DNA from: an uncultured Pelagibacteraceae bacterium
GTDB lineage: Bacteria > Pseudomonadota > Alphaproteobacteria > Pelagibacterales > Pelagibacteraceae
DNA: 64,000 nucleotides
Direction of reading: 5' to 3'
NCBI GenBank assembly: GCA_902609685.1
Contig: CACLSR010000002.1
Coordinates: 1 to 64,000, forward strand
Below, piece by piece: positions 1-64,000 of the stretch (positions within the stretch are counted from its first letter, which is position 1; the number at the start of each line of letters is the position of its first letter). The notes below the pieces were generated by a model. It was not told the origin of the DNA and made no database searches. It saw only the letters and a list, made by a program, of their open reading frames with translations. Made by a program: the position numbers and the translations under genes.

Positions 1-260
1 CTTTTTCTAATTTTACTGTCATAGGTTCCGCCCATAATTTAAAAGAAATTAAAGTTAAAGAGCTACAAAGAGTTCAAAGCATTTTTATTTCATCACTTTT
101 CAAAAAGAACAAAAATTATTTAGGATTATATAAATTTAAAATTCTTAGAAAATATACTCAAAAAAAAGTTGTCGCTTTAGGTGGAATATCAAAAAAAAAT
201 ATCAAGAAAATAATGTTATTAAATATCTCGAGTATCGCAGGGATTTCTTATTTTAAGTAA
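1..260 (+). CDS. Thiamine-phosphate synthase-like protein, C-terminal part
   Basis: The reading frame is open from the window edge to a TAA at 258-260 and gives about 85 residues. The pattern VIGSAHN, then a GLYKF stretch, then VVALGGISKKNI followed by AGISYF near the end matches the C-terminal half of the TMP synthase/TenI TIM barrel, where the GGI phosphate-binding loop sits. The start lies outside the window. Members of this family join the pyrimidine and thiazole phosphates of thiamine, or act as TenI-type aminohydrolase/tautomerase relatives, and I cannot tell which from this fragment. The sequence is Lys-rich like its neighbours. It ends just before a bidirectional terminator. Confidence 0.65.
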   Translation, partial: FSNFTVIGSAHNLKEIKVKELQRVQSIFISSLFKKNKNYLGLYKFKILRKYTQKKVVALGGISKKNIKKIMLLNISSIAGISYFK

Positions 261-265
261 AAAAA

Positions 266-284
266 AGGCCCCAAAATGGGGCCT
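266..284. terminator. Bidirectional intrinsic terminator
   Basis: A perfect 7-bp stem, AGGCCCC/GGGGCCT, has a 5-nt AAAAT loop. On the + strand it is followed by CTTTT. On the - strand it is followed by at least six T residues. It lies between the convergent ThiE-like gene and the porin gene and probably serves both, more strongly the porin. The G+C-rich stem stands out in this AT-rich sequence. Confidence 0.85.
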
Positions 285-309
285 CTTTTAAATTTAATTT
301 CTAAACTAA

Positions 310-1269
310 TTAGAATGCAAATGAAAGACCGAACTCATAACCTTCATAGTCTTGAGTAGCGTCTGCTTCCATTCCGTCTACTTCGTTCATAGCACCAGCA
401 AGTGTCATTCCACCCATTGTGTATGAAGCTGAGATACCAATTGACTCTTGGTCTGCATCATTAGTCTTGTCAGTCTCTAAAACATGAGAACTTAATCCAA
501 TACTTAAGTCGTCATTTACAGCATATGTAATACCATAAGCAGTTGACTCTTTACCTAATGTAGCAGTCGTGTGACTTGACTCAGATGTTTGAGCACCAAC
601 AGTTAATGGTCCAAATGCATACTTGATATACATAGTGTCTGCATCCTCGTCGATGTTCACACCCATGTCTTTATCTCTAGTAGCATAACCTAATGTTAGG
701 CCTTCTACTTGTTCTGGTGCGAATGATATCGCAAAGTCCATGTATGAATCAGATACAGCAGCTGCACCACCATCGTTTTGGTAAGCCATTTTTACTTGAG
801 CTCCACCAACACTTGGAGAAGTGTAAATAAACATGTTATTTCCACCGCCACCACCGATTACAAGTGGACTTCCAGATGCAGAAGTACCATCTACATCGAT
901 AACGTCCCATGCCTCTTCGTAAGCATTTGGCGTCACATCGTCAACAGCACCCATAGCAGATGAAGCACCATGACCATCGAATACTAGGGTTCCCCAGTCT
1001 CCGCCCATAGACAAGCTGTAGTCATCTAATGTACCACCGTCGATTTCATACTTAACAGTAATAGCGATTCCATTATCAGTTTCACCGCTAGCACTAAAGT
1101 TTAGACTGTCACCCATGTAAAAGCCGTTACCTCTTGTAGCTTTACCTCTGTTAGTGTCGTCGAAATAAATCGCAGCACCACCTGATACTGACATTTCAGC
1201 AGCACCAGCAGAGAAAGAAACTAGAGAACCAGCTAAAGCTGACAATCCGATTTTTTTCAAATTGTTCAT
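310..1269 (-). CDS. Outer-membrane porin, Gram-negative general porin type
   Basis: This is a 319-residue trimeric-type beta-barrel porin for passive solute diffusion across the outer membrane. Residues 1-24 form a Sec signal peptide with cleavage after SFSAGA, giving a mature start near AEMSVSGG. The rest consists of alternating beta-strands rich in Gly, Asp, Ser and Thr. The protein ends in Phe (LSFAF), the aromatic C-terminal signal recognised by the Bam complex. I chose the ATG at 1269 because an AAAGGAG ribosome-binding site lies 8 nt upstream and the signal peptide starts there; an upstream extension has neither. Codon use and G+C are richer than in neighbouring genes, as expected for a very highly expressed protein. 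It is a single-gene unit with a strong terminator. Confidence 0.9.
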   Translation of the reverse strand: MNNLKKIGLSALAGSLVSFSAGAAEMSVSGGAAIYFDDTNRGKATRGNGFYMGDSLNFSASGETDNGIAITVKYEIDGGTLDDYSLSMGGDWGTLVFDGHGASSAMGAVDDVTPNAYEEAWDVIDVDGTSASGSPLVIGGGGGNNMFIYTSPSVGGAQVKMAYQNDGGAAAVSDSYMDFAISFAPEQVEGLTLGYATRDKDMGVNIDEDADTMYIKYAFGPLTVGAQTSESSHTTATLGKESTAYGITYAVNDDLSIGLSSHVLETDKTNDADQESIGISASYTMGGMTLAGAMNEVDGMEADATQDYEGYEFGLSFAF

Positions 1270-1378
1270 ATTAATTACTCCTTTTTGATTGTTTAATATT
1301 AATAATAAACACCCGCAAATTATCATTTTTAGTCACAAAAACCCCAAAATTAGCCTTTTTTTTCAATTAATTTTAATG

Positions 1379-1398
1379 GTGTTGTATTTATGCAACAC
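1379..1398. promoter_or_regulatory. Inverted repeat upstream of porin
   Basis: GTGTTG and CAACAC, separated by 8 nt, form a perfect 6-bp inverted repeat about 110 bp upstream of the porin start. It lies in the 202-bp divergent gap between the porin and the DUF3576 lipoprotein gene. It could be an operator or a weak RNA hairpin. No convincing sigma-70 promoter pair could be fixed nearby, so the role is open. Confidence 0.3.
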
Positions 1399-1471
1399 AA
1401 ATTATATGAATTTTTTTATAAATTAGGCATTTAAATGTATATTTATTTAAATTTCATTTTAAAAACTGAAA

Positions 1472-2044
1472 ATGTTTAAAATTCTAAAATCTATAAAATT
1501 AGCATTAATAGTATCTTTAATTTTTACTTTAGCATCGTGCAGCAAAGGTTTCTTCAAACCTGGTGATGCAAGAAAAAATCCACCTGATCCTAAACTTAGA
1601 GTTAAGAAGAATTTAGAGGAAGGAAAAGGTTTTAGATTAAATACAGCCCTTAAAGGAAACAGGGGCGGAACTAACTTTGAATTTGCGAGTTCAAACGAAC
1701 TATGGAGAGCCTCACTAGATGTTTTAGATTTTATGCCCCTAACCTCTGCAAATTATAGTGGTGGTATAATTATTACAGATTGGTACTCTGAACAGGGTAA
1801 TGCTGAAGAGTCTATAAAAATTACAATTAGATTTTTAAGTAATGAAGTAAGATCTGATGCAATAGATGTTGATGTTTTCTATAAAAAATGCATCGCCAAT
1901 AACAATTGTAAAATTAATAAACAGGATGGACAATTAAAAAAGGAAATTACAAGACAAATACTTGCTAAAGCAGCAATATATAAAAAACAATCAAAAGATA
2001 AAAACTTCACGCCTTATAATAACGTGTCCACTCCTGGTGACTAA
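1472..2044 (+). CDS. DUF3576-family outer-membrane lipoprotein
   Basis: This is a 190-residue predicted lipoprotein. An N-terminal hydrophobic segment ends in the lipobox LASC, so Cys23 would be lipidated. The conserved core contains FEFASSNELWRASLDVLDF and then GGIIITDWYS, which is the hallmark of the DUF3576 family in alphaproteobacteria. The molecular role is unknown. It lies directly upstream of leuS and lptE, an arrangement I recall as conserved, which hints at a link to envelope assembly. The residue after Cys is Ser, consistent with outer-membrane sorting by Lol. Two cysteines near residues 139 and 145 could form a disulfide. Confidence 0.85.
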   Translation: MFKILKSIKLALIVSLIFTLASCSKGFFKPGDARKNPPDPKLRVKKNLEEGKGFRLNTALKGNRGGTNFEFASSNELWRASLDVLDFMPLTSANYSGGIIITDWYSEQGNAEESIKITIRFLSNEVRSDAIDVDVFYKKCIANNNCKINKQDGQLKKEITRQILAKAAIYKKQSKDKNFTPYNNVSTPGD

Positions 2045-2074
2045 TAGTTACAAAATAATTGATAACTAATTATT

Positions 2075-4609
2075 ATGAGTAGATACAACTTTAAATCAGT
2101 AGAAAATAAATGGCAAAATTATTGGGAGAAAAACAAAAGTTTTAAGGTAAAAACAAATCCTGCTAAAAAAAAATTTTATTGTCTTGAAATGTTCCCTTAT
2201 CCATCAGGAAAAATTCATATGGGACACGTGCGAAATTATACCATTGGAGATGTACTTGCTCGTTATAAATTTTTAAAAGGATATAATGTTTTACATCCTA
2301 TGGGATGGGATTCTTTTGGTATGCCAGCTGAAAATGCAGCCAAACAAAATAATTTAGACCCAAAAAAATGGACTGAAACAAATATCCTCAATATGAAATC
2401 TCAACTGAAAAGATTAGGTTTATCAATCGATTGGGATAGAGAAATTTCAACCTGCAATAAGGATTATTACAAACATCAGCAAGCCTTTTTTCTTGATTTG
2501 TTTGAGAAAAAACTTGTTTACAGAAAAGAAAATTATGTCAATTGGGACCCAGTGGATGAGACTGTTCTTGCAAATGAACAGGTTATTGATGGGAAGGGCT
2601 GGCGTTCAGGAGCTGTAGTTGAAAGAAAAAAATTAAATCAGTGGTTTTTTAATATATCAAAATTTTCTCAGGAGTTGTTAGATGGTTTAGAAAAATTAGA
2701 TGATTGGCCAAACAAAGTTAAAGTAATGCAAAAAAATTGGATTGGAAAGTCGTTTGGGTGTGAAATTGATTTTAAAATTGAAGGTGATCTACCAGTGAAA
2801 AATATCAAATGCTTTACTACACGACCTGATACACTTTTTGGATTTTCTTTTCTTGCACTATCTGTAGATCATGAGATTTCCAAATTTTTTAATGACAAGG
2901 AAGACTTTTTAAATTTTAAAAACGAATGTTCTAAAACGGGTACAACTGAAGAAGCTATAGCAGTTGGTGAAAAAATTGGCTATAAAACTAACTTAAAAGC
3001 TATAAATCCTTTAAATCCAAACCAAAAAGTACCGGTATATTTTGCAAATTTTGTTCTTATGGATTACGGGTTTGGTGCTGTATTTGGTTGTCCAGCTCAT
3101 GATCAAAGAGATTTTGATTTTGCTAAAAAATATAAACTAGAAATCAAAACAGTTGTTAGACCAAATGAGGAAAACAAAAAATTTAAAGTAAATAATGAAG
3201 CATATTCAGGACCAGGTGTTTTAATTAATTCAGATTTCCTGAATGGTTTGGAAGCACCAGAAAAATCTGTTCTTGAAACTATTAAAATTTTAGAGCAAAG
3301 AAAATTAGGTAAAAAACAAATTAACTTTAGGTTAAAAGATTGGGGTGTATCTCGGCAAAGATACTGGGGATGCCCAATCCCAATAGCATATGATGAAGAA
3401 GGCACTGCTTACCCTATTCCAAAAACAATGCTGCCAGTAGAGCTACCAGAAAATATAGATCTTAAAGTTAAAGGTAATCCACTTGATAGTCAGGATAGTT
3501 GGAAAGAAGTTACTATAAATGGAAAAAAATTATTAAGAGAGACAGATACTTTAGACACATTTGTCTGTTCATCTTGGTATTATCTAAGATTTTGTTCTCC
3601 AAATGAGATTGGATATGGATTTAAAAAAGAGGATGTAGATTATTGGATGCCAGTTGATCAGTATATAGGTGGTGTTGAACATGCAATTTTACATTTACTT
3701 TATTCAAGATTTTTTATGCAAGCTTTGGCTCATGATAATAAAGATTTTAATATATTAGAACCTTTTAGTGGTTTGTTCACTCAAGGAATGGTCTGTCATG
3801 AAACTTATAAAGACCCTGATAATAATTGGGTTGGTCCTGACGAGATTGAAAATATTGATGGAAAAAAGTATCTAAGAAATGACAAATCTAAATTGATTTC
3901 TGTTGGGCCATCAGAGTCAATGTCAAAATCTAAAAAAAATACAATCGATCCAGAAGGTATCATTTCTAATTATGGGGCTGACTCAGCAAGATTGTTTATA
4001 TTGTCAGATAGTCCACCGGAAAAAGATGTTCAATGGTCTGAAGAGGGAATCATTTCATCCTTCAAATTCATCCAAAAACTTTGGAATTTAAATGAAAAAA
4101 TTCTTAACCAAATAAATCAAGATCACCAGAAAGATCATGACGAAGAGATTAAAAAATATACAAACAGATATCTTAAAAAAATTCATGATAATCTTGAGAG
4201 TTTTGGTTACAATAAAATTGTTGCAAACTTGTATGAGATGTATTCCTTTTTAAATAAACAAATAGAAAAAAAATACACAAAACAAACATTGATTGTAAAT
4301 TATCAAAAAATTTTAATTACGATGACACTGGTTGTACCCCACTTTGCCAATGAGTGTTTAGCAATTATGAATACTAAAAATATCACGTGGCCCGAGTACG
4401 ATGTCTCAATACTAAAAGATGATATTATTAATGTTGTTATCCAGATTAATGGAAAAAAAAGAGGTATTGTTCAGACAAAAATGAATATTAACGAGGAAAA
4501 ACTCTTTAAATTAATTCAGAATGATGAGAAAATAATGAAATATATTACTCAAAAAGAAATAAAAAGAAAAATTTATATTAAGGATAAACTTTTAAACATA
4601 ATTATTTAA
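2075..4609 (+). CDS. leuS: Leucyl-tRNA synthetase
   Basis: This 844-residue class I aminoacyl-tRNA synthetase charges tRNA-Leu. The HIGH-type motif is HMGH at residues 48-51, preceded by PYPSG. The KMSKS-type loop at about 616-620 reads SMSKSK, so the first lysine is Ser while the catalytic second lysine is kept. The editing domain (CP1) lies between them, with TTRPDTLFG near residue 250. The length fits bacterial LeuRS (about 860). It starts 30 bp after the DUF3576 lipoprotein gene, and the next gene starts immediately after its stop, so these genes are probably co-transcribed. Confidence 0.97.
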
Positions 4610-5065
4610 ATGCTTAAAAAGATTTTTTTCATAATTTTATCATTAAATCTACTTACACATTGTGAATATAAGCCTGTTTATTCTAAACAGAACAATGCTG
4701 GTTTAAAAATTATGATATCAGGTTTTACAGGTGATAAAGATATCAATAATTTTATAGCGTCAAATGTTAATAGGAGTAGTAAAAATGAATCTAACGACAT
4801 TGTTAAAATAAATTTTAATACAAATTATACAAAAAAAATTTTGGCAAAAAATAGTGCGGGCACAATTACTGACTATCAAAGTGATGTGGTAACAACATTT
4901 GTTATAAGAAAAGATGACAATACAGAAAATTTTGTTGTAAGAGATAAATTTAATTTTAAAAAAATGACTGATAAGTATGAGGAAAAAAATTATGAGCTAA
5001 ATATCAAGCGAAATCTTGCAAATTCAATATCACAAAAGCTGATACTTAGATTAGCCGCAAATTAA
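4610..5065 (+). CDS. lptE: LPS-assembly lipoprotein LptE-like
   Basis: This is a 151-residue predicted lipoprotein. A short N-terminal hydrophobic stretch ends in LLTHC with Cys18 as the lipidated residue, followed by EYKPVY, a motif typical of the alphaproteobacterial LptE/RlpB family. LptE plugs the LptD barrel that inserts lipopolysaccharide into the outer membrane. Its ATG begins directly after the leuS stop, and its TAA overlaps the ATG of holA as TAATG. The leuS-lptE-holA order is the common proteobacterial one and supports the assignment, because sequence similarity in this family is weak. Confidence 0.8.
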   Translation: MLKKIFFIILSLNLLTHCEYKPVYSKQNNAGLKIMISGFTGDKDINNFIASNVNRSSKNESNDIVKINFNTNYTKKILAKNSAGTITDYQSDVVTTFVIRKDDNTENFVVRDKFNFKKMTDKYEEKNYELNIKRNLANSISQKLILRLAAN

Positions 5066-6057
5066 TGATTCTAAAAACATTTGAGATAAATAAAATATCA
5101 AACCAGGCAACTTTTTTTTTGTTATATGGAAAAAATGAAGGTTTAAAAACTGAGTGTATTAATGAAATTTTAAAAAAAAATGATGGAAAAATTTTTAATT
5201 ATGATGAAAAACAAATAAAAGATGAAATTGAAAATTTTTATGAAAACATATTATCTGGTTCATTATTTGAAAACAGCAAAATTATAATAATCAATAGAGC
5301 TTCAGATAAAATTGTAGAAATAATTCAGGAGTTAATAAATCGGAATATAACTAACACTAAAATAATTATTAATGCTGATATTCTTGAAAAAAAATCAAAA
5401 CTCAGATCTTTATTTGAAAAAAAACAAGATTTAATTTGTATTCCTACATACCCTGATAATAATGATACCCTTTCTAAATTAAGTGCTACATTTTTTAGAA
5501 AAGAAAATATTACAATTTCACAACAAAATATTAATTTAATAGTGGAAAAATGTAACGGAGATAGGAACAGTTTAAAAAACGAACTTAATAAAATCAAAAA
5601 TTATTTGATAAATAAAAAAAAAATATCGTCTGAGGAGATTTTAAAGTTAATTAATTTAAGTGAAAATTATGAATTATCAGAATTAATCGATAATTGTTTA
5701 GCCAAAAACAAAAAAAAAGTAACAAATATTCTAAATGAGAATAACTATAATTCAGACGATTGTATAATAATTCTAAGAACTTTTTTGTCAAAAGCAAAGA
5801 GAATTCTGAAACTTGCTGTTCAACTAGAACAAAACAAAGACATTTTCAAAACAATTAATTCAGCTAGACCACCAATTTTTTGGAAAGACAAAGAAATTTT
5901 AAAAATTCAACTTAATAAATGGAAACCAAACCAGATCAAAAGGCTGATTAACGAAATAACTAATATTGAACTCGAGATTAAGAACAATTACAATAATTCA
6001 ATACTTATTATTAAAAACTTCATCTTTGAACAAAGTTATACTCAAACTAGTAATTAG
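5065..6057 (+). CDS. holA: DNA polymerase III delta subunit
   Basis: This 330-residue protein would be the clamp-loader delta subunit, which opens the beta sliding clamp during replication. The start FFLLYGKNEGLK and a later EKCNGDRNSLKNELNKI segment match the HolA family, and the length (about 330-345) fits. The delta subunit has no working P-loop, and none is visible here. Translation is probably coupled to lptE through the TAATG overlap. Its 3' end overlaps the 3' end of parB on the other strand by 11 bp. It is very Lys/Asn-rich, like all neighbours. Confidence 0.85.
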   Translation: MILKTFEINKISNQATFFLLYGKNEGLKTECINEILKKNDGKIFNYDEKQIKDEIENFYENILSGSLFENSKIIIINRASDKIVEIIQELINRNITNTKIIINADILEKKSKLRSLFEKKQDLICIPTYPDNNDTLSKLSATFFRKENITISQQNINLIVEKCNGDRNSLKNELNKIKNYLINKKKISSEEILKLINLSENYELSELIDNCLAKNKKKVTNILNENNYNSDDCIIILRTFLSKAKRILKLAVQLEQNKDIFKTINSARPPIFWKDKEILKIQLNKWKPNQIKRLINEITNIELEIKNNYNNSILIIKNFIFEQSYTQTSN

Positions 6058-6886
6058 ATTTAATTATATCAATTATTTTGTTTAACTGCTCAATATCATG
6101 ATAGGCAAAGGTGATTGTTCCTTTATTTTTTCTAGTATTTTTAATCACAACATTTAAACCAATCTTGTCAGATATAGATTTTTCAAGATTTACAATATTA
6201 GGATCGTTAGATTTTGCATAAAAACCTTTTTTTTTCTTAAAAATTTTAACAAAGTTTTCTGATTGACGAACGGAGAGTTTTTTTTCAATAATCTTTTGAG
6301 CCACGAAACTTGCATTTTCAAGCCCAACTAATATTTTTGCATGTCCAGCAGATAACTTTTTTAACTCTATTAAATTTAATACATCGCTTGGTAAAGTTAA
6401 TATTCTTAAACAATTCGTAATATAACTTCTGCTTTTTCCAATAAATTTTGAAACTTTTTCTTGATCATAAGAAAAATCGTTAATTAGTCTTTGATAGCCT
6501 TGGGCTTCTTCAAGTGGATTAAGGTCATTTCTTTGAACGTTTTCGACAATTGCAAATTCTAATGATTTCAAATCATCTGCTTCTGTGACGACTACTGGGA
6601 CATCGTGGAGACCTGCTTTCTGAGCTGCAAGCCATCGTCTTTCTCCAGCTATAATTTCATACTTTGAATTTTCATTAGATTTACGAACAATAATAGGTTG
6701 AATAATTCCTCTTTCTTTAATTGATTTTTGAAGATCATTTAAACTTTCTTCATCAAAGATTTTTCTAGGTTGAAATTTATTCGGATAAAGATCTCCAATT
6801 GACAGTTTATTAGTTGTTTTCTCAACTTTAGTTTCACCGATTAGTGATGATAACCCCCTACCTAACCCCTTTTTAATTTTATTCAC
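6047..6886 (-). CDS. parB: Chromosome-partitioning protein ParB
   Basis: This 279-residue CTP-dependent DNA clamp loads at parS and partitions the origin region. Residues 1-18 carry the ParA-stimulating segment GLGRGLSSLIG. The ParB/Spo0J nuclease-like CTP-binding domain includes GERRW at 81-85 and ENVQRNDLNPLEEA. A helix-turn-helix (KFIGKSRSYITNCLRIL) follows, with dimerisation at the C-terminus. The start codon is GTG, overlapping the parA stop as TAGTG. A matching parS site lies about 1.4 kb away inside rsmG. parA and parB form the usual pair near the origin. Confidence 0.95.
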   Translation of the reverse strand: MNKIKKGLGRGLSSLIGETKVEKTTNKLSIGDLYPNKFQPRKIFDEESLNDLQKSIKERGIIQPIIVRKSNENSKYEIIAGERRWLAAQKAGLHDVPVVVTEADDLKSLEFAIVENVQRNDLNPLEEAQGYQRLINDFSYDQEKVSKFIGKSRSYITNCLRILTLPSDVLNLIELKKLSAGHAKILVGLENASFVAQKIIEKKLSVRQSENFVKIFKKKKGFYAKSNDPNIVNLEKSISDKIGLNVVIKNTRKNKGTITFAYHDIEQLNKIIDIIKSNY

Positions 6887-7680
6887 TAAGCTGCACTCCC
6901 TATTTGACTTTCTTGATTTATAAATTCGTCTGTAAAACTGTAGTATGATTTACTTCCAAGACAATTTTTATCATAAATTAAAACGGGTACTCCATGAGAT
7001 GGTGCTTCAGATAATCTAACGTTACGCGGAATTACTGTTTGATATACTTTTTCTTTAAAATAATTTCTTGCTTCTTGTTCAACTTGTGATGATAATTTAT
7101 TTCTTCTGTCATACATTGTTAAAAGTATCCCTTGAATTTCCAAACTAGGATTTAAATTAATTTTTATACGATCAATTGTTTTCATTAGTTGAGTTAAGCC
7201 TTCTAATGCAAAAAATTCTGTCTGAAGGGGAACTAAGAGTGAGTTTGAGCACACAAGAGCCATCACAGTCAATAGACTAAGAGAGGGTGGACAATCTATG
7301 AGTATATAATCGTATAATCCCCCAGAATCGTTTAAATACGCTGCTAATTTAATCTTTAATATAAACGCTCGATCACTATCCCCAGCTGTTTCGACCTCTA
7401 GACCTGATAAATCGACATTGGAAGTTATCAAATCAAGATTATCAAATTTAGTTTTTTTTATTACTTCTGAGATAGTCTTAGTTCCATTCAAAATGCCATA
7501 AATAGTCTCATCTGACCTTTCTAAATTGGATAAACCAAGACCAGTTGTTGCATTACCTTGAGGATCTAAATCAATAACTAGAATTTTTTTATTTTGTTGA
7601 GATAATGCAGACGCGAGATTGATTACAGTTGTTGTTTTACCAACACCACCTTTCTGATTTATTATTGAAATAATTTTCAT
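6886..7680 (-). CDS. parA: Chromosome-partitioning ATPase ParA
   Basis: This is a 264-residue deviant-Walker ATPase that forms a nucleoid-bound gradient used by ParB-parS complexes to segregate the origin. The deviant Walker A motif KGGVGKT is at residues 10-16, with the signature lysine at 10. LVIDLDPQGNATTG marks the A' region, and YILIDCPPSL is Walker B. The length fits chromosomal Soj/ParA proteins. The ATG overlaps the rsmG stop by one base, so rsmG, parA and parB are probably translated from one message. Confidence 0.96.
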   Translation of the reverse strand: MKIISIINQKGGVGKTTTVINLASALSQQNKKILVIDLDPQGNATTGLGLSNLERSDETIYGILNGTKTISEVIKKTKFDNLDLITSNVDLSGLEVETAGDSDRAFILKIKLAAYLNDSGGLYDYILIDCPPSLSLLTVMALVCSNSLLVPLQTEFFALEGLTQLMKTIDRIKINLNPSLEIQGILLTMYDRRNKLSSQVEQEARNYFKEKVYQTVIPRNVRLSEAPSHGVPVLIYDKNCLGSKSYYSFTDEFINQESQIGSAA

Positions 7681-8324
7681 TAAATTTTTTTTTCCATATT
7701 TTTTATATTTAACAAAAAGGAATCCTTACTAGTTAAACTTTTTTTTTCCTCATATTCTAAATCCCAAATCTTAAGAGTATCATTTAATATTTTTCTCCCA
7801 CTTTTGCCCATGAATAAAATAATATTTTTATATTTCTGAAAATTTTTTTGCACTAAATCAAGGATTATGGGCATTGGTTTAAATGCTCTGGACATAATCG
7901 TTCCAGTTTTAATATTTTTAATTTTATAAATATCTTTTTGTATTATCTCTGTATTCAATTCTAATTTTTCTGAGACATCTTTTAAAAAAAGGCATTTATG
8001 ATAACTTTTTTCATAAAGTTTTATTTGCATACTTTTTTTTAATTTCTTCATTAAGATTGCAATGATTAATCCAGGCATACCACCTCCAGATCCTAAATCG
8101 TAGGTTGTATTACTATTTAAATCAACAAAATCAACTATTTGTGCAGAATCTATAATATGTCTGTGTCTAATAGCCTCTTTATCAGAGTTTTTTTTACTAA
8201 TTATATTAATTTCCTCATTTTTCTTTTGAATCATGCTTATTAAATTTTCAAGATCATTACAAGTTTCACGTGAAACATTAGATTTTAGAATTTGAGAGTA
8301 ATTTTTAGAAATTTTCGAATCCAT
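7680..8324 (-). CDS. rsmG: 16S rRNA m7G527 methyltransferase
   Basis: This is a 214-residue SAM-dependent methyltransferase that modifies G527 in the 530 loop of 16S rRNA. The SAM-binding motif DLGSGGGMPGL lies at about residues 76-86. NVSRET at residues 16-21 is encoded by the parS element, as in many bacteria that carry parS in rsmG. The ATG overlaps the mnmG stop as TAATG. mnmG-rsmG-parA-parB is the classic origin-proximal order. The protein is of normal length with no sign of damage. Confidence 0.93.
   Translation of the reverse strand: MDSKISKNYSQILKSNVSRETCNDLENLISMIQKKNEEINIISKKNSDKEAIRHRHIIDSAQIVDFVDLNSNTTYDLGSGGGMPGLIIAILMKKLKKSMQIKLYEKSYHKCLFLKDVSEKLELNTEIIQKDIYKIKNIKTGTIMSRAFKPMPIILDLVQKNFQKYKNIILFMGKSGRKILNDTLKIWDLEYEEKKSLTSKDSFLLNIKNMEKKI
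8262..8277. other. parS centromere site inside rsmG
   Basis: The 16-mer AGTTTCACGTGAAACA contains the perfect 14-bp palindrome GTTTCACGTGAAAC (8263-8276) and differs from the consensus parS TGTTTCACGTGAAACA only at the first base. It is read as codons 17-20 of rsmG plus flanks. ParB clamps would load here and spread. It lies about 10.5 kb from the proposed oriC, a typical parS-oriC distance. I saw no second copy in the window. Confidence 0.93.
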
Positions 8325-10195
8325 TAAGCTATATGCTTAATAGACTTTCTTTTAACGTGTGACAACAAAATATATACAGCTGCTGGAGTTATTCCATCAA
8401 TTCGTAGCGCTTGCCCCATAGTTTTTGGTCTTATTTCCTTAAATTTAGCTTTTACCTCGTTAGATAAACCTGAAAATTGATCATAGTCAATGTTATCAGG
8501 AATAATGAGGTTTTCATCCTTTTTAAAGGCAATAATATCTGCATTTTGCTTCTTTAAATAACCTCTGTAATGAGAGTTAATCTCTATTTGCTCATCAATT
8601 TCAGATCCAAAATCTCTAATCTCAGGCCAAATTTTACGCATTTTACACATATTAGCACCTTTTTGTGCTAGAATTTCATCCGCTGACCTCAAAATACCAT
8701 CTTTTGCAATTTTGATACCATGTTTTTCTGCTTTTGTTGGAGATATGCTTAAACTAGACATTTGTAGAGATACTTTACTCATTTTGACAAATTTATCCTC
8801 AAACTTTAACTTTCTATCTTTAGATACTAAACCTATTTTAATACCTTTGTTAGTAAGTCTTAAATCGGCATTATCTGCTCTCAAGCTAAGCCTGTACTCA
8901 GCTCTTGATGTAAACATTCTATAGGGTTCAGCTACGCCTTTAGTAACCAAATCATCAATCATCACTCCAATATAGGCATCTGACCTATCTAGGATGAATG
9001 GCTCTTTATTCATAAATGACATTGCAGCATTCACACCAGCTACAAGACCTTGGGCTGCAGCCTCTTCATATCCAGTGGTACCGTTTATCTGACCAGCTAA
9101 ATACAAGTTTTTAATTTTTTTAGTCTCGAGGGTTAAAAAGAGCTCCCTGGGGTCCACGTAGTCGTATTCTATAGCATATCCTGGTCTAATCATTTTGACA
9201 TTTTCTAAACCATTGATATTATTGAGTATTTCAATTTGTACTACCTCAGGTAATGAATTTGAAATTCCATTTGGGTAAATTGTATGATCATTTAGCCCCT
9301 CGGGCTCTAAAAATATTTGATGTCTAGTCTTCTCTGCAAATTTAACTATTTTATCCTCTATTGATGGACAATACCTTGGACCTACACCTTTAATGCTACC
9401 GGAGTACATTGCACTCTTAGATAGATTCTTCTCAATTATCCTATGCACCTTTTCGTTAGTGTAGGTCATTGAACATGACACTTGTTTATTGTTTACTGAT
9501 TTCGTTAAGAATGAAAAAAAGTAGGGATTTTCATCTGCTACTTGTTTTTCCAAATCTTTGAAATTTATTGTCCTCGCATCCAGTCTCGGGGGAGTACCTG
9601 TTTTTAATCGCCCTATTTTAAATTTATATTTTTCTAATTGTTCACTCAAACCTGTACTAGGTTTTTCATTATATCTTCCAGCGGGCGTACGTTTATCGCC
9701 TATATGTATTAATCCATTTAAAAAAGTACCAGTTGTAAGTATCATTTTATTACAATTAATCTTATTACCTTTTAATGTTAAAAAGCTATTTATTGTATTA
9801 TTTGAAAAAATAAACTTAATTACTGGATCTGAAAAAATGCTTAAATTACAATAGTTTACAAGTTTTTCTTGCATAAATTTCTTATATAATGATCTATCAG
9901 ATTGAGTTCTTGGTCCTCTCACAGCTGGTCCTCTACTTCTATTCAGTAACCTAAATTGTATTCCTGATTTATCTGCAATCTCTCCCATTACACCGTCTAA
10001 TGCATCTATTTCTCTTACTAAATGACCTTTACCTAAACCACCAATGGCCGGATTACATGACATCTCACCAATAGTATTTTTATCGTGAGTAAATAGGGCA
10101 GTATTTACACCTAGACGAGCTGAAGCAGCAGCAGCTTCACACCCAGCATGACCACCTCCTATTACAACTACATCAAATGAAAATTCATTTTTCAT
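8324..10195 (-). CDS. mnmG: tRNA U34 carboxymethylaminomethyl synthase, FAD subunit
   Basis: This 623-residue FAD protein acts with MnmE to put the (carboxymethyl)aminomethyl group on wobble U34 of several tRNAs. The N-terminal FAD-binding motif [13 protein letters not shown] is at residues 10-22. [17 protein letters not shown] and later [11 protein letters not shown] are family signatures, the latter with the conserved active-site Cys. The C-terminal helical tRNA/MnmE-binding domain is complete, with a [10 protein letters not shown] segment near residue 603. Its partner mnmE is 39 bp upstream in the same direction, so both subunits are co-expressed. Confidence 0.97.
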
Positions 10196-10234
10196 GATGT
10201 AAATTTATATTTGAAAAAAAATTTTACAAGGTTC

Positions 10235-11572
10235 TTATTTTCCAATGCAAAAATCGTTGAAAATACTACCTAATATTTCCTCTACATTTACTTTTCCAAC
10301 TATCATACCTAAATGTCTCGTAGCCAACCTCAAATCCTCAGCTCCTTTATCAAAATCTTTTTTATCATTTTTTTCTATGAAATTTCTTAAGTTGTCTGAA
10401 CACTGAATTAAGTGTTGTCTGTGTCTTTCTCTAGTAATTAGTACATCTTCATTTACAATAAATTTTGTCTTTAACTTATTTTTGATTTTTGAAATTAATT
10501 TATCTAAATTAAGATTTTCTTTTAATGAAATTAAAACATGATCCAACTTTTTTACTTCAATATCTAATTCGCTATTAATAAGATCTGACTTATTTACAAC
10601 TAAAATTGCATTATCTTTTAATAAGTCATTCAAAAATCCACTTAAATCAATACTTTTTGCACTTACTACCACTAATTTTAAATCAGCATTTTCTGCTCTA
10701 TCTAGCGATAATTTTATACCTTTTTTCTCTATTTCATCTTTAGAATTTCTTATGCCTGCCGTATCTGAGATTATAACGGGATAGCCATCTATATTTAGAT
10801 GTGTTTCAATTACATCTCTTGTTGTTCCTGCAATTTCGGAAACTATAGCTACATCTCTTTTCGATAAATTGTTTAATAATGAAGATTTACCAGCATTTGT
10901 TGGACCAACTATAGCTATTTTGAAACCTTCACGGATTATTTCACCTACTTTTTGATCATCTAAAATTTTATTAATTTGATTTAAAACTTCAGTCGAATCT
11001 TTTTTAATTTGTTGTATGTTTTCATCAGGTAAATCTTCCTCAGGGAAATCTATTTTTGCCTCAACGAAAGATAAAATCTTAAGTAATTTTTCTCTTAAAC
11101 CTTCAAATATCTTAGCTGATTTTCCTTTCATTATTTTTACAGCTTGTAATCTTTGTATCTCAGTTTCTGCTGAGATTAAGTCTGCTATACTCTCAGCTTT
11201 CAGCAAATTGATTTTACCATTTTGAAAAGCTATTTTGGTAAATTCTCCTGGCTCAGCTAATCTAAAGTTCTCTATTTTAGATATTTCATTTTGAAGTGCT
11301 ATAACGATTGCTTTACCTCCGTGGATATGAATTTCAACCATATCCTCGCCTGTATAGCTCTGAGGGCCTGGAAACCATATTATTATACCTTCATCTATTA
11401 ATTCAAAAGTATTGATACTATTAATTTTTCGAAGGGTAGCTATTCTAGGTGGAGGGACAGGTTGTCCAGTGAGTAGGGTAATGGCTTTAGATGCGTTGGG
11501 ACCAGATATTCTGATAATTGCTATTCCTGATATTCCGGGACCTGATGAAAGAGCATAGATTGTCATAGTCAA
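10235..11572 (-). CDS. mnmE: tRNA modification GTPase MnmE
   Basis: This 445-residue GTPase partners MnmG in wobble-uridine modification. The N-terminal folate-binding domain begins with IYALSSGPGISGIAIIR. The G domain is inserted in a helical domain: G1 is GPTNAGKSS (about residue 220), the G2/K-loop region is AGTTRD, G3 is DTAG and G4 is NKSD. The C-terminus is the diagnostic CIGK with the catalytic Cys442. An internal ATG two codons downstream could also be the start. In many alphaproteobacteria rho is nearby; here two glycosyltransferase genes separate rho from mnmE. Confidence 0.96.
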   Translation of the reverse strand: MTMTIYALSSGPGISGIAIIRISGPNASKAITLLTGQPVPPPRIATLRKINSINTFELIDEGIIIWFPGPQSYTGEDMVEIHIHGGKAIVIALQNEISKIENFRLAEPGEFTKIAFQNGKINLLKAESIADLISAETEIQRLQAVKIMKGKSAKIFEGLREKLLKILSFVEAKIDFPEEDLPDENIQQIKKDSTEVLNQINKILDDQKVGEIIREGFKIAIVGPTNAGKSSLLNNLSKRDVAIVSEIAGTTRDVIETHLNIDGYPVIISDTAGIRNSKDEIEKKGIKLSLDRAENADLKLVVVSAKSIDLSGFLNDLLKDNAILVVNKSDLINSELDIEVKKLDHVLISLKENLNLDKLISKIKNKLKTKFIVNEDVLITRERHRQHLIQCSDNLRNFIEKNDKKDFDKGAEDLRLATRHLGMIVGKVNVEEILGSIFNDFCIGK

Positions 11573-11611
11573 ATTATAATAACTTAATCTTAATATTAAA
11601 ATTAAATATTT

Positions 11612-13294
11612 TTAATTAACAATTCCCTCAAGTGCTTCAAAAAAACTCTTACAATAATTTTGAACATTAAATAACGGGCTTTTTAATGCATTAAGAAATA
11701 TTGATTTTCTAAGATTAATATAATCTTCATGATTATTAGATAAATCGACAACTTTATTTACATAATCTTCCTCATCTTTAGCAACCATTCGTTCCATATT
11801 CAGATTTTTATTAATTGACTCGCCACATCTTGAATTAAAATTATACCCAGCCATTGTTATAACAGGAACACCCATCCATGTGGCCTCAAAGGATGTTGTA
11901 ACACCATTGTACGGGAATGTATCTAGGGCAATATCAATATCATTATAGGTAATGAGATGATGTTTTAAATCTTCCTGCCTACCTATAAATTGAATTGATT
12001 CTAAAACATCGTTTTTTTCGAACAAATTTTTAAGTCTTTTTAATGCATGATTTCTATGCGATGTTTTTAAAACAAGTTTAGATTTACTGACCCTTTTAAG
12101 AATATTTGACCACACATTTACAACGTCAGGATTTATTTTATTAAAACTATTAAAAGAACCAAAGGTAAAGTATTTATTATTAATAAATGGGGGAGGGTTT
12201 TCTTTTCTTTCAAAATCAAAGCCACAATGGCAATTCCATATTTCAGGTAAATATATTACTTTTTCAGAATAAAATTTTTGTTCATCTGGCTTAATAAGAT
12301 TAGGGTCAGAAATTATATAATCCATATTTTCTAATCCTGAAGTATTGCAATAACCCATCCATATAACTTGTTTCTTGGCAAGCCTGTTCTTTAATAATTC
12401 TATACGATGTGTTGATGTATAGCCCATTAAATCTATTGTAATATCTAATTTTAACTCTCTTATTTTATTTAAAGCGCTTATATTATTTAAATTTGAAATA
12501 TTTATTGTTTCAGTTGCCAAATTTTTAAAACTTTGTGTTAACTGGTCTTCCTTTGCATTATTCAAGAGCAAAACAATTTCAAATTTTTTTTTATCATAGT
12601 TTTGTAATACAGTTTTCAAAAAATATGTGATGGAATGTCCCTGTAAAATATCAGATGATAAAAAACCTATTCTAATTTTTGGACCAGTTTCTTGAAATAT
12701 TTCTGATAACTTGTCTTCAGGTAATATTTGTAAGTTTTTATCCACAAAACTACCATATTCTAAAAAGTCTGCTTGAGACCATTCTTTACCAAAACATCTC
12801 CAATAACCATAATTACACAAATCATCAGCTGTAAAGTTTTTAGATTTGATTATTTGATCAAAATGGAAAGTTAACTTATTAGAGTCGTTTAATCTGCGAT
12901 AAACCATAGCCATTGCAAGATGGATTGTTTTGTGGTTTGAACATAATTCTTCAGATGACTTATAAAATTCAAGAATTTCAGTAAAATCAAATTTATAGTT
13001 TTTTTCTAAGTCAATTAATAAAACGTTAGTAGTAATAAAATTAGCGAGAGAGTCTAGAGCGTGATTTGTATTCTTTTCTTTCAAATATCCACTCTTAAAA
13101 TCTTTTATTGCTAAATTTAATGCATCAATATTCTTTTTATTGTTACTAACTCTACTTAACCCTAATAAATTATGCAAAAATGAAGACCTTTCTTGCTCAT
13201 TGGTTTGCGAGGTAATTTCAAATACCACTCTGGAATATTCTTTTTGTTTAAATAATTCTTGAAGTTCTAAGACTAGTTTTTTATTTGAGGTCAT
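11612..13294 (-). CDS. GT41/SPINDLY-like glycosyltransferase, paralogue B
   Basis: This 560-residue protein resembles the catalytic half of O-GlcNAc transferase/SPINDLY (GT41). The N-terminal 200 residues are helical and probably TPR-like. The catalytic part starts at about residue 206 with KIRIGFLSSDILQGHS and includes QVIWMGYCNTSG. Near residue 460 it has DTFPYNGVTTSFEATWMGVPVI split across the nucleotide-binding core. Bacterial relatives glycosylate proteins or surface structures; donor and acceptor are unknown. It lies 29 bp downstream of a diverged paralogue, with blocks of perfect DNA identity that point to gene conversion. Both copies are intact. Confidence 0.8.
   Translation of the reverse strand: MTSNKKLVLELQELFKQKEYSRVVFEITSQTNEQERSSFLHNLLGLSRVSNNKKNIDALNLAIKDFKSGYLKEKNTNHALDSLANFITTNVLLIDLEKNYKFDFTEILEFYKSSEELCSNHKTIHLAMAMVYRRLNDSNKLTFHFDQIIKSKNFTADDLCNYGYWRCFGKEWSQADFLEYGSFVDKNLQILPEDKLSEIFQETGPKIRIGFLSSDILQGHSITYFLKTVLQNYDKKKFEIVLLLNNAKEDQLTQSFKNLATETINISNLNNISALNKIRELKLDITIDLMGYTSTHRIELLKNRLAKKQVIWMGYCNTSGLENMDYIISDPNLIKPDEQKFYSEKVIYLPEIWNCHCGFDFERKENPPPFINNKYFTFGSFNSFNKINPDVVNVWSNILKRVSKSKLVLKTSHRNHALKRLKNLFEKNDVLESIQFIGRQEDLKHHLITYNDIDIALDTFPYNGVTTSFEATWMGVPVITMAGYNFNSRCGESINKNLNMERMVAKDEEDYVNKVVDLSNNHEDYINLRKSIFLNALKSPLFNVQNYCKSFFEALEGIVN
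12153..12379. repeat. Gene-conversion tract, copy 1
   Basis: Bases 12153-12271 (119 bp) are identical to 13862-13980, and 12312-12379 (68 bp) are identical to 14021-14088. The 40 bp between the two blocks differ at 16 positions. The offset is constant at 1709 bp. The repeats lie in the catalytic-core coding region of the two tandem GT41-like genes. Confidence 0.9.
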
Positions 13295-13323
13295 TAGTAA
13301 ATTTAAGCAAACATTTTAATAAG

Positions 13324-15000
13324 TTAAACTATTTCTTTTAATGACTTAAAAAAATTTTCAGAAAATTTTTTTCTATTAAATAATGGACTTTCTGTTGAAT
13401 CTGTAAAGACAGATTTTCTTAAACTGATATACTCATTATGATTATTTGATAAACCAACTGCTTTATCTACATAATCATCCTCATCTTTAGCAATCAATTG
13501 TTCCATATTCAAATTTTTATTAATCGACTCGCCACATCTTGAATTAAAATTGTATCCTGCCATAGTTAAAACAGGTACTCCCATCCATATTGCCTCAAAG
13601 GATGTTGTAACACCATTGTACGGAAATGTATCTAGAGCAACATCTATTTTTCTATAAAGATTTAAATGATCTTCTAATTTATCAATTCTATAATAAAAAG
13701 AAACAGAGTCCAATACACCATTTTTTTTAAATATTTTTTCGATTCTATCAAATTTTCTTTTTTTGCTAGAGCATTTTATAATAAGTTTGGATCCTTTAAC
13801 TTTCTTTAAAATATTTGACCAACAATTAAGTACGTCATCTGTCATTTTTGAGGGATTATTGAAAGAACCAAAGGTAAAGTATTTATTATTAATAAATGGG
13901 GGAGGGTTTTCTTTTCTTTCAAAATCAAAGCCACAATGGCAATTCCATATTTCAGGTAAATATATTACTTTTTCAGAATATAAGTTTTTTTCATTTTCAT
14001 AAATTAAGTTCGGATCCGTGATTATATAATCCATATTTTCTAATCCTGAAGTATTGCAATAACCCATCCATATAACTTGTTTCTTGGCTAGTCTATTTTT
14101 GTAAAACTCTATTCTATTTCTTGATGTATAACCCATTATATCAATCATTATATCGAGATTGAACTTTCTGATTGTATTGAACGCCCTAAGATTATCTAGC
14201 TTCCCAACATCTATTGTTTTGCTAGCTAGATTGGTTATCCGCTCGGCTGTCTTTTCATCTTTTAAACGATTTGTAAACAAGATTATTTCGAAATTTTTTT
14301 TATCATAATTTTCTAACACAGTTTTTAAAAAATAATTTATAGAGTGACTTCCATTTATATCTGCTGATAAAAAACCAACTCTTATTTTTTCATTTTTTTT
14401 ATCAGACAAAGGAACAATATCTTTTTGGGAATATTCGCTTAAGTTTTCATTAACAAACTGACCAAATTCTAGAAATTTCGATTGTGTCCAGTTTTTATCA
14501 AAACATCTCCAATATCCATAGTTACACAAGTCTTGAGCAATAAATTCTTTAGATTTAATAATTTTTTCAATATGAAATACCATGCCCTTATAATCACTAA
14601 GTCTAGAGTATATTGTTGACATAGCAATATTAATTGGTCTTTGATCCTTTAAGTGTTTTGGTAATACTTGATAAAAACTTTTTATTTCGTCAAAATCAAC
14701 ATTGGTATTTTCAAAATCACTCAGAATTGAACTCGTAAGGACAAAATTGGTTAAAGCGTTAAGACCACCAACACTTTCACTGTCTTTAAGATATCCCTTT
14801 TTAAAATCTTGGACTGCCAAACTAACTTGATTTTTATCTTTTAAACCTAAAGACATTCTACTGATTCCCAAAAGTACAAACAGCCCAGCATTTCTCTCTT
14901 CTTCTGTTGTTCTTGAGGTTATTTGAAAGATTATCTCTGAATATTTTTTCTTTTTATATAAATCTTGTAATTTTAATTCTAAATCTTTTGCTGATACCAT
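13324..15000 (-). CDS. GT41/SPINDLY-like glycosyltransferase, paralogue A
   Basis: This is a 558-residue paralogue of the downstream gene with the same layout: a helical, probably TPR-like N-terminal region and a GT41 catalytic region from about residue 206 (KIRVGFLSADINGSHS). IWMGYCNTSG follows, with DTFPYNGVTTSFEAIWMG near residue 460. The N-terminal halves of the pair are clearly diverged while parts of the catalytic core are identical in DNA. It starts 9 bp after the rho stop and is probably co-transcribed with it. There is no signal peptide, so it should act in the cytoplasm. Function is inferred from the family only; the target could be a surface protein, flagellin-like protein or glycan. 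Confidence 0.8.
   Translation of the reverse strand: MVSAKDLELKLQDLYKKKKYSEIIFQITSRTTEEERNAGLFVLLGISRMSLGLKDKNQVSLAVQDFKKGYLKDSESVGGLNALTNFVLTSSILSDFENTNVDFDEIKSFYQVLPKHLKDQRPINIAMSTIYSRLSDYKGMVFHIEKIIKSKEFIAQDLCNYGYWRCFDKNWTQSKFLEFGQFVNENLSEYSQKDIVPLSDKKNEKIRVGFLSADINGSHSINYFLKTVLENYDKKNFEIILFTNRLKDEKTAERITNLASKTIDVGKLDNLRAFNTIRKFNLDIMIDIMGYTSRNRIEFYKNRLAKKQVIWMGYCNTSGLENMDYIITDPNLIYENEKNLYSEKVIYLPEIWNCHCGFDFERKENPPPFINNKYFTFGSFNNPSKMTDDVLNCWSNILKKVKGSKLIIKCSSKKRKFDRIEKIFKKNGVLDSVSFYYRIDKLEDHLNLYRKIDVALDTFPYNGVTTSFEAIWMGVPVLTMAGYNFNSRCGESINKNLNMEQLIAKDEDDYVDKAVGLSNNHNEYISLRKSVFTDSTESPLFNRKKFSENFFKSLKEIV
13862..14088. repeat. Gene-conversion tract, copy 2
   Basis: This is the partner of 12153-12379, with 119 bp and 68 bp blocks of perfect identity around a 40-bp divergent stretch. 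It lies in GT41-like paralogue A. The repeats are direct, so recombination between them would delete about 1.7 kb and fuse the two genes in frame. Confidence 0.9.
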
Positions 15001-15009
15001 TACATGTAT

Positions 15010-16278
15010 CTATGCTGGTTTATTCATTGAATTAAAAAACTCAGCATTATTTTTAGTATCTTTTAATTTAGAATTAATAAATTCTATTGCATCCATTGTG
15101 CCCATTGGTGCAATTATTCTCCTTAGGACATTCATTTTTTGAAGGTCATTTTTGTCAAACAACAGCTCTTCTCTTCTCGTACCTGATTTTGTAATATCAA
15201 TAGCTGGATAAATTCTTTTATCTGCAATTTTTCTATCAAGGACTGTTTCACTATTTCCAGTACCTTTAAATTCTTCAAAAATTACTTCATCCATTCTACT
15301 ACCAGTATCAATTAATGCTGTAGAAATAATTGTTAATGATCCACCTTCTTCGATATTTCTTGCAGCACCAAAAAATCTTTTGGGTCTTTGCAAAGCATTG
15401 GCATCAACCCCACCAGTTAAAACCTTTCCTGAGCTTGGAATTACAGCATTATAAGCTCTCCCTAATCTCGTTATTGAGTCTAAAAGTATAACTACATCTT
15501 TTTTATGCTCTGTTAATCTTTTTGCCTTTTCTATAACCATTTCAGCAACAGCAACATGCCGTTGAGCGGGCTCATCAAATGTAGAACTAATTACTTCGCC
15601 TTTTACAGTTCTCTGCATATCTGTTACTTCTTCTGGTCTCTCATCAATCAGCAATACAATTAAGTAACATTCAGGATAATTTTTTGCTATTGAGTTAGCT
15701 ATGCTCTGTAAAATCATGGTTTTACCGGCTTTGGGAGGCGAGATAATAATTGATCTTTGACCCTTACCAATTGGACTAACTAAATCTATAAGTCTTGGAG
15801 TTAAATCTTGTTTTTTGTCAGGCTTTACTTGCTCTACTTCCATAACAAGTTGCTTATCTGGATATAGGGGTGTCAAGTTATCAAAAGCAATTTTATGTCT
15901 AGATTTATCAGGTTCCTCAAAATTAATTTTACTTACTTGCAATAATGCAAAATACCTTTCTCCTTCTTTTGGAGCTCTAACTGGTCCTTCAACTGTATCA
16001 CCTGTTCTTAAACCAAATTTTCTGATCTGGCTTGGGCTCACATAAATATCATCCGGACCTGGTAAATAATTTGACTCCATGGCTCTTAAGAAACCAAAAC
16101 CATCTTGGAGTAATTGTAGCACACCAGCTCCGGTTATTTCCTCTTTTTCTGCAACCTTTTTTAAAATCGCAAAAAGTATTTCTTGTTTTCTTAGAGTACT
16201 TGCATTTTCTATTCCAAGCTCTTCTGCTTGAGTAATAAGCTGTTCTGATGATTTAAGTTTTAGTTCTTGTATGTTCAT
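15010..16278 (-). CDS. rho: Transcription termination factor Rho
   Basis: This 422-residue hexameric RNA helicase ends transcription of untranslated RNA. The N-terminal Rho-N and cold-shock-like RNA-binding domains include [14 protein letters not shown]. The ATPase core has Walker [10 protein letters not shown] (about residue 180), Walker [17 protein letters not shown], and the conserved [22 protein letters not shown] region (cited in parts). The length matches E. coli Rho (419). It lies 62 bp after hemJ in the same direction, as in other alphaproteobacterial origin regions (hemE-hemH-hemJ-rho). Confidence 0.97.
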
Positions 16279-16340
16279 GAATAAATTATTAAGGACTTAA
16301 TAATAGAAGTAATATATATGCTAAATAAAATTATTCAACC

Positions 16341-16775
16341 CTAGATAGGCTTAAATATTACAACAAATATGATTAAAATAAGCAATAATGTGGGTATTTC
16401 ATTAATGTATCTATAATATTTATGAGAATGCTTATTCACATCAAATTTAAATTGCCCTAAAATTCTTCCAAGATAAAAATGATACAAGGTTAAAATAATC
16501 ACAAATACTAACTTTAATACCATCCACTTTTGCCCCAGTTGGTCAAAACCTATTTCATGTATTAATACTAACCCGAATATCCAGGATAGAGTCATTGCAG
16601 GAGTCATAATGTAAAAAAAGAGTTTTTTTTCCATTACTTTAAATACATCTGATACCAATGGTTTGTCATTGTTTTGTGAATGGTAAACAAAAATTCTTGG
16701 AAGATATAGAAGACCTGCCATCCAAGAAATTACTGCAATTAAATGAAGGGATTTGAAAAGCAAGTAAGTATTCAT
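16341..16775 (-). CDS. hemJ: Protoporphyrinogen IX oxidase HemJ
   Basis: This 144-residue membrane protein has about four transmembrane helices. HemJ oxidises protoporphyrinogen IX to protoporphyrin IX in the penultimate step of haem synthesis. Family marks are LHLIAVISWMAGLLYLPR near the start, with the conserved His11, and RIFVYH around residue 32. The length (about 140-150) is typical. It starts 3 bp after hemH ends and shares the hemE-hemH-hemJ unit, which places the last haem steps together. Confidence 0.92.
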   Translation of the reverse strand: MNTYLLFKSLHLIAVISWMAGLLYLPRIFVYHSQNNDKPLVSDVFKVMEKKLFFYIMTPAMTLSWIFGLVLIHEIGFDQLGQKWMVLKLVFVIILTLYHFYLGRILGQFKFDVNKHSHKYYRYINEIPTLLLILIIFVVIFKPI

Positions 16776-16778
16776 GGA

Positions 16779-17780
16779 TTATATGTTTTGTTGAATTAAT
16801 GATTTCAATAAATTTATATGATCATTATTATCATTTAAACATGGTACCATATCGAAATTTTCACCACCAGACTCTAAAAAACTTTCTTTACCTTGAATTA
16901 GAATTTCTTCTAATGTCTCAACACAATCTGAGGAAAAACCAGGACATATTGCAAGAACATTCTTCTTTCCCTCTTTAGGCAATTTCTCTAGGGTTTTATC
17001 TGTATAGGGCTCAAGCCATTTTTGAGGACCAAATCTAGATTGAAATGTTGTTTTAATTTCTATCGAATTAAATTTCTCTGAAATCAATCTTGTTGTTTTT
17101 TGACAATAGCAGTGATACGGGTCTCCTTTATCAAAGTATTTTTGTGGTATACCATGATAAGATGCCAATATTAAATCTGGCTTCCAATTTATTTCTTTTA
17201 TTTTCTTATTTAGTGAATTTACCAAAGCGTCTATATACAAAGGATGTGACTCATAATGTGGTATTATTTTGATTGATGGTTGCCATCTCATTTTCATTAA
17301 AGTTCTATAAACTTCATCACAAACAGTTGCGGTAGTTGCTGCAGCATATTGAGGGTATAAAGGAAGTATAATCAAGTTCTCACAACCTTTTTCGTGTAAT
17401 TTTTTTATTTTACTTTTGATACTCGGATTTCCATACCTCATGGCATAGTCAATAATTAGGTTTTTTTCAGAGATTGAGTTTGATAGTTTCTTGGCTTGTT
17501 TTTGTGTATAATAGAGAAGTGGAGAAATATTTTCATCTTTCATCCAAATTTCTTTATAAGCTTTAGCAGTTTTAGATGGTCTAAAATTTAATATGAAAAC
17601 GTTTAATATAATTTGCCAAACTATAGGATTAACTTCTATTACTCTTTTGTCTGACAAAAATTCTTTCAAATATTTTCTAATGTCAAACCAATTTGTAGAA
17701 TCTGGTGTCCCCAAATTTATTATCAGGGCTCCTGTTTTACCAAAATTAATAGGTGGATGATTTAATTCTTTTTCCATCAA
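16779..17780 (-). CDS. hemH: Ferrochelatase
   Basis: This 333-residue enzyme inserts Fe2+ into protoporphyrin IX. The N-terminal TGALIINLGTPDS and the SYHGIPQKYFDKGDPY segment are class signatures; the latter carries the active-site His (about residue 206). The conserved acidic C-terminal motif appears as CPGFSSDCVETLEEI. The length fits bacterial ferrochelatases. The last 4 bp of hemE overlap its start, so translation is likely coupled. Confidence 0.96.
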   Translation of the reverse strand: MMEKELNHPPINFGKTGALIINLGTPDSTNWFDIRKYLKEFLSDKRVIEVNPIVWQIILNVFILNFRPSKTAKAYKEIWMKDENISPLLYYTQKQAKKLSNSISEKNLIIDYAMRYGNPSIKSKIKKLHEKGCENLIILPLYPQYAAATTATVCDEVYRTLMKMRWQPSIKIIPHYESHPLYIDALVNSLNKKIKEINWKPDLILASYHGIPQKYFDKGDPYHCYCQKTTRLISEKFNSIEIKTTFQSRFGPQKWLEPYTDKTLEKLPKEGKKNVLAICPGFSSDCVETLEEILIQGKESFLESGGENFDMVPCLNDNNDHINLLKSLIQQNI

Positions 17781-18778
17781 TAATCTTTTATAGTTTTAAC
17801 TAAATAATCCATCATACTTGGATCTGTTTCGGGCAATATTCCATGACCTAAATTAAATATATATGGATGATTTTTAAAAATATCCAGATACTTGATTGCT
17901 TCTTTTTTAAGGTTGTCTTTATCAGTGAGTAAAACTTTTGGGTCCATACCGCCTTGCACAGGAATTTTTATTTCTTTTTCAATTTTTATTGGATCAACTT
18001 CATAATCTATACAAATTGCATCTGGTTTTACAATTTCACAATATTTTTTGTAATCCTTTATACCTCGTGGAAAACAAATCACTGGAACATTTAAAGATTT
18101 AGTAAATTCAACTAAGGAACAAGTTGGATTATAAATGTAAAAATCATAATCCCTATCTTCTAATAGTCCTGCCCAACTATCAAAAATTTGTATAATCTCT
18201 GCACCACTATCAATTTGATTTTTAATATGAATTTTTAAAAATTTATCTATTATCTTTAAAGTTTTTTCAATTATAGAAAAATCTTTAAAAAAATTTTCTT
18301 TGAGTTTTATTTTTGGAGATTGTTTATTAAGTATATAAACAAGTAACGTCCAAGGAGCTCCAACAAAACCTATGGTAGACTTGTTTTCTGTTAAATTGTT
18401 ATTTCTTACTAGATTTATAGCTTTATAAACAGGATCAACTCTTTCAATAAAATCATTTTCAGTAACTTTAAATACTTGATCAAGGTTTAAATCACCAAGA
18501 ATGGGTCCAATATTTTTTTTAAATTCTACTTTTTGTTTCAAACCGTAAGGTAAAATTAATATATCAGAAAAAATAATGGCTGCATCTAAGTCAAATCTTT
18601 TTAGAGGTTGTAAGGTTATTTCAGCTGATAAACTAGAATTTAAACATAGTTTAATAAAATCAGTATTTTTTTTTCTAATTTCCCTAAACTCTGGCAGATA
18701 TCTTCCAGCTTGCCTCATAATCCATATAGGATTTAAATCTGTTTTTCTGTCTTTAATAACCTTTTTGATATTAGACAT
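17777..18778 (-). CDS. hemE: Uroporphyrinogen decarboxylase
   Basis: This 333-residue enzyme decarboxylates uroporphyrinogen III to coproporphyrinogen III. The signature PIWIMRQAGRYLPEFR lies at about residues 18-33, and GFVGAPWTLLVY and the C-terminal NLGHGILPETDP region are also conserved. It is the first gene of the long minus-strand train that leaves the proposed origin. hemE next to oriC is the landmark described for Caulobacter and Rickettsia, which is the main reason for placing oriC in the adjacent gap. Confidence 0.96.
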   Translation of the reverse strand: MSNIKKVIKDRKTDLNPIWIMRQAGRYLPEFREIRKKNTDFIKLCLNSSLSAEITLQPLKRFDLDAAIIFSDILILPYGLKQKVEFKKNIGPILGDLNLDQVFKVTENDFIERVDPVYKAINLVRNNNLTENKSTIGFVGAPWTLLVYILNKQSPKIKLKENFFKDFSIIEKTLKIIDKFLKIHIKNQIDSGAEIIQIFDSWAGLLEDRDYDFYIYNPTCSLVEFTKSLNVPVICFPRGIKDYKKYCEIVKPDAICIDYEVDPIKIEKEIKIPVQGGMDPKVLLTDKDNLKKEAIKYLDIFKNHPYIFNLGHGILPETDPSMMDYLVKTIKDY

Positions 18779-19060
18779 ATTAATAATTAAGTTTATTTAA
18801 CAGTATTTGTAGTATGAGCGGTGAAATACGTGGATTAAATTTTATATACATTTTATAAACTAGTTATTAACATTTAAATGTAATTTTTTGACATATATAT
18901 AAGTAATATTGAAGCTTATTACCAATATTTCAATTTAATGAAAAACTTTATACAGATGTTTAATAATGTTAATAAAAGCTATGTTTTACAGCATAAATTT
19001 TAAATTTATAAAATTAACCAACTTTGTCTAAATAATACAAAAACTATTAACACTTTATAC
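18779..19060. other. Candidate chromosomal replication origin (oriC)
   Basis: This 282-bp non-coding gap separates hemE (leftward) from the DUF299 regulator-maf-aroE-coaE-dnaQ block (rightward), which is the oriC position known in alphaproteobacteria. By my count 51 of 280 bases are G or C (18%), and 18841-18900 has only 7 of 60, so it could unwind easily. Sequences one base off the DnaA box TTATNCACA are TTATATACA (18842-18850), TTATTAACA (18864-18872, and reversed at 18967-18975) and TTATACAGA (18948-18956). CTATTAACA (19044-19052) is two off. In such AT-rich DNA some of these will be chance. It must also hold promoters for both flanking operons, which I could not place. Confidence 0.65.
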
Positions 19061-19885
19061 ATGAGTAATATTTATCAGATTTATTTAATATCAGACTCTA
19101 CGGGTGAAACGTTAGATAGAATTTTCACTGCAATTAAAGCTCAATTTAAAAATATAGATTACAAAATACATACTTATTCCTTCACAAGGACTGAAAACCA
19201 AATTTTAAAAATTTTATCAAATGCTAAAGAAAATCAAAACTCTATCATCTTATATTCAATCGTAGATAGTAGCCTTGCAAAATATCTTGCAAGGAACAGC
19301 GAAGAGAAGAAAATACCTTGTTTTGGTGTTCTTGGAGATTTAATCTTAAGCTTTTCAAAGCTGCTTAATCAAAAAGCATCTCACCAACCCAGTGGTCAAT
19401 ACACTCTCAATGATGAGTATTATAAAAGGATTGAAGCAATTCAATTTACTATGAACCATGATGATGGAAATTTAGTTAAAGACATTAAAAAATCAGACAT
19501 TATTTTGTTGGGGGTTAGTAGGACCAGCAAAACACCAACCTCAATTTATCTGGCAAACAAAGGGTATAAAATATCTAATATTCCTTTGGTAAATGAAAAT
19601 TCTATTCCTGAGACTTTAAAAGAGGACCCAAACCTTACTTGTATTGTTGGATTAAGCACAGAAGCAGAAAGGTTAGCTGATATTAGGAAAAATCGAATGA
19701 ATTCATTAAAAGAGTCTCAAAATAAATCTTATACAGATCTATCTAGTATTAAAAAAGAAGTTGAGGACGCCAAAAATACTTTTAAAAAATATAGGTGGCC
19801 GATTATAGATGTTACTAGAAAATCGGTCGAGGAAACTGCTGCCTCAATTATAAAGATATACGAAATATATAAAAATAATGGTTAA
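19061..19885 (+). CDS. PPDK/PEP-synthase regulatory kinase-phosphorylase (DUF299)
   Basis: This 274-residue bifunctional regulator switches pyruvate phosphate dikinase or PEP synthase off by ADP-dependent phosphorylation and on by phosphate-dependent dephosphorylation. The P-loop-like GVSRTSKT is at residues 151-158, and the N-terminal IYLISDSTGETL is diagnostic. The C-terminal DVTRKSVEETAA is also conserved. It overlaps maf by 8 bp and leads the rightward operon from the proposed oriC. Which dikinase it controls cannot be seen in the window. Confidence 0.92.
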   Translation: MSNIYQIYLISDSTGETLDRIFTAIKAQFKNIDYKIHTYSFTRTENQILKILSNAKENQNSIILYSIVDSSLAKYLARNSEEKKIPCFGVLGDLILSFSKLLNQKASHQPSGQYTLNDEYYKRIEAIQFTMNHDDGNLVKDIKKSDIILLGVSRTSKTPTSIYLANKGYKISNIPLVNENSIPETLKEDPNLTCIVGLSTEAERLADIRKNRMNSLKESQNKSYTDLSSIKKEVEDAKNTFKKYRWPIIDVTRKSVEETAASIIKIYEIYKNNG

Positions 19886-20462
19886 GATTATACTTGCCTC
19901 AAAAAGCAAAGTAAGAAAGCAAATTTTGGATGATAACAATATCTCCACAGAGGTTCAAAATTCTAATTTAGATGAGGATATTGTCAAAGAAAGTTTAATT
20001 AAAGAAAAAGCATCTCCTGAACTAATATCAAAAAATTTAGCTGAGTTAAAAGCAAATAAGGTTAGTCAAAAAAACCAAGGAATTTTGGTTTTAGGTGCTG
20101 ATAGTGTAATAGATTTAGAGGGTGAATTAATATCTAAACCAACAAATAGAGAACAAGCTTTAGAAATTTTGAAAAAACTAAACGGGAAAAAACACAATCT
20201 CATCAGTTCAGTTTGTATCTCTCAAAATGGTGCCATGATTTGGAATTACACTGATAAAGCAACTTTAACAATGAAACAATTTAGTTTAGATGAACTAAAA
20301 AGTTATTTGTCGAAAATTACAGATGAAGCATTATATGCTTATAATGTTTATCAAATAGAGGGGGAAGGTAGAAAACTATTTTTAAGTATAGAGGGAGATG
20401 AAGATACTATTATGGGTTTACCGATCAAAAAAATAAAACAATACTTGAGTAATTACGAATGA
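19878..20462 (+). CDS. maf: Maf-family nucleoside triphosphate pyrophosphatase
   Basis: This 194-residue Maf/HAM1-fold protein hydrolyses non-standard or modified nucleoside triphosphates to monophosphates, cleaning the pool. IILASKSKVRKQIL near the N-terminus, LGADSVIDL (with the catalytic Asp) near residue 73 and the central SKPTNREQA are family features. Usual Maf proteins read LASxSPRR; here the segment is SKVRK, which is a mild change. It overlaps aroE by 4 bp. The place between the DUF299 regulator and aroE is the conserved one. Confidence 0.9.
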   Translation: MVKIILASKSKVRKQILDDNNISTEVQNSNLDEDIVKESLIKEKASPELISKNLAELKANKVSQKNQGILVLGADSVIDLEGELISKPTNREQALEILKKLNGKKHNLISSVCISQNGAMIWNYTDKATLTMKQFSLDELKSYLSKITDEALYAYNVYQIEGEGRKLFLSIEGDEDTIMGLPIKKIKQYLSNYE

Positions 20463-21253
20463 AAAAATATTTAGTAATAGGAAATCCAATTGATCATTCT
20501 TTGTCTCCCAAACTTCAAAATTGGTGGTTAAAAGAAAACAATATCAATGCTAAGTATGATAAAATTAAACTAGAGAATCATGAAATTAAAAATTTTATTC
20601 AGGACATAAAGAAACAAAAAATAGCTGGTTGTAATGTAACTGTCCCTTTCAAAAAAACAATTATCTCTTTTTTAGATAAATTAAGCCCTGAGGCAGAACA
20701 AACTCAATCAGTGAACACAATTACTTTTGATCATGGTGATTTAGTTGGACATAATACAGATATAGCTGGTTTTGATACGGCGATCAAAAAGTTAAATTTT
20801 AATGTAGAGGGCAAGAAGGTATTAATTTTGGGAGCTGGTGGTGTAGTCCCTTCAATAATTTTTGCCTTAAAAAATATGAATGTTCAAGAGTTAATAATAA
20901 GCAACAGAACAAGAGAGAAGGCAGAAAATTTGAGAGTTTTATTTGATAATCTGAAAATTTTAGATTGGGGAGATTTAACTGATTTTCATATGGTAATAAA
21001 TGCTACAAGCCTTGGTTTAAATAATGAAACAATAGATTTAGATTTCTCAAGTTTAGGGCAGGATAAATTATTTTATGATGTGATTTATAATCCTCATGAA
21101 ACTCATTTTTTGAAAATGGGAAAACAATTAGGACACAAAATAGAAAATGGAAAAACCATGTTTATCTACCAAGCTTTAGAAGCATTTAAATTATGGCATA
21201 ATATAGTTCCAAAAGTTAATACAGACACATTTAAACTTTTAGACAATGATTAG
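20459..21253 (+). CDS. aroE: Shikimate dehydrogenase
   Basis: This 264-residue NADP-dependent enzyme reduces 3-dehydroshikimate in aromatic amino acid synthesis. GNPIDHSLSPKLQN (residues 8-21) binds shikimate. CNVTVPFKK holds the catalytic lysine, GHNTDIAGF the paired Asp, and LGAGGV the nucleotide site. The length is close to the family norm (about 270). It overlaps coaE by 8 bp, so the operon is tightly coupled. Confidence 0.95.
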   Translation: MKKYLVIGNPIDHSLSPKLQNWWLKENNINAKYDKIKLENHEIKNFIQDIKKQKIAGCNVTVPFKKTIISFLDKLSPEAEQTQSVNTITFDHGDLVGHNTDIAGFDTAIKKLNFNVEGKKVLILGAGGVVPSIIFALKNMNVQELIISNRTREKAENLRVLFDNLKILDWGDLTDFHMVINATSLGLNNETIDLDFSSLGQDKLFYDVIYNPHETHFLKMGKQLGHKIENGKTMFIYQALEAFKLWHNIVPKVNTDTFKLLDND

Positions 21254-21815
21254 AATTGGAATTTTAGGAGATATCGGATCTGGAAAAAGCTATGTAGCCA
21301 ATTCTTTTGGTTATCCCGTATTTAATGCAGATAGTGAAGTTGGAAAATTATACAAAAGAAATAGAAAAATTTTTATTAAACTTAATAAGTCTTTACCTAA
21401 ACACATCACTCAATTTCCAATAAAAAAACAAGAGGTAACAAAGACGATATTAGCTAATAAAAATAATTTAAGAAAGATTATTAAAATTATACACCCAGAA
21501 ATAAGAAAGAAGATGAATATTTTTTTGAAGAAAAATAAAAAAAGTAAATTAATTATTCTAGATATCCCTTTATTACTTGAAAATAAAATTAATAAAAAAA
21601 AAGATATTTTGATATTTATTCAAGCTAATAAAACCGAAATTTTAAAGAGATTAAAAAAGAGGCAAAATTTTAACTCAAAAATTGTTAATAGATTTAGAAA
21701 AATACAACTATCGCTTGATTATAAAAGAAGAAAATCAAACTTTATAATAAAAAATAATTTTACAAATAAAACTATTAAAAATCAGGTAAGGTATATTCTA
21801 AAACAAATACATTAA
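21246..21815 (+). CDS. coaE: Dephospho-CoA kinase
   Basis: This 189-residue P-loop kinase phosphorylates dephospho-CoA in the last step of CoA synthesis. Walker A is LGDIGSGKS at residues 7-15. FNADSEVGKLY, IHPEIRKKM and LDIPLLLENK are the conserved segments, the latter near residue 100. The C-terminal half is extremely Lys-rich, in line with strong AT pressure on the genome rather than with damage. It ends directly before the dnaQ ATG. Confidence 0.93.
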   Translation: MIRIGILGDIGSGKSYVANSFGYPVFNADSEVGKLYKRNRKIFIKLNKSLPKHITQFPIKKQEVTKTILANKNNLRKIIKIIHPEIRKKMNIFLKKNKKSKLIILDIPLLLENKINKKKDILIFIQANKTEILKRLKKRQNFNSKIVNRFRKIQLSLDYKRRKSNFIIKNNFTNKTIKNQVRYILKQIH

Positions 21816-22481
21816 ATGAAAGAAGTAATTTTAGATACAGAGACAACCGGATTGTCTGTTAAAGAAGGTCACCGAATAGTTGAGATAGGATGTATGGAAT
21901 TGGAAAATTTTATTCCTACAAATAATAACTTTCACTGCTATTTAAATCCTCAAAGAAAAGTTTCTAAAAAAGCTTTAGAAACACACGGGTATACAGATGA
22001 ATTTTTATCTGATAAAAAAAAATTTAAAGAAATAGCTGATGATTTTTTACTTTATATCAAAGGAAAAAAATTAATTATTCATAATGCTGAATTTGACTTA
22101 TCACACTTAAATAATGAATTAAAAATTGCAGGTAAAGGATTAATTAATAATGAAATTATAGATACAGTTGTACTAGCTAGAGATAAATTTCCTGGATCTT
22201 CTAATAGTTTGGACGCGCTATGTAAAAGGTATAGAATAGATAATTCCAAAAGAGAAAAACACACAGCTTTAATAGATTGTGACTTATTATCAAAAGTTTA
22301 TATTAATTTAATTGATCAAAAAGAACCTAAATTAAATTTAAGCAATGAAAGATATGAAAGTAATTCAAAAGTTGATACAAATGTTTTATATTATAAAAGT
22401 GTTGTCAAAATTACTAATGAAGAAAAAAAAGAACACAAAGAATATTTAAATAATTACTTAAAAAAAAATTTTTTTAGTTAA
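21816..22481 (+). CDS. dnaQ: DNA polymerase III epsilon subunit (3'-5' proofreading exonuclease)
   Basis: This 221-residue DEDDh exonuclease proofreads replication. ExoI is LDTETTGLS with Asp7 and Glu9. ExoII is IIHNAEFDLSHLN (about residue 90), and ExoIII is HTALIDCDLL (about 148-157) with the catalytic His and Asp. The C-terminal linker is shorter and more basic than in E. coli (243 residues). It follows coaE without a gap and its 3' end overlaps the 3' end of secB by 8 bp. coaE-dnaQ-secB is the conserved origin-flank order. Confidence 0.94.
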   Translation: MKEVILDTETTGLSVKEGHRIVEIGCMELENFIPTNNNFHCYLNPQRKVSKKALETHGYTDEFLSDKKKFKEIADDFLLYIKGKKLIIHNAEFDLSHLNNELKIAGKGLINNEIIDTVVLARDKFPGSSNSLDALCKRYRIDNSKREKHTALIDCDLLSKVYINLIDQKEPKLNLSNERYESNSKVDTNVLYYKSVVKITNEEKKEHKEYLNNYLKKNFFS

Positions 22482-22896
22482 AATTTTTTTTATAAAGTTC
22501 CTCAAAATCAATCTTTTTCTCGAATTTGATTTCTGGATAGCCCGAGGTATGTAAAAGGTTAAGTAAAGCTTTTTCCATTTCAGGATATACTTCTTTTTGA
22601 ACATCACATAAGACTATTTTTTGTAAAATATTTTTGTCTTTAATTTCCTTATTAAGTTTTATTACTGTAGAATAAGTCATTTCGAAGTGTGACTTTTTTT
22701 TGCTTTCAGAATTATCATGAAATTTAAGTAAAGTATCTACCTCGATAATTTGATCTTTTAAAGGTTTTGAATTTATGTCTATATTAAGTTGATATTTGGA
22801 AATATAATCTTTTACATATAAGTATGTCTCAATATCAGGCGTTTCGCCTGAAATATCTTTAATATACTTGCTCATAATTTTATAATTTTCGCTCAT
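22474..22896 (-). CDS. secB: Protein-export chaperone SecB
   Basis: This 140-residue tetrameric chaperone keeps pre-secretory proteins unfolded and passes them to SecA. It has no catalytic motif. The fold-defining beta-strands include HFEMTYSTVIKLN, and the C-terminal acidic/hydrophobic part is shortened. The start used overlaps the end of fxsA by 17 bp; an ATG seven codons later would avoid the overlap, and neither has a clear ribosome-binding site. Position between dnaQ and fxsA supports the call. Confidence 0.88.
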   Translation of the reverse strand: MSENYKIMSKYIKDISGETPDIETYLYVKDYISKYQLNIDINSKPLKDQIIEVDTLLKFHDNSESKKKSHFEMTYSTVIKLNKEIKDKNILQKIVLCDVQKEVYPEMEKALLNLLHTSGYPEIKFEKKIDFEELYKKNFN

Positions 22897-23305
22897 TATC
22901 TTCGTCTATATCTTCGAACTCACCCTCTATATATGGTTTTCTTGTTTTTGTCCCACCTTTAAAATTTTTTACAAGTTTTCCAAACAATAATTTTCTTGTG
23001 AAAGGAAATATTAATAGAAATCCTATTAAGTCAGTTGCAAATCCGGGTATGATTAAAAGAATTGCTGCAAATGCGATAGCAGCTCCAGAAATCATCTCAT
23101 AAGCAGGTAATTCATTTTTTATTAATTGATTTAAACCTGTTCTGAGAGTGTTTAATCCCTCATATCTTGCATAAAAAACTCCAATTATGGCAGTTATAAA
23201 TATCAGTGAAATGGTGTTAAACGCACCTATTTGCCCCCCTATTTTGATAAAAAGAAAAATTTCTAAAATTGGGATTAAGATAAGGGTAATTAATACTGAG
23301 TTCAT
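22880..23305 (-). CDS. fxsA: FxsA-family membrane protein
   Basis: This 141-residue inner-membrane protein has hydrophobic helices at about residues 5-22, 27-46 and 70-100. The motifs IGAFNTI, YARYEGLNTLR and ALLIIPGFATDLIGFLL are typical of the FxsA family, whose E. coli member lessens F-exclusion of phage T7. The normal cellular role is unknown. It is upstream of secB in the same direction, as in other alphaproteobacteria. The tail is hydrophilic and acidic. Confidence 0.9.
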   Translation of the reverse strand: MNSVLITLILIPILEIFLFIKIGGQIGAFNTISLIFITAIIGVFYARYEGLNTLRTGLNQLIKNELPAYEMISGAAIAFAAILLIIPGFATDLIGFLLIFPFTRKLLFGKLVKNFKGGTKTRKPYIEGEFEDIDEDNERKL

Positions 23306-23362
23306 TTGTCTTTAATCTAATTGTTAGTTGAAATTATTCAACATAGTAATTAAATTAATCCT

Positions 23363-23959
23363 ATGAATTATAGTTTTGAGTATATTGATATTATTTTATT
23401 AGCAATGATTGCTGGCTTCATTTTTTTAAGATTGAGAGGAATCTTGGGAAAAAGAACTGGATTTGAGGGTAAGAGCGCACAACAATTTCAAGAAATTTTA
23501 AAAGAAGTCCATCCAGAAAGTAAATTTGAAAAAAAAGAAAATTTTGATGAAAAAGCACAGAGTGAATTTTTAAAGGGAGCAAAGATAGCGTATGAGACAA
23601 TCATTACTGATTTTAGTGATAATGATAATAAACTTATTGCGAGTAAACCCTTGTTAAGTAAACAAATCTATGATGAATTTAATAAAGCTTTAAAGGATAG
23701 AAGCAATAGAGGTCACTATGCGGAAATCACGTTTATTGGAATTAAATCGGCAGATATTAAAGAACATAAAAAAATTGATAAAGCACTTCAAGTTACAGTA
23801 GATTTTGTAAGTGAAATAATTACATGTATCAGAGACAAAGAGAAAAAAATTGTTTCAGGTAGTCCTGATAAAATTAAAACAATTTACGATACTTGGACAT
23901 TTTCTAGAGACATGAGATCAAATAATCCAAATTGGTTGTTGGTAAATACCTTAAATTAG
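23363..23959 (+). CDS. Tim44-domain membrane-associated protein
   Basis: This 198-residue protein has one N-terminal transmembrane helix (residues 6-25: EYIDIILLAMIAGFIFLRL) followed by a basic, disordered stretch and a C-terminal Tim44/TIM44-like NTF2-fold domain. In alphaproteobacteria such proteins (TimA) are relatives of mitochondrial Tim44 and are placed at the inner membrane; their partner is not settled. It is divergent from fxsA. A TTGAAA (23328-23333) and TAAATT (23351-23356) pair with 17-bp spacing may be its promoter, which would give a nearly leaderless message. Confidence 0.85.
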   Translation: MNYSFEYIDIILLAMIAGFIFLRLRGILGKRTGFEGKSAQQFQEILKEVHPESKFEKKENFDEKAQSEFLKGAKIAYETIITDFSDNDNKLIASKPLLSKQIYDEFNKALKDRSNRGHYAEITFIGIKSADIKEHKKIDKALQVTVDFVSEIITCIRDKEKKIVSGSPDKIKTIYDTWTFSRDMRSNNPNWLLVNTLN

Positions 23960-24370
23960 GTGAACAGCAAAATTTCAGAAAGTGATAAAAAAAACTGGGA
24001 AGACTTTTTATCAAATGATGAAAAATTACCAGACAAAGATAATTTACAACTAAAGGTTAATTTTAAAAAAACTAGGTCTTTAGATTTACATGGTAAAAGC
24101 CTAGATGAGGCAAATAAAATTATTGAGACATTTATCAAAAAGTCATACGAAGACAAAATTCATAAATTGATAATAGTTACTGGTAAAGGTCTTCATTCAA
24201 ATAATGAGAAAGATCCATATGTTTCTAAAGATTTAGGTATTTTAAAATATTCTATTCCAGAATTTTTGAGAAATAATCAAGAACTAATGAAAATAATTTC
24301 CAATATTAGTAAGGCGAGTATTGAGGACGGAGGAAGTGGAGCTTTTTATATTTTCTTAAAAAAAAAATAA
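23960..24370 (+). CDS. Smr-domain protein
   Basis: This 136-residue protein begins with a GTG directly after the Tim44-like stop. It has the small MutS-related fold: LDLHGKSLDEA (the DLHG motif near residue 44), VTGKGLHS near residue 80 and a C-terminal GGSGAFYIFL. Smr domains often nick or bind DNA or RNA; the precise substrate here is unknown. In other alphaproteobacteria I recall a murein transglycosylase (mltA) between the Tim44-like and Smr genes; here it is absent. Confidence 0.88.
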   Translation: MNSKISESDKKNWEDFLSNDEKLPDKDNLQLKVNFKKTRSLDLHGKSLDEANKIIETFIKKSYEDKIHKLIIVTGKGLHSNNEKDPYVSKDLGILKYSIPEFLRNNQELMKIISNISKASIEDGGSGAFYIFLKKK

Positions 24371-24396
24371 TTTATATATTTCATATAACTCAAAAA

Positions 24397-24402
24397 TATA
24401 AT
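24397..24402 (+). promoter_or_regulatory. Consensus -10 box before sulfotransferase gene
   Basis: A perfect TATAAT lies 10 nt before the ATG at 24413, in a 42-bp gap after the Smr gene. No good -35 box is seen at the right distance. It suggests the sulfotransferase has its own promoter with a very short leader. In AT-rich DNA such hexamers also occur by chance. Confidence 0.35.
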
Positions 24403-24412
24403 GATTTGAAAA

Positions 24413-25252
24413 ATGATAGTTTGGCTTGCTTCTTATCCTACGAGCGGAAATACATTTGTGAGATCTTTATTATCATCATATATTTTTTCGAATGATGGCA
24501 ATTTTAATTTTGAGTTACTTAAAAATGTTAAACAATTTCCGGATAATTTATTGTTTGAACAATTAGGTGTAAATACAGACAATGAAATTGAAATGTATCA
24601 AAATTATATAAATTCTCAAAAAATATTTAACAATAAGGACTCTATAAGATTTTTAAAAACCCATAGTTGTTTTGTAAATACTGATGAATTTAAGTTTACT
24701 GATAGACACAATACACTTGGTGTAATTTATATTGTTAGAGATCCAAGAAATATTGTTACTTCACATGCACACCATTTTCAAACTACAACTGAGCAAGCTT
24801 GTGAAATTTTATTATCTCGTCAGTATCTTGGTATAACTTCTAAAAAACATTGTTTAACTTATTTGGGGTCATGGAAAGATCATTTTAATTCTTGGAAAAT
24901 TTTTAGGAAATTTAATAAATATTTATTAGTCAAATACGAGGATTTAATAAATGATACTGAAAAAACTTTTTTAAATATTCTCAAATTTATCGCACATCTT
25001 GGTCGAGTTAAATTTTCTTATGATAAAGAAAAGTTTAAAAATACCTTAAAAACAACAAGTTTTGAGATGATGCAAAAATTAGAGGCAAAAGAGAGTTTTG
25101 TTGAAGCAAGTGAAAATCCTCAAACAGGTGAAAAAATTAAGTTTTTTAATTTGGGTATTAAAAATGATTGGAAAAAATTGTTAGATAAAAAGATAAAAGA
25201 AAATTTAGAGAAAGAATTGGAAGAGGAAATGAAAGAACTCAAGTATTTATAG
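24413..25252 (+). CDS. PAPS-dependent sulfotransferase-like protein
   Basis: This 279-residue protein has the sulfotransferase fold. WLASYPTSGNTFVRSLL at residues 4-20 is the 5'-phosphosulfate loop, and VRDPRNIVTSHAHHF (from about residue 108) is the 3'-phosphate-binding motif. The C-terminal half resembles Sulfotransfer_1. The donor would be PAPS and the acceptor (lipid, sugar or small alcohol) cannot be told. It sits between Smr and hslU, inside a block otherwise conserved in alphaproteobacteria, so it looks like an accessory insertion. Base composition does not differ from neighbours, so any transfer is old or from a similar genome. Confidence 0.8.
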   Translation: MIVWLASYPTSGNTFVRSLLSSYIFSNDGNFNFELLKNVKQFPDNLLFEQLGVNTDNEIEMYQNYINSQKIFNNKDSIRFLKTHSCFVNTDEFKFTDRHNTLGVIYIVRDPRNIVTSHAHHFQTTTEQACEILLSRQYLGITSKKHCLTYLGSWKDHFNSWKIFRKFNKYLLVKYEDLINDTEKTFLNILKFIAHLGRVKFSYDKEKFKNTLKTTSFEMMQKLEAKESFVEASENPQTGEKIKFFNLGIKNDWKKLLDKKIKENLEKELEEEMKELKYL

Positions 25253-25258
25253 CTTATT

Positions 25259-26632
25259 TTAAAGTATAAATTTTGATAAATCAGTATCTTTAACTAGTGA
25301 GTCTAAATTTTTATTTATATACTCTTTATTAATAATAATTTTTTCACCTGCTCTGTCAGTAGCTGTAAAACTAATTTCATCTAATATTTTCTCAATTATT
25401 GTGTGTAATCTTCTTGCACCAATATTTTCAACAGTCGCATTTACTTCAGAGGCTATGTTTGCAATTGCATCAATACCATCCTCTGCAAATTCTAAATCTA
25501 CATTTTCTGTTTTTAATAAAGCAACATATTGTTTAATTAAACTATAGTCTGGCTCCTTTAATATCCTTTTAAAATCTTCACTTGTTAAGGCCTCCAATTC
25601 AACTCTTATAGGTAATCTACCTTGAAGTTCAGGTAATAGGTCTGATGGTTTAGCAAGTTGAAAAGCCCCTGATGCAATGAATAAAATGTGATCTGTTTTA
25701 ATAGGGCCATATTTTGTATTAACAGTCGTTCCCTCTATGAGAGGCAACAAATCTCTTTGTACTCCCTCTCTAGATACATCTCCGCCAACTCTATCTGTTC
25801 TGCCAGAAATTTTATCAATTTCATCTAAAAAAACTATTCCATTATTCTCTGTTGAAACTTTAGCTGCTTTAATAATTTTATCCTGTTCAATTAATTTATC
25901 GGATTCATCATTAATTAAAATTTCGTGAGATTCTTTTACAGTCATTTTTTTCTTTTTTTCTTTTGTCCCCATTGATTTTCCCAGCATTTCTCCAATATTA
26001 ATCATGCCAACATTTGCTCCAGGCATACCTGGTATTTCAAAAGAGGTACCACTTCCACCTGTATCACTAACTGCAATCTCTATTTCGTTATTATCTAAAT
26101 CTCCATCTCTCAATCTTTTTCGAAAACTTTCTCTAGTTGCCGTACTTGCTTTTTTTCCAACTAAAGCATCTAAAACTTTTTCCTCTGCCATTTTTTGTGC
26201 TTTAGCATAAACTTCTTTTCTCTTTTTCACCTTTTCCATTGAAATAGCGATTTCAATTAAATCCCTTACTATTTGTTCGACATCTCTTCCAACATAACCG
26301 ACTTCTGTAAATCTTGTTGCTTCAACTTTTACGAATGGTGCTTCAGCAAGTTTTGAGAGTCTTCTAGATATTTCGGTTTTACCAACTCCAGTTGGTCCAA
26401 TCATAAGGATGTTTTTTGGCAGAACTTCATTTTTCATTTCACCTTTTAGAGCTTGTCTTCTCCATCTATTTCTTAAAGCTACAGCAACAGCTTTTTTAGC
26501 TTTATTTTGACCGACTACAAATCTATCTAATTCTGAAACTATTTCTCTTGGTGATAATGAACTAACTAAAGTCTCATTATCTTTAGAATTTTTATCTTTT
26601 GGAACAAGAGGTGTAACGTTAGATTTTTCCAT
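25259..26632 (-). CDS. hslU: HslU, ATPase of the HslUV protease
   Basis: This 457-residue AAA+ unfoldase feeds substrates to HslV. Walker A is [10 protein letters not shown] (about residue 80), [18 protein letters not shown] is the pore-loop region, and Walker B is [10 protein letters not shown]. The I domain lies between these. The C-terminus ends in FIL, in keeping with docking into HslV pockets. The start overlaps the hslV stop by one base. Length is normal (E. coli 443). Confidence 0.97.
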
Positions 26633-27147
26633 TATATTTTTTCAACCTTAATATTATTATTTGTAAAAACACAGATTTCTGAAGCAACTTCAATAGCTTT
26701 CTTTGCCACCTCTTCAGCGCTCATATCTGTACCCATTAAAACTTTTCCAGCTGCTAAAGCGTAATTTCCACCTGAACCAATTCCAATGACATCGCCCTCT
26801 GGCTCTAGCACATCCCCAGTTCCAGAGATTATGTAACTATTAGTTTTGTCACCAATAGCCATAAGTGCCTCAAGTCTTCTTAAATATTTATCTGTTCGCC
26901 AATCTTTTGCTAATTCTACTGCGGCTCTTGATAAGTTACCTGCGTGCTTTTCTATTTTTGCCTCTAATCTTTCAAACAAAGTCAAAGCATCAGCAGTAGA
27001 ACCTGCAAAACCAGCTACTACATCTCTTTTTTCAATTTTTCTTACTTTTGACGCAGTGCTTTTTACGACAGTGTTTCCCATACTGACTTGTCCATCACCA
27101 GCAACCACTACTTCATTATTTTTTCTTACTAAAACAATCGTTGTCAT
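26632..27147 (-). CDS. hslV: HslV, peptidase of the HslUV protease
   Basis: This 171-residue proteasome-beta-like peptidase has its N-terminal nucleophile Thr2 exposed after Met removal (MTTIVLVRK). [15 protein letters not shown] and the central [14 protein letters not shown] are family signatures. HslUV degrades misfolded and regulatory proteins. It is the first gene of hslVU, divergent from hisB. Because the mature enzyme must begin with this Thr, the start codon is certain. A heat-shock-like promoter lies just upstream. Confidence 0.97.
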
Positions 27148-27152
27148 AGCTT

Positions 27153-27182
27153 ATAAATGGATACTTAATTTAATAGTTCAAG
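27153..27182 (-). promoter_or_regulatory. Possible sigma-32 heat-shock promoter of hslVU
   Basis: Reading the - strand, CTTGAAC (27182-27176) is followed after 15 bp by CCATTTAT (27160-27153), close to the RpoH pattern CTTGAAA-N13-17-CCCCATNT. hslVU is a classic heat-shock target. The start site would fall at or next to the hslV ATG (27147), implying a leaderless message, which is a weakness of the call. Confidence 0.35.
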
Positions 27183-27238
27183 CCCAAGTTTAGTATTATT
27201 GCCATATTTGGATTATATATGTATACCTCTTTTTAATT

Positions 27239-27829
27239 ATGAAGCGTAAAGGTAAAATTAGTCGAAAAACAAAAGAGACCAGTATAAGTGTTGATCTTAA
27301 TATTGATGGTAAAGGTAAATATAAGATCGATACTGGAATAGGGTTTCTCAATCACATGCTTGAGCAATTATCCAAGCATTCGTCTATTGATATGAGTATA
27401 AAAGCCAAAGGAGATACGCATATTGATCTTCACCACACAACTGAAGATACAGGCATAGCAATTGGTGAAGCTTTGAAAAAAGCATTAAAAAAATCTGTTG
27501 GTATAAGAAGATACGCACATGCGATGATACCGATGGATGAAACTTTATCGCGTGTTGCAATTGATATTTCGAACAGACCTTATTTAATTTGGAAAGTAAA
27601 ATTAAAAGTCGAAAAACTTGGTGAAATGGATACGGAACTATTCAAAGAATGGTTTCAGGCTTTTTCTCAAGCAGCAGGAATTACTTTGCACGTAGAAAAT
27701 ATTTATGGTGATAATAGCCACCACATCATTGAGTCTTGTTTCAAAGGATTAGCTAGATCATTAAGAGCTGCATTAGAGATAGATCCAAGGAATAGTAAAT
27801 CAATTCCATCTACTAAAGGCTCATTATAA
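27239..27829 (+). CDS. hisB: Imidazoleglycerol-phosphate dehydratase
   Basis: This 196-residue Mn-dependent enzyme dehydrates imidazoleglycerol phosphate in histidine synthesis. The two metal-binding histidine clusters are HHTTED (residues 65-70) and HHIIES (about 161-166). It is the single-function form without the histidinol phosphatase domain. It opens the rightward his operon. A TTGCCA (27199-27204) and TATACC (27222-27227) pair with 17-bp spacing could be its promoter, though the -10 is weak. Confidence 0.96.
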
Positions 27830-27834
27830 AATTA

Positions 27835-28461
27835 ATGAAAGTTACTATTGTTGATTACAACTCGGGCAATATTAGCTCGGTGATAAACTCTTTTAAAGAA
27901 GTTGCTAAAGATAAGGTAAATATTGAGGTTACTGCTGACTTAAATAAAATTAAGTCTAGTGACAAAGTAGTTTTACCAGGGCAGGGCTCATTTAAAAGTT
28001 GTGTAGATGCTTTAAATAAAATTAATGGTTTAACCGAAACTTTAACTGAATTTGCGATAAATAATAAAAAACCACTTCTTGGAATTTGCGTTGGTTTACA
28101 AATGTTTGCAGATATTGGTTATGAAGAAACTGAAACCAAAGGTTTAGGCTGGATTTCTGGAAAAGTTTCAAAAATAGATAACCGAAATGGGAAATATAAA
28201 CTTCCTCATATTGGTTGGAACCAGATAAATATTGTCAAACAAAGTAAGCTTTTTGAAAATGTGGAAAATAATTCACACATGTATTTTGTGCATAGTTATG
28301 AATTTATTCCAGAAGATAAAAATGTAATTTCAGCTACAACAGATTATTCATCAAATATTGTTTGCTCTGTTGAAACAGAAAATATTTTTGGGACACAGTT
28401 TCATCCTGAAAAAAGTGATAAATTGGGACTTAAAATAATTTATAATTTTATAAGTATTTAA
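27835..28461 (+). CDS. hisH: Imidazole glycerol phosphate synthase, glutaminase subunit
   Basis: This 208-residue class I glutamine amidotransferase supplies ammonia to HisF. The nucleophile is Cys85 in LLGICVGLQM, and GTQFHPEKS near residue 190 provides the His and Glu of the triad. It starts 5 bp after hisB. HisF lies two genes downstream, so both subunits of the complex share the operon. Confidence 0.96.
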   Translation: MKVTIVDYNSGNISSVINSFKEVAKDKVNIEVTADLNKIKSSDKVVLPGQGSFKSCVDALNKINGLTETLTEFAINNKKPLLGICVGLQMFADIGYEETETKGLGWISGKVSKIDNRNGKYKLPHIGWNQINIVKQSKLFENVENNSHMYFVHSYEFIPEDKNVISATTDYSSNIVCSVETENIFGTQFHPEKSDKLGLKIIYNFISI

Positions 28462-28465
28462 ATTT

Positions 28466-28609
28466 ATGAATAAATTTCTTTTTATAATCCTTTGTTATTT
28501 TTTTCTTAACGCATGTCAAAATGTTCAAAATGTGGAGAATACAAAGAAAAAAAATTCCAATAAAGAATTTTCAATTTCTATTGAATCTAATTTAAAAACC
28601 AATAAATGA
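28466..28609 (+). CDS. Small predicted lipoprotein in the his operon
   Basis: This 47-residue ORF begins with ATG at 28466, 4 bp after hisH, and ends in TGA at 28607-28609, overlapping the hisA ATG as ATGA. A hydrophobic start (NKFLFIILCYFF) leads to the lipobox LNAC, so Cys17 would be lipidated. The rest is a short, polar, Asn/Lys-rich tail. The tight spacing on both sides argues that it is translated. No function is recognised; size and layout recall LptM/YifL-type tiny lipoproteins, but there is no specific sequence support for that. Confidence 0.7.
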   Translation: MNKFLFIILCYFFLNACQNVQNVENTKKKNSNKEFSISIESNLKTNK

Positions 28610-29322
28610 AGATATTTCCAGCAATTGATATCAAAGATAAAAAGTGTGTGAGGTTAGTTAAAGGAGACTTTGATAATAAAACTGAGTATGAGATGTCTCC
28701 AGTTGAACAAGCTAGTAAATATAAAGATCATGGCTTCAAAAATTTACATATAGTCGATTTGGATGGAGCTTTAACTGGCGAAACCACTAATTTAGATATT
28801 ATTAAAGATATTGTAAGTAAATTTGACATCAAAATTGAGGTTGGTGGAGGCATTAGAAACTTTGAAAGTATTAAAAAGTATACTGATGTTGGGGTTGAAA
28901 AAGTGATTTTAGGCAGTGCCGCAATAAAAGATAAAAATTTTTTAAAAGAAGCTTGCGAAAAATTTACAAATAAAATTGCATTGGGTTTAGATGCCAAAGA
29001 TGGATTTTTATCAGTATCTGGTTGGAGGGAAAATTCTAATCAACTAACTCTAGATTATTTAAAAGAAGTAAATGGCTATGGTGTTAGCAGATTGATTTAT
29101 ACAGATATCAATCGAGATGGTATGAAGCAAAGCCCAAATTTTGAAGAGACTTCAAAAGTTGCGGAGAAATCAAATTGTCCTGTGATTATTTCTGGTGGTG
29201 TTTCATCAATGGATGACATTAAAAAAGCCAAAACTTTGAAAAATATTGAAGGTATAATAGTCGGCAAAGCTATTTATGATGGAGATATTAAATTAGAAGA
29301 ACTGGTTAAAGAAGATGCTTAA
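28606..29322 (+). CDS. hisA: ProFAR isomerase
   Basis: This 238-residue (beta-alpha)8 barrel isomerises ProFAR to PRFAR, the fourth step of histidine synthesis. [19 protein letters not shown] starts the protein with the catalytic Asp8. VGGGIRNFE and [12 protein letters not shown] form the two phosphate-binding loops, and the second catalytic Asp is in YTDINRDGM. It overlaps hisF by 8 bp. It is about 32 residues from start to finish shorter than no known norm; bacterial HisA is 240-245. Confidence 0.95.
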
Positions 29323-30070
29323 AAATAGAATAATTCCTTGTTTAGACGTTAAAAACGGACGTGTAGTTAAAGGGATTAACTTTGTTGATTTAAAAGATGC
29401 AGGTGATCCAGTTGAACAAGCAAAAATTTATTCTGATGGTGGTGCAGATGAAATTTGTTTTTTAGATATTACCGCTTCCAATGAAAATAGAGATACAATT
29501 TATGATGTGGTTGAAAGAACATCAAAAAAATGTTTTGTTCCTTTAACTGTCGGTGGTGGAGTAAGAAGTATTGATGATATTAACAAATTATTAAATTGTG
29601 GTGCAGATAAAGTATCTATAAATACTGCTGCTGTTGAAAATCCAAAAGTTGTTTTAGAAAGTTCAAAAAAGTTTGGTTCACAATGTATTGTTGTTGCAAT
29701 TGATGCAAAGAAAAATGGAGATAAGTGGGAAATATTTACCCATGGAGGGAGAAACAATAGTGGTCTTGATGCTTTAGAGTATGTCAAAAAAATGGAAGAT
29801 AATGGGGCTGGAGAATTACTCGTAACCTCTATGGATAGAGATGGAACACAAATAGGTTATGATGTTGAATTAATGAGTAATATTGCATCAAATGTAAATA
29901 TACCTTTAATTGCATCAGGAGGCGTTGGTAATTTAGACCATTTGGTTGATGGTATTAAATTAGGAAATGCTAGTGCAGTTTTAGCAGCCTCGATATTTCA
30001 CTATGGAAAACATTCAGTACAAGAGGCTAAGGAATATTTGGACTCAAAAGGAATACCTGTTAGAATTTAG
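29315..30070 (+). CDS. hisF: Imidazole glycerol phosphate synthase, cyclase subunit
   Basis: This 251-residue barrel makes imidazole glycerol phosphate and AICAR from PRFAR and ammonia. [18 protein letters not shown] carries the catalytic Asp11, and [16 protein letters not shown] carries the second Asp (about residue 130). [10 protein letters not shown] and [12 protein letters not shown] bind phosphate. The AICAR by-product is salvaged by PurH, which is also in this window. hisE follows after one base. Confidence 0.97.
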
Positions 30071-30071
30071 T

Positions 30072-30350
30072 ATGTTAAGTACACTTGAAAATCTATTTAA
30101 ACTTGCGCGTGAAAGAAAAGAAAAACCAGTCGATGGATCTTATACTAATAAATTACTATCAGATAAACCGCTAAGCAAATCAAAAGTTTTAGAGGAAATA
30201 AATGAATTAATCGAGGCTGTAGATAAAGATACTAATAAAATACATGAAGCTGCTGATGTACTTTATCATTTGATAATTTATCTAGAAGCAAATAACATTA
30301 AAATTGAAGATATTGAGATTGAGTTAGAAAAAAGAAAAAATAAAAGTTAA
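30072..30350 (+). CDS. hisE: Phosphoribosyl-ATP pyrophosphatase
   Basis: This 92-residue all-alpha MazG-like enzyme hydrolyses PR-ATP in the second step of histidine synthesis. KVLEEINELIEAVDKD and HEAADVLYHLIIYLE contain the acidic Mg2+-binding residues. I place the start at the ATG at 30072 (MLSTLENLF), one base after the hisF stop; a longer frame from 30003 would run 68 bp into hisF and adds no family sequence. Stop and next start overlap as TAATG. Confidence 0.92.
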   Translation: MLSTLENLFKLARERKEKPVDGSYTNKLLSDKPLSKSKVLEEINELIEAVDKDTNKIHEAADVLYHLIIYLEANNIKIEDIEIELEKRKNKS

Positions 30351-30691
30351 TGAGTAAGATTAAGATAGTATTTTTTTTAATATTAGGTTTCGTTTTCTAC
30401 AAAGGTTACGTTGCTTTTACAAATTTTGAAATTGGAGTTTCTGATAGAGTAACTGAATTAGAGGAAAAAGCTGATTTTGAGAGACAAGGAGAGGTTATAG
30501 CTTTGATGATGTATTTAGGTGATCCTCCAGAATTAACCGAACATTTATTAGTTAAAAATGAGTCTAAATGTTTAGAGATGAAACAAATTGCTGAGGAAAC
30601 ATCATTTGCCTATTATGAATGTGCAATTGTTGATGCTAATTTAAAAGGTGGAAAAATAACCAGCATAAATCAAGAGCTCAAAGTTTTATAA
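30350..30691 (+). CDS. Unknown single-pass membrane or exported protein
   Basis: This 113-residue protein has a hydrophobic segment at residues 4-20 (IKIVFFLILGFVFYKGY) followed by a polar, acidic domain with two cysteines (about residues 80 and 92) that could pair. I do not recognise the family. It overlaps hisE and the following HIT gene by one base on each side (TAATG both times), so it belongs to the same message. A uncleaved N-terminal anchor with a periplasmic domain seems the likeliest layout. Confidence 0.7.
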   Translation: MSKIKIVFFLILGFVFYKGYVAFTNFEIGVSDRVTELEEKADFERQGEVIALMMYLGDPPELTEHLLVKNESKCLEMKQIAEETSFAYYECAIVDANLKGGKITSINQELKVL

Positions 30692-31056
30692 TGACATATG
30701 ATGAAAATAATATTTTCGCGAAAATTTTAAGAGGTGAAATTCCCTGCAAAAAAATTTATGAAGATGAGTTTGTATTATCTTTTTACGACATAAATCCTCA
30801 AAAAAAAATTCATGCACTTGTAATTCCAAAAGGAAAATATATAGATCTGGATGATTTCAGTAATAAAGCTTCACCAGATGAGATGGTGGGATTGTTAAAA
30901 GGTATCAATATAGTAGCAAAGAAACTTGGTATTTCAGTCGATACGGGCAAGGGATACAGAGCCTTAGCAAATATTAATGAGCATGGTGGTCAAGAGGTAC
31001 CCCATCTTCATTTTCATTTATTCGGTGGTGAACCAGTTGGTAAGATGGTGCAGTGA
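30691..31056 (+). CDS. HIT-family nucleotide hydrolase (HinT-like)
   Basis: This 121-residue protein has the histidine triad HLHFH at residues 105-109 within VPHLHFHLFGG, and an N-terminal NIFAKILRGEIPCKKIYED typical of HinT/PKCI. Such proteins hydrolyse AMP-NH2-type compounds such as aminoacyl adenylates. Many alphaproteobacteria have HIT next to hisE, which fits. The TGA overlaps the next gene's GTG as GTGA. Confidence 0.93.
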   Translation: MTYDENNIFAKILRGEIPCKKIYEDEFVLSFYDINPQKKIHALVIPKGKYIDLDDFSNKASPDEMVGLLKGINIVAKKLGISVDTGKGYRALANINEHGGQEVPHLHFHLFGGEPVGKMVQ

Positions 31057-31556
31057 ATAAAAAAGTAGAGAGAAATTATTTAGAAATATCTTTCTTAGAA
31101 GATTTAAAAGACTCCTCAAATTTATCAAATCATTACTCGATAAACTTCGTGGATCCTGTTGATTTTCAACTTAATAGATTTTTTTACAAAAATATTGGCA
31201 AAAGTCATCATTGGGTAGACCGATTAGTATGGAGTGAAAAACAATGGCAAGACTATGTTTCTAATAAAAAAGTTAAAACATATGTATTAAAAGAAAAGAA
31301 TGAGCTGGCAGGTTATTTTGAATTAATCTTACATGCAGATAAAAATGAGGTCGAGATAGCCTATTTGGGTTTATTAGAGGAATATCAAAATAAAAAAATA
31401 GGTTCATATTTATTATCAGCTGCAATTAAAAATTCTTTTAAAGAAAAACCCAAGAGAGTTTGGGTACACACTTGTTCGTTAGATCATAAAAATGCATTAA
31501 ATAACTATATTGCACGAGGTATGAAAATTTTTAAAACTGAAACAGTGGTTATTTAA
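31053..31556 (+). CDS. GNAT-family N-acetyltransferase
   Basis: This 167-residue protein has a C-terminal GNAT core: AGYFELIL (beta4), EVEIAYLGLLEEYQNKKIGSYLL (split: the acetyl-CoA motif A resembles QNKKIGS at about residue 117), and VWVHTCSLDHKNALNNYIARGM near the end. The N-terminal 70 residues are less typical. The acceptor is unknown. It starts with GTG overlapping the HIT gene stop and is the last gene of the his operon. Convergent lolA ends 2 bp beyond. Confidence 0.82.
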   Translation: MNKKVERNYLEISFLEDLKDSSNLSNHYSINFVDPVDFQLNRFFYKNIGKSHHWVDRLVWSEKQWQDYVSNKKVKTYVLKEKNELAGYFELILHADKNEVEIAYLGLLEEYQNKKIGSYLLSAAIKNSFKEKPKRVWVHTCSLDHKNALNNYIARGMKIFKTETVVI

Positions 31557-31557
31557 G

Positions 31558-32106
31558 TTAGTCTTGTTGTGGAAGTTTAAATATTTCTTTATCTAATTTT
31601 TGATTCTTTTTAATAGAAGAAAGATAGGTAATACTCACATTTTGATAAATATCCACTGTTTGCCATCCGATTAAGTTATAAGTTTTCTTATCAAAAAATA
31701 GATTTATTTCATTTTCGCTTTCTACAAAATTGAAGTTTATAAAATCATCACCCGCATTTCTTTGATCCAAATTTTTTATTTTTTTTAATAAATATTCTTT
31801 ATTTAGTATTGTATCCAAAGGAGTTTTTTCAAGTGGATAAAAATAATAACTACTTAATGTTTTAATGACTAATGATTTCCCATCTGCAACCAAAATCTTC
31901 TGATTACTTAGATTGTATTTACAATAAATTTTTTTTGGATACTCAATTATACAATTACCATTTTCAATCTTACCATTAATATTTTGTTCAAAATCAAATG
32001 ATACATTATTAATATCTGTAAATTTTTTAATTATATTTTCTTTAATTGACGCTGAAACATTGGAAATTATTGAAAAAAAAATTACAATAAATAATAGTTT
32101 TTTCAT
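31558..32106 (-). CDS. lolA: Outer-membrane lipoprotein carrier LolA
   Basis: This 182-residue periplasmic protein would ferry lipoproteins from LolCDE to the outer membrane. Residues 1-19 are a signal peptide ending in VSAS. The central beta-structure includes VSFDFEQNINGKIENGNC, KIYCKYNL and DGKSLVIKTL, matching the LolA/LppC-like half-barrel. It overlaps the ftsK stop by 4 bp. ftsK-lolA is the usual alphaproteobacterial order. Several predicted lipoproteins in the window would be its cargo. Confidence 0.9.
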   Translation of the reverse strand: MKKLLFIVIFFSIISNVSASIKENIIKKFTDINNVSFDFEQNINGKIENGNCIIEYPKKIYCKYNLSNQKILVADGKSLVIKTLSSYYFYPLEKTPLDTILNKEYLLKKIKNLDQRNAGDDFINFNFVESENEINLFFDKKTYNLIGWQTVDIYQNVSITYLSSIKKNQKLDKEIFKLPQQD

Positions 32107-34223
32107 TTAAGAACATCTCTTTTTCCAACATGATTTGCTTTACTTACTATTCCCTCAGACTCCATCATATCAATTATTCTTGCAGCACGATTATATCCAA
32201 TTTGAAGCTTTCTTTGTAAAAATGATGTTGAGGCTTTTCCCTCAGTTTTAATTATTTCAATAGCAGTTTGATATAATTCATCCTTTTCACCTTGATTTTT
32301 TGTTTCATTTAATTCTTTTTCATCAGCAAAATTAAGTATTTCATCAACATAATCAGGCTCTGCTTGAGATCTTAAAAAGTTATTAATTTTTTCTATTTCT
32401 GTGTCTGAGACGAATGGAGCATGAATTCTTACAATTCTATTTGCGGAAGACATATATAGCATATCGCCTTTTCCTAACAATTGCTCAGCTCCTTGTTCAC
32501 CTAAAATTGTTCTACTATCTATTTTAGAGGTGACTTGAAAAGAAATTCGGGTTGGAAAATTTGCTTTAATAGTACCTGTAATCACATCAACACTGGGTCT
32601 TTGAGTGGCCATAATAATATGAATACCAGCAGCTCTAGCCATTTGTGACAATTTTTGAATATAATTTTCAATTTCTTTTCCTGCAACTAACATCAAATCA
32701 GACATCTCATCAACTACCACCACTATGTAGGGCATGGGCAATTTATGTTTTGAATTATAACTATCAATATTTCTAACACCTTCTTTGGTCATAAGCCTAT
32801 ATCTGCTTTCCATTTCTTTAACCACCCAACCGAGAACTGATGCAGCTTTTTTAGCTTCAGTAATAACAGGACAAAGTAGGTGAGGGATACCTTCATAAGT
32901 AGAAAGTTCTAACATCTTAGGATCAATTAAAATAAATTTACATCTTTCAGGAGTATGTTTGTAAAGAAGAGACAAAATAATTGTGTTGATACAAACAGAT
33001 TTTCCAGATCCTGTAGTACCAGCAATAAGCAAATGAGGCATTGCAGATAAGTCTCCGATTATTGGAGTGCCAGAAATATTTTTTCCTAAAGCAATAGGTA
33101 ATTTGATTTCTTTCTTTTTAAAGTTTGAATTATTTAAAATTTCACTGAGATATACATTCTCTCTATTCAAATTTGGAAGTTCTATACCTATGGTATTACT
33201 TCCTGGGATGGTTGCTATACGTGCTGACTCTGAACTTGTATTTCTTGCAATATCATCAGATAGATTAATTATTTTAGAAACTTTGATACCCGCTGCAGGT
33301 TCAAATTCATTCAGAGTAACCACTGGGCCGTAACTAACCTTTTTAATCTTTCCGTTAACACCAAAATCTAAGAGAATTTTTTCTAAAAATTCCGGATTAT
33401 TATTTTCATTTTTATTAAGACTTCCCCTTTCTTTTTTGGATGGAGTTTTTAACAAATCAATTGAGGGCAGAGAAAATTTCGTTTTTGTAGACCTATTATT
33501 TTCAGCTTTAATAAACGGTAAATTTTCTTGTATTATGTCTTTTATTTCATCTTGAGGAATAAATTCGTTTATAAGTTCATCTTTATTTGTATAACTTTTA
33601 GATTTTTTATTAAATAAATAATTTAATATTTTTTTTACATATGAAATAAAATTTTTTAAATTAAAATTTATACTTAAAATGAAAAATAATAGAGTGGGTA
33701 TTAGAAGTAAATAAAATGAAAAATCATCATATCTATTCAATAAATTAATTAAAAAGTTTTCTGATAGGTAATTTCCAACAAAACCACCACTACCATTAAT
33801 ATAAAGTGTAAAATTTTCAGAGTAAAATTTTGAAAAAAACAAAGATCCAAATAATACGTAAATTGTTACAAAAAAAGTGTTTTCTATGATAACTAAAATT
33901 TCTTTTTTTTTAAAAATGTTAAAACCTGTAAAGATATAAGTGACGGGTAATAAGTAGCCTATTAAGCCTATAGATTGTAAAATAAAGTCTGAAGTAACAC
34001 TTCCCTGGTAACCTAAAACATTTTTTATAATAGTATTTTCTGGGAAAATAAAATTTGGGTCTTCTGGAGAGTATGAAATTAAGGCAATTAAAATTAAAAA
34101 CCCCATTAAAAGAACACAAATACCAAAAATTTCAATTAATCTATTTGTAATGAATGTTAGAGCTGTGTTTGATAGTTTTTTTATATCCATATCAGATGAA
34201 TCAAATTTAACACTTTGTATCAT
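32103..34223 (-). CDS. ftsK: DNA translocase FtsK
   Basis: This 706-residue septal DNA pump clears and aligns chromosome ends during division. About four transmembrane helices lie in residues 25-195. A short linker (about 200-260) replaces the long one of E. coli. The motor has Walker A GTTGSGKSVCIN (about residue 411) and Walker B YIVVVVDEMSDLML. The winged-helix gamma domain at the end (ASTSFLQRKLQIGYNRAARI) reads KOPS signs. Compactness (706 versus about 1300 in E. coli) fits genome streamlining. Confidence 0.96.
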   Translation of the reverse strand: MIQSVKFDSSDMDIKKLSNTALTFITNRLIEIFGICVLLMGFLILIALISYSPEDPNFIFPENTIIKNVLGYQGSVTSDFILQSIGLIGYLLPVTYIFTGFNIFKKKEILVIIENTFFVTIYVLFGSLFFSKFYSENFTLYINGSGGFVGNYLSENFLINLLNRYDDFSFYLLLIPTLLFFILSINFNLKNFISYVKKILNYLFNKKSKSYTNKDELINEFIPQDEIKDIIQENLPFIKAENNRSTKTKFSLPSIDLLKTPSKKERGSLNKNENNNPEFLEKILLDFGVNGKIKKVSYGPVVTLNEFEPAAGIKVSKIINLSDDIARNTSSESARIATIPGSNTIGIELPNLNRENVYLSEILNNSNFKKKEIKLPIALGKNISGTPIIGDLSAMPHLLIAGTTGSGKSVCINTIILSLLYKHTPERCKFILIDPKMLELSTYEGIPHLLCPVITEAKKAASVLGWVVKEMESRYRLMTKEGVRNIDSYNSKHKLPMPYIVVVVDEMSDLMLVAGKEIENYIQKLSQMARAAGIHIIMATQRPSVDVITGTIKANFPTRISFQVTSKIDSRTILGEQGAEQLLGKGDMLYMSSANRIVRIHAPFVSDTEIEKINNFLRSQAEPDYVDEILNFADEKELNETKNQGEKDELYQTAIEIIKTEGKASTSFLQRKLQIGYNRAARIIDMMESEGIVSKANHVGKRDVLK

Positions 34224-34254
34224 CTAATTTTTATTGTTAAAATTAAAAATTAAT

Positions 34255-35325
34255 ATGAAACTTTGTATTCTAGGTGGTGGATTAACTGGATTAAGTTTAG
34301 CAAAATCTTTAGTTAAAAAAGGATTATCTATTGATATTTTTTTAAATAAAAAAAAAGCAGATTTTAATAGAAGTCGAACGATTGGTATATCTAATGATAA
34401 TCTGATGTATTTTAATAAAGAAATATTAGATGTTAAAAAATTATTTTGGGATATAAAAAAAATTGAAATTTATTCAGACAATCTAAGAAATGAAAGAATT
34501 TTAAATTTTGAAAATAATAGTAAAACTGTTTTTGCAATAATTAGAAATTATCAATTACAAAGTAAATTACTCAAAAGTTTAAAAAAAGATAATTTATGTA
34601 AATTTAAACAAAATTTTGATTACAATCTTTCAAATTTAAAAAAATATAAGTTAATAATCAATTGCGAAAATGATAACTATTTTACAAAGAAGTTTTTTGC
34701 AAGAAGTTTGAAAAAAAAATATGATAGTCTTGCGTATACTACAATTTTAAAGCATGAAAAAATTCAGAATAATACAGCATCTCAAATATTTACGAAAAAT
34801 GGACCATTGGCATTTTTACCATTATCAGAAATAGAAACTTCTATTGTTTATTCAATTAAAGGTAAAAAAAATATTAATCTAAAAAAATTAATTAAAAAAT
34901 ATAATACTAAATATTCAATTACAAATTTTGGTATTTGCAACTTTTTTGAGTTGAAGTCTTCGAATTTGAGAACTTATTATCATAAAAATATTCTGGCTTT
35001 TGGTGATGTATTACATCGACTTCATCCTTTGGCTGGCCAGGGTTTCAATATGACTTTAAGAGATATTCGAGATTTGGGTAATTTAATTGAACTTAAGTTA
35101 AAGAATGGATTAGAGATAGATAATTCAATTTGTGAAGAATTTCAAAATATGACTAAACATAAAAACTATCTTTTCTCTAGTGGAATTGATTTTGTATACG
35201 AATTTTTTAATTTTGAACGCAAGATGAATAATAATATCCTTAGCAAATCAGTGAGATTTATAGGAAGAAATAAATTCCTAAATAGATCTTTTAAAAATAT
35301 AGCTAATAGAGGTTTTGAAATTTAG
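34255..35325 (+). CDS. UbiH/Coq6-family FAD-dependent hydroxylase
   Basis: This 356-residue flavoprotein monooxygenase probably hydroxylates a ubiquinone precursor. The N-terminal dinucleotide fold is LCILGGGLTGLSLAKSL. The FAD motif FGDVLHRLHPLAGQGFN (about residue 245) with NMTLRDIRDL is diagnostic of the UbiH/F/Coq6 group. It is shorter than usual (about 390-410). I take the ATG at 34255, directly before the fold; an upstream TTG at 34234 would add seven residues. It diverges from ftsK. Which ring carbon it acts on cannot be told. Confidence 0.88.
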   Translation: MKLCILGGGLTGLSLAKSLVKKGLSIDIFLNKKKADFNRSRTIGISNDNLMYFNKEILDVKKLFWDIKKIEIYSDNLRNERILNFENNSKTVFAIIRNYQLQSKLLKSLKKDNLCKFKQNFDYNLSNLKKYKLIINCENDNYFTKKFFARSLKKKYDSLAYTTILKHEKIQNNTASQIFTKNGPLAFLPLSEIETSIVYSIKGKKNINLKKLIKKYNTKYSITNFGICNFFELKSSNLRTYYHKNILAFGDVLHRLHPLAGQGFNMTLRDIRDLGNLIELKLKNGLEIDNSICEEFQNMTKHKNYLFSSGIDFVYEFFNFERKMNNNILSKSVRFIGRNKFLNRSFKNIANRGFEI

Positions 35326-35327
35326 AT

Positions 35328-35972
35328 TTATTGAATAGTTGTATTATTATAGTTGTCAAATGAATATGTTGTTAAAATTTCTGAAATTTTAGTCTTTCTG
35401 AGCTCTAAATTTTTGGCCTCTAATAAAATTTGTTTTTCTTCCAATGTAAAAGGAGATGCCATTGCTAAAGCATTTATTGTTTCATCTAAACTTTGTTTTT
35501 CTAATCCTTTCCAATTAATAATGAAACCACGTTTTTCAAAAAGATTTTTTAAGTCTTTAAATATCAATTTTAAATCAGAAAATTCTAAATTTTCTCTTTG
35601 ATAACTTAGATCTTCATAAAAATTATTAAAATCTACATTACATTCCCTGTATTTTTTATTTGATTTTACCTCGTCTATTTTTTGAAATCTGATTACACCT
35701 TTAAGTTCTATCAAAAATTGACCATTATCATTTTCCCTAAAGCTAGTAATTTTACCCATACACCCAATGTCATATAATTCAGGGTTAACCTCACTTTCTT
35801 TTAAATTTTTAGGTTGAATCATCCCGATAAGTTTGTTTGACTTCATGCTATCGTTAATCATATCGATGTATCTTGGCTCAAATATATTTAATGGCACAGT
35901 AGTACGTGGAAAAATGATAAAATTACTTAGTGGAAAAACTGGTATTGTTTTTGGTAAATCTTCTTTTTTCAT
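35328..35972 (-). CDS. LON N-terminal-domain protein
   Basis: This 214-residue protein is a stand-alone Lon substrate-binding domain without ATPase or protease parts. IPVFPLSNFIIFPRTTVPLNIFEPRY (quoted in parts: FPLSNFIIFPRTTVPL, FEPRY) and YDIGCMGKITSF are the conserved segments. Alphaproteobacteria have a conserved protein of this type, often near thioredoxin or pcaC-like genes; its role is unclear. It is convergent with the hydroxylase gene, two bases apart. No operon partner is seen. Confidence 0.88.
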   Translation of the reverse strand: MKKEDLPKTIPVFPLSNFIIFPRTTVPLNIFEPRYIDMINDSMKSNKLIGMIQPKNLKESEVNPELYDIGCMGKITSFRENDNGQFLIELKGVIRFQKIDEVKSNKKYRECNVDFNNFYEDLSYQRENLEFSDLKLIFKDLKNLFEKRGFIINWKGLEKQSLDETINALAMASPFTLEEKQILLEAKNLELRKTKISEILTTYSFDNYNNTTIQ

Positions 35973-36000
35973 AATAAAAACATATCATAATTAAAATTAC

Positions 36001-36029
36001 TTGAATTAAAAAAAACGACACACTATATT
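36001..36029 (+). promoter_or_regulatory. Promoter of tRNA-Gly
   Basis: TTGAAT (36001-36006) and TATATT (36024-36029) are separated by exactly 17 bp. Transcription would start near 36036, about 4 nt before the mature tRNA 5' end at 36040. This is the best sigma-70-type promoter seen in the window. Confidence 0.65.
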
Positions 36030-36039
36030 ATTTTCTTTT

Positions 36040-36114
36040 GCGGGCGTAGCTCAGTGGTAGAGCGTCTCGTTGCCAACGAGAAGGTCGAGGGTTCGATCCC
36101 CTTTGCCCGCTCCA
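36040..36114 (+). tRNA. tRNA-Gly (GCC anticodon)
   Basis: The cloverleaf is complete. The acceptor stem GCGGGCG pairs with TGCCCGC (one G-U). The D-arm begins GCTC. The anticodon stem TCTCG/CGAGA encloses the loop TTGCCAA, with GCC at 36072-36074. The T-arm GAGGG/CCCTT carries TTCGATC. The discriminator is T, normal for tRNA-Gly, and CCA is encoded at 36112-36114. It is a lone tRNA with its own promoter. Confidence 0.97.
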
Positions 36115-36220
36115 AAATATTTTATTTCAGATACCTACATTTAATTTAATTTTTTAGGGTTTATTTCAAAAATTAATTATTTTAGACATCCGTATAAAAA
36201 CTCTTATTATTAATTAATAT

Positions 36221-37351
36221 ATGCTAAAAATTTGTGTTGAAGGCTGGAGAGGTATTAATCATTCCTTCTCAATAGTTAATCAAAATCAGCTCTTAGAATT
36301 GTTGAAATTACCTATTAATTTAAAAATTAGAGATATTCCATATTTTAATAAAAATTGGAGTCTAAAAAAAAATCCTGATGGTTTTTTAGTATCAGAAAAA
36401 AAAATATTAGATAAAATTAGTCATGCTCTTTCAGATGAAGAGTTTGATATCACATATAGAATTTCATATCCATTTGACTTTAGTAAAAGCTACTCAAAAA
36501 AATTATATGTATTTGCAACTGTAGAAAAAAAAATTGGATCTTACATCAATGGAAATCCAAAGGATAAAAATAATCGGGAATATTTAAACATAATTACTCC
36601 ATCTAATTGGTGTAAAAATGGTTTAATCGCATGTGGATTTGATGATAATCAAATAAACGTAATACCTCATGGGGTTGATATTAAAACATTTCATAAAATT
36701 TCTGATGAAGAAGTGGATAAATATAGGAATGATTTAAAAATTAATAAGAACGATTTTATTCTCACGAATGTAGGTGCTATGTCAGGCAATAAAGGTATTC
36801 ATTATTTGATAATAGCATTTGCAATCTTAAAACAAAAGTTTCAGAATTTGAAACTTATATTAAAGGATCAAAGTAATCTTTATGATAAGAAAGCTGAAGA
36901 ATATTTAGATATGATTAAAACTACTAAATATGGAAAATATTTAAATATTGATGTTATTAATGACATAATTTTTATATCTAAAAATTTAGATTTAATTTCG
37001 TTAAATAGGTTATATAATTTAACAGATTGTTATGTCTCCCCTTATAGAGCGGAAGGATTTAATTTACCTCCTTTAGAAGCAGCAGCTGTTGGAACACCCA
37101 TCATTGTTACAAAAGGTGGTTCAACAGATGATTATTTTCACCCAAGTCTGGGACTTCAAATAGATAGTGTGCAATTTGAAAAGAACGATTCAAGAAAAGT
37201 GGAACCAAAAATGGATTCACTTATTGAATGTATTGAAAGAATTATTTTAAATCCAAATAATTTTGGTCAAATAAAAGGTTCTCAATTTATTCAAAATAAT
37301 TATAATTGGAAAATTATTACAAACCAACTTTATAAAGTTTTTAATGAATAA
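36221..37351 (+). CDS. GT4-type glycosyltransferase
   Basis: This 376-residue glycosyltransferase has a GT-B fold. VIPHGVDIKTFHKI near residue 150 and the C-terminal EGFNLPPLEAAAVGTPIIV (around residue 283) with the E-x7-E motif mark the nucleotide-sugar site. There is no signal peptide or membrane helix, so it acts at the cytoplasmic face. Donor and acceptor are unknown; envelope polysaccharide or lipid glycosylation is likely. It overlaps phhB by 8 bp although the two functions appear unrelated. Confidence 0.85.
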   Translation: MLKICVEGWRGINHSFSIVNQNQLLELLKLPINLKIRDIPYFNKNWSLKKNPDGFLVSEKKILDKISHALSDEEFDITYRISYPFDFSKSYSKKLYVFATVEKKIGSYINGNPKDKNNREYLNIITPSNWCKNGLIACGFDDNQINVIPHGVDIKTFHKISDEEVDKYRNDLKINKNDFILTNVGAMSGNKGIHYLIIAFAILKQKFQNLKLILKDQSNLYDKKAEEYLDMIKTTKYGKYLNIDVINDIIFISKNLDLISLNRLYNLTDCYVSPYRAEGFNLPPLEAAAVGTPIIVTKGGSTDDYFHPSLGLQIDSVQFEKNDSRKVEPKMDSLIECIERIILNPNNFGQIKGSQFIQNNYNWKIITNQLYKVFNE

Positions 37352-37679
37352 ACTCTCAGAAAAAAAATGTGTCCCTTGTGAAGGCGGTGTGCTTGCACTC
37401 GACATAAGTGAAATACATAAATATCAAAAAAAAATTGATGGATGGGATGTTATCAAAAATGAGAAAAATATATATTTTTTAGAAAAAAAATTTACATTTA
37501 AAAATTTTGTTGAGAGTCAAAAATTTGTTAACGAAGTAGGTAGAATATCTGAGGAGGAAGGTCATCATCCTGAAATTTTATTTGGATGGGGTTATGCAAA
37601 AATAAATATCTCAACTCACGCAATTGAAGGATTATCTGAAAACGATTTCATCTTAGCTTCAAAGATTGACAAGATTTAA
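37344..37679 (+). CDS. phhB: Pterin-4a-carbinolamine dehydratase
   Basis: This 111-residue enzyme regenerates tetrahydrobiopterin-type cofactors and may take part in molybdopterin or pterin metabolism. The active-site motif EEEGHHPE has His74-His75-Pro76, and the later STHAIEGLSENDF gives the third His and Asp. Length is typical (about 95-115). An N-terminal KKCVPCEGG segment is also seen in many family members. It overlaps the glycosyltransferase gene and meets purH tail to tail with a 4-bp overlap. Confidence 0.93.
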   Translation: MNKLSEKKCVPCEGGVLALDISEIHKYQKKIDGWDVIKNEKNIYFLEKKFTFKNFVESQKFVNEVGRISEEEGHHPEILFGWGYAKINISTHAIEGLSENDFILASKIDKI

Positions 37680-39232
37680 TGTCTAAAATGTCTTGTTTTA
37701 GAGAAAATTAAAATAGTATTAGTTTTATCTGCAAACTTTATAATTTCTTTATCTCTGATTGATCCTTGGGGTTGGATTACAGCAGAAACACCTGATTGAA
37801 TTAATTTTTCAATACCATCAACAAATGGAAAAAAAGCATCAGACGCTGCAACAATTTCTTTTTCATTTTTTTTGAACTTTCTCATTTTATTTATTGCAAT
37901 TTGACAACTATCTAGCCTACTAGGTTGTCCAGATCCGATACCAACTGTTGTTTTATCACCAACCAGCACAATAGCATTGGATTTAACATGACGGGAAATA
38001 TTGAATGCAAATAATAAATTTTCAAATTGTATTTTGTTTGGTTTTTTTTTTGAAACAACTTTGAAATCCTTCTTTTTAAAAATAAGATCATCTTGAGATT
38101 GAATCAACATTGAGTCTGATGCAGATTTTATTTGAAGAACATCATCAAAGTTAAAGTTTGTCGAGTCTATAATTCTAACATTCTTCTTGGTTTTCAATAA
38201 TTTAAGAGCACTTGTTTCAAAACCATTTGCAATAATTACCTCTAAAAAGGTTTTATTTAACTCAATAGCTAAACTTTTATTAATTTTAAAATTACAAGAG
38301 ACTATACCTCCAAATGCGCTTACAGGATCACATTCAAATGCAGATTTATAACTGCTTACTTTGTCCTTTAAAATAGAAACTCCACAGGGGTTAGCATGTT
38401 TGATAATTACAGTGCCTATATTTTTTGGTAGGCTTTTGGATATCTTTAAAGCAGCAAAAATATCATTGTAATTGTTATAGCTTAATTGTTTTCCATGAAT
38501 TTTTTTTAATTTGAAATCCTTATTTTTAGAGTAAATAGCAGATATTTGGTGTGGATTTTCTCCATATCTTAATCTCTCGATTAAGTTTCCATAAATAATT
38601 TTTTTCTCAGTAAAATTTTCACTTGTGACTGAATTGAAGTAATCTGAAATTACAGAGTCATAATATGCTGTTTCATTAAAGGCTGATTGAGATAATTTTT
38701 TTCTAAATTCTAATTTTGTTGCACCCTTAAATCTTTTTAACTGATCAATCAATGCTGAATATTGATTGGTGGATGTTATTACTGCAACGTCATTGTAATT
38801 TTTTGCAGCACTTCTAACTAAGGCAGGACCACCAATATCAATTTTTTCAATTATTCTATTATGATTTTTTGTTGTGTTTAAAGTTTTTTCAAATGGATAA
38901 AAGTTGACTATGACTAAATCAATATTTTGAAAATTATTTTTTTTTATTTCTCTTTTATGAGAATTATTATTTCTTTTATTTAAGATTCCCGCATGAATTT
39001 TAGGATGTAGTGTTTTAACACGTCCATCAAGAATTTCATTAAAACCAGTATAATCAGAAACTTCAAGGCATCGATAGCCTAATTTTCTAATTGCCTTAAA
39101 TGTACCCCCTGAACTAACCAGTTTAACATTATACCTGTTTAAAGTTTGTAATAATGGTTTTAAGTTTGATTTATCTGAAACAGATATTACAGCTGATTTT
39201 ATTCTTCTTACTATATTTTTTTTATTTGCCAT
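37676..39232 (-). CDS. purH: Bifunctional AICAR transformylase/IMP cyclohydrolase
   Basis: This 518-residue enzyme carries out the last two steps of purine synthesis. The N-terminal cyclohydrolase domain starts with KSAVISVSDKSNL and includes SSGGTFKAIR and VNFYPFEKT. The transformylase domain has KHANPCG (about residue 257), and the end reads VDGIEKLIQSGVSAVIQPQGS (in parts). It uses AICAR from HisF. It overlaps the upstream heparinase-like gene by 22 bp. rpe-heparinase-like-purH is a recurring alphaproteobacterial cluster. Confidence 0.96.
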   Translation of the reverse strand: MANKKNIVRRIKSAVISVSDKSNLKPLLQTLNRYNVKLVSSGGTFKAIRKLGYRCLEVSDYTGFNEILDGRVKTLHPKIHAGILNKRNNNSHKREIKKNNFQNIDLVIVNFYPFEKTLNTTKNHNRIIEKIDIGGPALVRSAAKNYNDVAVITSTNQYSALIDQLKRFKGATKLEFRKKLSQSAFNETAYYDSVISDYFNSVTSENFTEKKIIYGNLIERLRYGENPHQISAIYSKNKDFKLKKIHGKQLSYNNYNDIFAALKISKSLPKNIGTVIIKHANPCGVSILKDKVSSYKSAFECDPVSAFGGIVSCNFKINKSLAIELNKTFLEVIIANGFETSALKLLKTKKNVRIIDSTNFNFDDVLQIKSASDSMLIQSQDDLIFKKKDFKVVSKKKPNKIQFENLLFAFNISRHVKSNAIVLVGDKTTVGIGSGQPSRLDSCQIAINKMRKFKKNEKEIVAASDAFFPFVDGIEKLIQSGVSAVIQPQGSIRDKEIIKFADKTNTILIFSKTRHFRH

Positions 39233-40818
39233 TTAATATCTTCGGTCTGGTTATTTGAAATTCCAGAAATAAATATATTTTGATTATCAATGTATGAATT
39301 TTTATTACCGAAATATAAACCATTATCAATATTTATATCATAATTATCACAAGTAAATTTCCAACCCTCATCCTCCAATTCAATTAATATTGATTTACCA
39401 TCCTGAGTTTTCATTAATTTTACGTCAGGTTCTACATGAAATCGAATGTCAAATTTATAATTTTTATTAATCTTTTTTAGAATTTTATCACAACCAATAA
39501 AAGTTTCTTCTCCAGGATAAAATTCTATATTTCTTTCATGAATAGTATTATATTTTTTTTGGTATCCATCATGAGAAGCATTTATTTTCCAATAGTTTTT
39601 TTCAAAAATAGTTTCTCTTTTTGTAATTTTTAAACCCCTGGTAACAAAAAAAGATTTATCACTGTTTGTAAATTTGCAGGAAGAATTATCATCGATTACT
39701 AAGGTATTCTGAGCAGCAGTTGATCTTGATAAATGATTAAGTTTTATATTTGTTTCACTATGATAGCCACAATTGCTAATTAATTTTTTTCCATTAGAAA
39801 TTATTTCAAAAGATAAAGCTCCAGATTGATAATCTTTTGAAAAAAATGAATTTGGTGAAGGACCAGCATCCATAGTGAGACACATTTTTTTATTTCTCAA
39901 AATTATATATCCACCATAATCTTGATTGTCATTTTTGAATTTATAACCTAGTCTTTGAAGATAATTATCAAAATTATTATTATCTGAGATGTTATTACCG
40001 TTATAAAGAATATCACTTTTTAGATTTTGCCAAACAAAAGCGTAACCTTGTCCAAGATAGTATATTGTTTCATTGATATGTTCTGGAATATTAATTTGGG
40101 ATTCTTTAAACCACTCTCTGATTAAAATATAATATTTCAAATAAAATATTAATTGTTTAATACTCCTTGATTTAGGAAAACCAGAATTATCAAGAGTAAT
40201 TTTAGATATTTTTTTTAGTAAATTTAAACCATATGGCAAATACTTTTTTTCATCCTGATAACAAAGGCCAACTAATATAATAGATGCACAACCTATCAAT
40301 TTATCTTCAACAAATTTTGATTTATTAATTTCATTTATGAGGTGATTTGCTTGTTTTTGTACCATATTGTTGAAATCAATTTTATATTGTCCCTTACCAT
40401 CTTCATAAGTGAGATTATGACTAGATAACCAAGCAATAATTCTTTTTGCAGTTAAATCGAAATTCCAACTTTTTGCATTGTATTTATGATTTAAAGTCAT
40501 CCAGTTTTTTATAACTGATTGGGTATTTTTTTTTGAAGACTTAAGATCTAAACTAAAAAGCCAATAAAAATTATTGAGTTTTTTTAAGTTTTTTTTGGTT
40601 ATTTCTTTATTATCCCAAATTTCATTTAATGCAAAATCTTCAATCCTAAATTTTTTTTTTTGATATTTAATTAAGGATGAAAGTAAATAAGGACTAGGCT
40701 TATAAATCAAATTTTGATAATAAGTTTTTGAAATTTTTTTATCGTACAGACTAGAATTTAAATATAATTCTCTTATTTTATCGAAAATATTAAAAAAAAA
40801 CCGACTTATGTAAATCAT
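39211..40818 (-). CDS. Heparinase II/III-like protein
   Basis: This 535-residue protein has an N-terminal alpha/alpha-toroid-like domain (about 1-270) and a C-terminal beta-sandwich (about 290-535) with the heparinase II/III pattern, including MDAGPSPNSFFSKDYQSGAL, HLSRSTAAQNTLVIDD and ASHDGYQKKYNTIHERNI (shown in separate pieces). There is no obvious signal peptide, so cytoplasmic or unusual export is possible. The substrate is not known; alphaproteobacterial members near purH are not shown to act on heparin. It starts 4 bp after rpe. Confidence 0.83.
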   Translation of the reverse strand: MIYISRFFFNIFDKIRELYLNSSLYDKKISKTYYQNLIYKPSPYLLSSLIKYQKKKFRIEDFALNEIWDNKEITKKNLKKLNNFYWLFSLDLKSSKKNTQSVIKNWMTLNHKYNAKSWNFDLTAKRIIAWLSSHNLTYEDGKGQYKIDFNNMVQKQANHLINEINKSKFVEDKLIGCASIILVGLCYQDEKKYLPYGLNLLKKISKITLDNSGFPKSRSIKQLIFYLKYYILIREWFKESQINIPEHINETIYYLGQGYAFVWQNLKSDILYNGNNISDNNNFDNYLQRLGYKFKNDNQDYGGYIILRNKKMCLTMDAGPSPNSFFSKDYQSGALSFEIISNGKKLISNCGYHSETNIKLNHLSRSTAAQNTLVIDDNSSCKFTNSDKSFFVTRGLKITKRETIFEKNYWKINASHDGYQKKYNTIHERNIEFYPGEETFIGCDKILKKINKNYKFDIRFHVEPDVKLMKTQDGKSILIELEDEGWKFTCDNYDINIDNGLYFGNKNSYIDNQNIFISGISNNQTEDIKWQIKKI

Positions 40819-40822
40819 GAAA

Positions 40823-41482
40823 TTATTTTGATTTTAATAATTCAATATTCTTTTTTATATCTCCATTATTACTTTTAAAAATTGTTGTTCCAGAAACGAG
40901 TATATTTGCTCCTGCTTCTATTGCCTCTTTTGAATTGTCAAAATTGATACCTCCATCAATTTCAATATCAAAATTGAGATTTTGAGTTTTCTGTATTTCT
41001 TTTAGCTCTTTAATTTTTACTAAAACTTCTGGCATAAATTTTTGACCACCAAAACCGGGGTTAACACTCATTATTAAAACTAAGTCAATTTCGTTCAAGT
41101 GTTCTCTAATTACATCAACTTTAGTTTCAGGATTTAAAGATACTCCGACCTTTTTATTCAATTGTTTTATCTTTGAAATAGATGAACTTAGATCGTCTGT
41201 AGCCTCTGGATGAATAGTAATAATATCTGCACCTGCATCAGAATATGCATCGATATATTTGTGTACTGGAGAAATCATTAAATGGACATCAAATATCATT
41301 GATGATTGTTTTTTTAATGCTTTTATAACTGGAGGCCCGATGGTTAAATTTGGAACAAAATGCCCATCCATCACATCTACATGAATCATATCAGCCCCAG
41401 CGTCTTCCAAACGTTTTATTTCGTTTCCTAATTGACTAAAATCAGCAGATAAGATTGACGGTGATATTTGTATTTTTTTCAT
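40823..41482 (-). CDS. rpe: Ribulose-phosphate 3-epimerase
   Basis: This 219-residue TIM-barrel enzyme interconverts ribulose-5-phosphate and xylulose-5-phosphate. SPSILSADFSQLGNEI starts the protein; HVDVMDGHFVPN holds the metal-binding His and Asp, and MSVNPGFGGQKFM (about residue 140) the phosphate site. The second Asp is in EIDGGIN. It is co-directional with heparinase-like and purH and may lead that operon or follow the small membrane gene 27 bp upstream. Confidence 0.95.
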   Translation of the reverse strand: MKKIQISPSILSADFSQLGNEIKRLEDAGADMIHVDVMDGHFVPNLTIGPPVIKALKKQSSMIFDVHLMISPVHKYIDAYSDAGADIITIHPEATDDLSSSISKIKQLNKKVGVSLNPETKVDVIREHLNEIDLVLIMSVNPGFGGQKFMPEVLVKIKELKEIQKTQNLNFDIEIDGGINFDNSKEAIEAGANILVSGTTIFKSNNGDIKKNIELLKSK

Positions 41483-41509
41483 TGATAACTAAATTACTAG
41501 TACCAATTT

Positions 41510-41866
41510 TTAAAATTTAATTGAATTAAAAAATTGATAAATTTGTCTAGAAATTTCACTTTCCAAAGGAAAAGATAACATTCCCATGACAGAATATCCC
41601 AAAATCCATGGCATTAAATAAAATCTTATCATAAAGAAAAACCAAGCAACGTATAGTGGAACTATCGGTTGAATAATAAATTCGGGTGTAATTGGTTTAA
41701 AAATACGTAGTAATGGATTGGTAAATTTTACGAATACTTTCATGAAAAAAAATTGAGAGTCTTCTTTTTGAAAAATATTCATTGCAACTCTGCCAATTAA
41801 TGTCCACATTATTACCCCAAGTATGTAATCAATAATGTACACCATTGGGTGAAAATTAGCCGACAT
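41510..41866 (-). CDS. Small multi-pass membrane protein, YggT-like
   Basis: This 118-residue protein has hydrophobic stretches at about residues 8-27 and 65-95. The central KFTNPLLRIFKPITPEF followed by IQPIVPLYVAWF resembles YggT (which has NPLL..ir.i.P..) but identity is too low to be certain. No function is known. It lies upstream of rpe in the same direction, and a terminator for the symporter gene separates it from the upstream gene. The N-terminal helix is rich in Met and aromatic residues. Confidence 0.6.
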   Translation of the reverse strand: MSANFHPMVYIIDYILGVIMWTLIGRVAMNIFQKEDSQFFFMKVFVKFTNPLLRIFKPITPEFIIQPIVPLYVAWFFFMIRFYLMPWILGYSVMGMLSFPLESEISRQIYQFFNSIKF

Positions 41867-41900
41867 TAAAGAATTTATATTGGAAAAAGACTTGAATTAA

Positions 41901-41924
41901 AAGGGGCGAAATTAATCGCCCCTT
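41901..41924 (-). terminator. Intrinsic terminator after symporter gene
   Basis: A 9-bp perfect stem, AAGGGGCGA/TCGCCCCTT, with a 6-nt AATTAA loop lies 11 bp beyond the stop of the symporter gene (- strand). On the - strand the stem is followed by TTAATT, a modest U-run. The GC-rich stem is exceptional for this region and fits a highly expressed transporter. Confidence 0.85.
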
Positions 41925-41935
41925 AAAATAATTAT

Positions 41936-43750
41936 TTAGTGTTGTTTGCCAAGGATCGATTTACCTGATGGTACACGAACCTCATCAACCATTTTCTGCG
42001 TTGCAGCGTTTGGCGCTGAAGTCATTAAACTTACAACAACCATAGCTACTAAGCTGACAGCTGAACCAAAGATACCAAATGTTAACTGTGTAATACCTAA
42101 GAATCCACTTCCGCCGTTTCTTACCCAAATTAGGTAACCAGCACCAGAAATTAATCCTAAAGCCATACCAGCTATAGCACCTTCTCTATTAGCTCTCTTC
42201 CACCATACACCAAGTACAAGTGGGAAGAATAATCCAGACATCGCAAAGTCAAAAGCCCAGATTACCGAACCTAAGATACCTTGGATCTCCATTGCTGCAA
42301 TAGTTGCTCCAGCAAAACCAATTACTACAAGTAGTACCCTTGCAACAACTAGTCTCTTAGCAGTCTCAGCTTTTGGATCGATGATTTTATAATAAACATC
42401 GTGTGAGATTGCGTTTGCAATTGCTAGAATCAAACCATCAGCTGTTGACATGGCAGCAGCCATACCTCCAGCAGCAACTAGACCTGAGATTACGTATGGT
42501 AATCCAGCTATTTCCGGAGTTGCTAACACAACGGCTTTACCACCCATGAAAAACTCATTTAATTCAAGAGTTCCATTTCCGTTAAAGTCGCTTACAAACA
42601 TTAAGTTTGCTTGGTTCCAGTTTTGATACCAATCTATCGCTTGGACTTCTGAAATTGATTTACCAATAATACCTGTTGGTAATGTTGGATCAATCAATGA
42701 CAACTTAGATAGTGTCGCTAACATTGGAGCAGAAGAATAAAGTAGGAAGATAAAGAATAAAGACCAACCTACTGATTTTCTAGCTGCTTTTACACTTGGA
42801 GTAGTGAAATATCTCATCATCACGTGAGGCAATGAAGCTGTTCCCATCATCATCGCTAGTGCTAATGAAATAAACGCCCAAGGCGTTGCATTCACCGCTG
42901 AGTGAGCTTTAGTTATACCAGCCAAACCTTTTGGCACCTCTTTTAGATTTTCAGCAGAGTTTTTCACAAAACCAAACTGAGCTTCTAATTCAGCAATTCT
43001 TGATACTTCATCAGCTAACATGAAGTGTGGGAAGAAACCCGCACCCATTTTGTTACTGATCCAGAATACTGGTAATAAGTAAGCTATGATTAGTACAATA
43101 TATTGCGCAACCTGTGTCCAAGTTACTCCTCTCATACCACCTAACATTGAACATAGTAAGATACTTACTAATCCAACATAAACTGCGTATTGGAATGGAA
43201 TATCAAGTGCAACAGATGCAATAGTACCTGTAGCGTTAATTTGTGCAGTCACATAAGTAAATGATGCAACAGTTAAAACTACTACTGCAAGAAATCTACT
43301 TAAATTACCACCATATCTTGTACCAATAAAATCTGGAACTGTGTAACAGCCAAATTTTCTTAAGTATGGTGCTAATAAAGATGCGACTAATACATATCCA
43401 CCAGTCCAACCTACAAGAAGTGCCATATATCCGTAACCTTTGAAGTAAATACCTCCTGCCATTGCAACGAATGATGCACCAGACATCCAGTCTGCCGCAG
43501 TTGCCATTCCGTTGAATACAGTTGGCACTTGTCTTCCAGCTACGTAATAAGCATCAGCTTGAGCTGTACGTGATAGATAACCAATTATAGCATAAATGGC
43601 TACTGTGAAAGCAACGAAACAAATTCCGATTGTTTTCGCAGTCATACCCATCTGCTCGGCAATTGACATAATGATTATGAAAGCTAAAAAACCACCTGTA
43701 TAGATTCCATAAACCTTAGGTAAATTGTCTATAAAATTACCTTTTATCAT
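41936..43750 (-). CDS. Sodium:solute symporter, large subunit (acetate-permease-like)
   Basis: This 604-residue SSS-family transporter has about 13 membrane helices. DAYYVAGRQVPTVFNGMATAADWMSGASF (in parts: YYVAGRQVP, NGMATAADWMSGASF) is the family signature. The adjacent DUF4212 gene makes it the two-subunit VC_2705-like type, whose members take up acetate or other small carboxylates; the substrate here is inferred. A large loop near residue 388 holds a complete EF-hand-like calcium loop. Codon use and base composition are richer in G+C than in neighbouring genes, suggesting high expression. The terminator follows. Confidence 0.9.
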   Translation of the reverse strand: MIKGNFIDNLPKVYGIYTGGFLAFIIIMSIAEQMGMTAKTIGICFVAFTVAIYAIIGYLSRTAQADAYYVAGRQVPTVFNGMATAADWMSGASFVAMAGGIYFKGYGYMALLVGWTGGYVLVASLLAPYLRKFGCYTVPDFIGTRYGGNLSRFLAVVVLTVASFTYVTAQINATGTIASVALDIPFQYAVYVGLVSILLCSMLGGMRGVTWTQVAQYIVLIIAYLLPVFWISNKMGAGFFPHFMLADEVSRIAELEAQFGFVKNSAENLKEVPKGLAGITKAHSAVNATPWAFISLALAMMMGTASLPHVMMRYFTTPSVKAARKSVGWSLFFIFLLYSSAPMLATLSKLSLIDPTLPTGIIGKSISEVQAIDWYQNWNQANLMFVSDFNGNGTLELNEFFMGGKAVVLATPEIAGLPYVISGLVAAGGMAAAMSTADGLILAIANAISHDVYYKIIDPKAETAKRLVVARVLLVVIGFAGATIAAMEIQGILGSVIWAFDFAMSGLFFPLVLGVWWKRANREGAIAGMALGLISGAGYLIWVRNGGSGFLGITQLTFGIFGSAVSLVAMVVVSLMTSAPNAATQKMVDEVRVPSGKSILGKQH

Positions 43751-44011
43751 TTAGTCATCCCCTCTTTCTGAGAAGCCGAACTCTTCATCAATTTTCTCCT
43801 GCCTGTTCGCAAACCAGAAAATTAGGATTACGAAAGCACCAAGTGAACCTTGACAAGTGAACCAATAAGTTAACGGATAACCAAATGGTCCCGTAACTTC
43901 ATTCATTTCAGCCCCGAATAAGAAGATGCCAATTGAGAATACAAACCAGATTGCTAGTGTCATGAATAGCAAACCTCTGGATTTTTCCCAGTGTTGTTCT
44001 TGTTTTGACAT
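43751..44011 (-). CDS. Sodium/solute symporter small subunit (DUF4212)
   Basis: This 86-residue protein has two membrane helices (about residues 15-36 and 48-68). HWEKSRGLLFMTLAIWF at the start and FGYPLTYWFTCQGSLGAFVILIFWFA (in parts: PLTYWFTCQGS) are typical of the TIGR03647/DUF4212 small subunit. It lies directly upstream of the large subunit with no gap. The ribosome-binding site AGAGAGAGG is well placed, 5 nt before ATG. Confidence 0.93.
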   Translation of the reverse strand: MSKQEQHWEKSRGLLFMTLAIWFVFSIGIFLFGAEMNEVTGPFGYPLTYWFTCQGSLGAFVILIFWFANRQEKIDEEFGFSERGDD

Positions 44012-44029
44012 TTATACCTCTCTCTTTTT

Positions 44030-44117
44030 AGTTATAACTGGCAAAAACCATAACCATTATCGAAGAGATTTAAAGTGTTAAAATTGCTCAAATTAGTCCG
44101 ATTTATGGGTTATAACT
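44030..44117. promoter_or_regulatory. Paired GTTATAAC palindromes in divergent promoter region
   Basis: GTTATAAC occurs at 44031-44038 and 44109-44116, each a perfect 8-bp palindrome, 78 bp apart in the 125-bp gap between the DUF4212 symporter subunit gene and an unknown gene on the + strand. The first is part of AGTTATAACT. A reversed GGTTATG-like half also occurs at 44049-44055. They could be operators for a shared regulator or -10 boxes for each direction (TATAAC). Confidence 0.4.
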
Positions 44118-44136
44118 ATCAAAAATAGCTTATTTT

Positions 44137-44760
44137 ATGGGAAAATATAAACTTACCTGGAAAGATCTTACCTTGAGGGACTTCAAGATCTATCTATTTG
44201 CCCTTTTTAAAGCATTTATCCCTAAAAAAAAAATTAAGTCATTAGATGAATTAGAGGATTTTATTCAAACAAAATCAGCTTGGGTTTCACAAGTTACTTT
44301 GTATGGTTATTTAAAGACCAGGATGGGCACTAGGTATGTTCTTCATTTTGAAAATGATGAATTTATGAAGTCAGTTAATTTAGCTAAGTGGAATATCTAT
44401 GCTGTGGCTTTGCAAGATCTTACGTTTTTTACTTTCTCTTATTTAAAAGCAACTACAAATTATGAAGATACCAATAGGGCTAAAGAAATTTTTTTAAAAA
44501 TTCTAGACGATGAAATTTCAAACAAAATGCCTTTAGATATTATCGAAAACACCAAAAAAAATTTTGATGAAAGATTTGAGAAAATGAATTGGGATACTTA
44601 TCATACTGATCTCCCTTTTAATCCTAGCGCTTTGTCTTTATATAAGTGGGCTCCAATAGCTGAGGAGCTAAAAACTTTAGATCGTAAAATAGTTTTGAAT
44701 TCAGTCATTCTCAAATGGGATGTCGTTAAGAAAGAATTTCAAGAAAGATTAGGTTTCTAA
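44137..44760 (+). CDS. Unknown protein linked to the symporter
   Basis: This 207-residue cytoplasmic protein is predicted to be mostly helical, with no signal peptide or membrane helix. Aromatic residues are frequent (for example [20 protein letters not shown] near residue 48). I recognise no catalytic motif. It is divergent from the symporter small-subunit gene and convergent with acs (4-bp overlap), so it is locked between the transport and activation genes of the presumed acetate pathway. I recall similar unknown genes next to DUF4212 symporters in other alphaproteobacteria, but could not check that. Confidence 0.75.
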
Positions 44761-46835
44761 GTATTTTTTCTATTGTCAACTAAACTATCAACAACACTTG
44801 GATCAGCCAAAGTAGTGGTATCACCTAATTGACCATGTTCATTTGCTGCAATCTTTCTAAGAATTCTTCTCATTATTTTTCCAGATCTTGTTTTTGGAAG
44901 CCCTGGAGTAAAGTGAATCAAGTCAGGAGTTGCTAATGGACCTATTTGTTTTCTAACCCATAATTTTAGTTCTCTTTCAAGATCTCCTGTCTCAGTCTCA
45001 CCTGCATTAAGAGTTACGTAACAATATAGTCCATTTCCTTTAATGTCATGTGGATAACCAACCACAGCAGCTTCAGCAACTTTAGGATGAGCAACAAAAG
45101 CACTTTCAATTTCAGCAGTACCCAAGTTGTGTCCTGATACAATAATTACGTCATCTACTCGTCCAGTGATCCAGTAATATCCATCCTTGTCTCTTCTGCA
45201 CCCGTCCCCAGTAAAATATTTTCCATCAAATTGTGAAAAGTAAGTATCAATAAATCTTTGATGATCACCATAAACAGTTCGCATTTGGCCTGGCCAAGAC
45301 TGAGCTATACAAAGTCTCCCTTCTCCTGCACCTTTAATTTCTTTTCCGTCTTTATCGACAAGAACAGGTTTAATTCCATAAAAAGGTTTTGTTGCTGATC
45401 CAGGTTTTAAAGGTATAGCTCCTGTTTGAGGCGCAATTAAAATTCCGCCTGTCTCTGTTTGCCACCAGGTATCTACGATTGGACACTTTGAGTTTCCAAC
45501 TGTTTTGTAATACCACATCCAAGCCTCTGGATTTATAGGTTCTCCGACTGTACCCAATAATTTTAGAGATTTTCGAGATGTTTTATTTACTGGATCATCA
45601 CCTTCTCGCATAAGTGCTCTGATAGCTGTTGGAGCAGTATAAAAAGTATTAACTTTATATTTATCAACAATCTGCCACCATCTTGAGCTGTCCGGATAAT
45701 TTGGTACTCCCTCAAACATTATTGTAGTAGCTCCGTTAGATAAAGGTCCATAAATAATGTAACTATGACCTGTTACCCAACCTATGTCTGCAGTACACCA
45801 ATAAATATCTTTAGGCTTATAGTTAAATATGTATTGATGAGTCATGGAAGCATAAACCATGTACCCGCCTGTTGTATGTAGTACACCTTTCGGTTTACCT
45901 GTAGATCCAGAGGTATAAAGAATAAATAAAGGATCTTCCGCATTCATTTCCTCAGGTTCACAATGACTTGGGACATCTTTAATTAGATCATGATACCAAA
46001 CATCTCTGTCGTCATCCCAATAAACATAGTTTCCTGTTCTTTTGACAACAATACATTTTTTAACATCAGGACAATTACTTAATGCTTCATCTGTTGTTGC
46101 TTTTAATGGAATTGTTTTTCCACCTCTAACACCCTCATCAGCTGTTATAATGTATTCTGATTTACAATCATTTACTCTTCCAGAAATAGACTCTGCTGAA
46201 AATCCACCAAAAATTATGGAATGTATGGCTCCTATTCTTGCACAAGCTAACATCAAAACAGCCAGCTCGGGTATCATCGTTAAATATATTGTTACTCTGT
46301 CTCCTTTTTGTATGCCTAATTTTTTTAGACCATTAGCTGCTTTTGAAACTTTTTGATGAAGTTGTTTATAAGAAATTTTTTGAGTATCCTTAGGATCATC
46401 GCCTACCCAAATAATTGCTGTTTTATCTTTTTTATCTTTTAAATGTCGATCAATACAATTAGCAGATGCATTTAAAGTTCCATCTTCAAACCATTTTATT
46501 TTAACTTCATCTTTACTATACTTCACATCTTTAATTTTTTTGTATGGTTTTATCCATGTAATTCTTTTCCCCTCTTTTTTCCAAAAAGCATTATTGTTCT
46601 TAATAGAGTCAGTATATTTATTCTGATATTGAGATTTATTAATTAAACCACTTTTCACCCACTCTGGTTTTGGTTTAAAAATAAGTTCTTGTGTTGAGCC
46701 TTCGTTATTAATTTTAACTTTTTTAATCTTACTTTTAATCTTTTTTTTTCTTTTAAGAATTTTTTTTCTTTTTTTAACCTTCTTTCTTTTAGAGGTTTTT
46801 TTTCTAGATTTAGATTTTTTCTTTCTTTTAGGCAT
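44757..46835 (-). CDS. acs: Acetyl-CoA synthetase with basic N-terminal extension
   Basis: This 692-residue ANL-family ligase makes acetyl-CoA from acetate, ATP and CoA. Core motifs are [19 protein letters not shown] (AMP site, about residue 302), WWQTETGG and, at the C-terminus, [12 protein letters not shown] with the catalytic, acetylatable Lys. The first 41 residues are extraordinary: 28 are Lys or Arg (23 Lys, 5 Arg), before family sequence begins at about residue 55 (PEWV). No internal ATG, GTG or TTG lies between this tail and the family start, so the tail seems real. It is close to the symporter operon, which may supply acetate. Confidence 0.93.
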
Positions 46836-46846
46836 AAATATTAATT

Positions 46847-47260
46847 CTAAATCTTACCCATGTTATTTAAAATTTTCCAGCTTTTAGAATCTATTGGCAT
46901 TACAGATAGTCTACTTTGTTTAATCAGTGATAAATGGCTTAATTGCTTGTTTTTCTTAATTTCCTCAAGACTTACTGACTTATTTAATTTTTTCAAAAAC
47001 CTTACTGTTACAGCAACAAATCGACCAGATTTATCTGTCTTATCTAAATATGCTTCTTTAATAACCTCGACAATACCAACAATTTCTTTTCCAATGTTTG
47101 AGTGATAAAAAAAACATTGATCTCCTTTTTGCATCATTTTTAAATTTTTGGCAGCTTGGTAATTTCTTACCCCATCCCATGGAGTCCCCTTAATTCCAGC
47201 TTTTTTTTGCTGATCAATTGACCATGCGTCTGGTTCAGATTTAAGTAACCAATATTTCAT
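46847..47260 (-). CDS. EVE-domain protein
   Basis: This 137-residue protein is a single EVE (PUA-like) domain. [16 protein letters not shown] at the start and [14 protein letters not shown] (about residue 28-41) with [10 protein letters not shown] near 47-56 are signatures. EVE domains bind modified bases in DNA or RNA, such as 5-hydroxymethylcytosine or modified tRNA bases; the ligand here is unknown. It lies 11 bp upstream of acs in the same direction and may be co-transcribed with it. Confidence 0.92.
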
Positions 47261-47272
47261 TTTTTTTTAAAA

Positions 47273-48142
47273 TTACTTATTTATCTTTTTACTATTATTG
47301 ATTTTAGTAAAATACTCTATTGTTTTAGTTGATGGAGGATGCCCGACTTGGGTAAACCAATTATAATCAGGAGGATAAAAAATATCCATAATATTTTTTG
47401 GTATATCTTTGAATTTTTCTTTATGTTTGCTATTTACAAAAAACGCATTCGTACCAGTAATGTTGCAGCAAACAAGATGATAATTGTATTTATCAAAAAA
47501 ATTTGCATAGAATTGCAAACTACTACCCTGATCATCTTTTAATCCCCACACATAATTTTCTTGGTAAGGCATATTATAAATAATTGGAGGTGGAAATTTA
47601 GCATTATATTCTACAATAAAACAATCAGGTTCAAATCCATCCTCAAGTAAACATTCAGTAATATAAAAATCATTTCCATCTATATCTACAGAAACAACAT
47701 TTATTTCTGATTTTTTTATTTTTGATTTTTCTAATGCGTCATTGAAAATTTTAACACAATTATCTTTTGTAAGAAATTGTTTGAAAAAATTTAATTTACT
47801 TTCTTGTGGTAAATTTAGGTCAATATCAACTCCATCAATCCAAATTCCATTCCAGCCTAACATTAATAAAATTATAGTGTTACATTCTGTACCATTATTT
47901 TGTTTTCCACCACAAACACCAATTTCAAAGAAATTTCCTTGACTGATCTCGAGCCTATTTATAATTTCCATCAAAATGCCATCTTCATCATTTTGAGAAT
48001 AAAATTTCATTCCACTCTTATTTAAGATATTTTTTGATTTTAAAATTTTTTTATCCCAATGTCTTTGGATAAGCATATCTAAATGTCTTTTTATTAATGG
48101 AAAGAGACCTCTATAAATATTTATGAACTCATTATTACTCAT
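47273..48142 (-). CDS. FkbM-like predicted methyltransferase-fold protein
   Basis: This 289-residue protein has a Rossmann-like motif FFEIGVCGGKQNNGTECNT (about residues 71-89), GWNGIWIDG and VVSVDIDGNDFYITECLL, which resemble the SAM-binding core of FkbM-type methyltransferases and the sugar-linked proteins related to them. No certain catalytic residue is seen. It sits between tsaD and the EVE gene where I would expect gpsA and a YciI protein in other alphaproteobacteria, and so may be an accessory insertion. Many Cys and Asn residues; no signal peptide. Confidence 0.6.
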   Translation of the reverse strand: MSNNEFINIYRGLFPLIKRHLDMLIQRHWDKKILKSKNILNKSGMKFYSQNDEDGILMEIINRLEISQGNFFEIGVCGGKQNNGTECNTIILLMLGWNGIWIDGVDIDLNLPQESKLNFFKQFLTKDNCVKIFNDALEKSKIKKSEINVVSVDIDGNDFYITECLLEDGFEPDCFIVEYNAKFPPPIIYNMPYQENYVWGLKDDQGSSLQFYANFFDKYNYHLVCCNITGTNAFFVNSKHKEKFKDIPKNIMDIFYPPDYNWFTQVGHPPSTKTIEYFTKINNSKKINK

Positions 48143-48179
48143 AATTGAATAATATTTGATAACTTCATTAAATGCAAAA

Positions 48180-49253
48180 TTAAAGTTTTACTCCTGCACC
48201 TTTTAAAAATTTTGCGTTTTCATCTAGTGGCCATCTAGGTTTTGCTGGATAATTCAACTTGTCAAATTGTTTCAATTTATATTTTTCCAAACCTACCATC
48301 GCTATCATCGCCGCATTGTCACCACATATCTCAATTGGTGGAAAAATATTCTTATAATTATTTTCCTTACATAAATTAATTAACATAGACCTTATCTTTT
48401 TGTTAGCAGCTACACCACCCGCAACAACAAAAATTTTATCTTGTATATCATTTTGTTTTTCAAATTCATAAAAAGCTATTTGTGTTTTTTTTTTTAATAT
48501 TTCCTCAATAGTTTTTTGAAAGGAAGCTGCTAAATTGAATTTTTCTTGATCTGTTTTGATTGTTTTACTTATTTTAAGAATTGAAGTTTTAAGACCAGCA
48601 AATGATAAATTACAACCACCTTTGTTAAAAATAGGTTTTGGTAAGTCAAAAGAGTTTGGATCACCTTTTTCTGCCCAAAGCTCAATTTGGGGCCCACCAG
48701 GAAATTCTATTCCTAAAAGTTTTGCAGTTTTATCAAAAGCTTCACCCAAGGCATCATCAATTGTTGTTCCTAATCTTTTATATTTTCCAAGTTCTTGAAC
48801 ACTTAAATATTGAGAGTGACCACCAGAAATTAATAATAAAAGATAAGGATAATTCAAATTTGTAACTAATTTTGGACTTAATGCATGACCCTCTAAATGG
48901 TTTACAGCGATAAAAGGTTTATTAATTGAAGAGGCAAAAGCTTTCCCAAAGCTTAAGCCTACTGACAAACAAACGATTAGACCAGGACCTGCAGTCGAAG
49001 CTACTGCATCAATATTTTTGATTTTTATTCCACTATCATCCAAAGCTTTCTTCACGATTAAATCTATTTTTTCGATATGTGATCTGGCTGCTAGTTCTGG
49101 AACTACACCTCCAAATTCTTTGTGGACATCAGTTTGGCTAGAGACAATGTTTGATAAAATTATAGGTTTCCCTTGGTCATTCTCAGTTATAACCGAGGCA
49201 GCTGTTTCATCACAACTAGTTTCAATTCCAAGAATTAAGGGTTTTTTACTCAT
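48180..49253 (-). CDS. tsaD: tRNA t6A37 threonylcarbamoyltransferase TsaD
   Basis: This 357-residue ASKHA-fold enzyme transfers threonylcarbamoyl to A37 of ANN-decoding tRNAs. LGIETSCDETAAS begins the protein. The metal-binding HLEGH (in VNHLEGHALSP, about residue 118) and SGGHSQY are hallmarks, and the C-terminal CGDNAAMIAMVGL supplies the last ligand Asp. Length matches E. coli (337) with a modest extension. It diverges from hemC (56-bp gap), as in many alphaproteobacteria. Confidence 0.96.
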   Translation of the reverse strand: MSKKPLILGIETSCDETAASVITENDQGKPIILSNIVSSQTDVHKEFGGVVPELAARSHIEKIDLIVKKALDDSGIKIKNIDAVASTAGPGLIVCLSVGLSFGKAFASSINKPFIAVNHLEGHALSPKLVTNLNYPYLLLLISGGHSQYLSVQELGKYKRLGTTIDDALGEAFDKTAKLLGIEFPGGPQIELWAEKGDPNSFDLPKPIFNKGGCNLSFAGLKTSILKISKTIKTDQEKFNLAASFQKTIEEILKKKTQIAFYEFEKQNDIQDKIFVVAGGVAANKKIRSMLINLCKENNYKNIFPPIEICGDNAAMIAMVGLEKYKLKQFDKLNYPAKPRWPLDENAKFLKGAGVKL

Positions 49254-49309
49254 ACAAATAGTTTTTAATAATTGTACATTTCCAATACAAGAAAGAAATA
49301 AATTTATTT

Positions 49310-50227
49310 ATGACTAAAAAAATTATTATAGGTTCAAGAGGTAGTAAATTAGCATTGTTGTATGCTCAAAAAGCTAAAGAGCAAATTATTAAAAAAACTA
49401 CTTTAGATACAAATGATATTGAAATTAAATCTATTTCAACAAAAGGTGATCAAGTTAAAGATACTAGGTTGTCTGATATAGGTGGCAAAGGATTGTTTTC
49501 AACTGAAATTGAAAAAGAGTTAGAAAATAAAAGTATCGACATTGCAGTACATGCATTAAAAGATATGCCAGCAATAGAAACTAGCGGACTTAAAACAGAC
49601 TGTTTTTTAGAGAGAAATGATCCAAGAGAAATTTTGATAACAAATAATAAAAAAAAATTAAATGATCTTAAGCTGAAATCAATTATAGGAACATCTTCAT
49701 TTAGAAGGGAATTTCAAATTAAAAAATTAAGATCTGATCTAACATGCAAAATAATTAGAGGTAATGTGGATACTAGAATTAAAAAACTAAAGGATGGAAA
49801 TTATGATGCAATAATTTTGTCTTATGCAGGGATTAAAAATTTAAATCTTGAAAATGAAATAGCTGAAATTTTCTCAGCACAAGAAATCATACCAAGTGCT
49901 GGACAAGGAATAATTGCACTCCAATGTCGTGAAGCAGATAAAGAAATTATTTCAATTTTAAAAAAAGTAAATCATGAAGAAACGTATAAAAGAGCTCATG
50001 CTGAGAGAAATGTTCTCAAAGTTTTAGAGGGAGATTGTGAAACAGCAATAGGCGTTTATTCAAAAATAGAAAGTGATACAATTGTAGTTGAGGCAGAACT
50101 TTTTTCAATAGATGGCTCTCAAAGATTTTATGAAAAGAAATCTGGCCAGATTGATAAATTTAAAGAGATAGGTAAACAAATTGGGCAGAATTTAAAAATG
50201 CAATCAAATAATTCTTACAAAAAATAA
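49310..50227 (+). CDS. hemC: Hydroxymethylbilane synthase (porphobilinogen deaminase)
   Basis: This 305-residue enzyme links four porphobilinogens into hydroxymethylbilane. IIGSRGSKLALLYAQ starts domain 1, HALKDMPAIE follows (about residue 82), and LEGDCETAIGVYSK carries the cofactor-binding Cys (about residue 244). It lies one base before hemD. With hemE, hemH and hemJ about 30 kb away, much of the haem pathway is in the window. Confidence 0.96.
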   Translation: MTKKIIIGSRGSKLALLYAQKAKEQIIKKTTLDTNDIEIKSISTKGDQVKDTRLSDIGGKGLFSTEIEKELENKSIDIAVHALKDMPAIETSGLKTDCFLERNDPREILITNNKKKLNDLKLKSIIGTSSFRREFQIKKLRSDLTCKIIRGNVDTRIKKLKDGNYDAIILSYAGIKNLNLENEIAEIFSAQEIIPSAGQGIIALQCREADKEIISILKKVNHEETYKRAHAERNVLKVLEGDCETAIGVYSKIESDTIVVEAELFSIDGSQRFYEKKSGQIDKFKEIGKQIGQNLKMQSNNSYKK

Positions 50228-50228
50228 T

Positions 50229-50927
50229 ATGCATATTTTATTAACAAGACCACTGGAAGATTGTTCAGAAATGATTTTAAAGTTTAAATCATTAGGTCAT
50301 CAAGTTTCGCACATCCCACTGATTAATATTGAAAAGGTTAATTATGAGGAAATTAAATTTTCTGAATATGGAGGAATTATTTTTACCAGCGCTAATGCAG
50401 TGAAATATTTAGATCAAAATAACATAGACAAAAATATCAAATGTTTTTGTGTTGGTAATTTAACTGAAAAAAAGGCTAGATCATCAGGATTTCAAAACAC
50501 AGTAGCTGCAGAGGGTAATGTTTCTAACTTAAAAGAGTTAATTTTACAAACTTACGAGACAAAAAATAAAAAGTTACTTTATGTCAGCGGTGAAATTATA
50601 TCTGTTGATTTAGATCAACAACTCATGAAAGAGGGCTATGGAATAAAAAGAGTGATTAATTATAGAGTAAAACATAATCAAAAATTCAATGAAAGTTTTG
50701 TAAAAGATTTAAAATTGAACATGCCAGATATGGTTTATATTTATTCACAGAATAGTGCTCAAAGTTTTTTGAGTTTTGTCAAAAATCATCAAATTGAAAG
50801 CTTATGGATGAATACTAATTTATCGTGTATTGGGGAGAAAAGTTCATCTATATTGAATGAAATTAAATGGAAAAAAATATTTCTTTTTAATCCTGGAGAA
50901 GAAGAGTTTTTGTTATATAAAATTTAA
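50229..50927 (+). CDS. hemD: Uroporphyrinogen-III synthase
   Basis: This 232-residue enzyme cyclises hydroxymethylbilane with ring-D inversion. HemD proteins are poorly conserved, but MHILLTRPLEDC at the start, GGIIFTSANAVKYL (about residue 55), and PDMVYIYSQNSAQSFLSFV with a later CIGEKSS fit the family. The position directly after hemC gives strong support. It is followed 2 bp later by a MscS-like channel gene, where other alphaproteobacteria often have a mitofilin-like gene. Confidence 0.9.
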   Translation: MHILLTRPLEDCSEMILKFKSLGHQVSHIPLINIEKVNYEEIKFSEYGGIIFTSANAVKYLDQNNIDKNIKCFCVGNLTEKKARSSGFQNTVAAEGNVSNLKELILQTYETKNKKLLYVSGEIISVDLDQQLMKEGYGIKRVINYRVKHNQKFNESFVKDLKLNMPDMVYIYSQNSAQSFLSFVKNHQIESLWMNTNLSCIGEKSSSILNEIKWKKIFLFNPGEEEFLLYKI

Positions 50928-50929
50928 TT

Positions 50930-52015
50930 ATGGAATTGTTTAATAATTTTTCTGAAATATTTTTATCTGTATGGAACAAAGGTATTTTAGGTGTCGATAT
51001 CTTACAAATATTAATTGGTTTAGGAATTTTTTTAATTTTTTTAATTTTTAGAGGTCTAATTAGTAAACTTGTAATCAAAAAGTTAGAAATTATCTCAAAA
51101 AGAACAACAAATAAATTAGATGATACTTTCGTAAAATCTTTAATTGGTCCTGCAAGATTTTTACCAATTGTTTTAGGTTTTTTTATAGCAAGTTATTACA
51201 TGACATTTTCTATGGAAGGTAGAGAAATTGTCGATACTATAAATAGAACTCTAATAACCATATTAATTTTTTGGGTTATTCATCAAATTATAGAACCGGT
51301 CTCATATATCTTAAGCGGTCTTGATAAATTATTAACAAGAGAACTCATTGGATGGATTATTAAATCTTTAAAGATATTAATATTCATACTAGGGCTTGCA
51401 GCAGTCTTAGAATTATGGGGAATAAAGATTGGACCAATTATTGCTGGTTTAGGTTTGTTTGGAGTAGCAGTTGCATTGGGTGCACAAGATTTGTTTAAAA
51501 ATTTAATTTCTGGGATTTTGGTATTAGTTGAAAAAAGATTTAAAATCGGTGATTGGATTTCTGTCGATGGAATAATTGAGGGTATTGTTGAAAAAATTGG
51601 TTTTCGATCAACAACAATCAGAAAATTCGATAAATCATTAGCAATAATTCCAAATTTTCAATTTGCAGAAAATGCTGTAGTAAATGTAAGTGAAACTTCA
51701 AACTGGTTAATTAGTTGGATTATTACTCTCCAATATGACACTTCGGTTGATCAATTAAAAAATATTAGAGATCAAATTGAAGATCACATAAAAAAAAGTG
51801 ATGATTTTGACACTAACATAGGAATTGCAGTAAGAGTCGATAAGTTTTCAGATAGTTCTATAGACATGTATGTGCGTTGTTTCACAAAATCAGATAGTTG
51901 GAACGAATGGCTTTCAGTAAAAGAAAAACTTGCAATTGCAATAAAACAAATTGTTGAAAACAATAAGGCCTCTTTCGCATTTCCAAGTTCTTCGATTTAT
52001 ATTGAAAAAAAATGA
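50930..52015 (+). CDS. MscS-family mechanosensitive channel
   Basis: This 361-residue membrane protein has three or more N-terminal helices before the pore helix. The pore-lining stretch GLGLFGVAVALGAQDLFKNL (about residues 172-191) with its Gly/Ala packing, and the beta domain VEKRFKIGDWISVDG followed by GFRSTTIRKFD, are MscS features. It would release solutes upon hypo-osmotic shock. It overlaps the yggT gene by 4 bp. Confidence 0.93.
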   Translation: MELFNNFSEIFLSVWNKGILGVDILQILIGLGIFLIFLIFRGLISKLVIKKLEIISKRTTNKLDDTFVKSLIGPARFLPIVLGFFIASYYMTFSMEGREIVDTINRTLITILIFWVIHQIIEPVSYILSGLDKLLTRELIGWIIKSLKILIFILGLAAVLELWGIKIGPIIAGLGLFGVAVALGAQDLFKNLISGILVLVEKRFKIGDWISVDGIIEGIVEKIGFRSTTIRKFDKSLAIIPNFQFAENAVVNVSETSNWLISWIITLQYDTSVDQLKNIRDQIEDHIKKSDDFDTNIGIAVRVDKFSDSSIDMYVRCFTKSDSWNEWLSVKEKLAIAIKQIVENNKASFAFPSSSIYIEKK

Positions 52016-52302
52016 TTGCTATCTTTTATTTAGTTTTACAATTATTAAAACTTTATTCGTATGTGGTGATCGCTAATGTTATCATCAGCTGGTTAATCGC
52101 TTTTAATGTATTGAATACTCAAAATAGATTTGTTTATGCAGTTCTAGATTTTACTTACAGATTGACAGAGCCATTTTTAAGAAGAATAAGACGATTTTTA
52201 CCAAATTTAGGAGCGTTAGACATTTCTCCAATTATTTTACTACTATTGATTTGGTTTATAGAAATGTGTATGAAACTCTACATCGCACCAATGATATTCT
52301 AA
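52012..52302 (+). CDS. YggT-family membrane protein
   Basis: This 96-residue protein has two or three hydrophobic segments. VIANVIISWLIAFNVLN, then YRLTEPFLRRIRRFLPNLG and DISPIILLLLIWF, match the YggT family. Plant homologues (CCB3-like) act in cytochrome b6 haem attachment, and a bacterial role in division or nucleoid placement has been proposed; neither can be claimed here. It lies between mscS and folD. In other alphaproteobacteria a DUF167 gene usually lies between yggT and folD; here it is missing. Confidence 0.9.
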   Translation: MIAIFYLVLQLLKLYSYVVIANVIISWLIAFNVLNTQNRFVYAVLDFTYRLTEPFLRRIRRFLPNLGALDISPIILLLLIWFIEMCMKLYIAPMIF

Positions 52303-52307
52303 GATTT

Positions 52308-53153
52308 ATGATTTTAATTGATGGAAAAAAAGAAGCAGCACTATTAAGGGAACAGCTTAAAAAAGAAGTTACTGATCTAAAAAATAAATATAATAAAGTT
52401 CCAGGTTTAACAGTAATTTTGATTGGAGACTTAACTCCTAGTCAGATTTACGTTCGAAACAAAGAAAAATCTGCTACCGAAGTTGGACTTAAATCTGATG
52501 TGATTAAATATCCAGATAGTGTTGAAGAAAAAGTTATTTTAGAGAAGATAGATGAGTTAAATAAAGATAACTCTGTGTCAGGTATTTTGGTTCAATTACC
52601 ATTACCAAAACATATTGATAAACAAAAAATTATTGAAGCGATTGACCCATCAAAAGATGTAGATGGATTTCATCCAATGAATGTTGGAAATCTTTCATCA
52701 GGTTATGAGAGTTCCGTCCCATGCACACCATTAGGATGTTATTTATTAATTAAAAAGATAGAACCTAACTTAAATGGTAAAAAAGCAGTTGTTGTTGGTC
52801 GATCTAACTTAAATGGTAAACCAATGACTCAACTTTTACTAAAAGAAAATTGCACTGTTACTATAACACACTCTAAAACAAAAGACTTAAAAGCAGAGTG
52901 TTTAGAAGCTGATATTATTATTGCAGCTGTTGGTATTCCTGAGTTAGTAAAAGGTGATTGGGTTAAAAAAGATACAATAGTGATCGATGTTGGGATTAAT
53001 AAAACTGAGAAAGGTATCGTTGGTGATGTTGCATTTGATGAAGTTTCAAAAAATGCTAAAGCACTCACGCCCGTTCCTGGTGGAGTTGGTCCAATGACAA
53101 TCGCTTGCTTGCTAAAAAATACGATTGACTGTTTCAAAAGATCGCAAGCATAA
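52308..53153 (+). CDS. folD: Methylene-THF dehydrogenase/cyclohydrolase
   Basis: This 281-residue bifunctional enzyme interconverts methylene- and formyl-tetrahydrofolate states. YVRNKEKSATEVG includes the catalytic Lys (about residue 54), GILVQLPLPKHI follows, and VVGRSNLNGKPM binds NADP. TPVPGGVGPMT near the C-terminus is the family end motif. I place the start at 52308 (MILIDGKK), 5 bp after yggT; a frame from 52251 would overlap yggT by 52 bp. FolD feeds one-carbon units, which SAR11 uses heavily. Confidence 0.95.
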   Translation: MILIDGKKEAALLREQLKKEVTDLKNKYNKVPGLTVILIGDLTPSQIYVRNKEKSATEVGLKSDVIKYPDSVEEKVILEKIDELNKDNSVSGILVQLPLPKHIDKQKIIEAIDPSKDVDGFHPMNVGNLSSGYESSVPCTPLGCYLLIKKIEPNLNGKKAVVVGRSNLNGKPMTQLLLKENCTVTITHSKTKDLKAECLEADIIIAAVGIPELVKGDWVKKDTIVIDVGINKTEKGIVGDVAFDEVSKNAKALTPVPGGVGPMTIACLLKNTIDCFKRSQA

Positions 53154-53177
53154 TATTGAGTTCAATAAATTTTTTTT
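53154..53177 (+). terminator. Weak hairpin with T-run after folD
   Basis: TATTG and CAATA form a 5-bp stem with an AGTT loop directly after the folD stop, followed by AA and then eight T residues (53170-53177). The stem is weak, so termination may be partial. Confidence 0.3.
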
Positions 53178-53190
53178 GATAAGATAGGTT

Positions 53191-53394
53191 ATGAAAAAAC
53201 CTAAATACCCCTATAGAATTGCACTTCTTATGCTCATACTGACAGTTCCACCAATTGGCGCAACACAATTAGGTTGGTATTTATATGATAAACAAACTGG
53301 ATTTGATTATGGTATGATAGTTGGAACATTTTCAGTAATTTATGCTGCATGGTTAATGTATGAAAAGAATTGGAGAGAAGATGATGAGGATTAA
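53191..53394 (+). CDS. Small two-helix membrane protein
   Basis: This 67-residue protein has hydrophobic segments at residues 9-31 and about 41-58 joined by a short YDKQTGFDYG loop, and an acidic tail. I recognise no family with confidence. It lies 37 bp after folD and 3 bp before the SHOCT-domain gene, which likely forms a two-gene unit with it. The ATG is preceded by the purine-rich ATAGG (AGATAGGTT). Confidence 0.75.
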   Translation: MKKPKYPYRIALLMLILTVPPIGATQLGWYLYDKQTGFDYGMIVGTFSVIYAAWLMYEKNWREDDED

Positions 53395-53397
53395 ATT

Positions 53398-53664
53398 GTG
53401 GAAAAAATAATTTTCTTCGGATTAGCGATACCAATTTTAGCATTTGTCCTTTACTTGGGCGGAACAGCTATCATGAAAGGCTTTGAGGCCAAAAGAGAAA
53501 ATAAATCCAATGAGAGCTTAGAAAATCAGGACCATGAAGATAACTTATCTGATAATAATGATAAGTTAACAGATGAATTGGATAAATTAAATCAACTCCT
53601 TAAAGATGGTGTTTTAACTGAAGAAGAATTTAAAAAGGCTAAAAAGAAAATTTTAGATAATTAA
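53398..53664 (+). CDS. SHOCT-domain membrane protein
   Basis: This 88-residue protein starts with GTG and has one N-terminal membrane helix (residues 4-25). An acidic linker with Asn and Glu follows, and then a C-terminal SHOCT motif, LDKLNQLLKDGVLTEEEFKKAK. SHOCT domains are thought to assist oligomerisation or membrane complexes. It is 3 bp downstream of the two-helix protein gene, so the two may form a complex. Its end overlaps the metallo-hydrolase gene end by 4 bp. Confidence 0.8.
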   Translation: MEKIIFFGLAIPILAFVLYLGGTAIMKGFEAKRENKSNESLENQDHEDNLSDNNDKLTDELDKLNQLLKDGVLTEEEFKKAKKKILDN

Positions 53665-54665
53665 TTATAATCAAGTAATTTTTTTAAAGATCCAAATTCA
53701 CCTATTTTATAAATAATTGCATCTTCTTTTTTAAATCCATATTTTTCCGCTCCAGCTTTAAATCTTACAGGTGGCTCCATGATTGGTTCTAGAGATAAAA
53801 CAAATGTCCCCCAATGCATTCCAATCACCTTTTTGCTCTTTAAATTTTTTGCAACCTCTAAAGCTTCTTCCGGATTAGTGTGATAAACCGACTTATCTTT
53901 ATAAGGCATTATTGGATAAAAATTATAAGCACCAATATTTATAAACGTAAGATCAATTGGACCATACCTATTACCTATATCTTTATAAATGTTTCCTACT
54001 CCAGTATCACAACCAAATAATAACTTGATATGTTTATATTCGATCAAAAAATTTCCCCATAAAGTTTTATTAGTATCTGTTAGACTTCTTTTTGACCAAT
54101 GCACAGCAGGTAAAAAAGTAATTTTTAAATTTTCATTTATTTCAATTTTATCGTACCAGTCCATTTCATTTACATCGCTATAACCATTTCTGGTAAAATA
54201 TTTACTAAGTTTTAATGGGAGTAAAACTTTAGAATTTTTAAAAGGAAATCTCCGGATCGTCCTCATATCTTGGTGATCGTAATGATTATGGGTGAGTAAA
54301 AAAATATCTGTTTGTGGAATTTCGTTTAATTTTAGTGCTGGTTCGGTAAATCTCTTAGGTCCAAAAATTAGCGGCCCGGCATTTTTTGAAAATACTGGAT
54401 CTGTAATAATTGTTATCCCACCAAGCTTAATTAAAAATGTTGCATGGCCAATCCATGCTACATAATCGTCTTCTTGAAATTTTTTTAAGTCTGTTAAAAC
54501 TTTCTCTTTTTCAATAACATGTTCTTTGGGAACTGTCATATCAAGCTTTTTTTTCTCTCTATTAAAAATTTTGAAGGACCATTTAACATTAGGATCTGGT
54601 TTTGGTGAACCCTCAGGATTTCTAAAAGTACCGTCTGGTAAATGGTGATAAGGTTTTTTTTCCAC
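53661..54665 (-). CDS. Metallo-beta-lactamase-fold hydrolase, NAPE-PLD-like
   Basis: This 334-residue protein has the metal-binding signature THNHYDH at residues 125-131. Other conserved parts are IGHATFLIKLGGITIITDPVF (in parts: GHATFLIK, TITDPVF-like), PAVHWSKRSLTD and a final GMHWGTF. The family includes UlaG-like and NAPE-PLD-like enzymes that cleave phosphodiester bonds; the substrate is unknown. There is no signal peptide. It lies 5 bp after tesA in the same direction, so the two hydrolases may be co-expressed. Confidence 0.88.
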   Translation of the reverse strand: MEKKPYHHLPDGTFRNPEGSPKPDPNVKWSFKIFNREKKKLDMTVPKEHVIEKEKVLTDLKKFQEDDYVAWIGHATFLIKLGGITIITDPVFSKNAGPLIFGPKRFTEPALKLNEIPQTDIFLLTHNHYDHQDMRTIRRFPFKNSKVLLPLKLSKYFTRNGYSDVNEMDWYDKIEINENLKITFLPAVHWSKRSLTDTNKTLWGNFLIEYKHIKLLFGCDTGVGNIYKDIGNRYGPIDLTFINIGAYNFYPIMPYKDKSVYHTNPEEALEVAKNLKSKKVIGMHWGTFVLSLEPIMEPPVRFKAGAEKYGFKKEDAIIYKIGEFGSLKKLLDYN

Positions 54666-54670
54666 TTAAA

Positions 54671-55291
54671 CTAATTTTTTTTATTGTAAGTTTTTATAAT
54701 TGTCTCCTCTAAAGTTCTACTCATTATTATGGTGCCCTCTTCATTTGGATGTATACCATCACTTAAATTAAACTCGGGCTTCATCGCCACTCCTTCAAGT
54801 AAAAAAGGAATAAGTTCTATTTTAAATTTTTTGGCTAAATCAGGAAAAATTTTGTCAAATTTTTTTTTATAAGAAAACCCATGCGAGGTTGGAGCAATCA
54901 TCCCAGCTAGGATAATTTCAATATTTTTATCTTGAGCAATTTTTATAATTTTTTCTAAATTGCTTTTTGTTTCTTTTGGCTGGATGCCTCTTAACATATC
55001 ATTAGCCCCTAAGCATAAAATTATTAGATCTATATCTGGCTCACTTAAAGTCCAATCAGCTCTATTTAATCCCCCTGACGATGTACTACCAGAAACACTG
55101 CCATCAACAATCTCAATATTGTAACCCTTTGCTTCTAAATTCTCTTCTAAAACCACTGGTAAACTATTGTCATCAGACAAACCATAACCAGCCATTAAAC
55201 TATCACCAAATAATACGATCTTTTCGATTGCATATGCATTAATGGTTAGTAGACAGATAATAATAATTTTAATAATAAAACTTTTGTTCAT
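54671..55291 (-). CDS. tesA: Periplasmic SGNH esterase/lysophospholipase TesA-like
   Basis: This 206-residue protein has a signal peptide of about 21 residues ending in NAYA. The GDSL block is FGDSLMAGYG (from residue 28), the second block VDGSVSGSTSSGG, the third LGANDMLRG, and the last DGIHPNEEG, giving the catalytic Ser, Gly, Asn and Asp/His. I use the ATG at 55291, directly before the signal peptide, rather than a frame 63 codons longer into the ABC gene. The start shares CATG with the divergent ABC gene, so the promoters overlap. Confidence 0.9.
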   Translation of the reverse strand: MNKSFIIKIIIICLLTINAYAIEKIVLFGDSLMAGYGLSDDNSLPVVLEENLEAKGYNIEIVDGSVSGSTSSGGLNRADWTLSEPDIDLIILCLGANDMLRGIQPKETKSNLEKIIKIAQDKNIEIILAGMIAPTSHGFSYKKKFDKIFPDLAKKFKIELIPFLLEGVAMKPEFNLSDGIHPNEEGTIIMSRTLEETIIKTYNKKN

Positions 55292-55955
55292 GAGTATTCT
55301 TCTTAAATTAAAAAAAATAAATCTTAAATACCAAACTGGTAAAGATAATATCAGTGTTTTAAAAGATATAAATTTGACCACAAAAAAAAAAGAAACTATT
55401 TCAATAGTAGGTGAGAGTGGTTCAGGAAAAACAAGTTTAATCATGTTAATTGGTGGTTTAGAGCGTCCAACTTCAGGCAAGATATACTTTCAAGACCACG
55501 AAATTACAAAATTAAGTGAGGATGAAGTATCAAAAATCAGAAAAAAAAATATTGGTATAATTTTTCAGTCTTTTTATTTAATTCCAAATTATACAGCCCT
55601 AGAAAATGTAACCTTAATTCTTGAATTGAATAAATTTAAAAATCCTGAGAAAGAGGCCAAATCTCTTTTAGACAGATTTGGCTTAAAACATCGACTAAAT
55701 AATTTACCCAGTCAGTTATCTGGAGGAGAACAACAGCGTGTCGCTATCGCAAGAGCTATTGCCATGAAGCCAGAGCTAATTCTAGCTGATGAACCTACAG
55801 GAAATTTAGATACAGAAAATTCCGATATGATTTCTAAAATTTTATTTAGGTATGTTAAAGAGGAGGGTTCCTCATTAATTATGGTAACACACGACCCAAA
55901 ACTTGCTAACCGCGCAAGCAAAAAAATTAAAATTAAAGATGGAAAAATTAAATAA
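55290..55955 (+). CDS. ABC transporter ATP-binding protein (LolD/YbbA-type)
   Basis: This 221-residue ATPase has Walker A GESGSGKT (residues 41-48), signature LSGGEQQRVAIARA (about 141-154), Walker B LILADEPTGNLD and the switch His in VTHDP. It belongs to the MacB/LolD group that powers FtsX-like permeases. The ATG at 55290 lies within CATG shared with tesA on the other strand. It overlaps the permease gene by 17 bp. tesA-ybbA-ybbP is a widespread arrangement, which supports the pairing. Confidence 0.94.
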   Translation: MSILLKLKKINLKYQTGKDNISVLKDINLTTKKKETISIVGESGSGKTSLIMLIGGLERPTSGKIYFQDHEITKLSEDEVSKIRKKNIGIIFQSFYLIPNYTALENVTLILELNKFKNPEKEAKSLLDRFGLKHRLNNLPSQLSGGEQQRVAIARAIAMKPELILADEPTGNLDTENSDMISKILFRYVKEEGSSLIMVTHDPKLANRASKKIKIKDGKIK

Positions 55956-58476
55956 TTTTTATCAATACAAGTTTATCTTAATATATGCTCTGCGAGATTT
56001 AAAAAGGAACTATAAAAAAATCTCTAGTATAATCATCACTTTGTTCATCAGTCTCTTTATATTAAGTGCAATATTTACTATTGAGGATAGTTTAAAAAAG
56101 GAACTCAAAGAAAATGCTAAAGAGCTTTTAGGTGGAGACTTAGAGATTGATTATAACAGAAATCAAGGAAATATAGATTTATTAAATAAAGTTGAAGAGT
56201 TTACAACTATATCAGAGATGGTTGAATTCAGCACAATGCTTTCGACAACAAATCGAAAGAAAAATAAATCTTTATTTACTAGAATAAAAACAGTTGACCA
56301 AAAGTATCCTTTATATGGTGAAGTAACTTATGAACCTGCTGATGCTTATGAAAGAATGCAAACTAAACCTTATACAATTTTAATTAATGAGAGTTTATCA
56401 AAAACCTTAAATATCAAAACAAATGAAATTGTAAAAATTCAAGATAAAGAATTTCTTGTTATTGGTAAGGTAAGATCTGTTCCAGATGTAAGTGGATTTG
56501 TGACTTTTGGAGACTGGGTTTTAACAGGTAAACAAACTTTAGATATCTTAAAACTTAACGGAATAGGAAATTTTTTAAATTATGAATATAAAATAAAATT
56601 TAATACCAATGATAATCCAGAAATAATCATAAAAAAAATCGAAAGTATTTTTAAAGATGATCAAAAGGTGAAAATTAGATATCCAGAAAATGCAGCAAGT
56701 GGATTAAAAAGAGTAATTGGTAACTTTTCACAATTTTTATCCCTTGTCTCAATAAGTGCGATGCTAATAGCTGGTATTGGTATTGCTAATACTCTTTTGT
56801 CTTTTATAAATCAAAATAACTTGTCTATAGCAGTAAGAAAGGCCTTAGGTTTCTATTCCGGTAATATTAAAAAACTTTATTATCTTCAATTGGTAATATT
56901 ATTATTTATAATTACTATTTCAGCATATTTAAGTAGTTTATTAATTGTACCATTAGCAGACAAATATTTGTCAAGTAGCTTTGGACTTAAGATAGATTTA
57001 TTTTTTTCTTTTTTTAATTTTTTAAAAATATTTTTAATAGGTTTATTAGTTTTGATAATTTTTTCGATTCCTACAATTAGTTCTATCGATCAAGTCAAAG
57101 CTTCAAGTCTATTTAGAAATGTATTCCAAAACTTACAATTTTATTATTCAAAAAAATTAATTGGCTTGAGTATTATAATGTTATCGATTTTGATTTTAAT
57201 ATTTACTTATAGATCAGAAAATCTTGTTTATAGTCTTGGGTATTTTGGGGCATTTTTTATTTGTTTGACTATCTTTTTTCTACTTTCAAAGTTAATCATA
57301 TTTTCTCTAAAAAAGTTTAAATTTAATTCGAGCACTCCTTTAAAAGTTTCTATTAAAAATATTACACAATCAAAAAGTATTACACCTATTACAATTATGT
57401 CTTTAGGCCTTGGTGTTACATTACTTTTGACTTTGGCATTAGTTGGAACTAATTTTAAAAGAGAGATAGCAAAATCAATACCTGATATCGCTCCTGATTA
57501 TTTTTTTGTGGGCATTCAAAATGGAGAGCGTGAAAAGTTTGAACAAAGAATTTTATCAATGGATCCTGGTGCAAATATTGAAATTGTGCCAATGGTTTCT
57601 TCAGGAATAGTAAAAATTAATGGTATAAATCCAAACACATATATTACACCTGAAAATGATAGTTATTGGGTTATTGGCAGTGAACGGAGATCATCTTGGG
57701 TAAAAGAAGTTCCTGAGGATAATCTAATTATTGATGGTAAGTGGTGGGATTTGTCTAAACCAAATCAACTTCAGATATCATTAGACGCTAAGGTTGCAAA
57801 AGATTTTAATATCAAATTAGGGGATATATTTACTTTAAATATCTATGGTAGAGAAATTGATGGTGAAATAGTCAACTTTAGACAAGTTGATTATAGAGAT
57901 CTAAATATAAATTTTGCAATGCTTTTTAACCCTGACTTTGCAAAAAATATTCCTCACGAATATTTAGCAACCACAAAGTTCTATAATTTAAATAAATTTG
58001 ATGAAACAAAAATGCTTGAAATTTTCCCTAGTTTATCAATGATTAAAATTGCTGATTATTTAAATAAAGTAACTAATGTTTTAAATAAAGTTTTCATAGC
58101 AGTTATTGTCATTTCAACAGTCACTATCGTCATTGGTTTAATTGTAATATCAAGTGCAATAATGGTCCAAGGAAAAGTAAGAGAATACCAAAATTTGGTT
58201 TTTAAAATTTTAGGTTTTTCAAGAAAAGAGATTGTTTTTTCTTCGCTGATTGAATTTATGATTATTTTTATATCTGTAATAATGATTGCAGTTTTGTTTG
58301 CTGTAGTTGGTTCAAAATTTATTATTGAAAATATATTTGAGTTATTCTGGAAGTTTGATCTTAAAGTTTTGATTTATCTTGGTTTATCCATTGGTTTAGT
58401 AACGTTGGTATTAATATTATTAACTAATATTAAATATTTAAATCCAAAGGTTTATCCTCTTATAAGAAATCAATAA
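55939..58476 (+). CDS. FtsX-family ABC permease (YbbP-like)
   Basis: This 845-residue permease has the large two-unit FtsX layout: a first helix at about residues 25-45, a large periplasmic domain, a block of helices around 260-420, another periplasmic domain after helices near 440-510, and a final helix group at about 700-830. ALRDLKRNYKKISSI and ITIMSLGLGVTLLLTLAL are typical. Related YbbAP proteins are thought to extract or export hydrophobic molecules at the envelope. The substrate is not known; neighbouring TesA could process it. Start at 55939 (MEKLNNF). Confidence 0.9.
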   Translation: MEKLNNFYQYKFILIYALRDLKRNYKKISSIIITLFISLFILSAIFTIEDSLKKELKENAKELLGGDLEIDYNRNQGNIDLLNKVEEFTTISEMVEFSTMLSTTNRKKNKSLFTRIKTVDQKYPLYGEVTYEPADAYERMQTKPYTILINESLSKTLNIKTNEIVKIQDKEFLVIGKVRSVPDVSGFVTFGDWVLTGKQTLDILKLNGIGNFLNYEYKIKFNTNDNPEIIIKKIESIFKDDQKVKIRYPENAASGLKRVIGNFSQFLSLVSISAMLIAGIGIANTLLSFINQNNLSIAVRKALGFYSGNIKKLYYLQLVILLFIITISAYLSSLLIVPLADKYLSSSFGLKIDLFFSFFNFLKIFLIGLLVLIIFSIPTISSIDQVKASSLFRNVFQNLQFYYSKKLIGLSIIMLSILILIFTYRSENLVYSLGYFGAFFICLTIFFLLSKLIIFSLKKFKFNSSTPLKVSIKNITQSKSITPITIMSLGLGVTLLLTLALVGTNFKREIAKSIPDIAPDYFFVGIQNGEREKFEQRILSMDPGANIEIVPMVSSGIVKINGINPNTYITPENDSYWVIGSERRSSWVKEVPEDNLIIDGKWWDLSKPNQLQISLDAKVAKDFNIKLGDIFTLNIYGREIDGEIVNFRQVDYRDLNINFAMLFNPDFAKNIPHEYLATTKFYNLNKFDETKMLEIFPSLSMIKIADYLNKVTNVLNKVFIAVIVISTVTIVIGLIVISSAIMVQGKVREYQNLVFKILGFSRKEIVFSSLIEFMIIFISVIMIAVLFAVVGSKFIIENIFELFWKFDLKVLIYLGLSIGLVTLVLILLTNIKYLNPKVYPLIRNQ

Positions 58477-58486
58477 TCACTAAGAT

Positions 58487-59554
58487 CTATTTAGCCTTCT
58501 CCATCAGCCAAAGGTTATCACTCGCCAAAAAGTAAATTTTTCCATTTTTTGGATGAACCTGGATATCTCTAATTCGTCCGATCTCATCTTTAAAAATTAC
58601 ATCTTCTTTTATGTTGGACAAATCATTGAAGATTAGTTTTCTTAAGGATTGATCTTTTAATGATGTAATTAATGCATGACCATTCCATTCATTAAATTCG
58701 TTTCCTTTATAAATTGTAATTGCACTTGTTGCAATTGAAGGCACCCAATATTGTATTGCTTTTGTAAAGCCAGGTTTCCATTTTGGACCAATAGGAAACC
58801 CAGAATAATTTTTTCCTCCCCAGCCTAATATTTTCCAACCATAATTTTCACCTTTTTTTACTTCACCAAACCAATCACCACCTTTGGCACCATGGTTGCT
58901 CATATAAATTTTACCATCGTATGATGATAAAGTTAGACCTTGAGGATTTCTGATACCAATTTGATAAATTTCAGGTAGCCAATCTGGCTTATCTACAAAT
59001 TTAGGATTGTCATTTGGAATACTTCCATCAAGTTTAATTCTTATAATACTCCCAGGATGTTTTGAGGGGTCTTGGGCAATCATGCCTTTACCTCTTTCAC
59101 CAGCAGAGGCAAATAAGTGATTATCTTTGATAGCTAACCTTGAACCAAAATGATAACCAGAATCAATAGGAGGTTCAGCTTGAAAAATATTTTTAAAATT
59201 TAATTTTTTTTTATCAAAAATAGCTTTAGCGATAGAGGTACTTGTTTTCCCATTACCTCTGTTTTCAGAATATGAAACATAAATAAAATTATCTTTATAT
59301 AAGATATCTAAAAGACCACCCTGTCCGTGTTCTAGAAAATTTAGGTTATGATCAATTTCAACAGTTTTTTTTTGGCGTATATCTATGATCTTAATTTTTC
59401 CACCTTTTTCAGTAATAATTAGTTCTTTATTATTTAAAAAAGACGAACCCCATGGATCGTTAAGAACAACTAGTTTTTTAAATTTTAAATTTTGAGCAAA
59501 TAAATTAGTTGAAAAAAATATAAAAAATATAATTATAAAAAAAAGATTTTTCAC
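58487..59554 (-). CDS. PQQ-type soluble aldose dehydrogenase
   Basis: This 355-residue secreted protein has a six-bladed propeller fold like YliI/Asd and the sorbosone dehydrogenases. The signal peptide ends in STNLFA. RNPQGLTLSS, MSNHGAKGGDWFGEV and a repeated DGSIPNDNP are family parts, as is the N-terminal VLNDPWGSSFL. It oxidises sugars using PQQ in the periplasm. I choose the GTG at 59554, one base after the SDR stop, because it gives a clean signal peptide (MKNLFFIIIFF); an ATG at 59581 would overlap the SDR by 26 bp and add nine polar residues. Whether the organism makes PQQ is not visible. Confidence 0.85.
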   Translation of the reverse strand: MKNLFFIIIFFIFFSTNLFAQNLKFKKLVVLNDPWGSSFLNNKELIITEKGGKIKIIDIRQKKTVEIDHNLNFLEHGQGGLLDILYKDNFIYVSYSENRGNGKTSTSIAKAIFDKKKLNFKNIFQAEPPIDSGYHFGSRLAIKDNHLFASAGERGKGMIAQDPSKHPGSIIRIKLDGSIPNDNPKFVDKPDWLPEIYQIGIRNPQGLTLSSYDGKIYMSNHGAKGGDWFGEVKKGENYGWKILGWGGKNYSGFPIGPKWKPGFTKAIQYWVPSIATSAITIYKGNEFNEWNGHALITSLKDQSLRKLIFNDLSNIKEDVIFKDEIGRIRDIQVHPKNGKIYFLASDNLWLMEKAK

Positions 59555-59555
59555 C

Positions 59556-60266
59556 TTATGAAAGTTTAGATCTTCCACCATCTACTGCAATAATTTGACC
59601 TGTTATCCAAGAGCTATCTTCAGTTATTAAAAATCTAGCTAAAGAGGCAGAGTCTTTTCCCTCTCCCAATCTTTTCAAAGGATGAGCCTTTGCAATACCA
59701 TCTGCTAGGGCTTTATTCTTTAACATGGGCTCAGCAATTTTTGAATTAGTCAAGCTTGGCGCAATACAATTCACTCTTATGTTTGGAGCAAATTCAGCTG
59801 CAAGTGAGACTGTTAAACCCTCAACAGCTGCTTTTGTTGATGCAATAATTGCGTGATTGGTGAATCCTCTTTGAGCAGCAACAGTTGAAAATAAAACTAT
59901 TGAGCCCTTATTTTTTTTCAAACTCTCTTGATAACCCTTAATAACTTCAACCGCAGAATAAAGATTTAATTTCATACATTTTACAAAATCTTGCTCTGTT
60001 ACCATTCTCACAGGTTTTAAGTCAATTGACCCAACACAATAAGCAACACCTTTTACATCAGAAATATCATTTTTAACTTTTTCTATAAATCCCTCTTCCA
60101 AAACATCTGTAATAGTAAAAGGACACCCTAATCTCTCTGAAATATTTTTAACCTCGTTTTCATCTCTACCTACTAAATGTACACTATTTCCAGAATTTAC
60201 TAATTGTTCAGCCAAGCTTGATCCGATTGAACCTGTCGCACCAAAAATAAGATATTTTTCTGACAT
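59556..60266 (-). CDS. Short-chain dehydrogenase-like protein lacking catalytic Tyr
   Basis: This 236-residue protein has the SDR Rossmann fold. GATGSIGSSLAEQL (residues 8-21) is the coenzyme-binding Gly-rich loop, and VLFSTVAAQRG carries the usual catalytic Ser. However, the YxxxK site reads IIASTK: the Lys is kept but Ile stands where Tyr should be. The rest (NIRVNCIAPSLTNS, ITGQIIAVDGGRS) is normal. The reaction is unknown and it may be a binding or regulatory member. It diverges from the photolyase-like gene by 27 bp. Confidence 0.88.
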   Translation of the reverse strand: MSEKYLIFGATGSIGSSLAEQLVNSGNSVHLVGRDENEVKNISERLGCPFTITDVLEEGFIEKVKNDISDVKGVAYCVGSIDLKPVRMVTEQDFVKCMKLNLYSAVEVIKGYQESLKKNKGSIVLFSTVAAQRGFTNHAIIASTKAAVEGLTVSLAAEFAPNIRVNCIAPSLTNSKIAEPMLKNKALADGIAKAHPLKRLGEGKDSASLARFLITEDSSWITGQIIAVDGGRSKLS

Positions 60267-60293
60267 AAAAAATTTAATTAGTTATATTTAATT

Positions 60294-61784
60294 ATGAAGT
60301 TATTTTTTATACTGGGCAATCAATTATTTCCATCAAAATACCTAGACCGCTTCAAAAAAGACCACCTTTTTTTCATGGCTGAAGATTATGAGCTTTGTAC
60401 TTATGAAAAACATCATAAACAAAAAATTCTTCTATTTTTATCATCAATGCGATCTCACGCAGATGTACTTAAAAAAGATAAATTTAAAATAGAATACTCA
60501 AAAATAGAGGATAAAGAATTTAAGGAAAGTTATTTTAAAAAGCTTAAAAAATTAATTAGCACAAAAAAGATTAAGGAAATATCCAGTTTTGAAGTTGAGG
60601 ATAAGTTTTTTGAAAAAAAAATTAATCAATTTGTTAATAAAGAAAAAATAAAATGGAATATTATTCAGACGCCAATGTTTTTAAATTCAAGAGAGGATTT
60701 TAAAAAATATTTATCTAAATCCAAAAAACCATTTATGGCAACTTTCTACAAAGATGTCAGAAAAAAATCTGGAATATTAATGGGTGCTGATGGGAATCCT
60801 ACAGGAGGTAAGTGGAGTTTTGATGAGGATAATAGAAATAAATTACCAAAAAATATTTCAATCCCAAAATTTCCAAAAATAAATGAAACTTCTCATACTA
60901 AAAAGCTAAAACCTATTGTTGAAAAGCTATTTAAGGATCATCCTGGCAGTACCAAAAATTTCTGGTTTGCTACAGAACACAATGATGTTTTGGAGCTTTT
61001 AAATTTTTTCATTAAAGAAAAATCAAATTTATTTGGTGATTACGAGGATGCAGTTGATCAAAAAGATAATATTTTGTTTCATAGTGCACTAAGTCCATAT
61101 GTAAATTTAGGTCTTATAACTCCAGAATTTATAATTAAAAAAATTTTAGAATTTCATAAAAGTAAAAAAATAAGACTAAATTCTTTAGAGGGATACGTTC
61201 GTCAAATAATTGGTTGGAGAGAATTTATGAGAGGAATTTATCAAAGTTATTCTAGTAAAATGGAGACAGGAAATTTTTTCAAACAAAATCGTAAGATGAA
61301 AAAATCCTGGTATGACGGCACTACTGGATTACCACCATTGGATTATGCAATAAAGAACGCATTAAATCATGGATGGTCTCATCATATTGAAAGACTTATG
61401 ATTTTATCAAACATAATGAACCTTTGTGAGATCAAACCCACTATTGTTTACAAGTGGTTTATGGAAATGTTTGTGGACTCCTCAGATTGGGTGATGGTTC
61501 CAAATGTTTATGGAATGGGATTGTTTAGTGATGGTGGAATATTTGCAACTAAACCATACATTTGTGGATCAAGTTATTTTATGAAGATGATGGATTTTAA
61601 GAGGGGTGATTGGTGCAATATAATGGATGGGCTTTATTGGAGATTTATAGATCGAAATAGAAAGTTTTTTTTAAAAAATCCAAGGCTTTCAATGATGGTG
61701 AGAATTTTCGATAAGATGAAAACTGATAGAAAAAAATTGATTTTGTCAGCTGCAGATAAATTCATTAAAGAAAATACAATTTAG
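60294..61784 (+). CDS. Photolyase/cryptochrome of the FeS-BCP-like (PhrB) class
   Basis: This 496-residue protein begins with [15 protein letters not shown] and has an antenna domain followed by a helical FAD-binding domain: [42 protein letters not shown] and [18 protein letters not shown]. These fit the prokaryotic (6-4)/FeS-type photolyase class. That class holds a 4Fe-4S cluster through four Cys. Here Cys378 (NLCEI) and Cys441 (DWCNI) remain, but the CxxC pair expected after the MSxYC segment is absent; MDFKRGDW stands there, shortened. Cys424 is also present. DNA repair, signalling or both are possible. The following DUF2256 gene overlaps by one base. Confidence 0.85.
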
Positions 61785-61912
61785 TGAAAAAAGAAAATTT
61801 ACCAATTAAAGTTTGTCCAATATGTCAAAGGCCATTTAAATGGAGAAAAAAATGGAGACTTAATTGGGAAAAAGTTAAGTATTGTTCAAAAAAATGTTCA
61901 TCAAAAAAATAA
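61784..61912 (+). CDS. DUF2256 small zinc-ribbon-like protein
   Basis: This 42-residue protein starts with GTG overlapping the photolyase stop (TAGTG) and ends at 61912. Four cysteines are placed as C11-x2-C14 and C34-x3-C38, with [11 protein letters not shown] between them, which is the DUF2256 signature. Members are commonly encoded beside or fused to cryptochrome/photolyase genes, which fits exactly. It probably binds a metal. The role is unknown; helping the photolyase is an inference from context. It overlaps the FG-GAP gene by 19 bp. Confidence 0.9.
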
Positions 61913-63339
61913 AAAATTTTCATAAATATTCAATTTTATTTTTATTAATAATTCTTACAAACAACACTCGTGCAGAATTTTTTGAGGATCTATCAAAAAT
62001 TATTGAGAATAATGAAAAAAGACTGAGCTATGGTATTTCAGTGACAGATTTTAATATGGATGGAAATAATGAGTTTTTAGTCACAGGTTTTGGTTTTCCG
62101 AATTTAGCGTTATCTTTTCAAGATGGAAAATTGAAGAATATAAACCAACAAAAAATTTTTTCAGATATTTCAAAGAAAACCATTGGAGTTGCTGCATGTG
62201 ATATTGATAAAGATGGCTTTGAAGAAATCTACTTTTTAAATACCGATACATATAGTGGAGTTAAAAAATATTCAGACAGATTATTGGATTTAAAAGATAA
62301 TAATTATTTTGATTTATTTGAATTAGAAAAAAATAAAGAAAATCTAAATTTAACAGCAGGAAGATCTGTTGTTTGTGTAGATAGAAAGGGAGATGGTGAA
62401 TATGGAATTTATGTTGCAAACTACGGAGGACCAACAAGGTTTTATGAGATTGAAAATGAACTTATCAAAGATAAAGCTGAGAATTTAAATCTGGATAATA
62501 TTACTGGTGGAAGAGCAGTTGTATCTGGGCATATTTTGACAGAAAGAGCCGATATCTTTGCGGCTAATGAGAGAGGAGCAAATTTTCTTTTTAAAAATAA
62601 TAATGGAAATTTTGATGATGTTGCATTTGATTATAGATTAGATGATGCAATCCAAAATGGACGGGGTACAGCTTTATCAGATATATATTACCGTGGTAGA
62701 TTAGATATTTTAAGTGGTAATTGGCTTGGATATCACAGAGCTTGGGTCCTGGAAAATAATGAATTTAAAGACATTGGAAATAAAGATTTTGATGAACCCT
62801 CTAGAATAAGAACAATTATTTCTGCAGATTTTGATAATGATGGTTTTGATGAAGTATTCATGAACAATATAGCAGAACCAAATAAGTTATTTCGTATTAA
62901 AGATAATGGAAAATTTGAGCAGATAAATTTTCAGGTAGGACTCGAAGCTAATGGATATGGAACTGGTGCTGCAGTCGCGGATATAGATAATGATGGAATT
63001 TTAGAATTATTAGTTTCTCGTGGTGAAAGTAAAGCACAAACATTAACTTTGTATAAAGCAAAAGTTGGTAAAGGAAATAAATACTTAAGGATTAAACCAT
63101 TAAATAAGTATGGTGCGCCAGCAAGAGGAGCCACTGTTACCTTAATAACTAATCAAAGAAAACATTCAAAAACAATTGATGCAGGATCTGGTTACTTATG
63201 CCAAATGGAACCTGTGGCACATTATGGAATTAGAAAAAAAGAAAAAAATTTTAAAGTAGAAATTAGATGGACAAATGGAAGTAAAGAAATGATTGATATA
63301 AAGAAACTTAACCAAACAATTATTGTAAGACAGAAATGA
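61894..63339 (+). CDS. Secreted FG-GAP/VCBS repeat protein with ASPIC/UnbV end
   Basis: This 481-residue protein has a signal peptide (to about residue 28, NNTRA) and several calcium-type D-x-[DN]-x-D-G repeats: [42 protein letters not shown] and [14 protein letters not shown]. The C-terminus is an ASPIC/UnbV domain ([15 protein letters not shown]). The predicted fold is a beta-propeller of the CRTAC1 type, exposed outside the cytoplasm. Function is unknown. I start at the ATG at 61894; a TTG four codons earlier is possible. It overlaps DUF2256 and the next gene (ATGA). Confidence 0.85.
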
Positions 63340-64000
63340 AAAAAATATTCAATATATTTTTAATTGTATTTTTAATATCATTTCAACTCAAGTCGTTTGC
63401 TGGAGAAAAAAATTATCACAAAAAGCTTATTACTGATTGGTCTAGAATATTCCCTGATAAAAATAGAAATGCCGCGGGACCAAAATTTTTTAAATACATC
63501 ATAGATAAAAAAATTACTTACAAAGACTTTGTTGAATTTAACAAATTATATTGTGCAGTTTCTGGGTCTTTAATTGACCCAAATAGTGACTCAGAATTCT
63601 TATTTATTAAAGAAAGTAAAACGAATAAAAAAATTTGTGGAAATTATTATAGGTGTTGTGTTCCATGTTCGTGTGATCTTATGAAGTATTCTGAAGCTCA
63701 AAAGATGAAACATAAATTTGAGGATGGTTTTAAAGAATTCTATGTTTTAACAATAAAAAATCCTTGTTCTAAAAAAGATTTTCCCAATAGAGTAAATAAA
63801 GATTATTTTTGTAATGGTAAAAAAATCAACAAATCAGAAGTGTATAGTCTTAACGATCGAATAGTAATAGGTTTATTGCACAATGGAAAAAATTGTGCGA
63901 AAGATGAGGTAGACTTTGTTAAAAGTCATCAAGTGACGGGTAGATATTGTGAGTTGAGAAATAATACACCTTTAGAAAATTTAGATGCTGGAATGGGTGA
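63336..64000 (+). CDS. Secreted Cys-rich protein, incomplete
   Basis: The frame begins with ATG overlapping the FG-GAP stop as ATGA and stays open to the window edge, giving about 221 residues. Residues 1-22 look like a signal peptide (FLIVFLISFQLKSFAG). There are about ten Cys, with the cluster YRCCVPCSC near residue 107. I recognise no family. Coupled spacing suggests export along with the FG-GAP protein, and the cysteines suggest disulfides or metal binding in the periplasm. The 3' end lies beyond the window. Confidence 0.7.
   Translation, partial: MKKIFNIFLIVFLISFQLKSFAGEKNYHKKLITDWSRIFPDKNRNAAGPKFFKYIIDKKITYKDFVEFNKLYCAVSGSLIDPNSDSEFLFIKESKTNKKICGNYYRCCVPCSCDLMKYSEAQKMKHKFEDGFKEFYVLTIKNPCSKKDFPNRVNKDYFCNGKKINKSEVYSLNDRIVIGLLHNGKNCAKDEVDFVKSHQVTGRYCELRNNTPLENLDAGMG

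Follow-up and report, generated by a model that had tools for sequence, protein, structure and literature searches.

Concerted evolution of prokaryotic paralogues has been described for tufA/tufB, mtrA, fla and others, in which the paralogues of one genome are closer to each other than to their orthologues, also at synonymous sites, repeatedly and across species (PMC6053082). The gene pair analysed here, called A and B, likewise contains within-genome paralogues closer than orthologues, and it is arranged in tandem like mtrA and fla. The difference lies in the extent of the exchange. In the published cases conversion covers the full gene length, while in A and B it is confined to catalytic segments and the remainder of the genes falls into two old clades.

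On the protein side, the best match of the A/B family in both sequence and fold is Arabidopsis SPINDLY, a GT41 protein O-fucosyltransferase (7y4i, 8dtf). The identity is only ~23%, SPINDLY carries 11 TPRs whereas the helical-repeat domain here has ~185 residues, and the function of A and B is read from sequence and a structure model. TtOGT (5djs) and XcOGT (2jlb) resemble A and B in length (~530-570 aa), in having a TPR-like N-terminus followed by a GT-B domain, and in the tyrosine at the donor-pocket position, but they share 19-20% identity with A and B, and tandem conversion is not described for them in the cited literature. Searches of the literature turned up no account of gene conversion in glycosyltransferases of SAR11.

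The gene pair and its proteins

The window, i.e. the whole 64,000-nucleotide stretch of Pelagibacteraceae DNA that was analysed, contains four consecutive open reading frames on the minus strand: rho (15010-16278), gene B (13324-15000, 558 aa), its downstream tandem paralogue gene A (11612-13294, 560 aa) and mnmE (10235-11572). The A and B proteins are 58% identical, and a genome search found no GT41 copies of this kind in the source genome besides these two. An intact B-A pair lies between rho and mnmE in 10 other related Pelagibacteraceae genomes (L076, L077, L079, L080, L081, L082, L085, L086, L093 and L096), and the order rho-B-A-mnmE is common to all orthologous pairs. L087 has the pair at the same place with B frameshifted; in L087:3323-5001, B is broken into two overlapping reading frames (3323-3763, 3736-5001) by a frameshift or a sequencing error, and A is intact. 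An additional set of genomes held no relatives closer than those already found, and the viral contigs searched held no relatives of the pair.

Across the genus (L100, L101, L102, L103, L108 and L109), the stretch between rho and mnmE is occupied by a single GT41 gene or by two, from diverse subfamilies. Among them are further tandem pairs that show no conversion, and one copy lies on the opposite strand; the interval resembles a socket for genes of this family. In L084 (6680-7582) and L089 (6680-7583), a minus-strand ORF of ~285 aa, which begins like a sulfotransferase (ASYPKSGNTW), is located between a lone A-type GT41 gene and mnmE.

The assignment to GT41 made in the preliminary description holds by three routes. 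Both proteins match Pfam PF13844 (Glyco_transf_41; B 6.7e-46, A 2.9e-44), with 151.7 and 157.1 bits for the two proteins against a curated cut-off of 25. A profile of 36 relatives finds Arabidopsis SPINDLY as its best match, followed by Thermobaculum OGT, human OGT and XcOGT. The AlphaFold2 model of B (pLDDT 90.1) has helices at 4-185 followed by Rossmann-type elements, predicting a helical-repeat N-terminus (~4-185) and a two-lobed GT-B catalytic domain (~205-557), the architecture expected of GT41, and its best Foldseek match is SPINDLY 8dtf (E 8.6e-31). The SPINDLY residues H495, S496, N661, K665, H728, Y744 and T748, whose functional roles are taken from PMC9715652, correspond to H219, S220, N381, K385, H445, Y461 and T465 of B. 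K385, T465 and H219 are invariant and Y461 is nearly invariant in the 36 proteins, and the catalytic residues K665, Y744, T748 and H495 thus all have conserved counterparts. A UDP-glucose:protein N-glucosyltransferase (NGT/HMW1C) was considered and rejected, with NCBIfam NF049992 giving 51.9 and 38.9 bits against an equivalog cut-off of 1000.

The SPINDLY residue matching Y461 has been linked to donor choice, and the same tyrosine occurs in XcOGT and TtOGT (PMC9715652), so that Y461 leaves the donor undecided. The source genome contains gmd (GDP-mannose dehydratase), which is compatible with a GDP-deoxyhexose donor but does not demonstrate one. The donor sugar may be GDP-fucose, from which SPINDLY-type enzymes transfer fucose to Ser/Thr of proteins, or another small sugar.

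Identical tracts and conflicting trees

A and B share two identical blocks on the minus strand at a constant offset of 1709 bp. Tract 2 is 119 bp long (12153-12271 in A, 13862-13980 in B; B residues 341-380) and tract 1 is 68 bp long (12312-12379 in A, 14021-14088 in B; B residues 305-327). The two blocks are separated by 40 bp (12272-12311 in A, 13981-14020 in B) that differ at 16 positions. These lengths, the offset and the count of differences agree exactly with the preliminary description, and so do the more diverged outer parts of the genes, where the identity drops to ~0.6 immediately below the 119-bp block and to ~0.7 above the block of 68 bp, and is lower further out. The NG86 dS between A and B is 0.00 in the blocks, 1.23 outside them, and 1.52 outside both the blocks and the hotspot segment described below. 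The residues of the 40-bp island are A-type in A and B-type in B, and therefore the blocks represent either two tracts or a single one that was patchily repaired. As for the direction of conversion, tract 1 is B-like (TSG), and tract 2 has B-like residues at PEIWNC but A-like ones at NKYFTFG; with the diagnostic residues mixed and the AU tests weak, the data favour neither direction.

A third stretch of similarity was missed by the preliminary description. Runs of 16, 26 and 32 bp lie within 11769-11914 of A and 13478-13623 of B, inside a segment (11753-11935 in A, alignment columns 492-552, with the runs of 26 and 32 bp; 13462-13644 in B, residues 453-513; both minus strand) that includes the donor-pocket residues Y461, T465 and T466. 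The dS of this segment is 0.37 compared with 1.52 elsewhere, and it is an older, partly eroded conversion tract.

Over most of the gene length, the A and B orthologues form two old clades. For columns 16-340, A and B are separate clades (the support of the A clade is moderate, 75/86), and forcing the two window genes together is rejected strongly (dlnL 189, p-AU 1.8e-60). For columns 341-416, on the other hand, the two window genes become sisters (98/77). Their grouping is rejected again for columns 417-488 (p-AU 8e-5), and columns 489-552 reject even the A clade (p-AU 0.006). The separate clades, together with the shared order rho-B-A-mnmE, place the duplication before the speciations. Per-block phylogeny and an alignment of orthologues had been suggested as checks on the gene conversion first proposed from the blocks; the trees switch by segment, the orthologues do not keep these blocks as their own, and other species have their own tracts elsewhere, all of which supports conversion between A and B.

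Recurrence at the donor pocket

Chance was assessed with a permutation in which the amino acids were fixed, the synonymous states were shuffled in 20,000 trials, and the longest codon run was scored. For the source pair, none of the 20,000 trials reached the observed codon-run length (P<=5e-5). Identical A/B runs were also found in L079 (174 bp), L096 (168 bp), L085 (90 bp), L086 (78 bp) and L082 (64 bp), all of them within the stretch matching B residues 453-513, so that a single hotspot has been converted in four other lineages (L079, L096, L085/L082 and L086). The permutation P values for the lineages with tracts range from 5e-5 to 1.4e-3. By the same codon-run test, there is no significant tract in the orthologous pairs of L076/L077, L080, L081 and L093, nor in the more distant tandem pairs of L100-L103. 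An overlapping tract is common to L082, L085 and L087, in which both L082 copies read GTT and both copies of L085 and of L087 read GTA; the exchange therefore probably went on after these three split.

The hotspot also stands out without reference to individual runs. In a scan along the gene, the within-genome A-B distance is clearly lower than the between-genome distance only at columns 496-551 (P=1.5e-4 and 5e-5), and in the hotspot the two distances are 0.17 and 0.32 respectively (P=5e-5). Weaker within-genome dips at columns 328-455 are accounted for, at least in part, by the source pair's own tracts. Sites diagnostic of A or B number 0 in columns 341-362 and 489-552, compared with ~0.2 per codon in most of the remaining gene. 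Conversion is found only in the catalytic half; the N-terminal half with its helical repeats is unconverted, and the homogenised catalytic core of the preliminary description is borne out.

Why the exchange concentrates here is a separate matter; an adaptive role would refine gene conversion and not exclude it. Conversion could keep a donor-sugar pocket shared between two enzymes that differ in their acceptor domains, such as the partners of a heterodimer or of a paired modification. The donor-pocket motif (Y461, T465, T466) lies within the hotspot, the amino acid identity of the hotspot within genomes (0.89) equals that among orthologues (0.88-0.89), and the N-terminal half, which binds the acceptor protein in SPINDLY and OGT (PMC9715652), retains its A or B identity. 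Recombination itself, however, needs long identical DNA, which a conserved region supplies unaided. The hotspot is the most conserved region of the protein, and so mechanism and selection are confounded; recombination may simply follow the longest or most conserved DNA. We treat an adaptive role as possible but doubtful. The more specific proposal, that selection focuses conversion on the donor pocket, so that the paired enzymes keep the same donor chemistry and only their acceptor-binding halves diverge, is somewhat less likely still. If true, recurrent short-tract conversion in these streamlined ocean bacteria would uphold a modular division of labour.

Competing explanations and significance

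The tract may have entered both A and B from elsewhere, for instance from another GT41 gene or another strain. SAR11 bacteria are generally regarded as recombining between strains, which as general background favours this possibility, and other GT41 genes exist in the genus. The source genome, however, has only the A and B copies, and two identical in-register imports, which would be needed in five lineages, are less simple than one exchange; we consider this origin very improbable.

An artefact, with the reads of one copy serving both copies during assembly, or with chimeras from amplification, is equally improbable, even though the source assembly is fragmented (20 contigs) and most of the related genomes were assembled from single cells or metagenomes. 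Genomes assembled separately have tracts at overlapping sites, and the tract of L082, L085 and L087 carries its lineage-specific GTT or GTA in both copies. The hotspot tract of the source pair is partly eroded, which is not the expected outcome of an artefact, and the 40-bp island is correctly A-type in A and B-type in B. Recurrence, erosion and shared lineage-specific variants argue strongly against this explanation.

Strong purifying selection alone, at the protein or nucleic-acid level, might seem to hold the blocks identical, as they sit in conserved catalytic segments (the A-B amino acid identity is 0.73-0.75 in columns 341-416 and 0.86-0.89 in columns 489-552, compared with ~0.5 elsewhere). 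The same 58 block codons, however, show 13-19 synonymous differences (of ~42 sites) against every orthologue examined, the orthologue dS over them is 1.5-1.7 compared with a within-genome dS of 0, and the A and B genes of other genomes are not identical at the source pair's blocks. Within the tracts, the paralogues are thus nearer to each other than to their orthologues at synonymous sites. Since these codons vary synonymously between species, the dS values contrast and the permutation with fixed amino acids rejects it, purifying selection alone is excluded for practical purposes. A nucleic-acid element keeping the blocks identical is ruled out by the permutation and by how freely the synonymous sites change from one species to another; no Rfam family was found at the blocks.

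The tracts, the segment-wise conflict of the trees, the recurrence and the hotspot are shown by these data, and we are highly confident that recurrent short-tract gene conversion between the long-diverged tandem genes A and B produced them. In this explanation, a tandem duplication that predates the compared species gave rise to A and B, which have since become saturated with synonymous changes. The two direct copies recombine by homology, presumably in a RecA-dependent way and probably with resolution without crossover, and tracts of up to ~170 bp are thereby copied repeatedly from one gene into the other. The latest events in the source pair homogenised two catalytic-domain patches, as two tracts or as one with patchy mismatch repair, with the 40-bp island between them escaping conversion; an older tract lies at the donor-pocket hotspot, where four other lineages were converted independently. 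Conversion would be kept in the catalytic core, where the proteins are interchangeable, and would be absent, or perhaps purged by selection, in the helical-repeat domain, where the roles of A and B separate, presumably through acceptor binding.

The idea that the exchange varies glycosylation specificity finds no support here: conversion removes differences, and the acceptor half is not exchanged. In-frame B/A fusions by a ~1.7-kb deletion, which the preliminary description proposed to look for, do not occur among the single-copy loci examined; the single-copy genes of L083, L084, L088 and L089 are A-type from end to end, and that of L078 is B-type throughout.

Clean, replicated part-gene conversion in bacterial protein-coding genes seems to be rarely documented, and PMC6053082 took full-length cases only. 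With about 10 related genomes carrying converted and unconverted versions, tract length, direction, erosion, and selection versus mechanism become directly testable. For the family itself, GT41 phylogenies of these genes built from the conserved catalytic motif will mislead.
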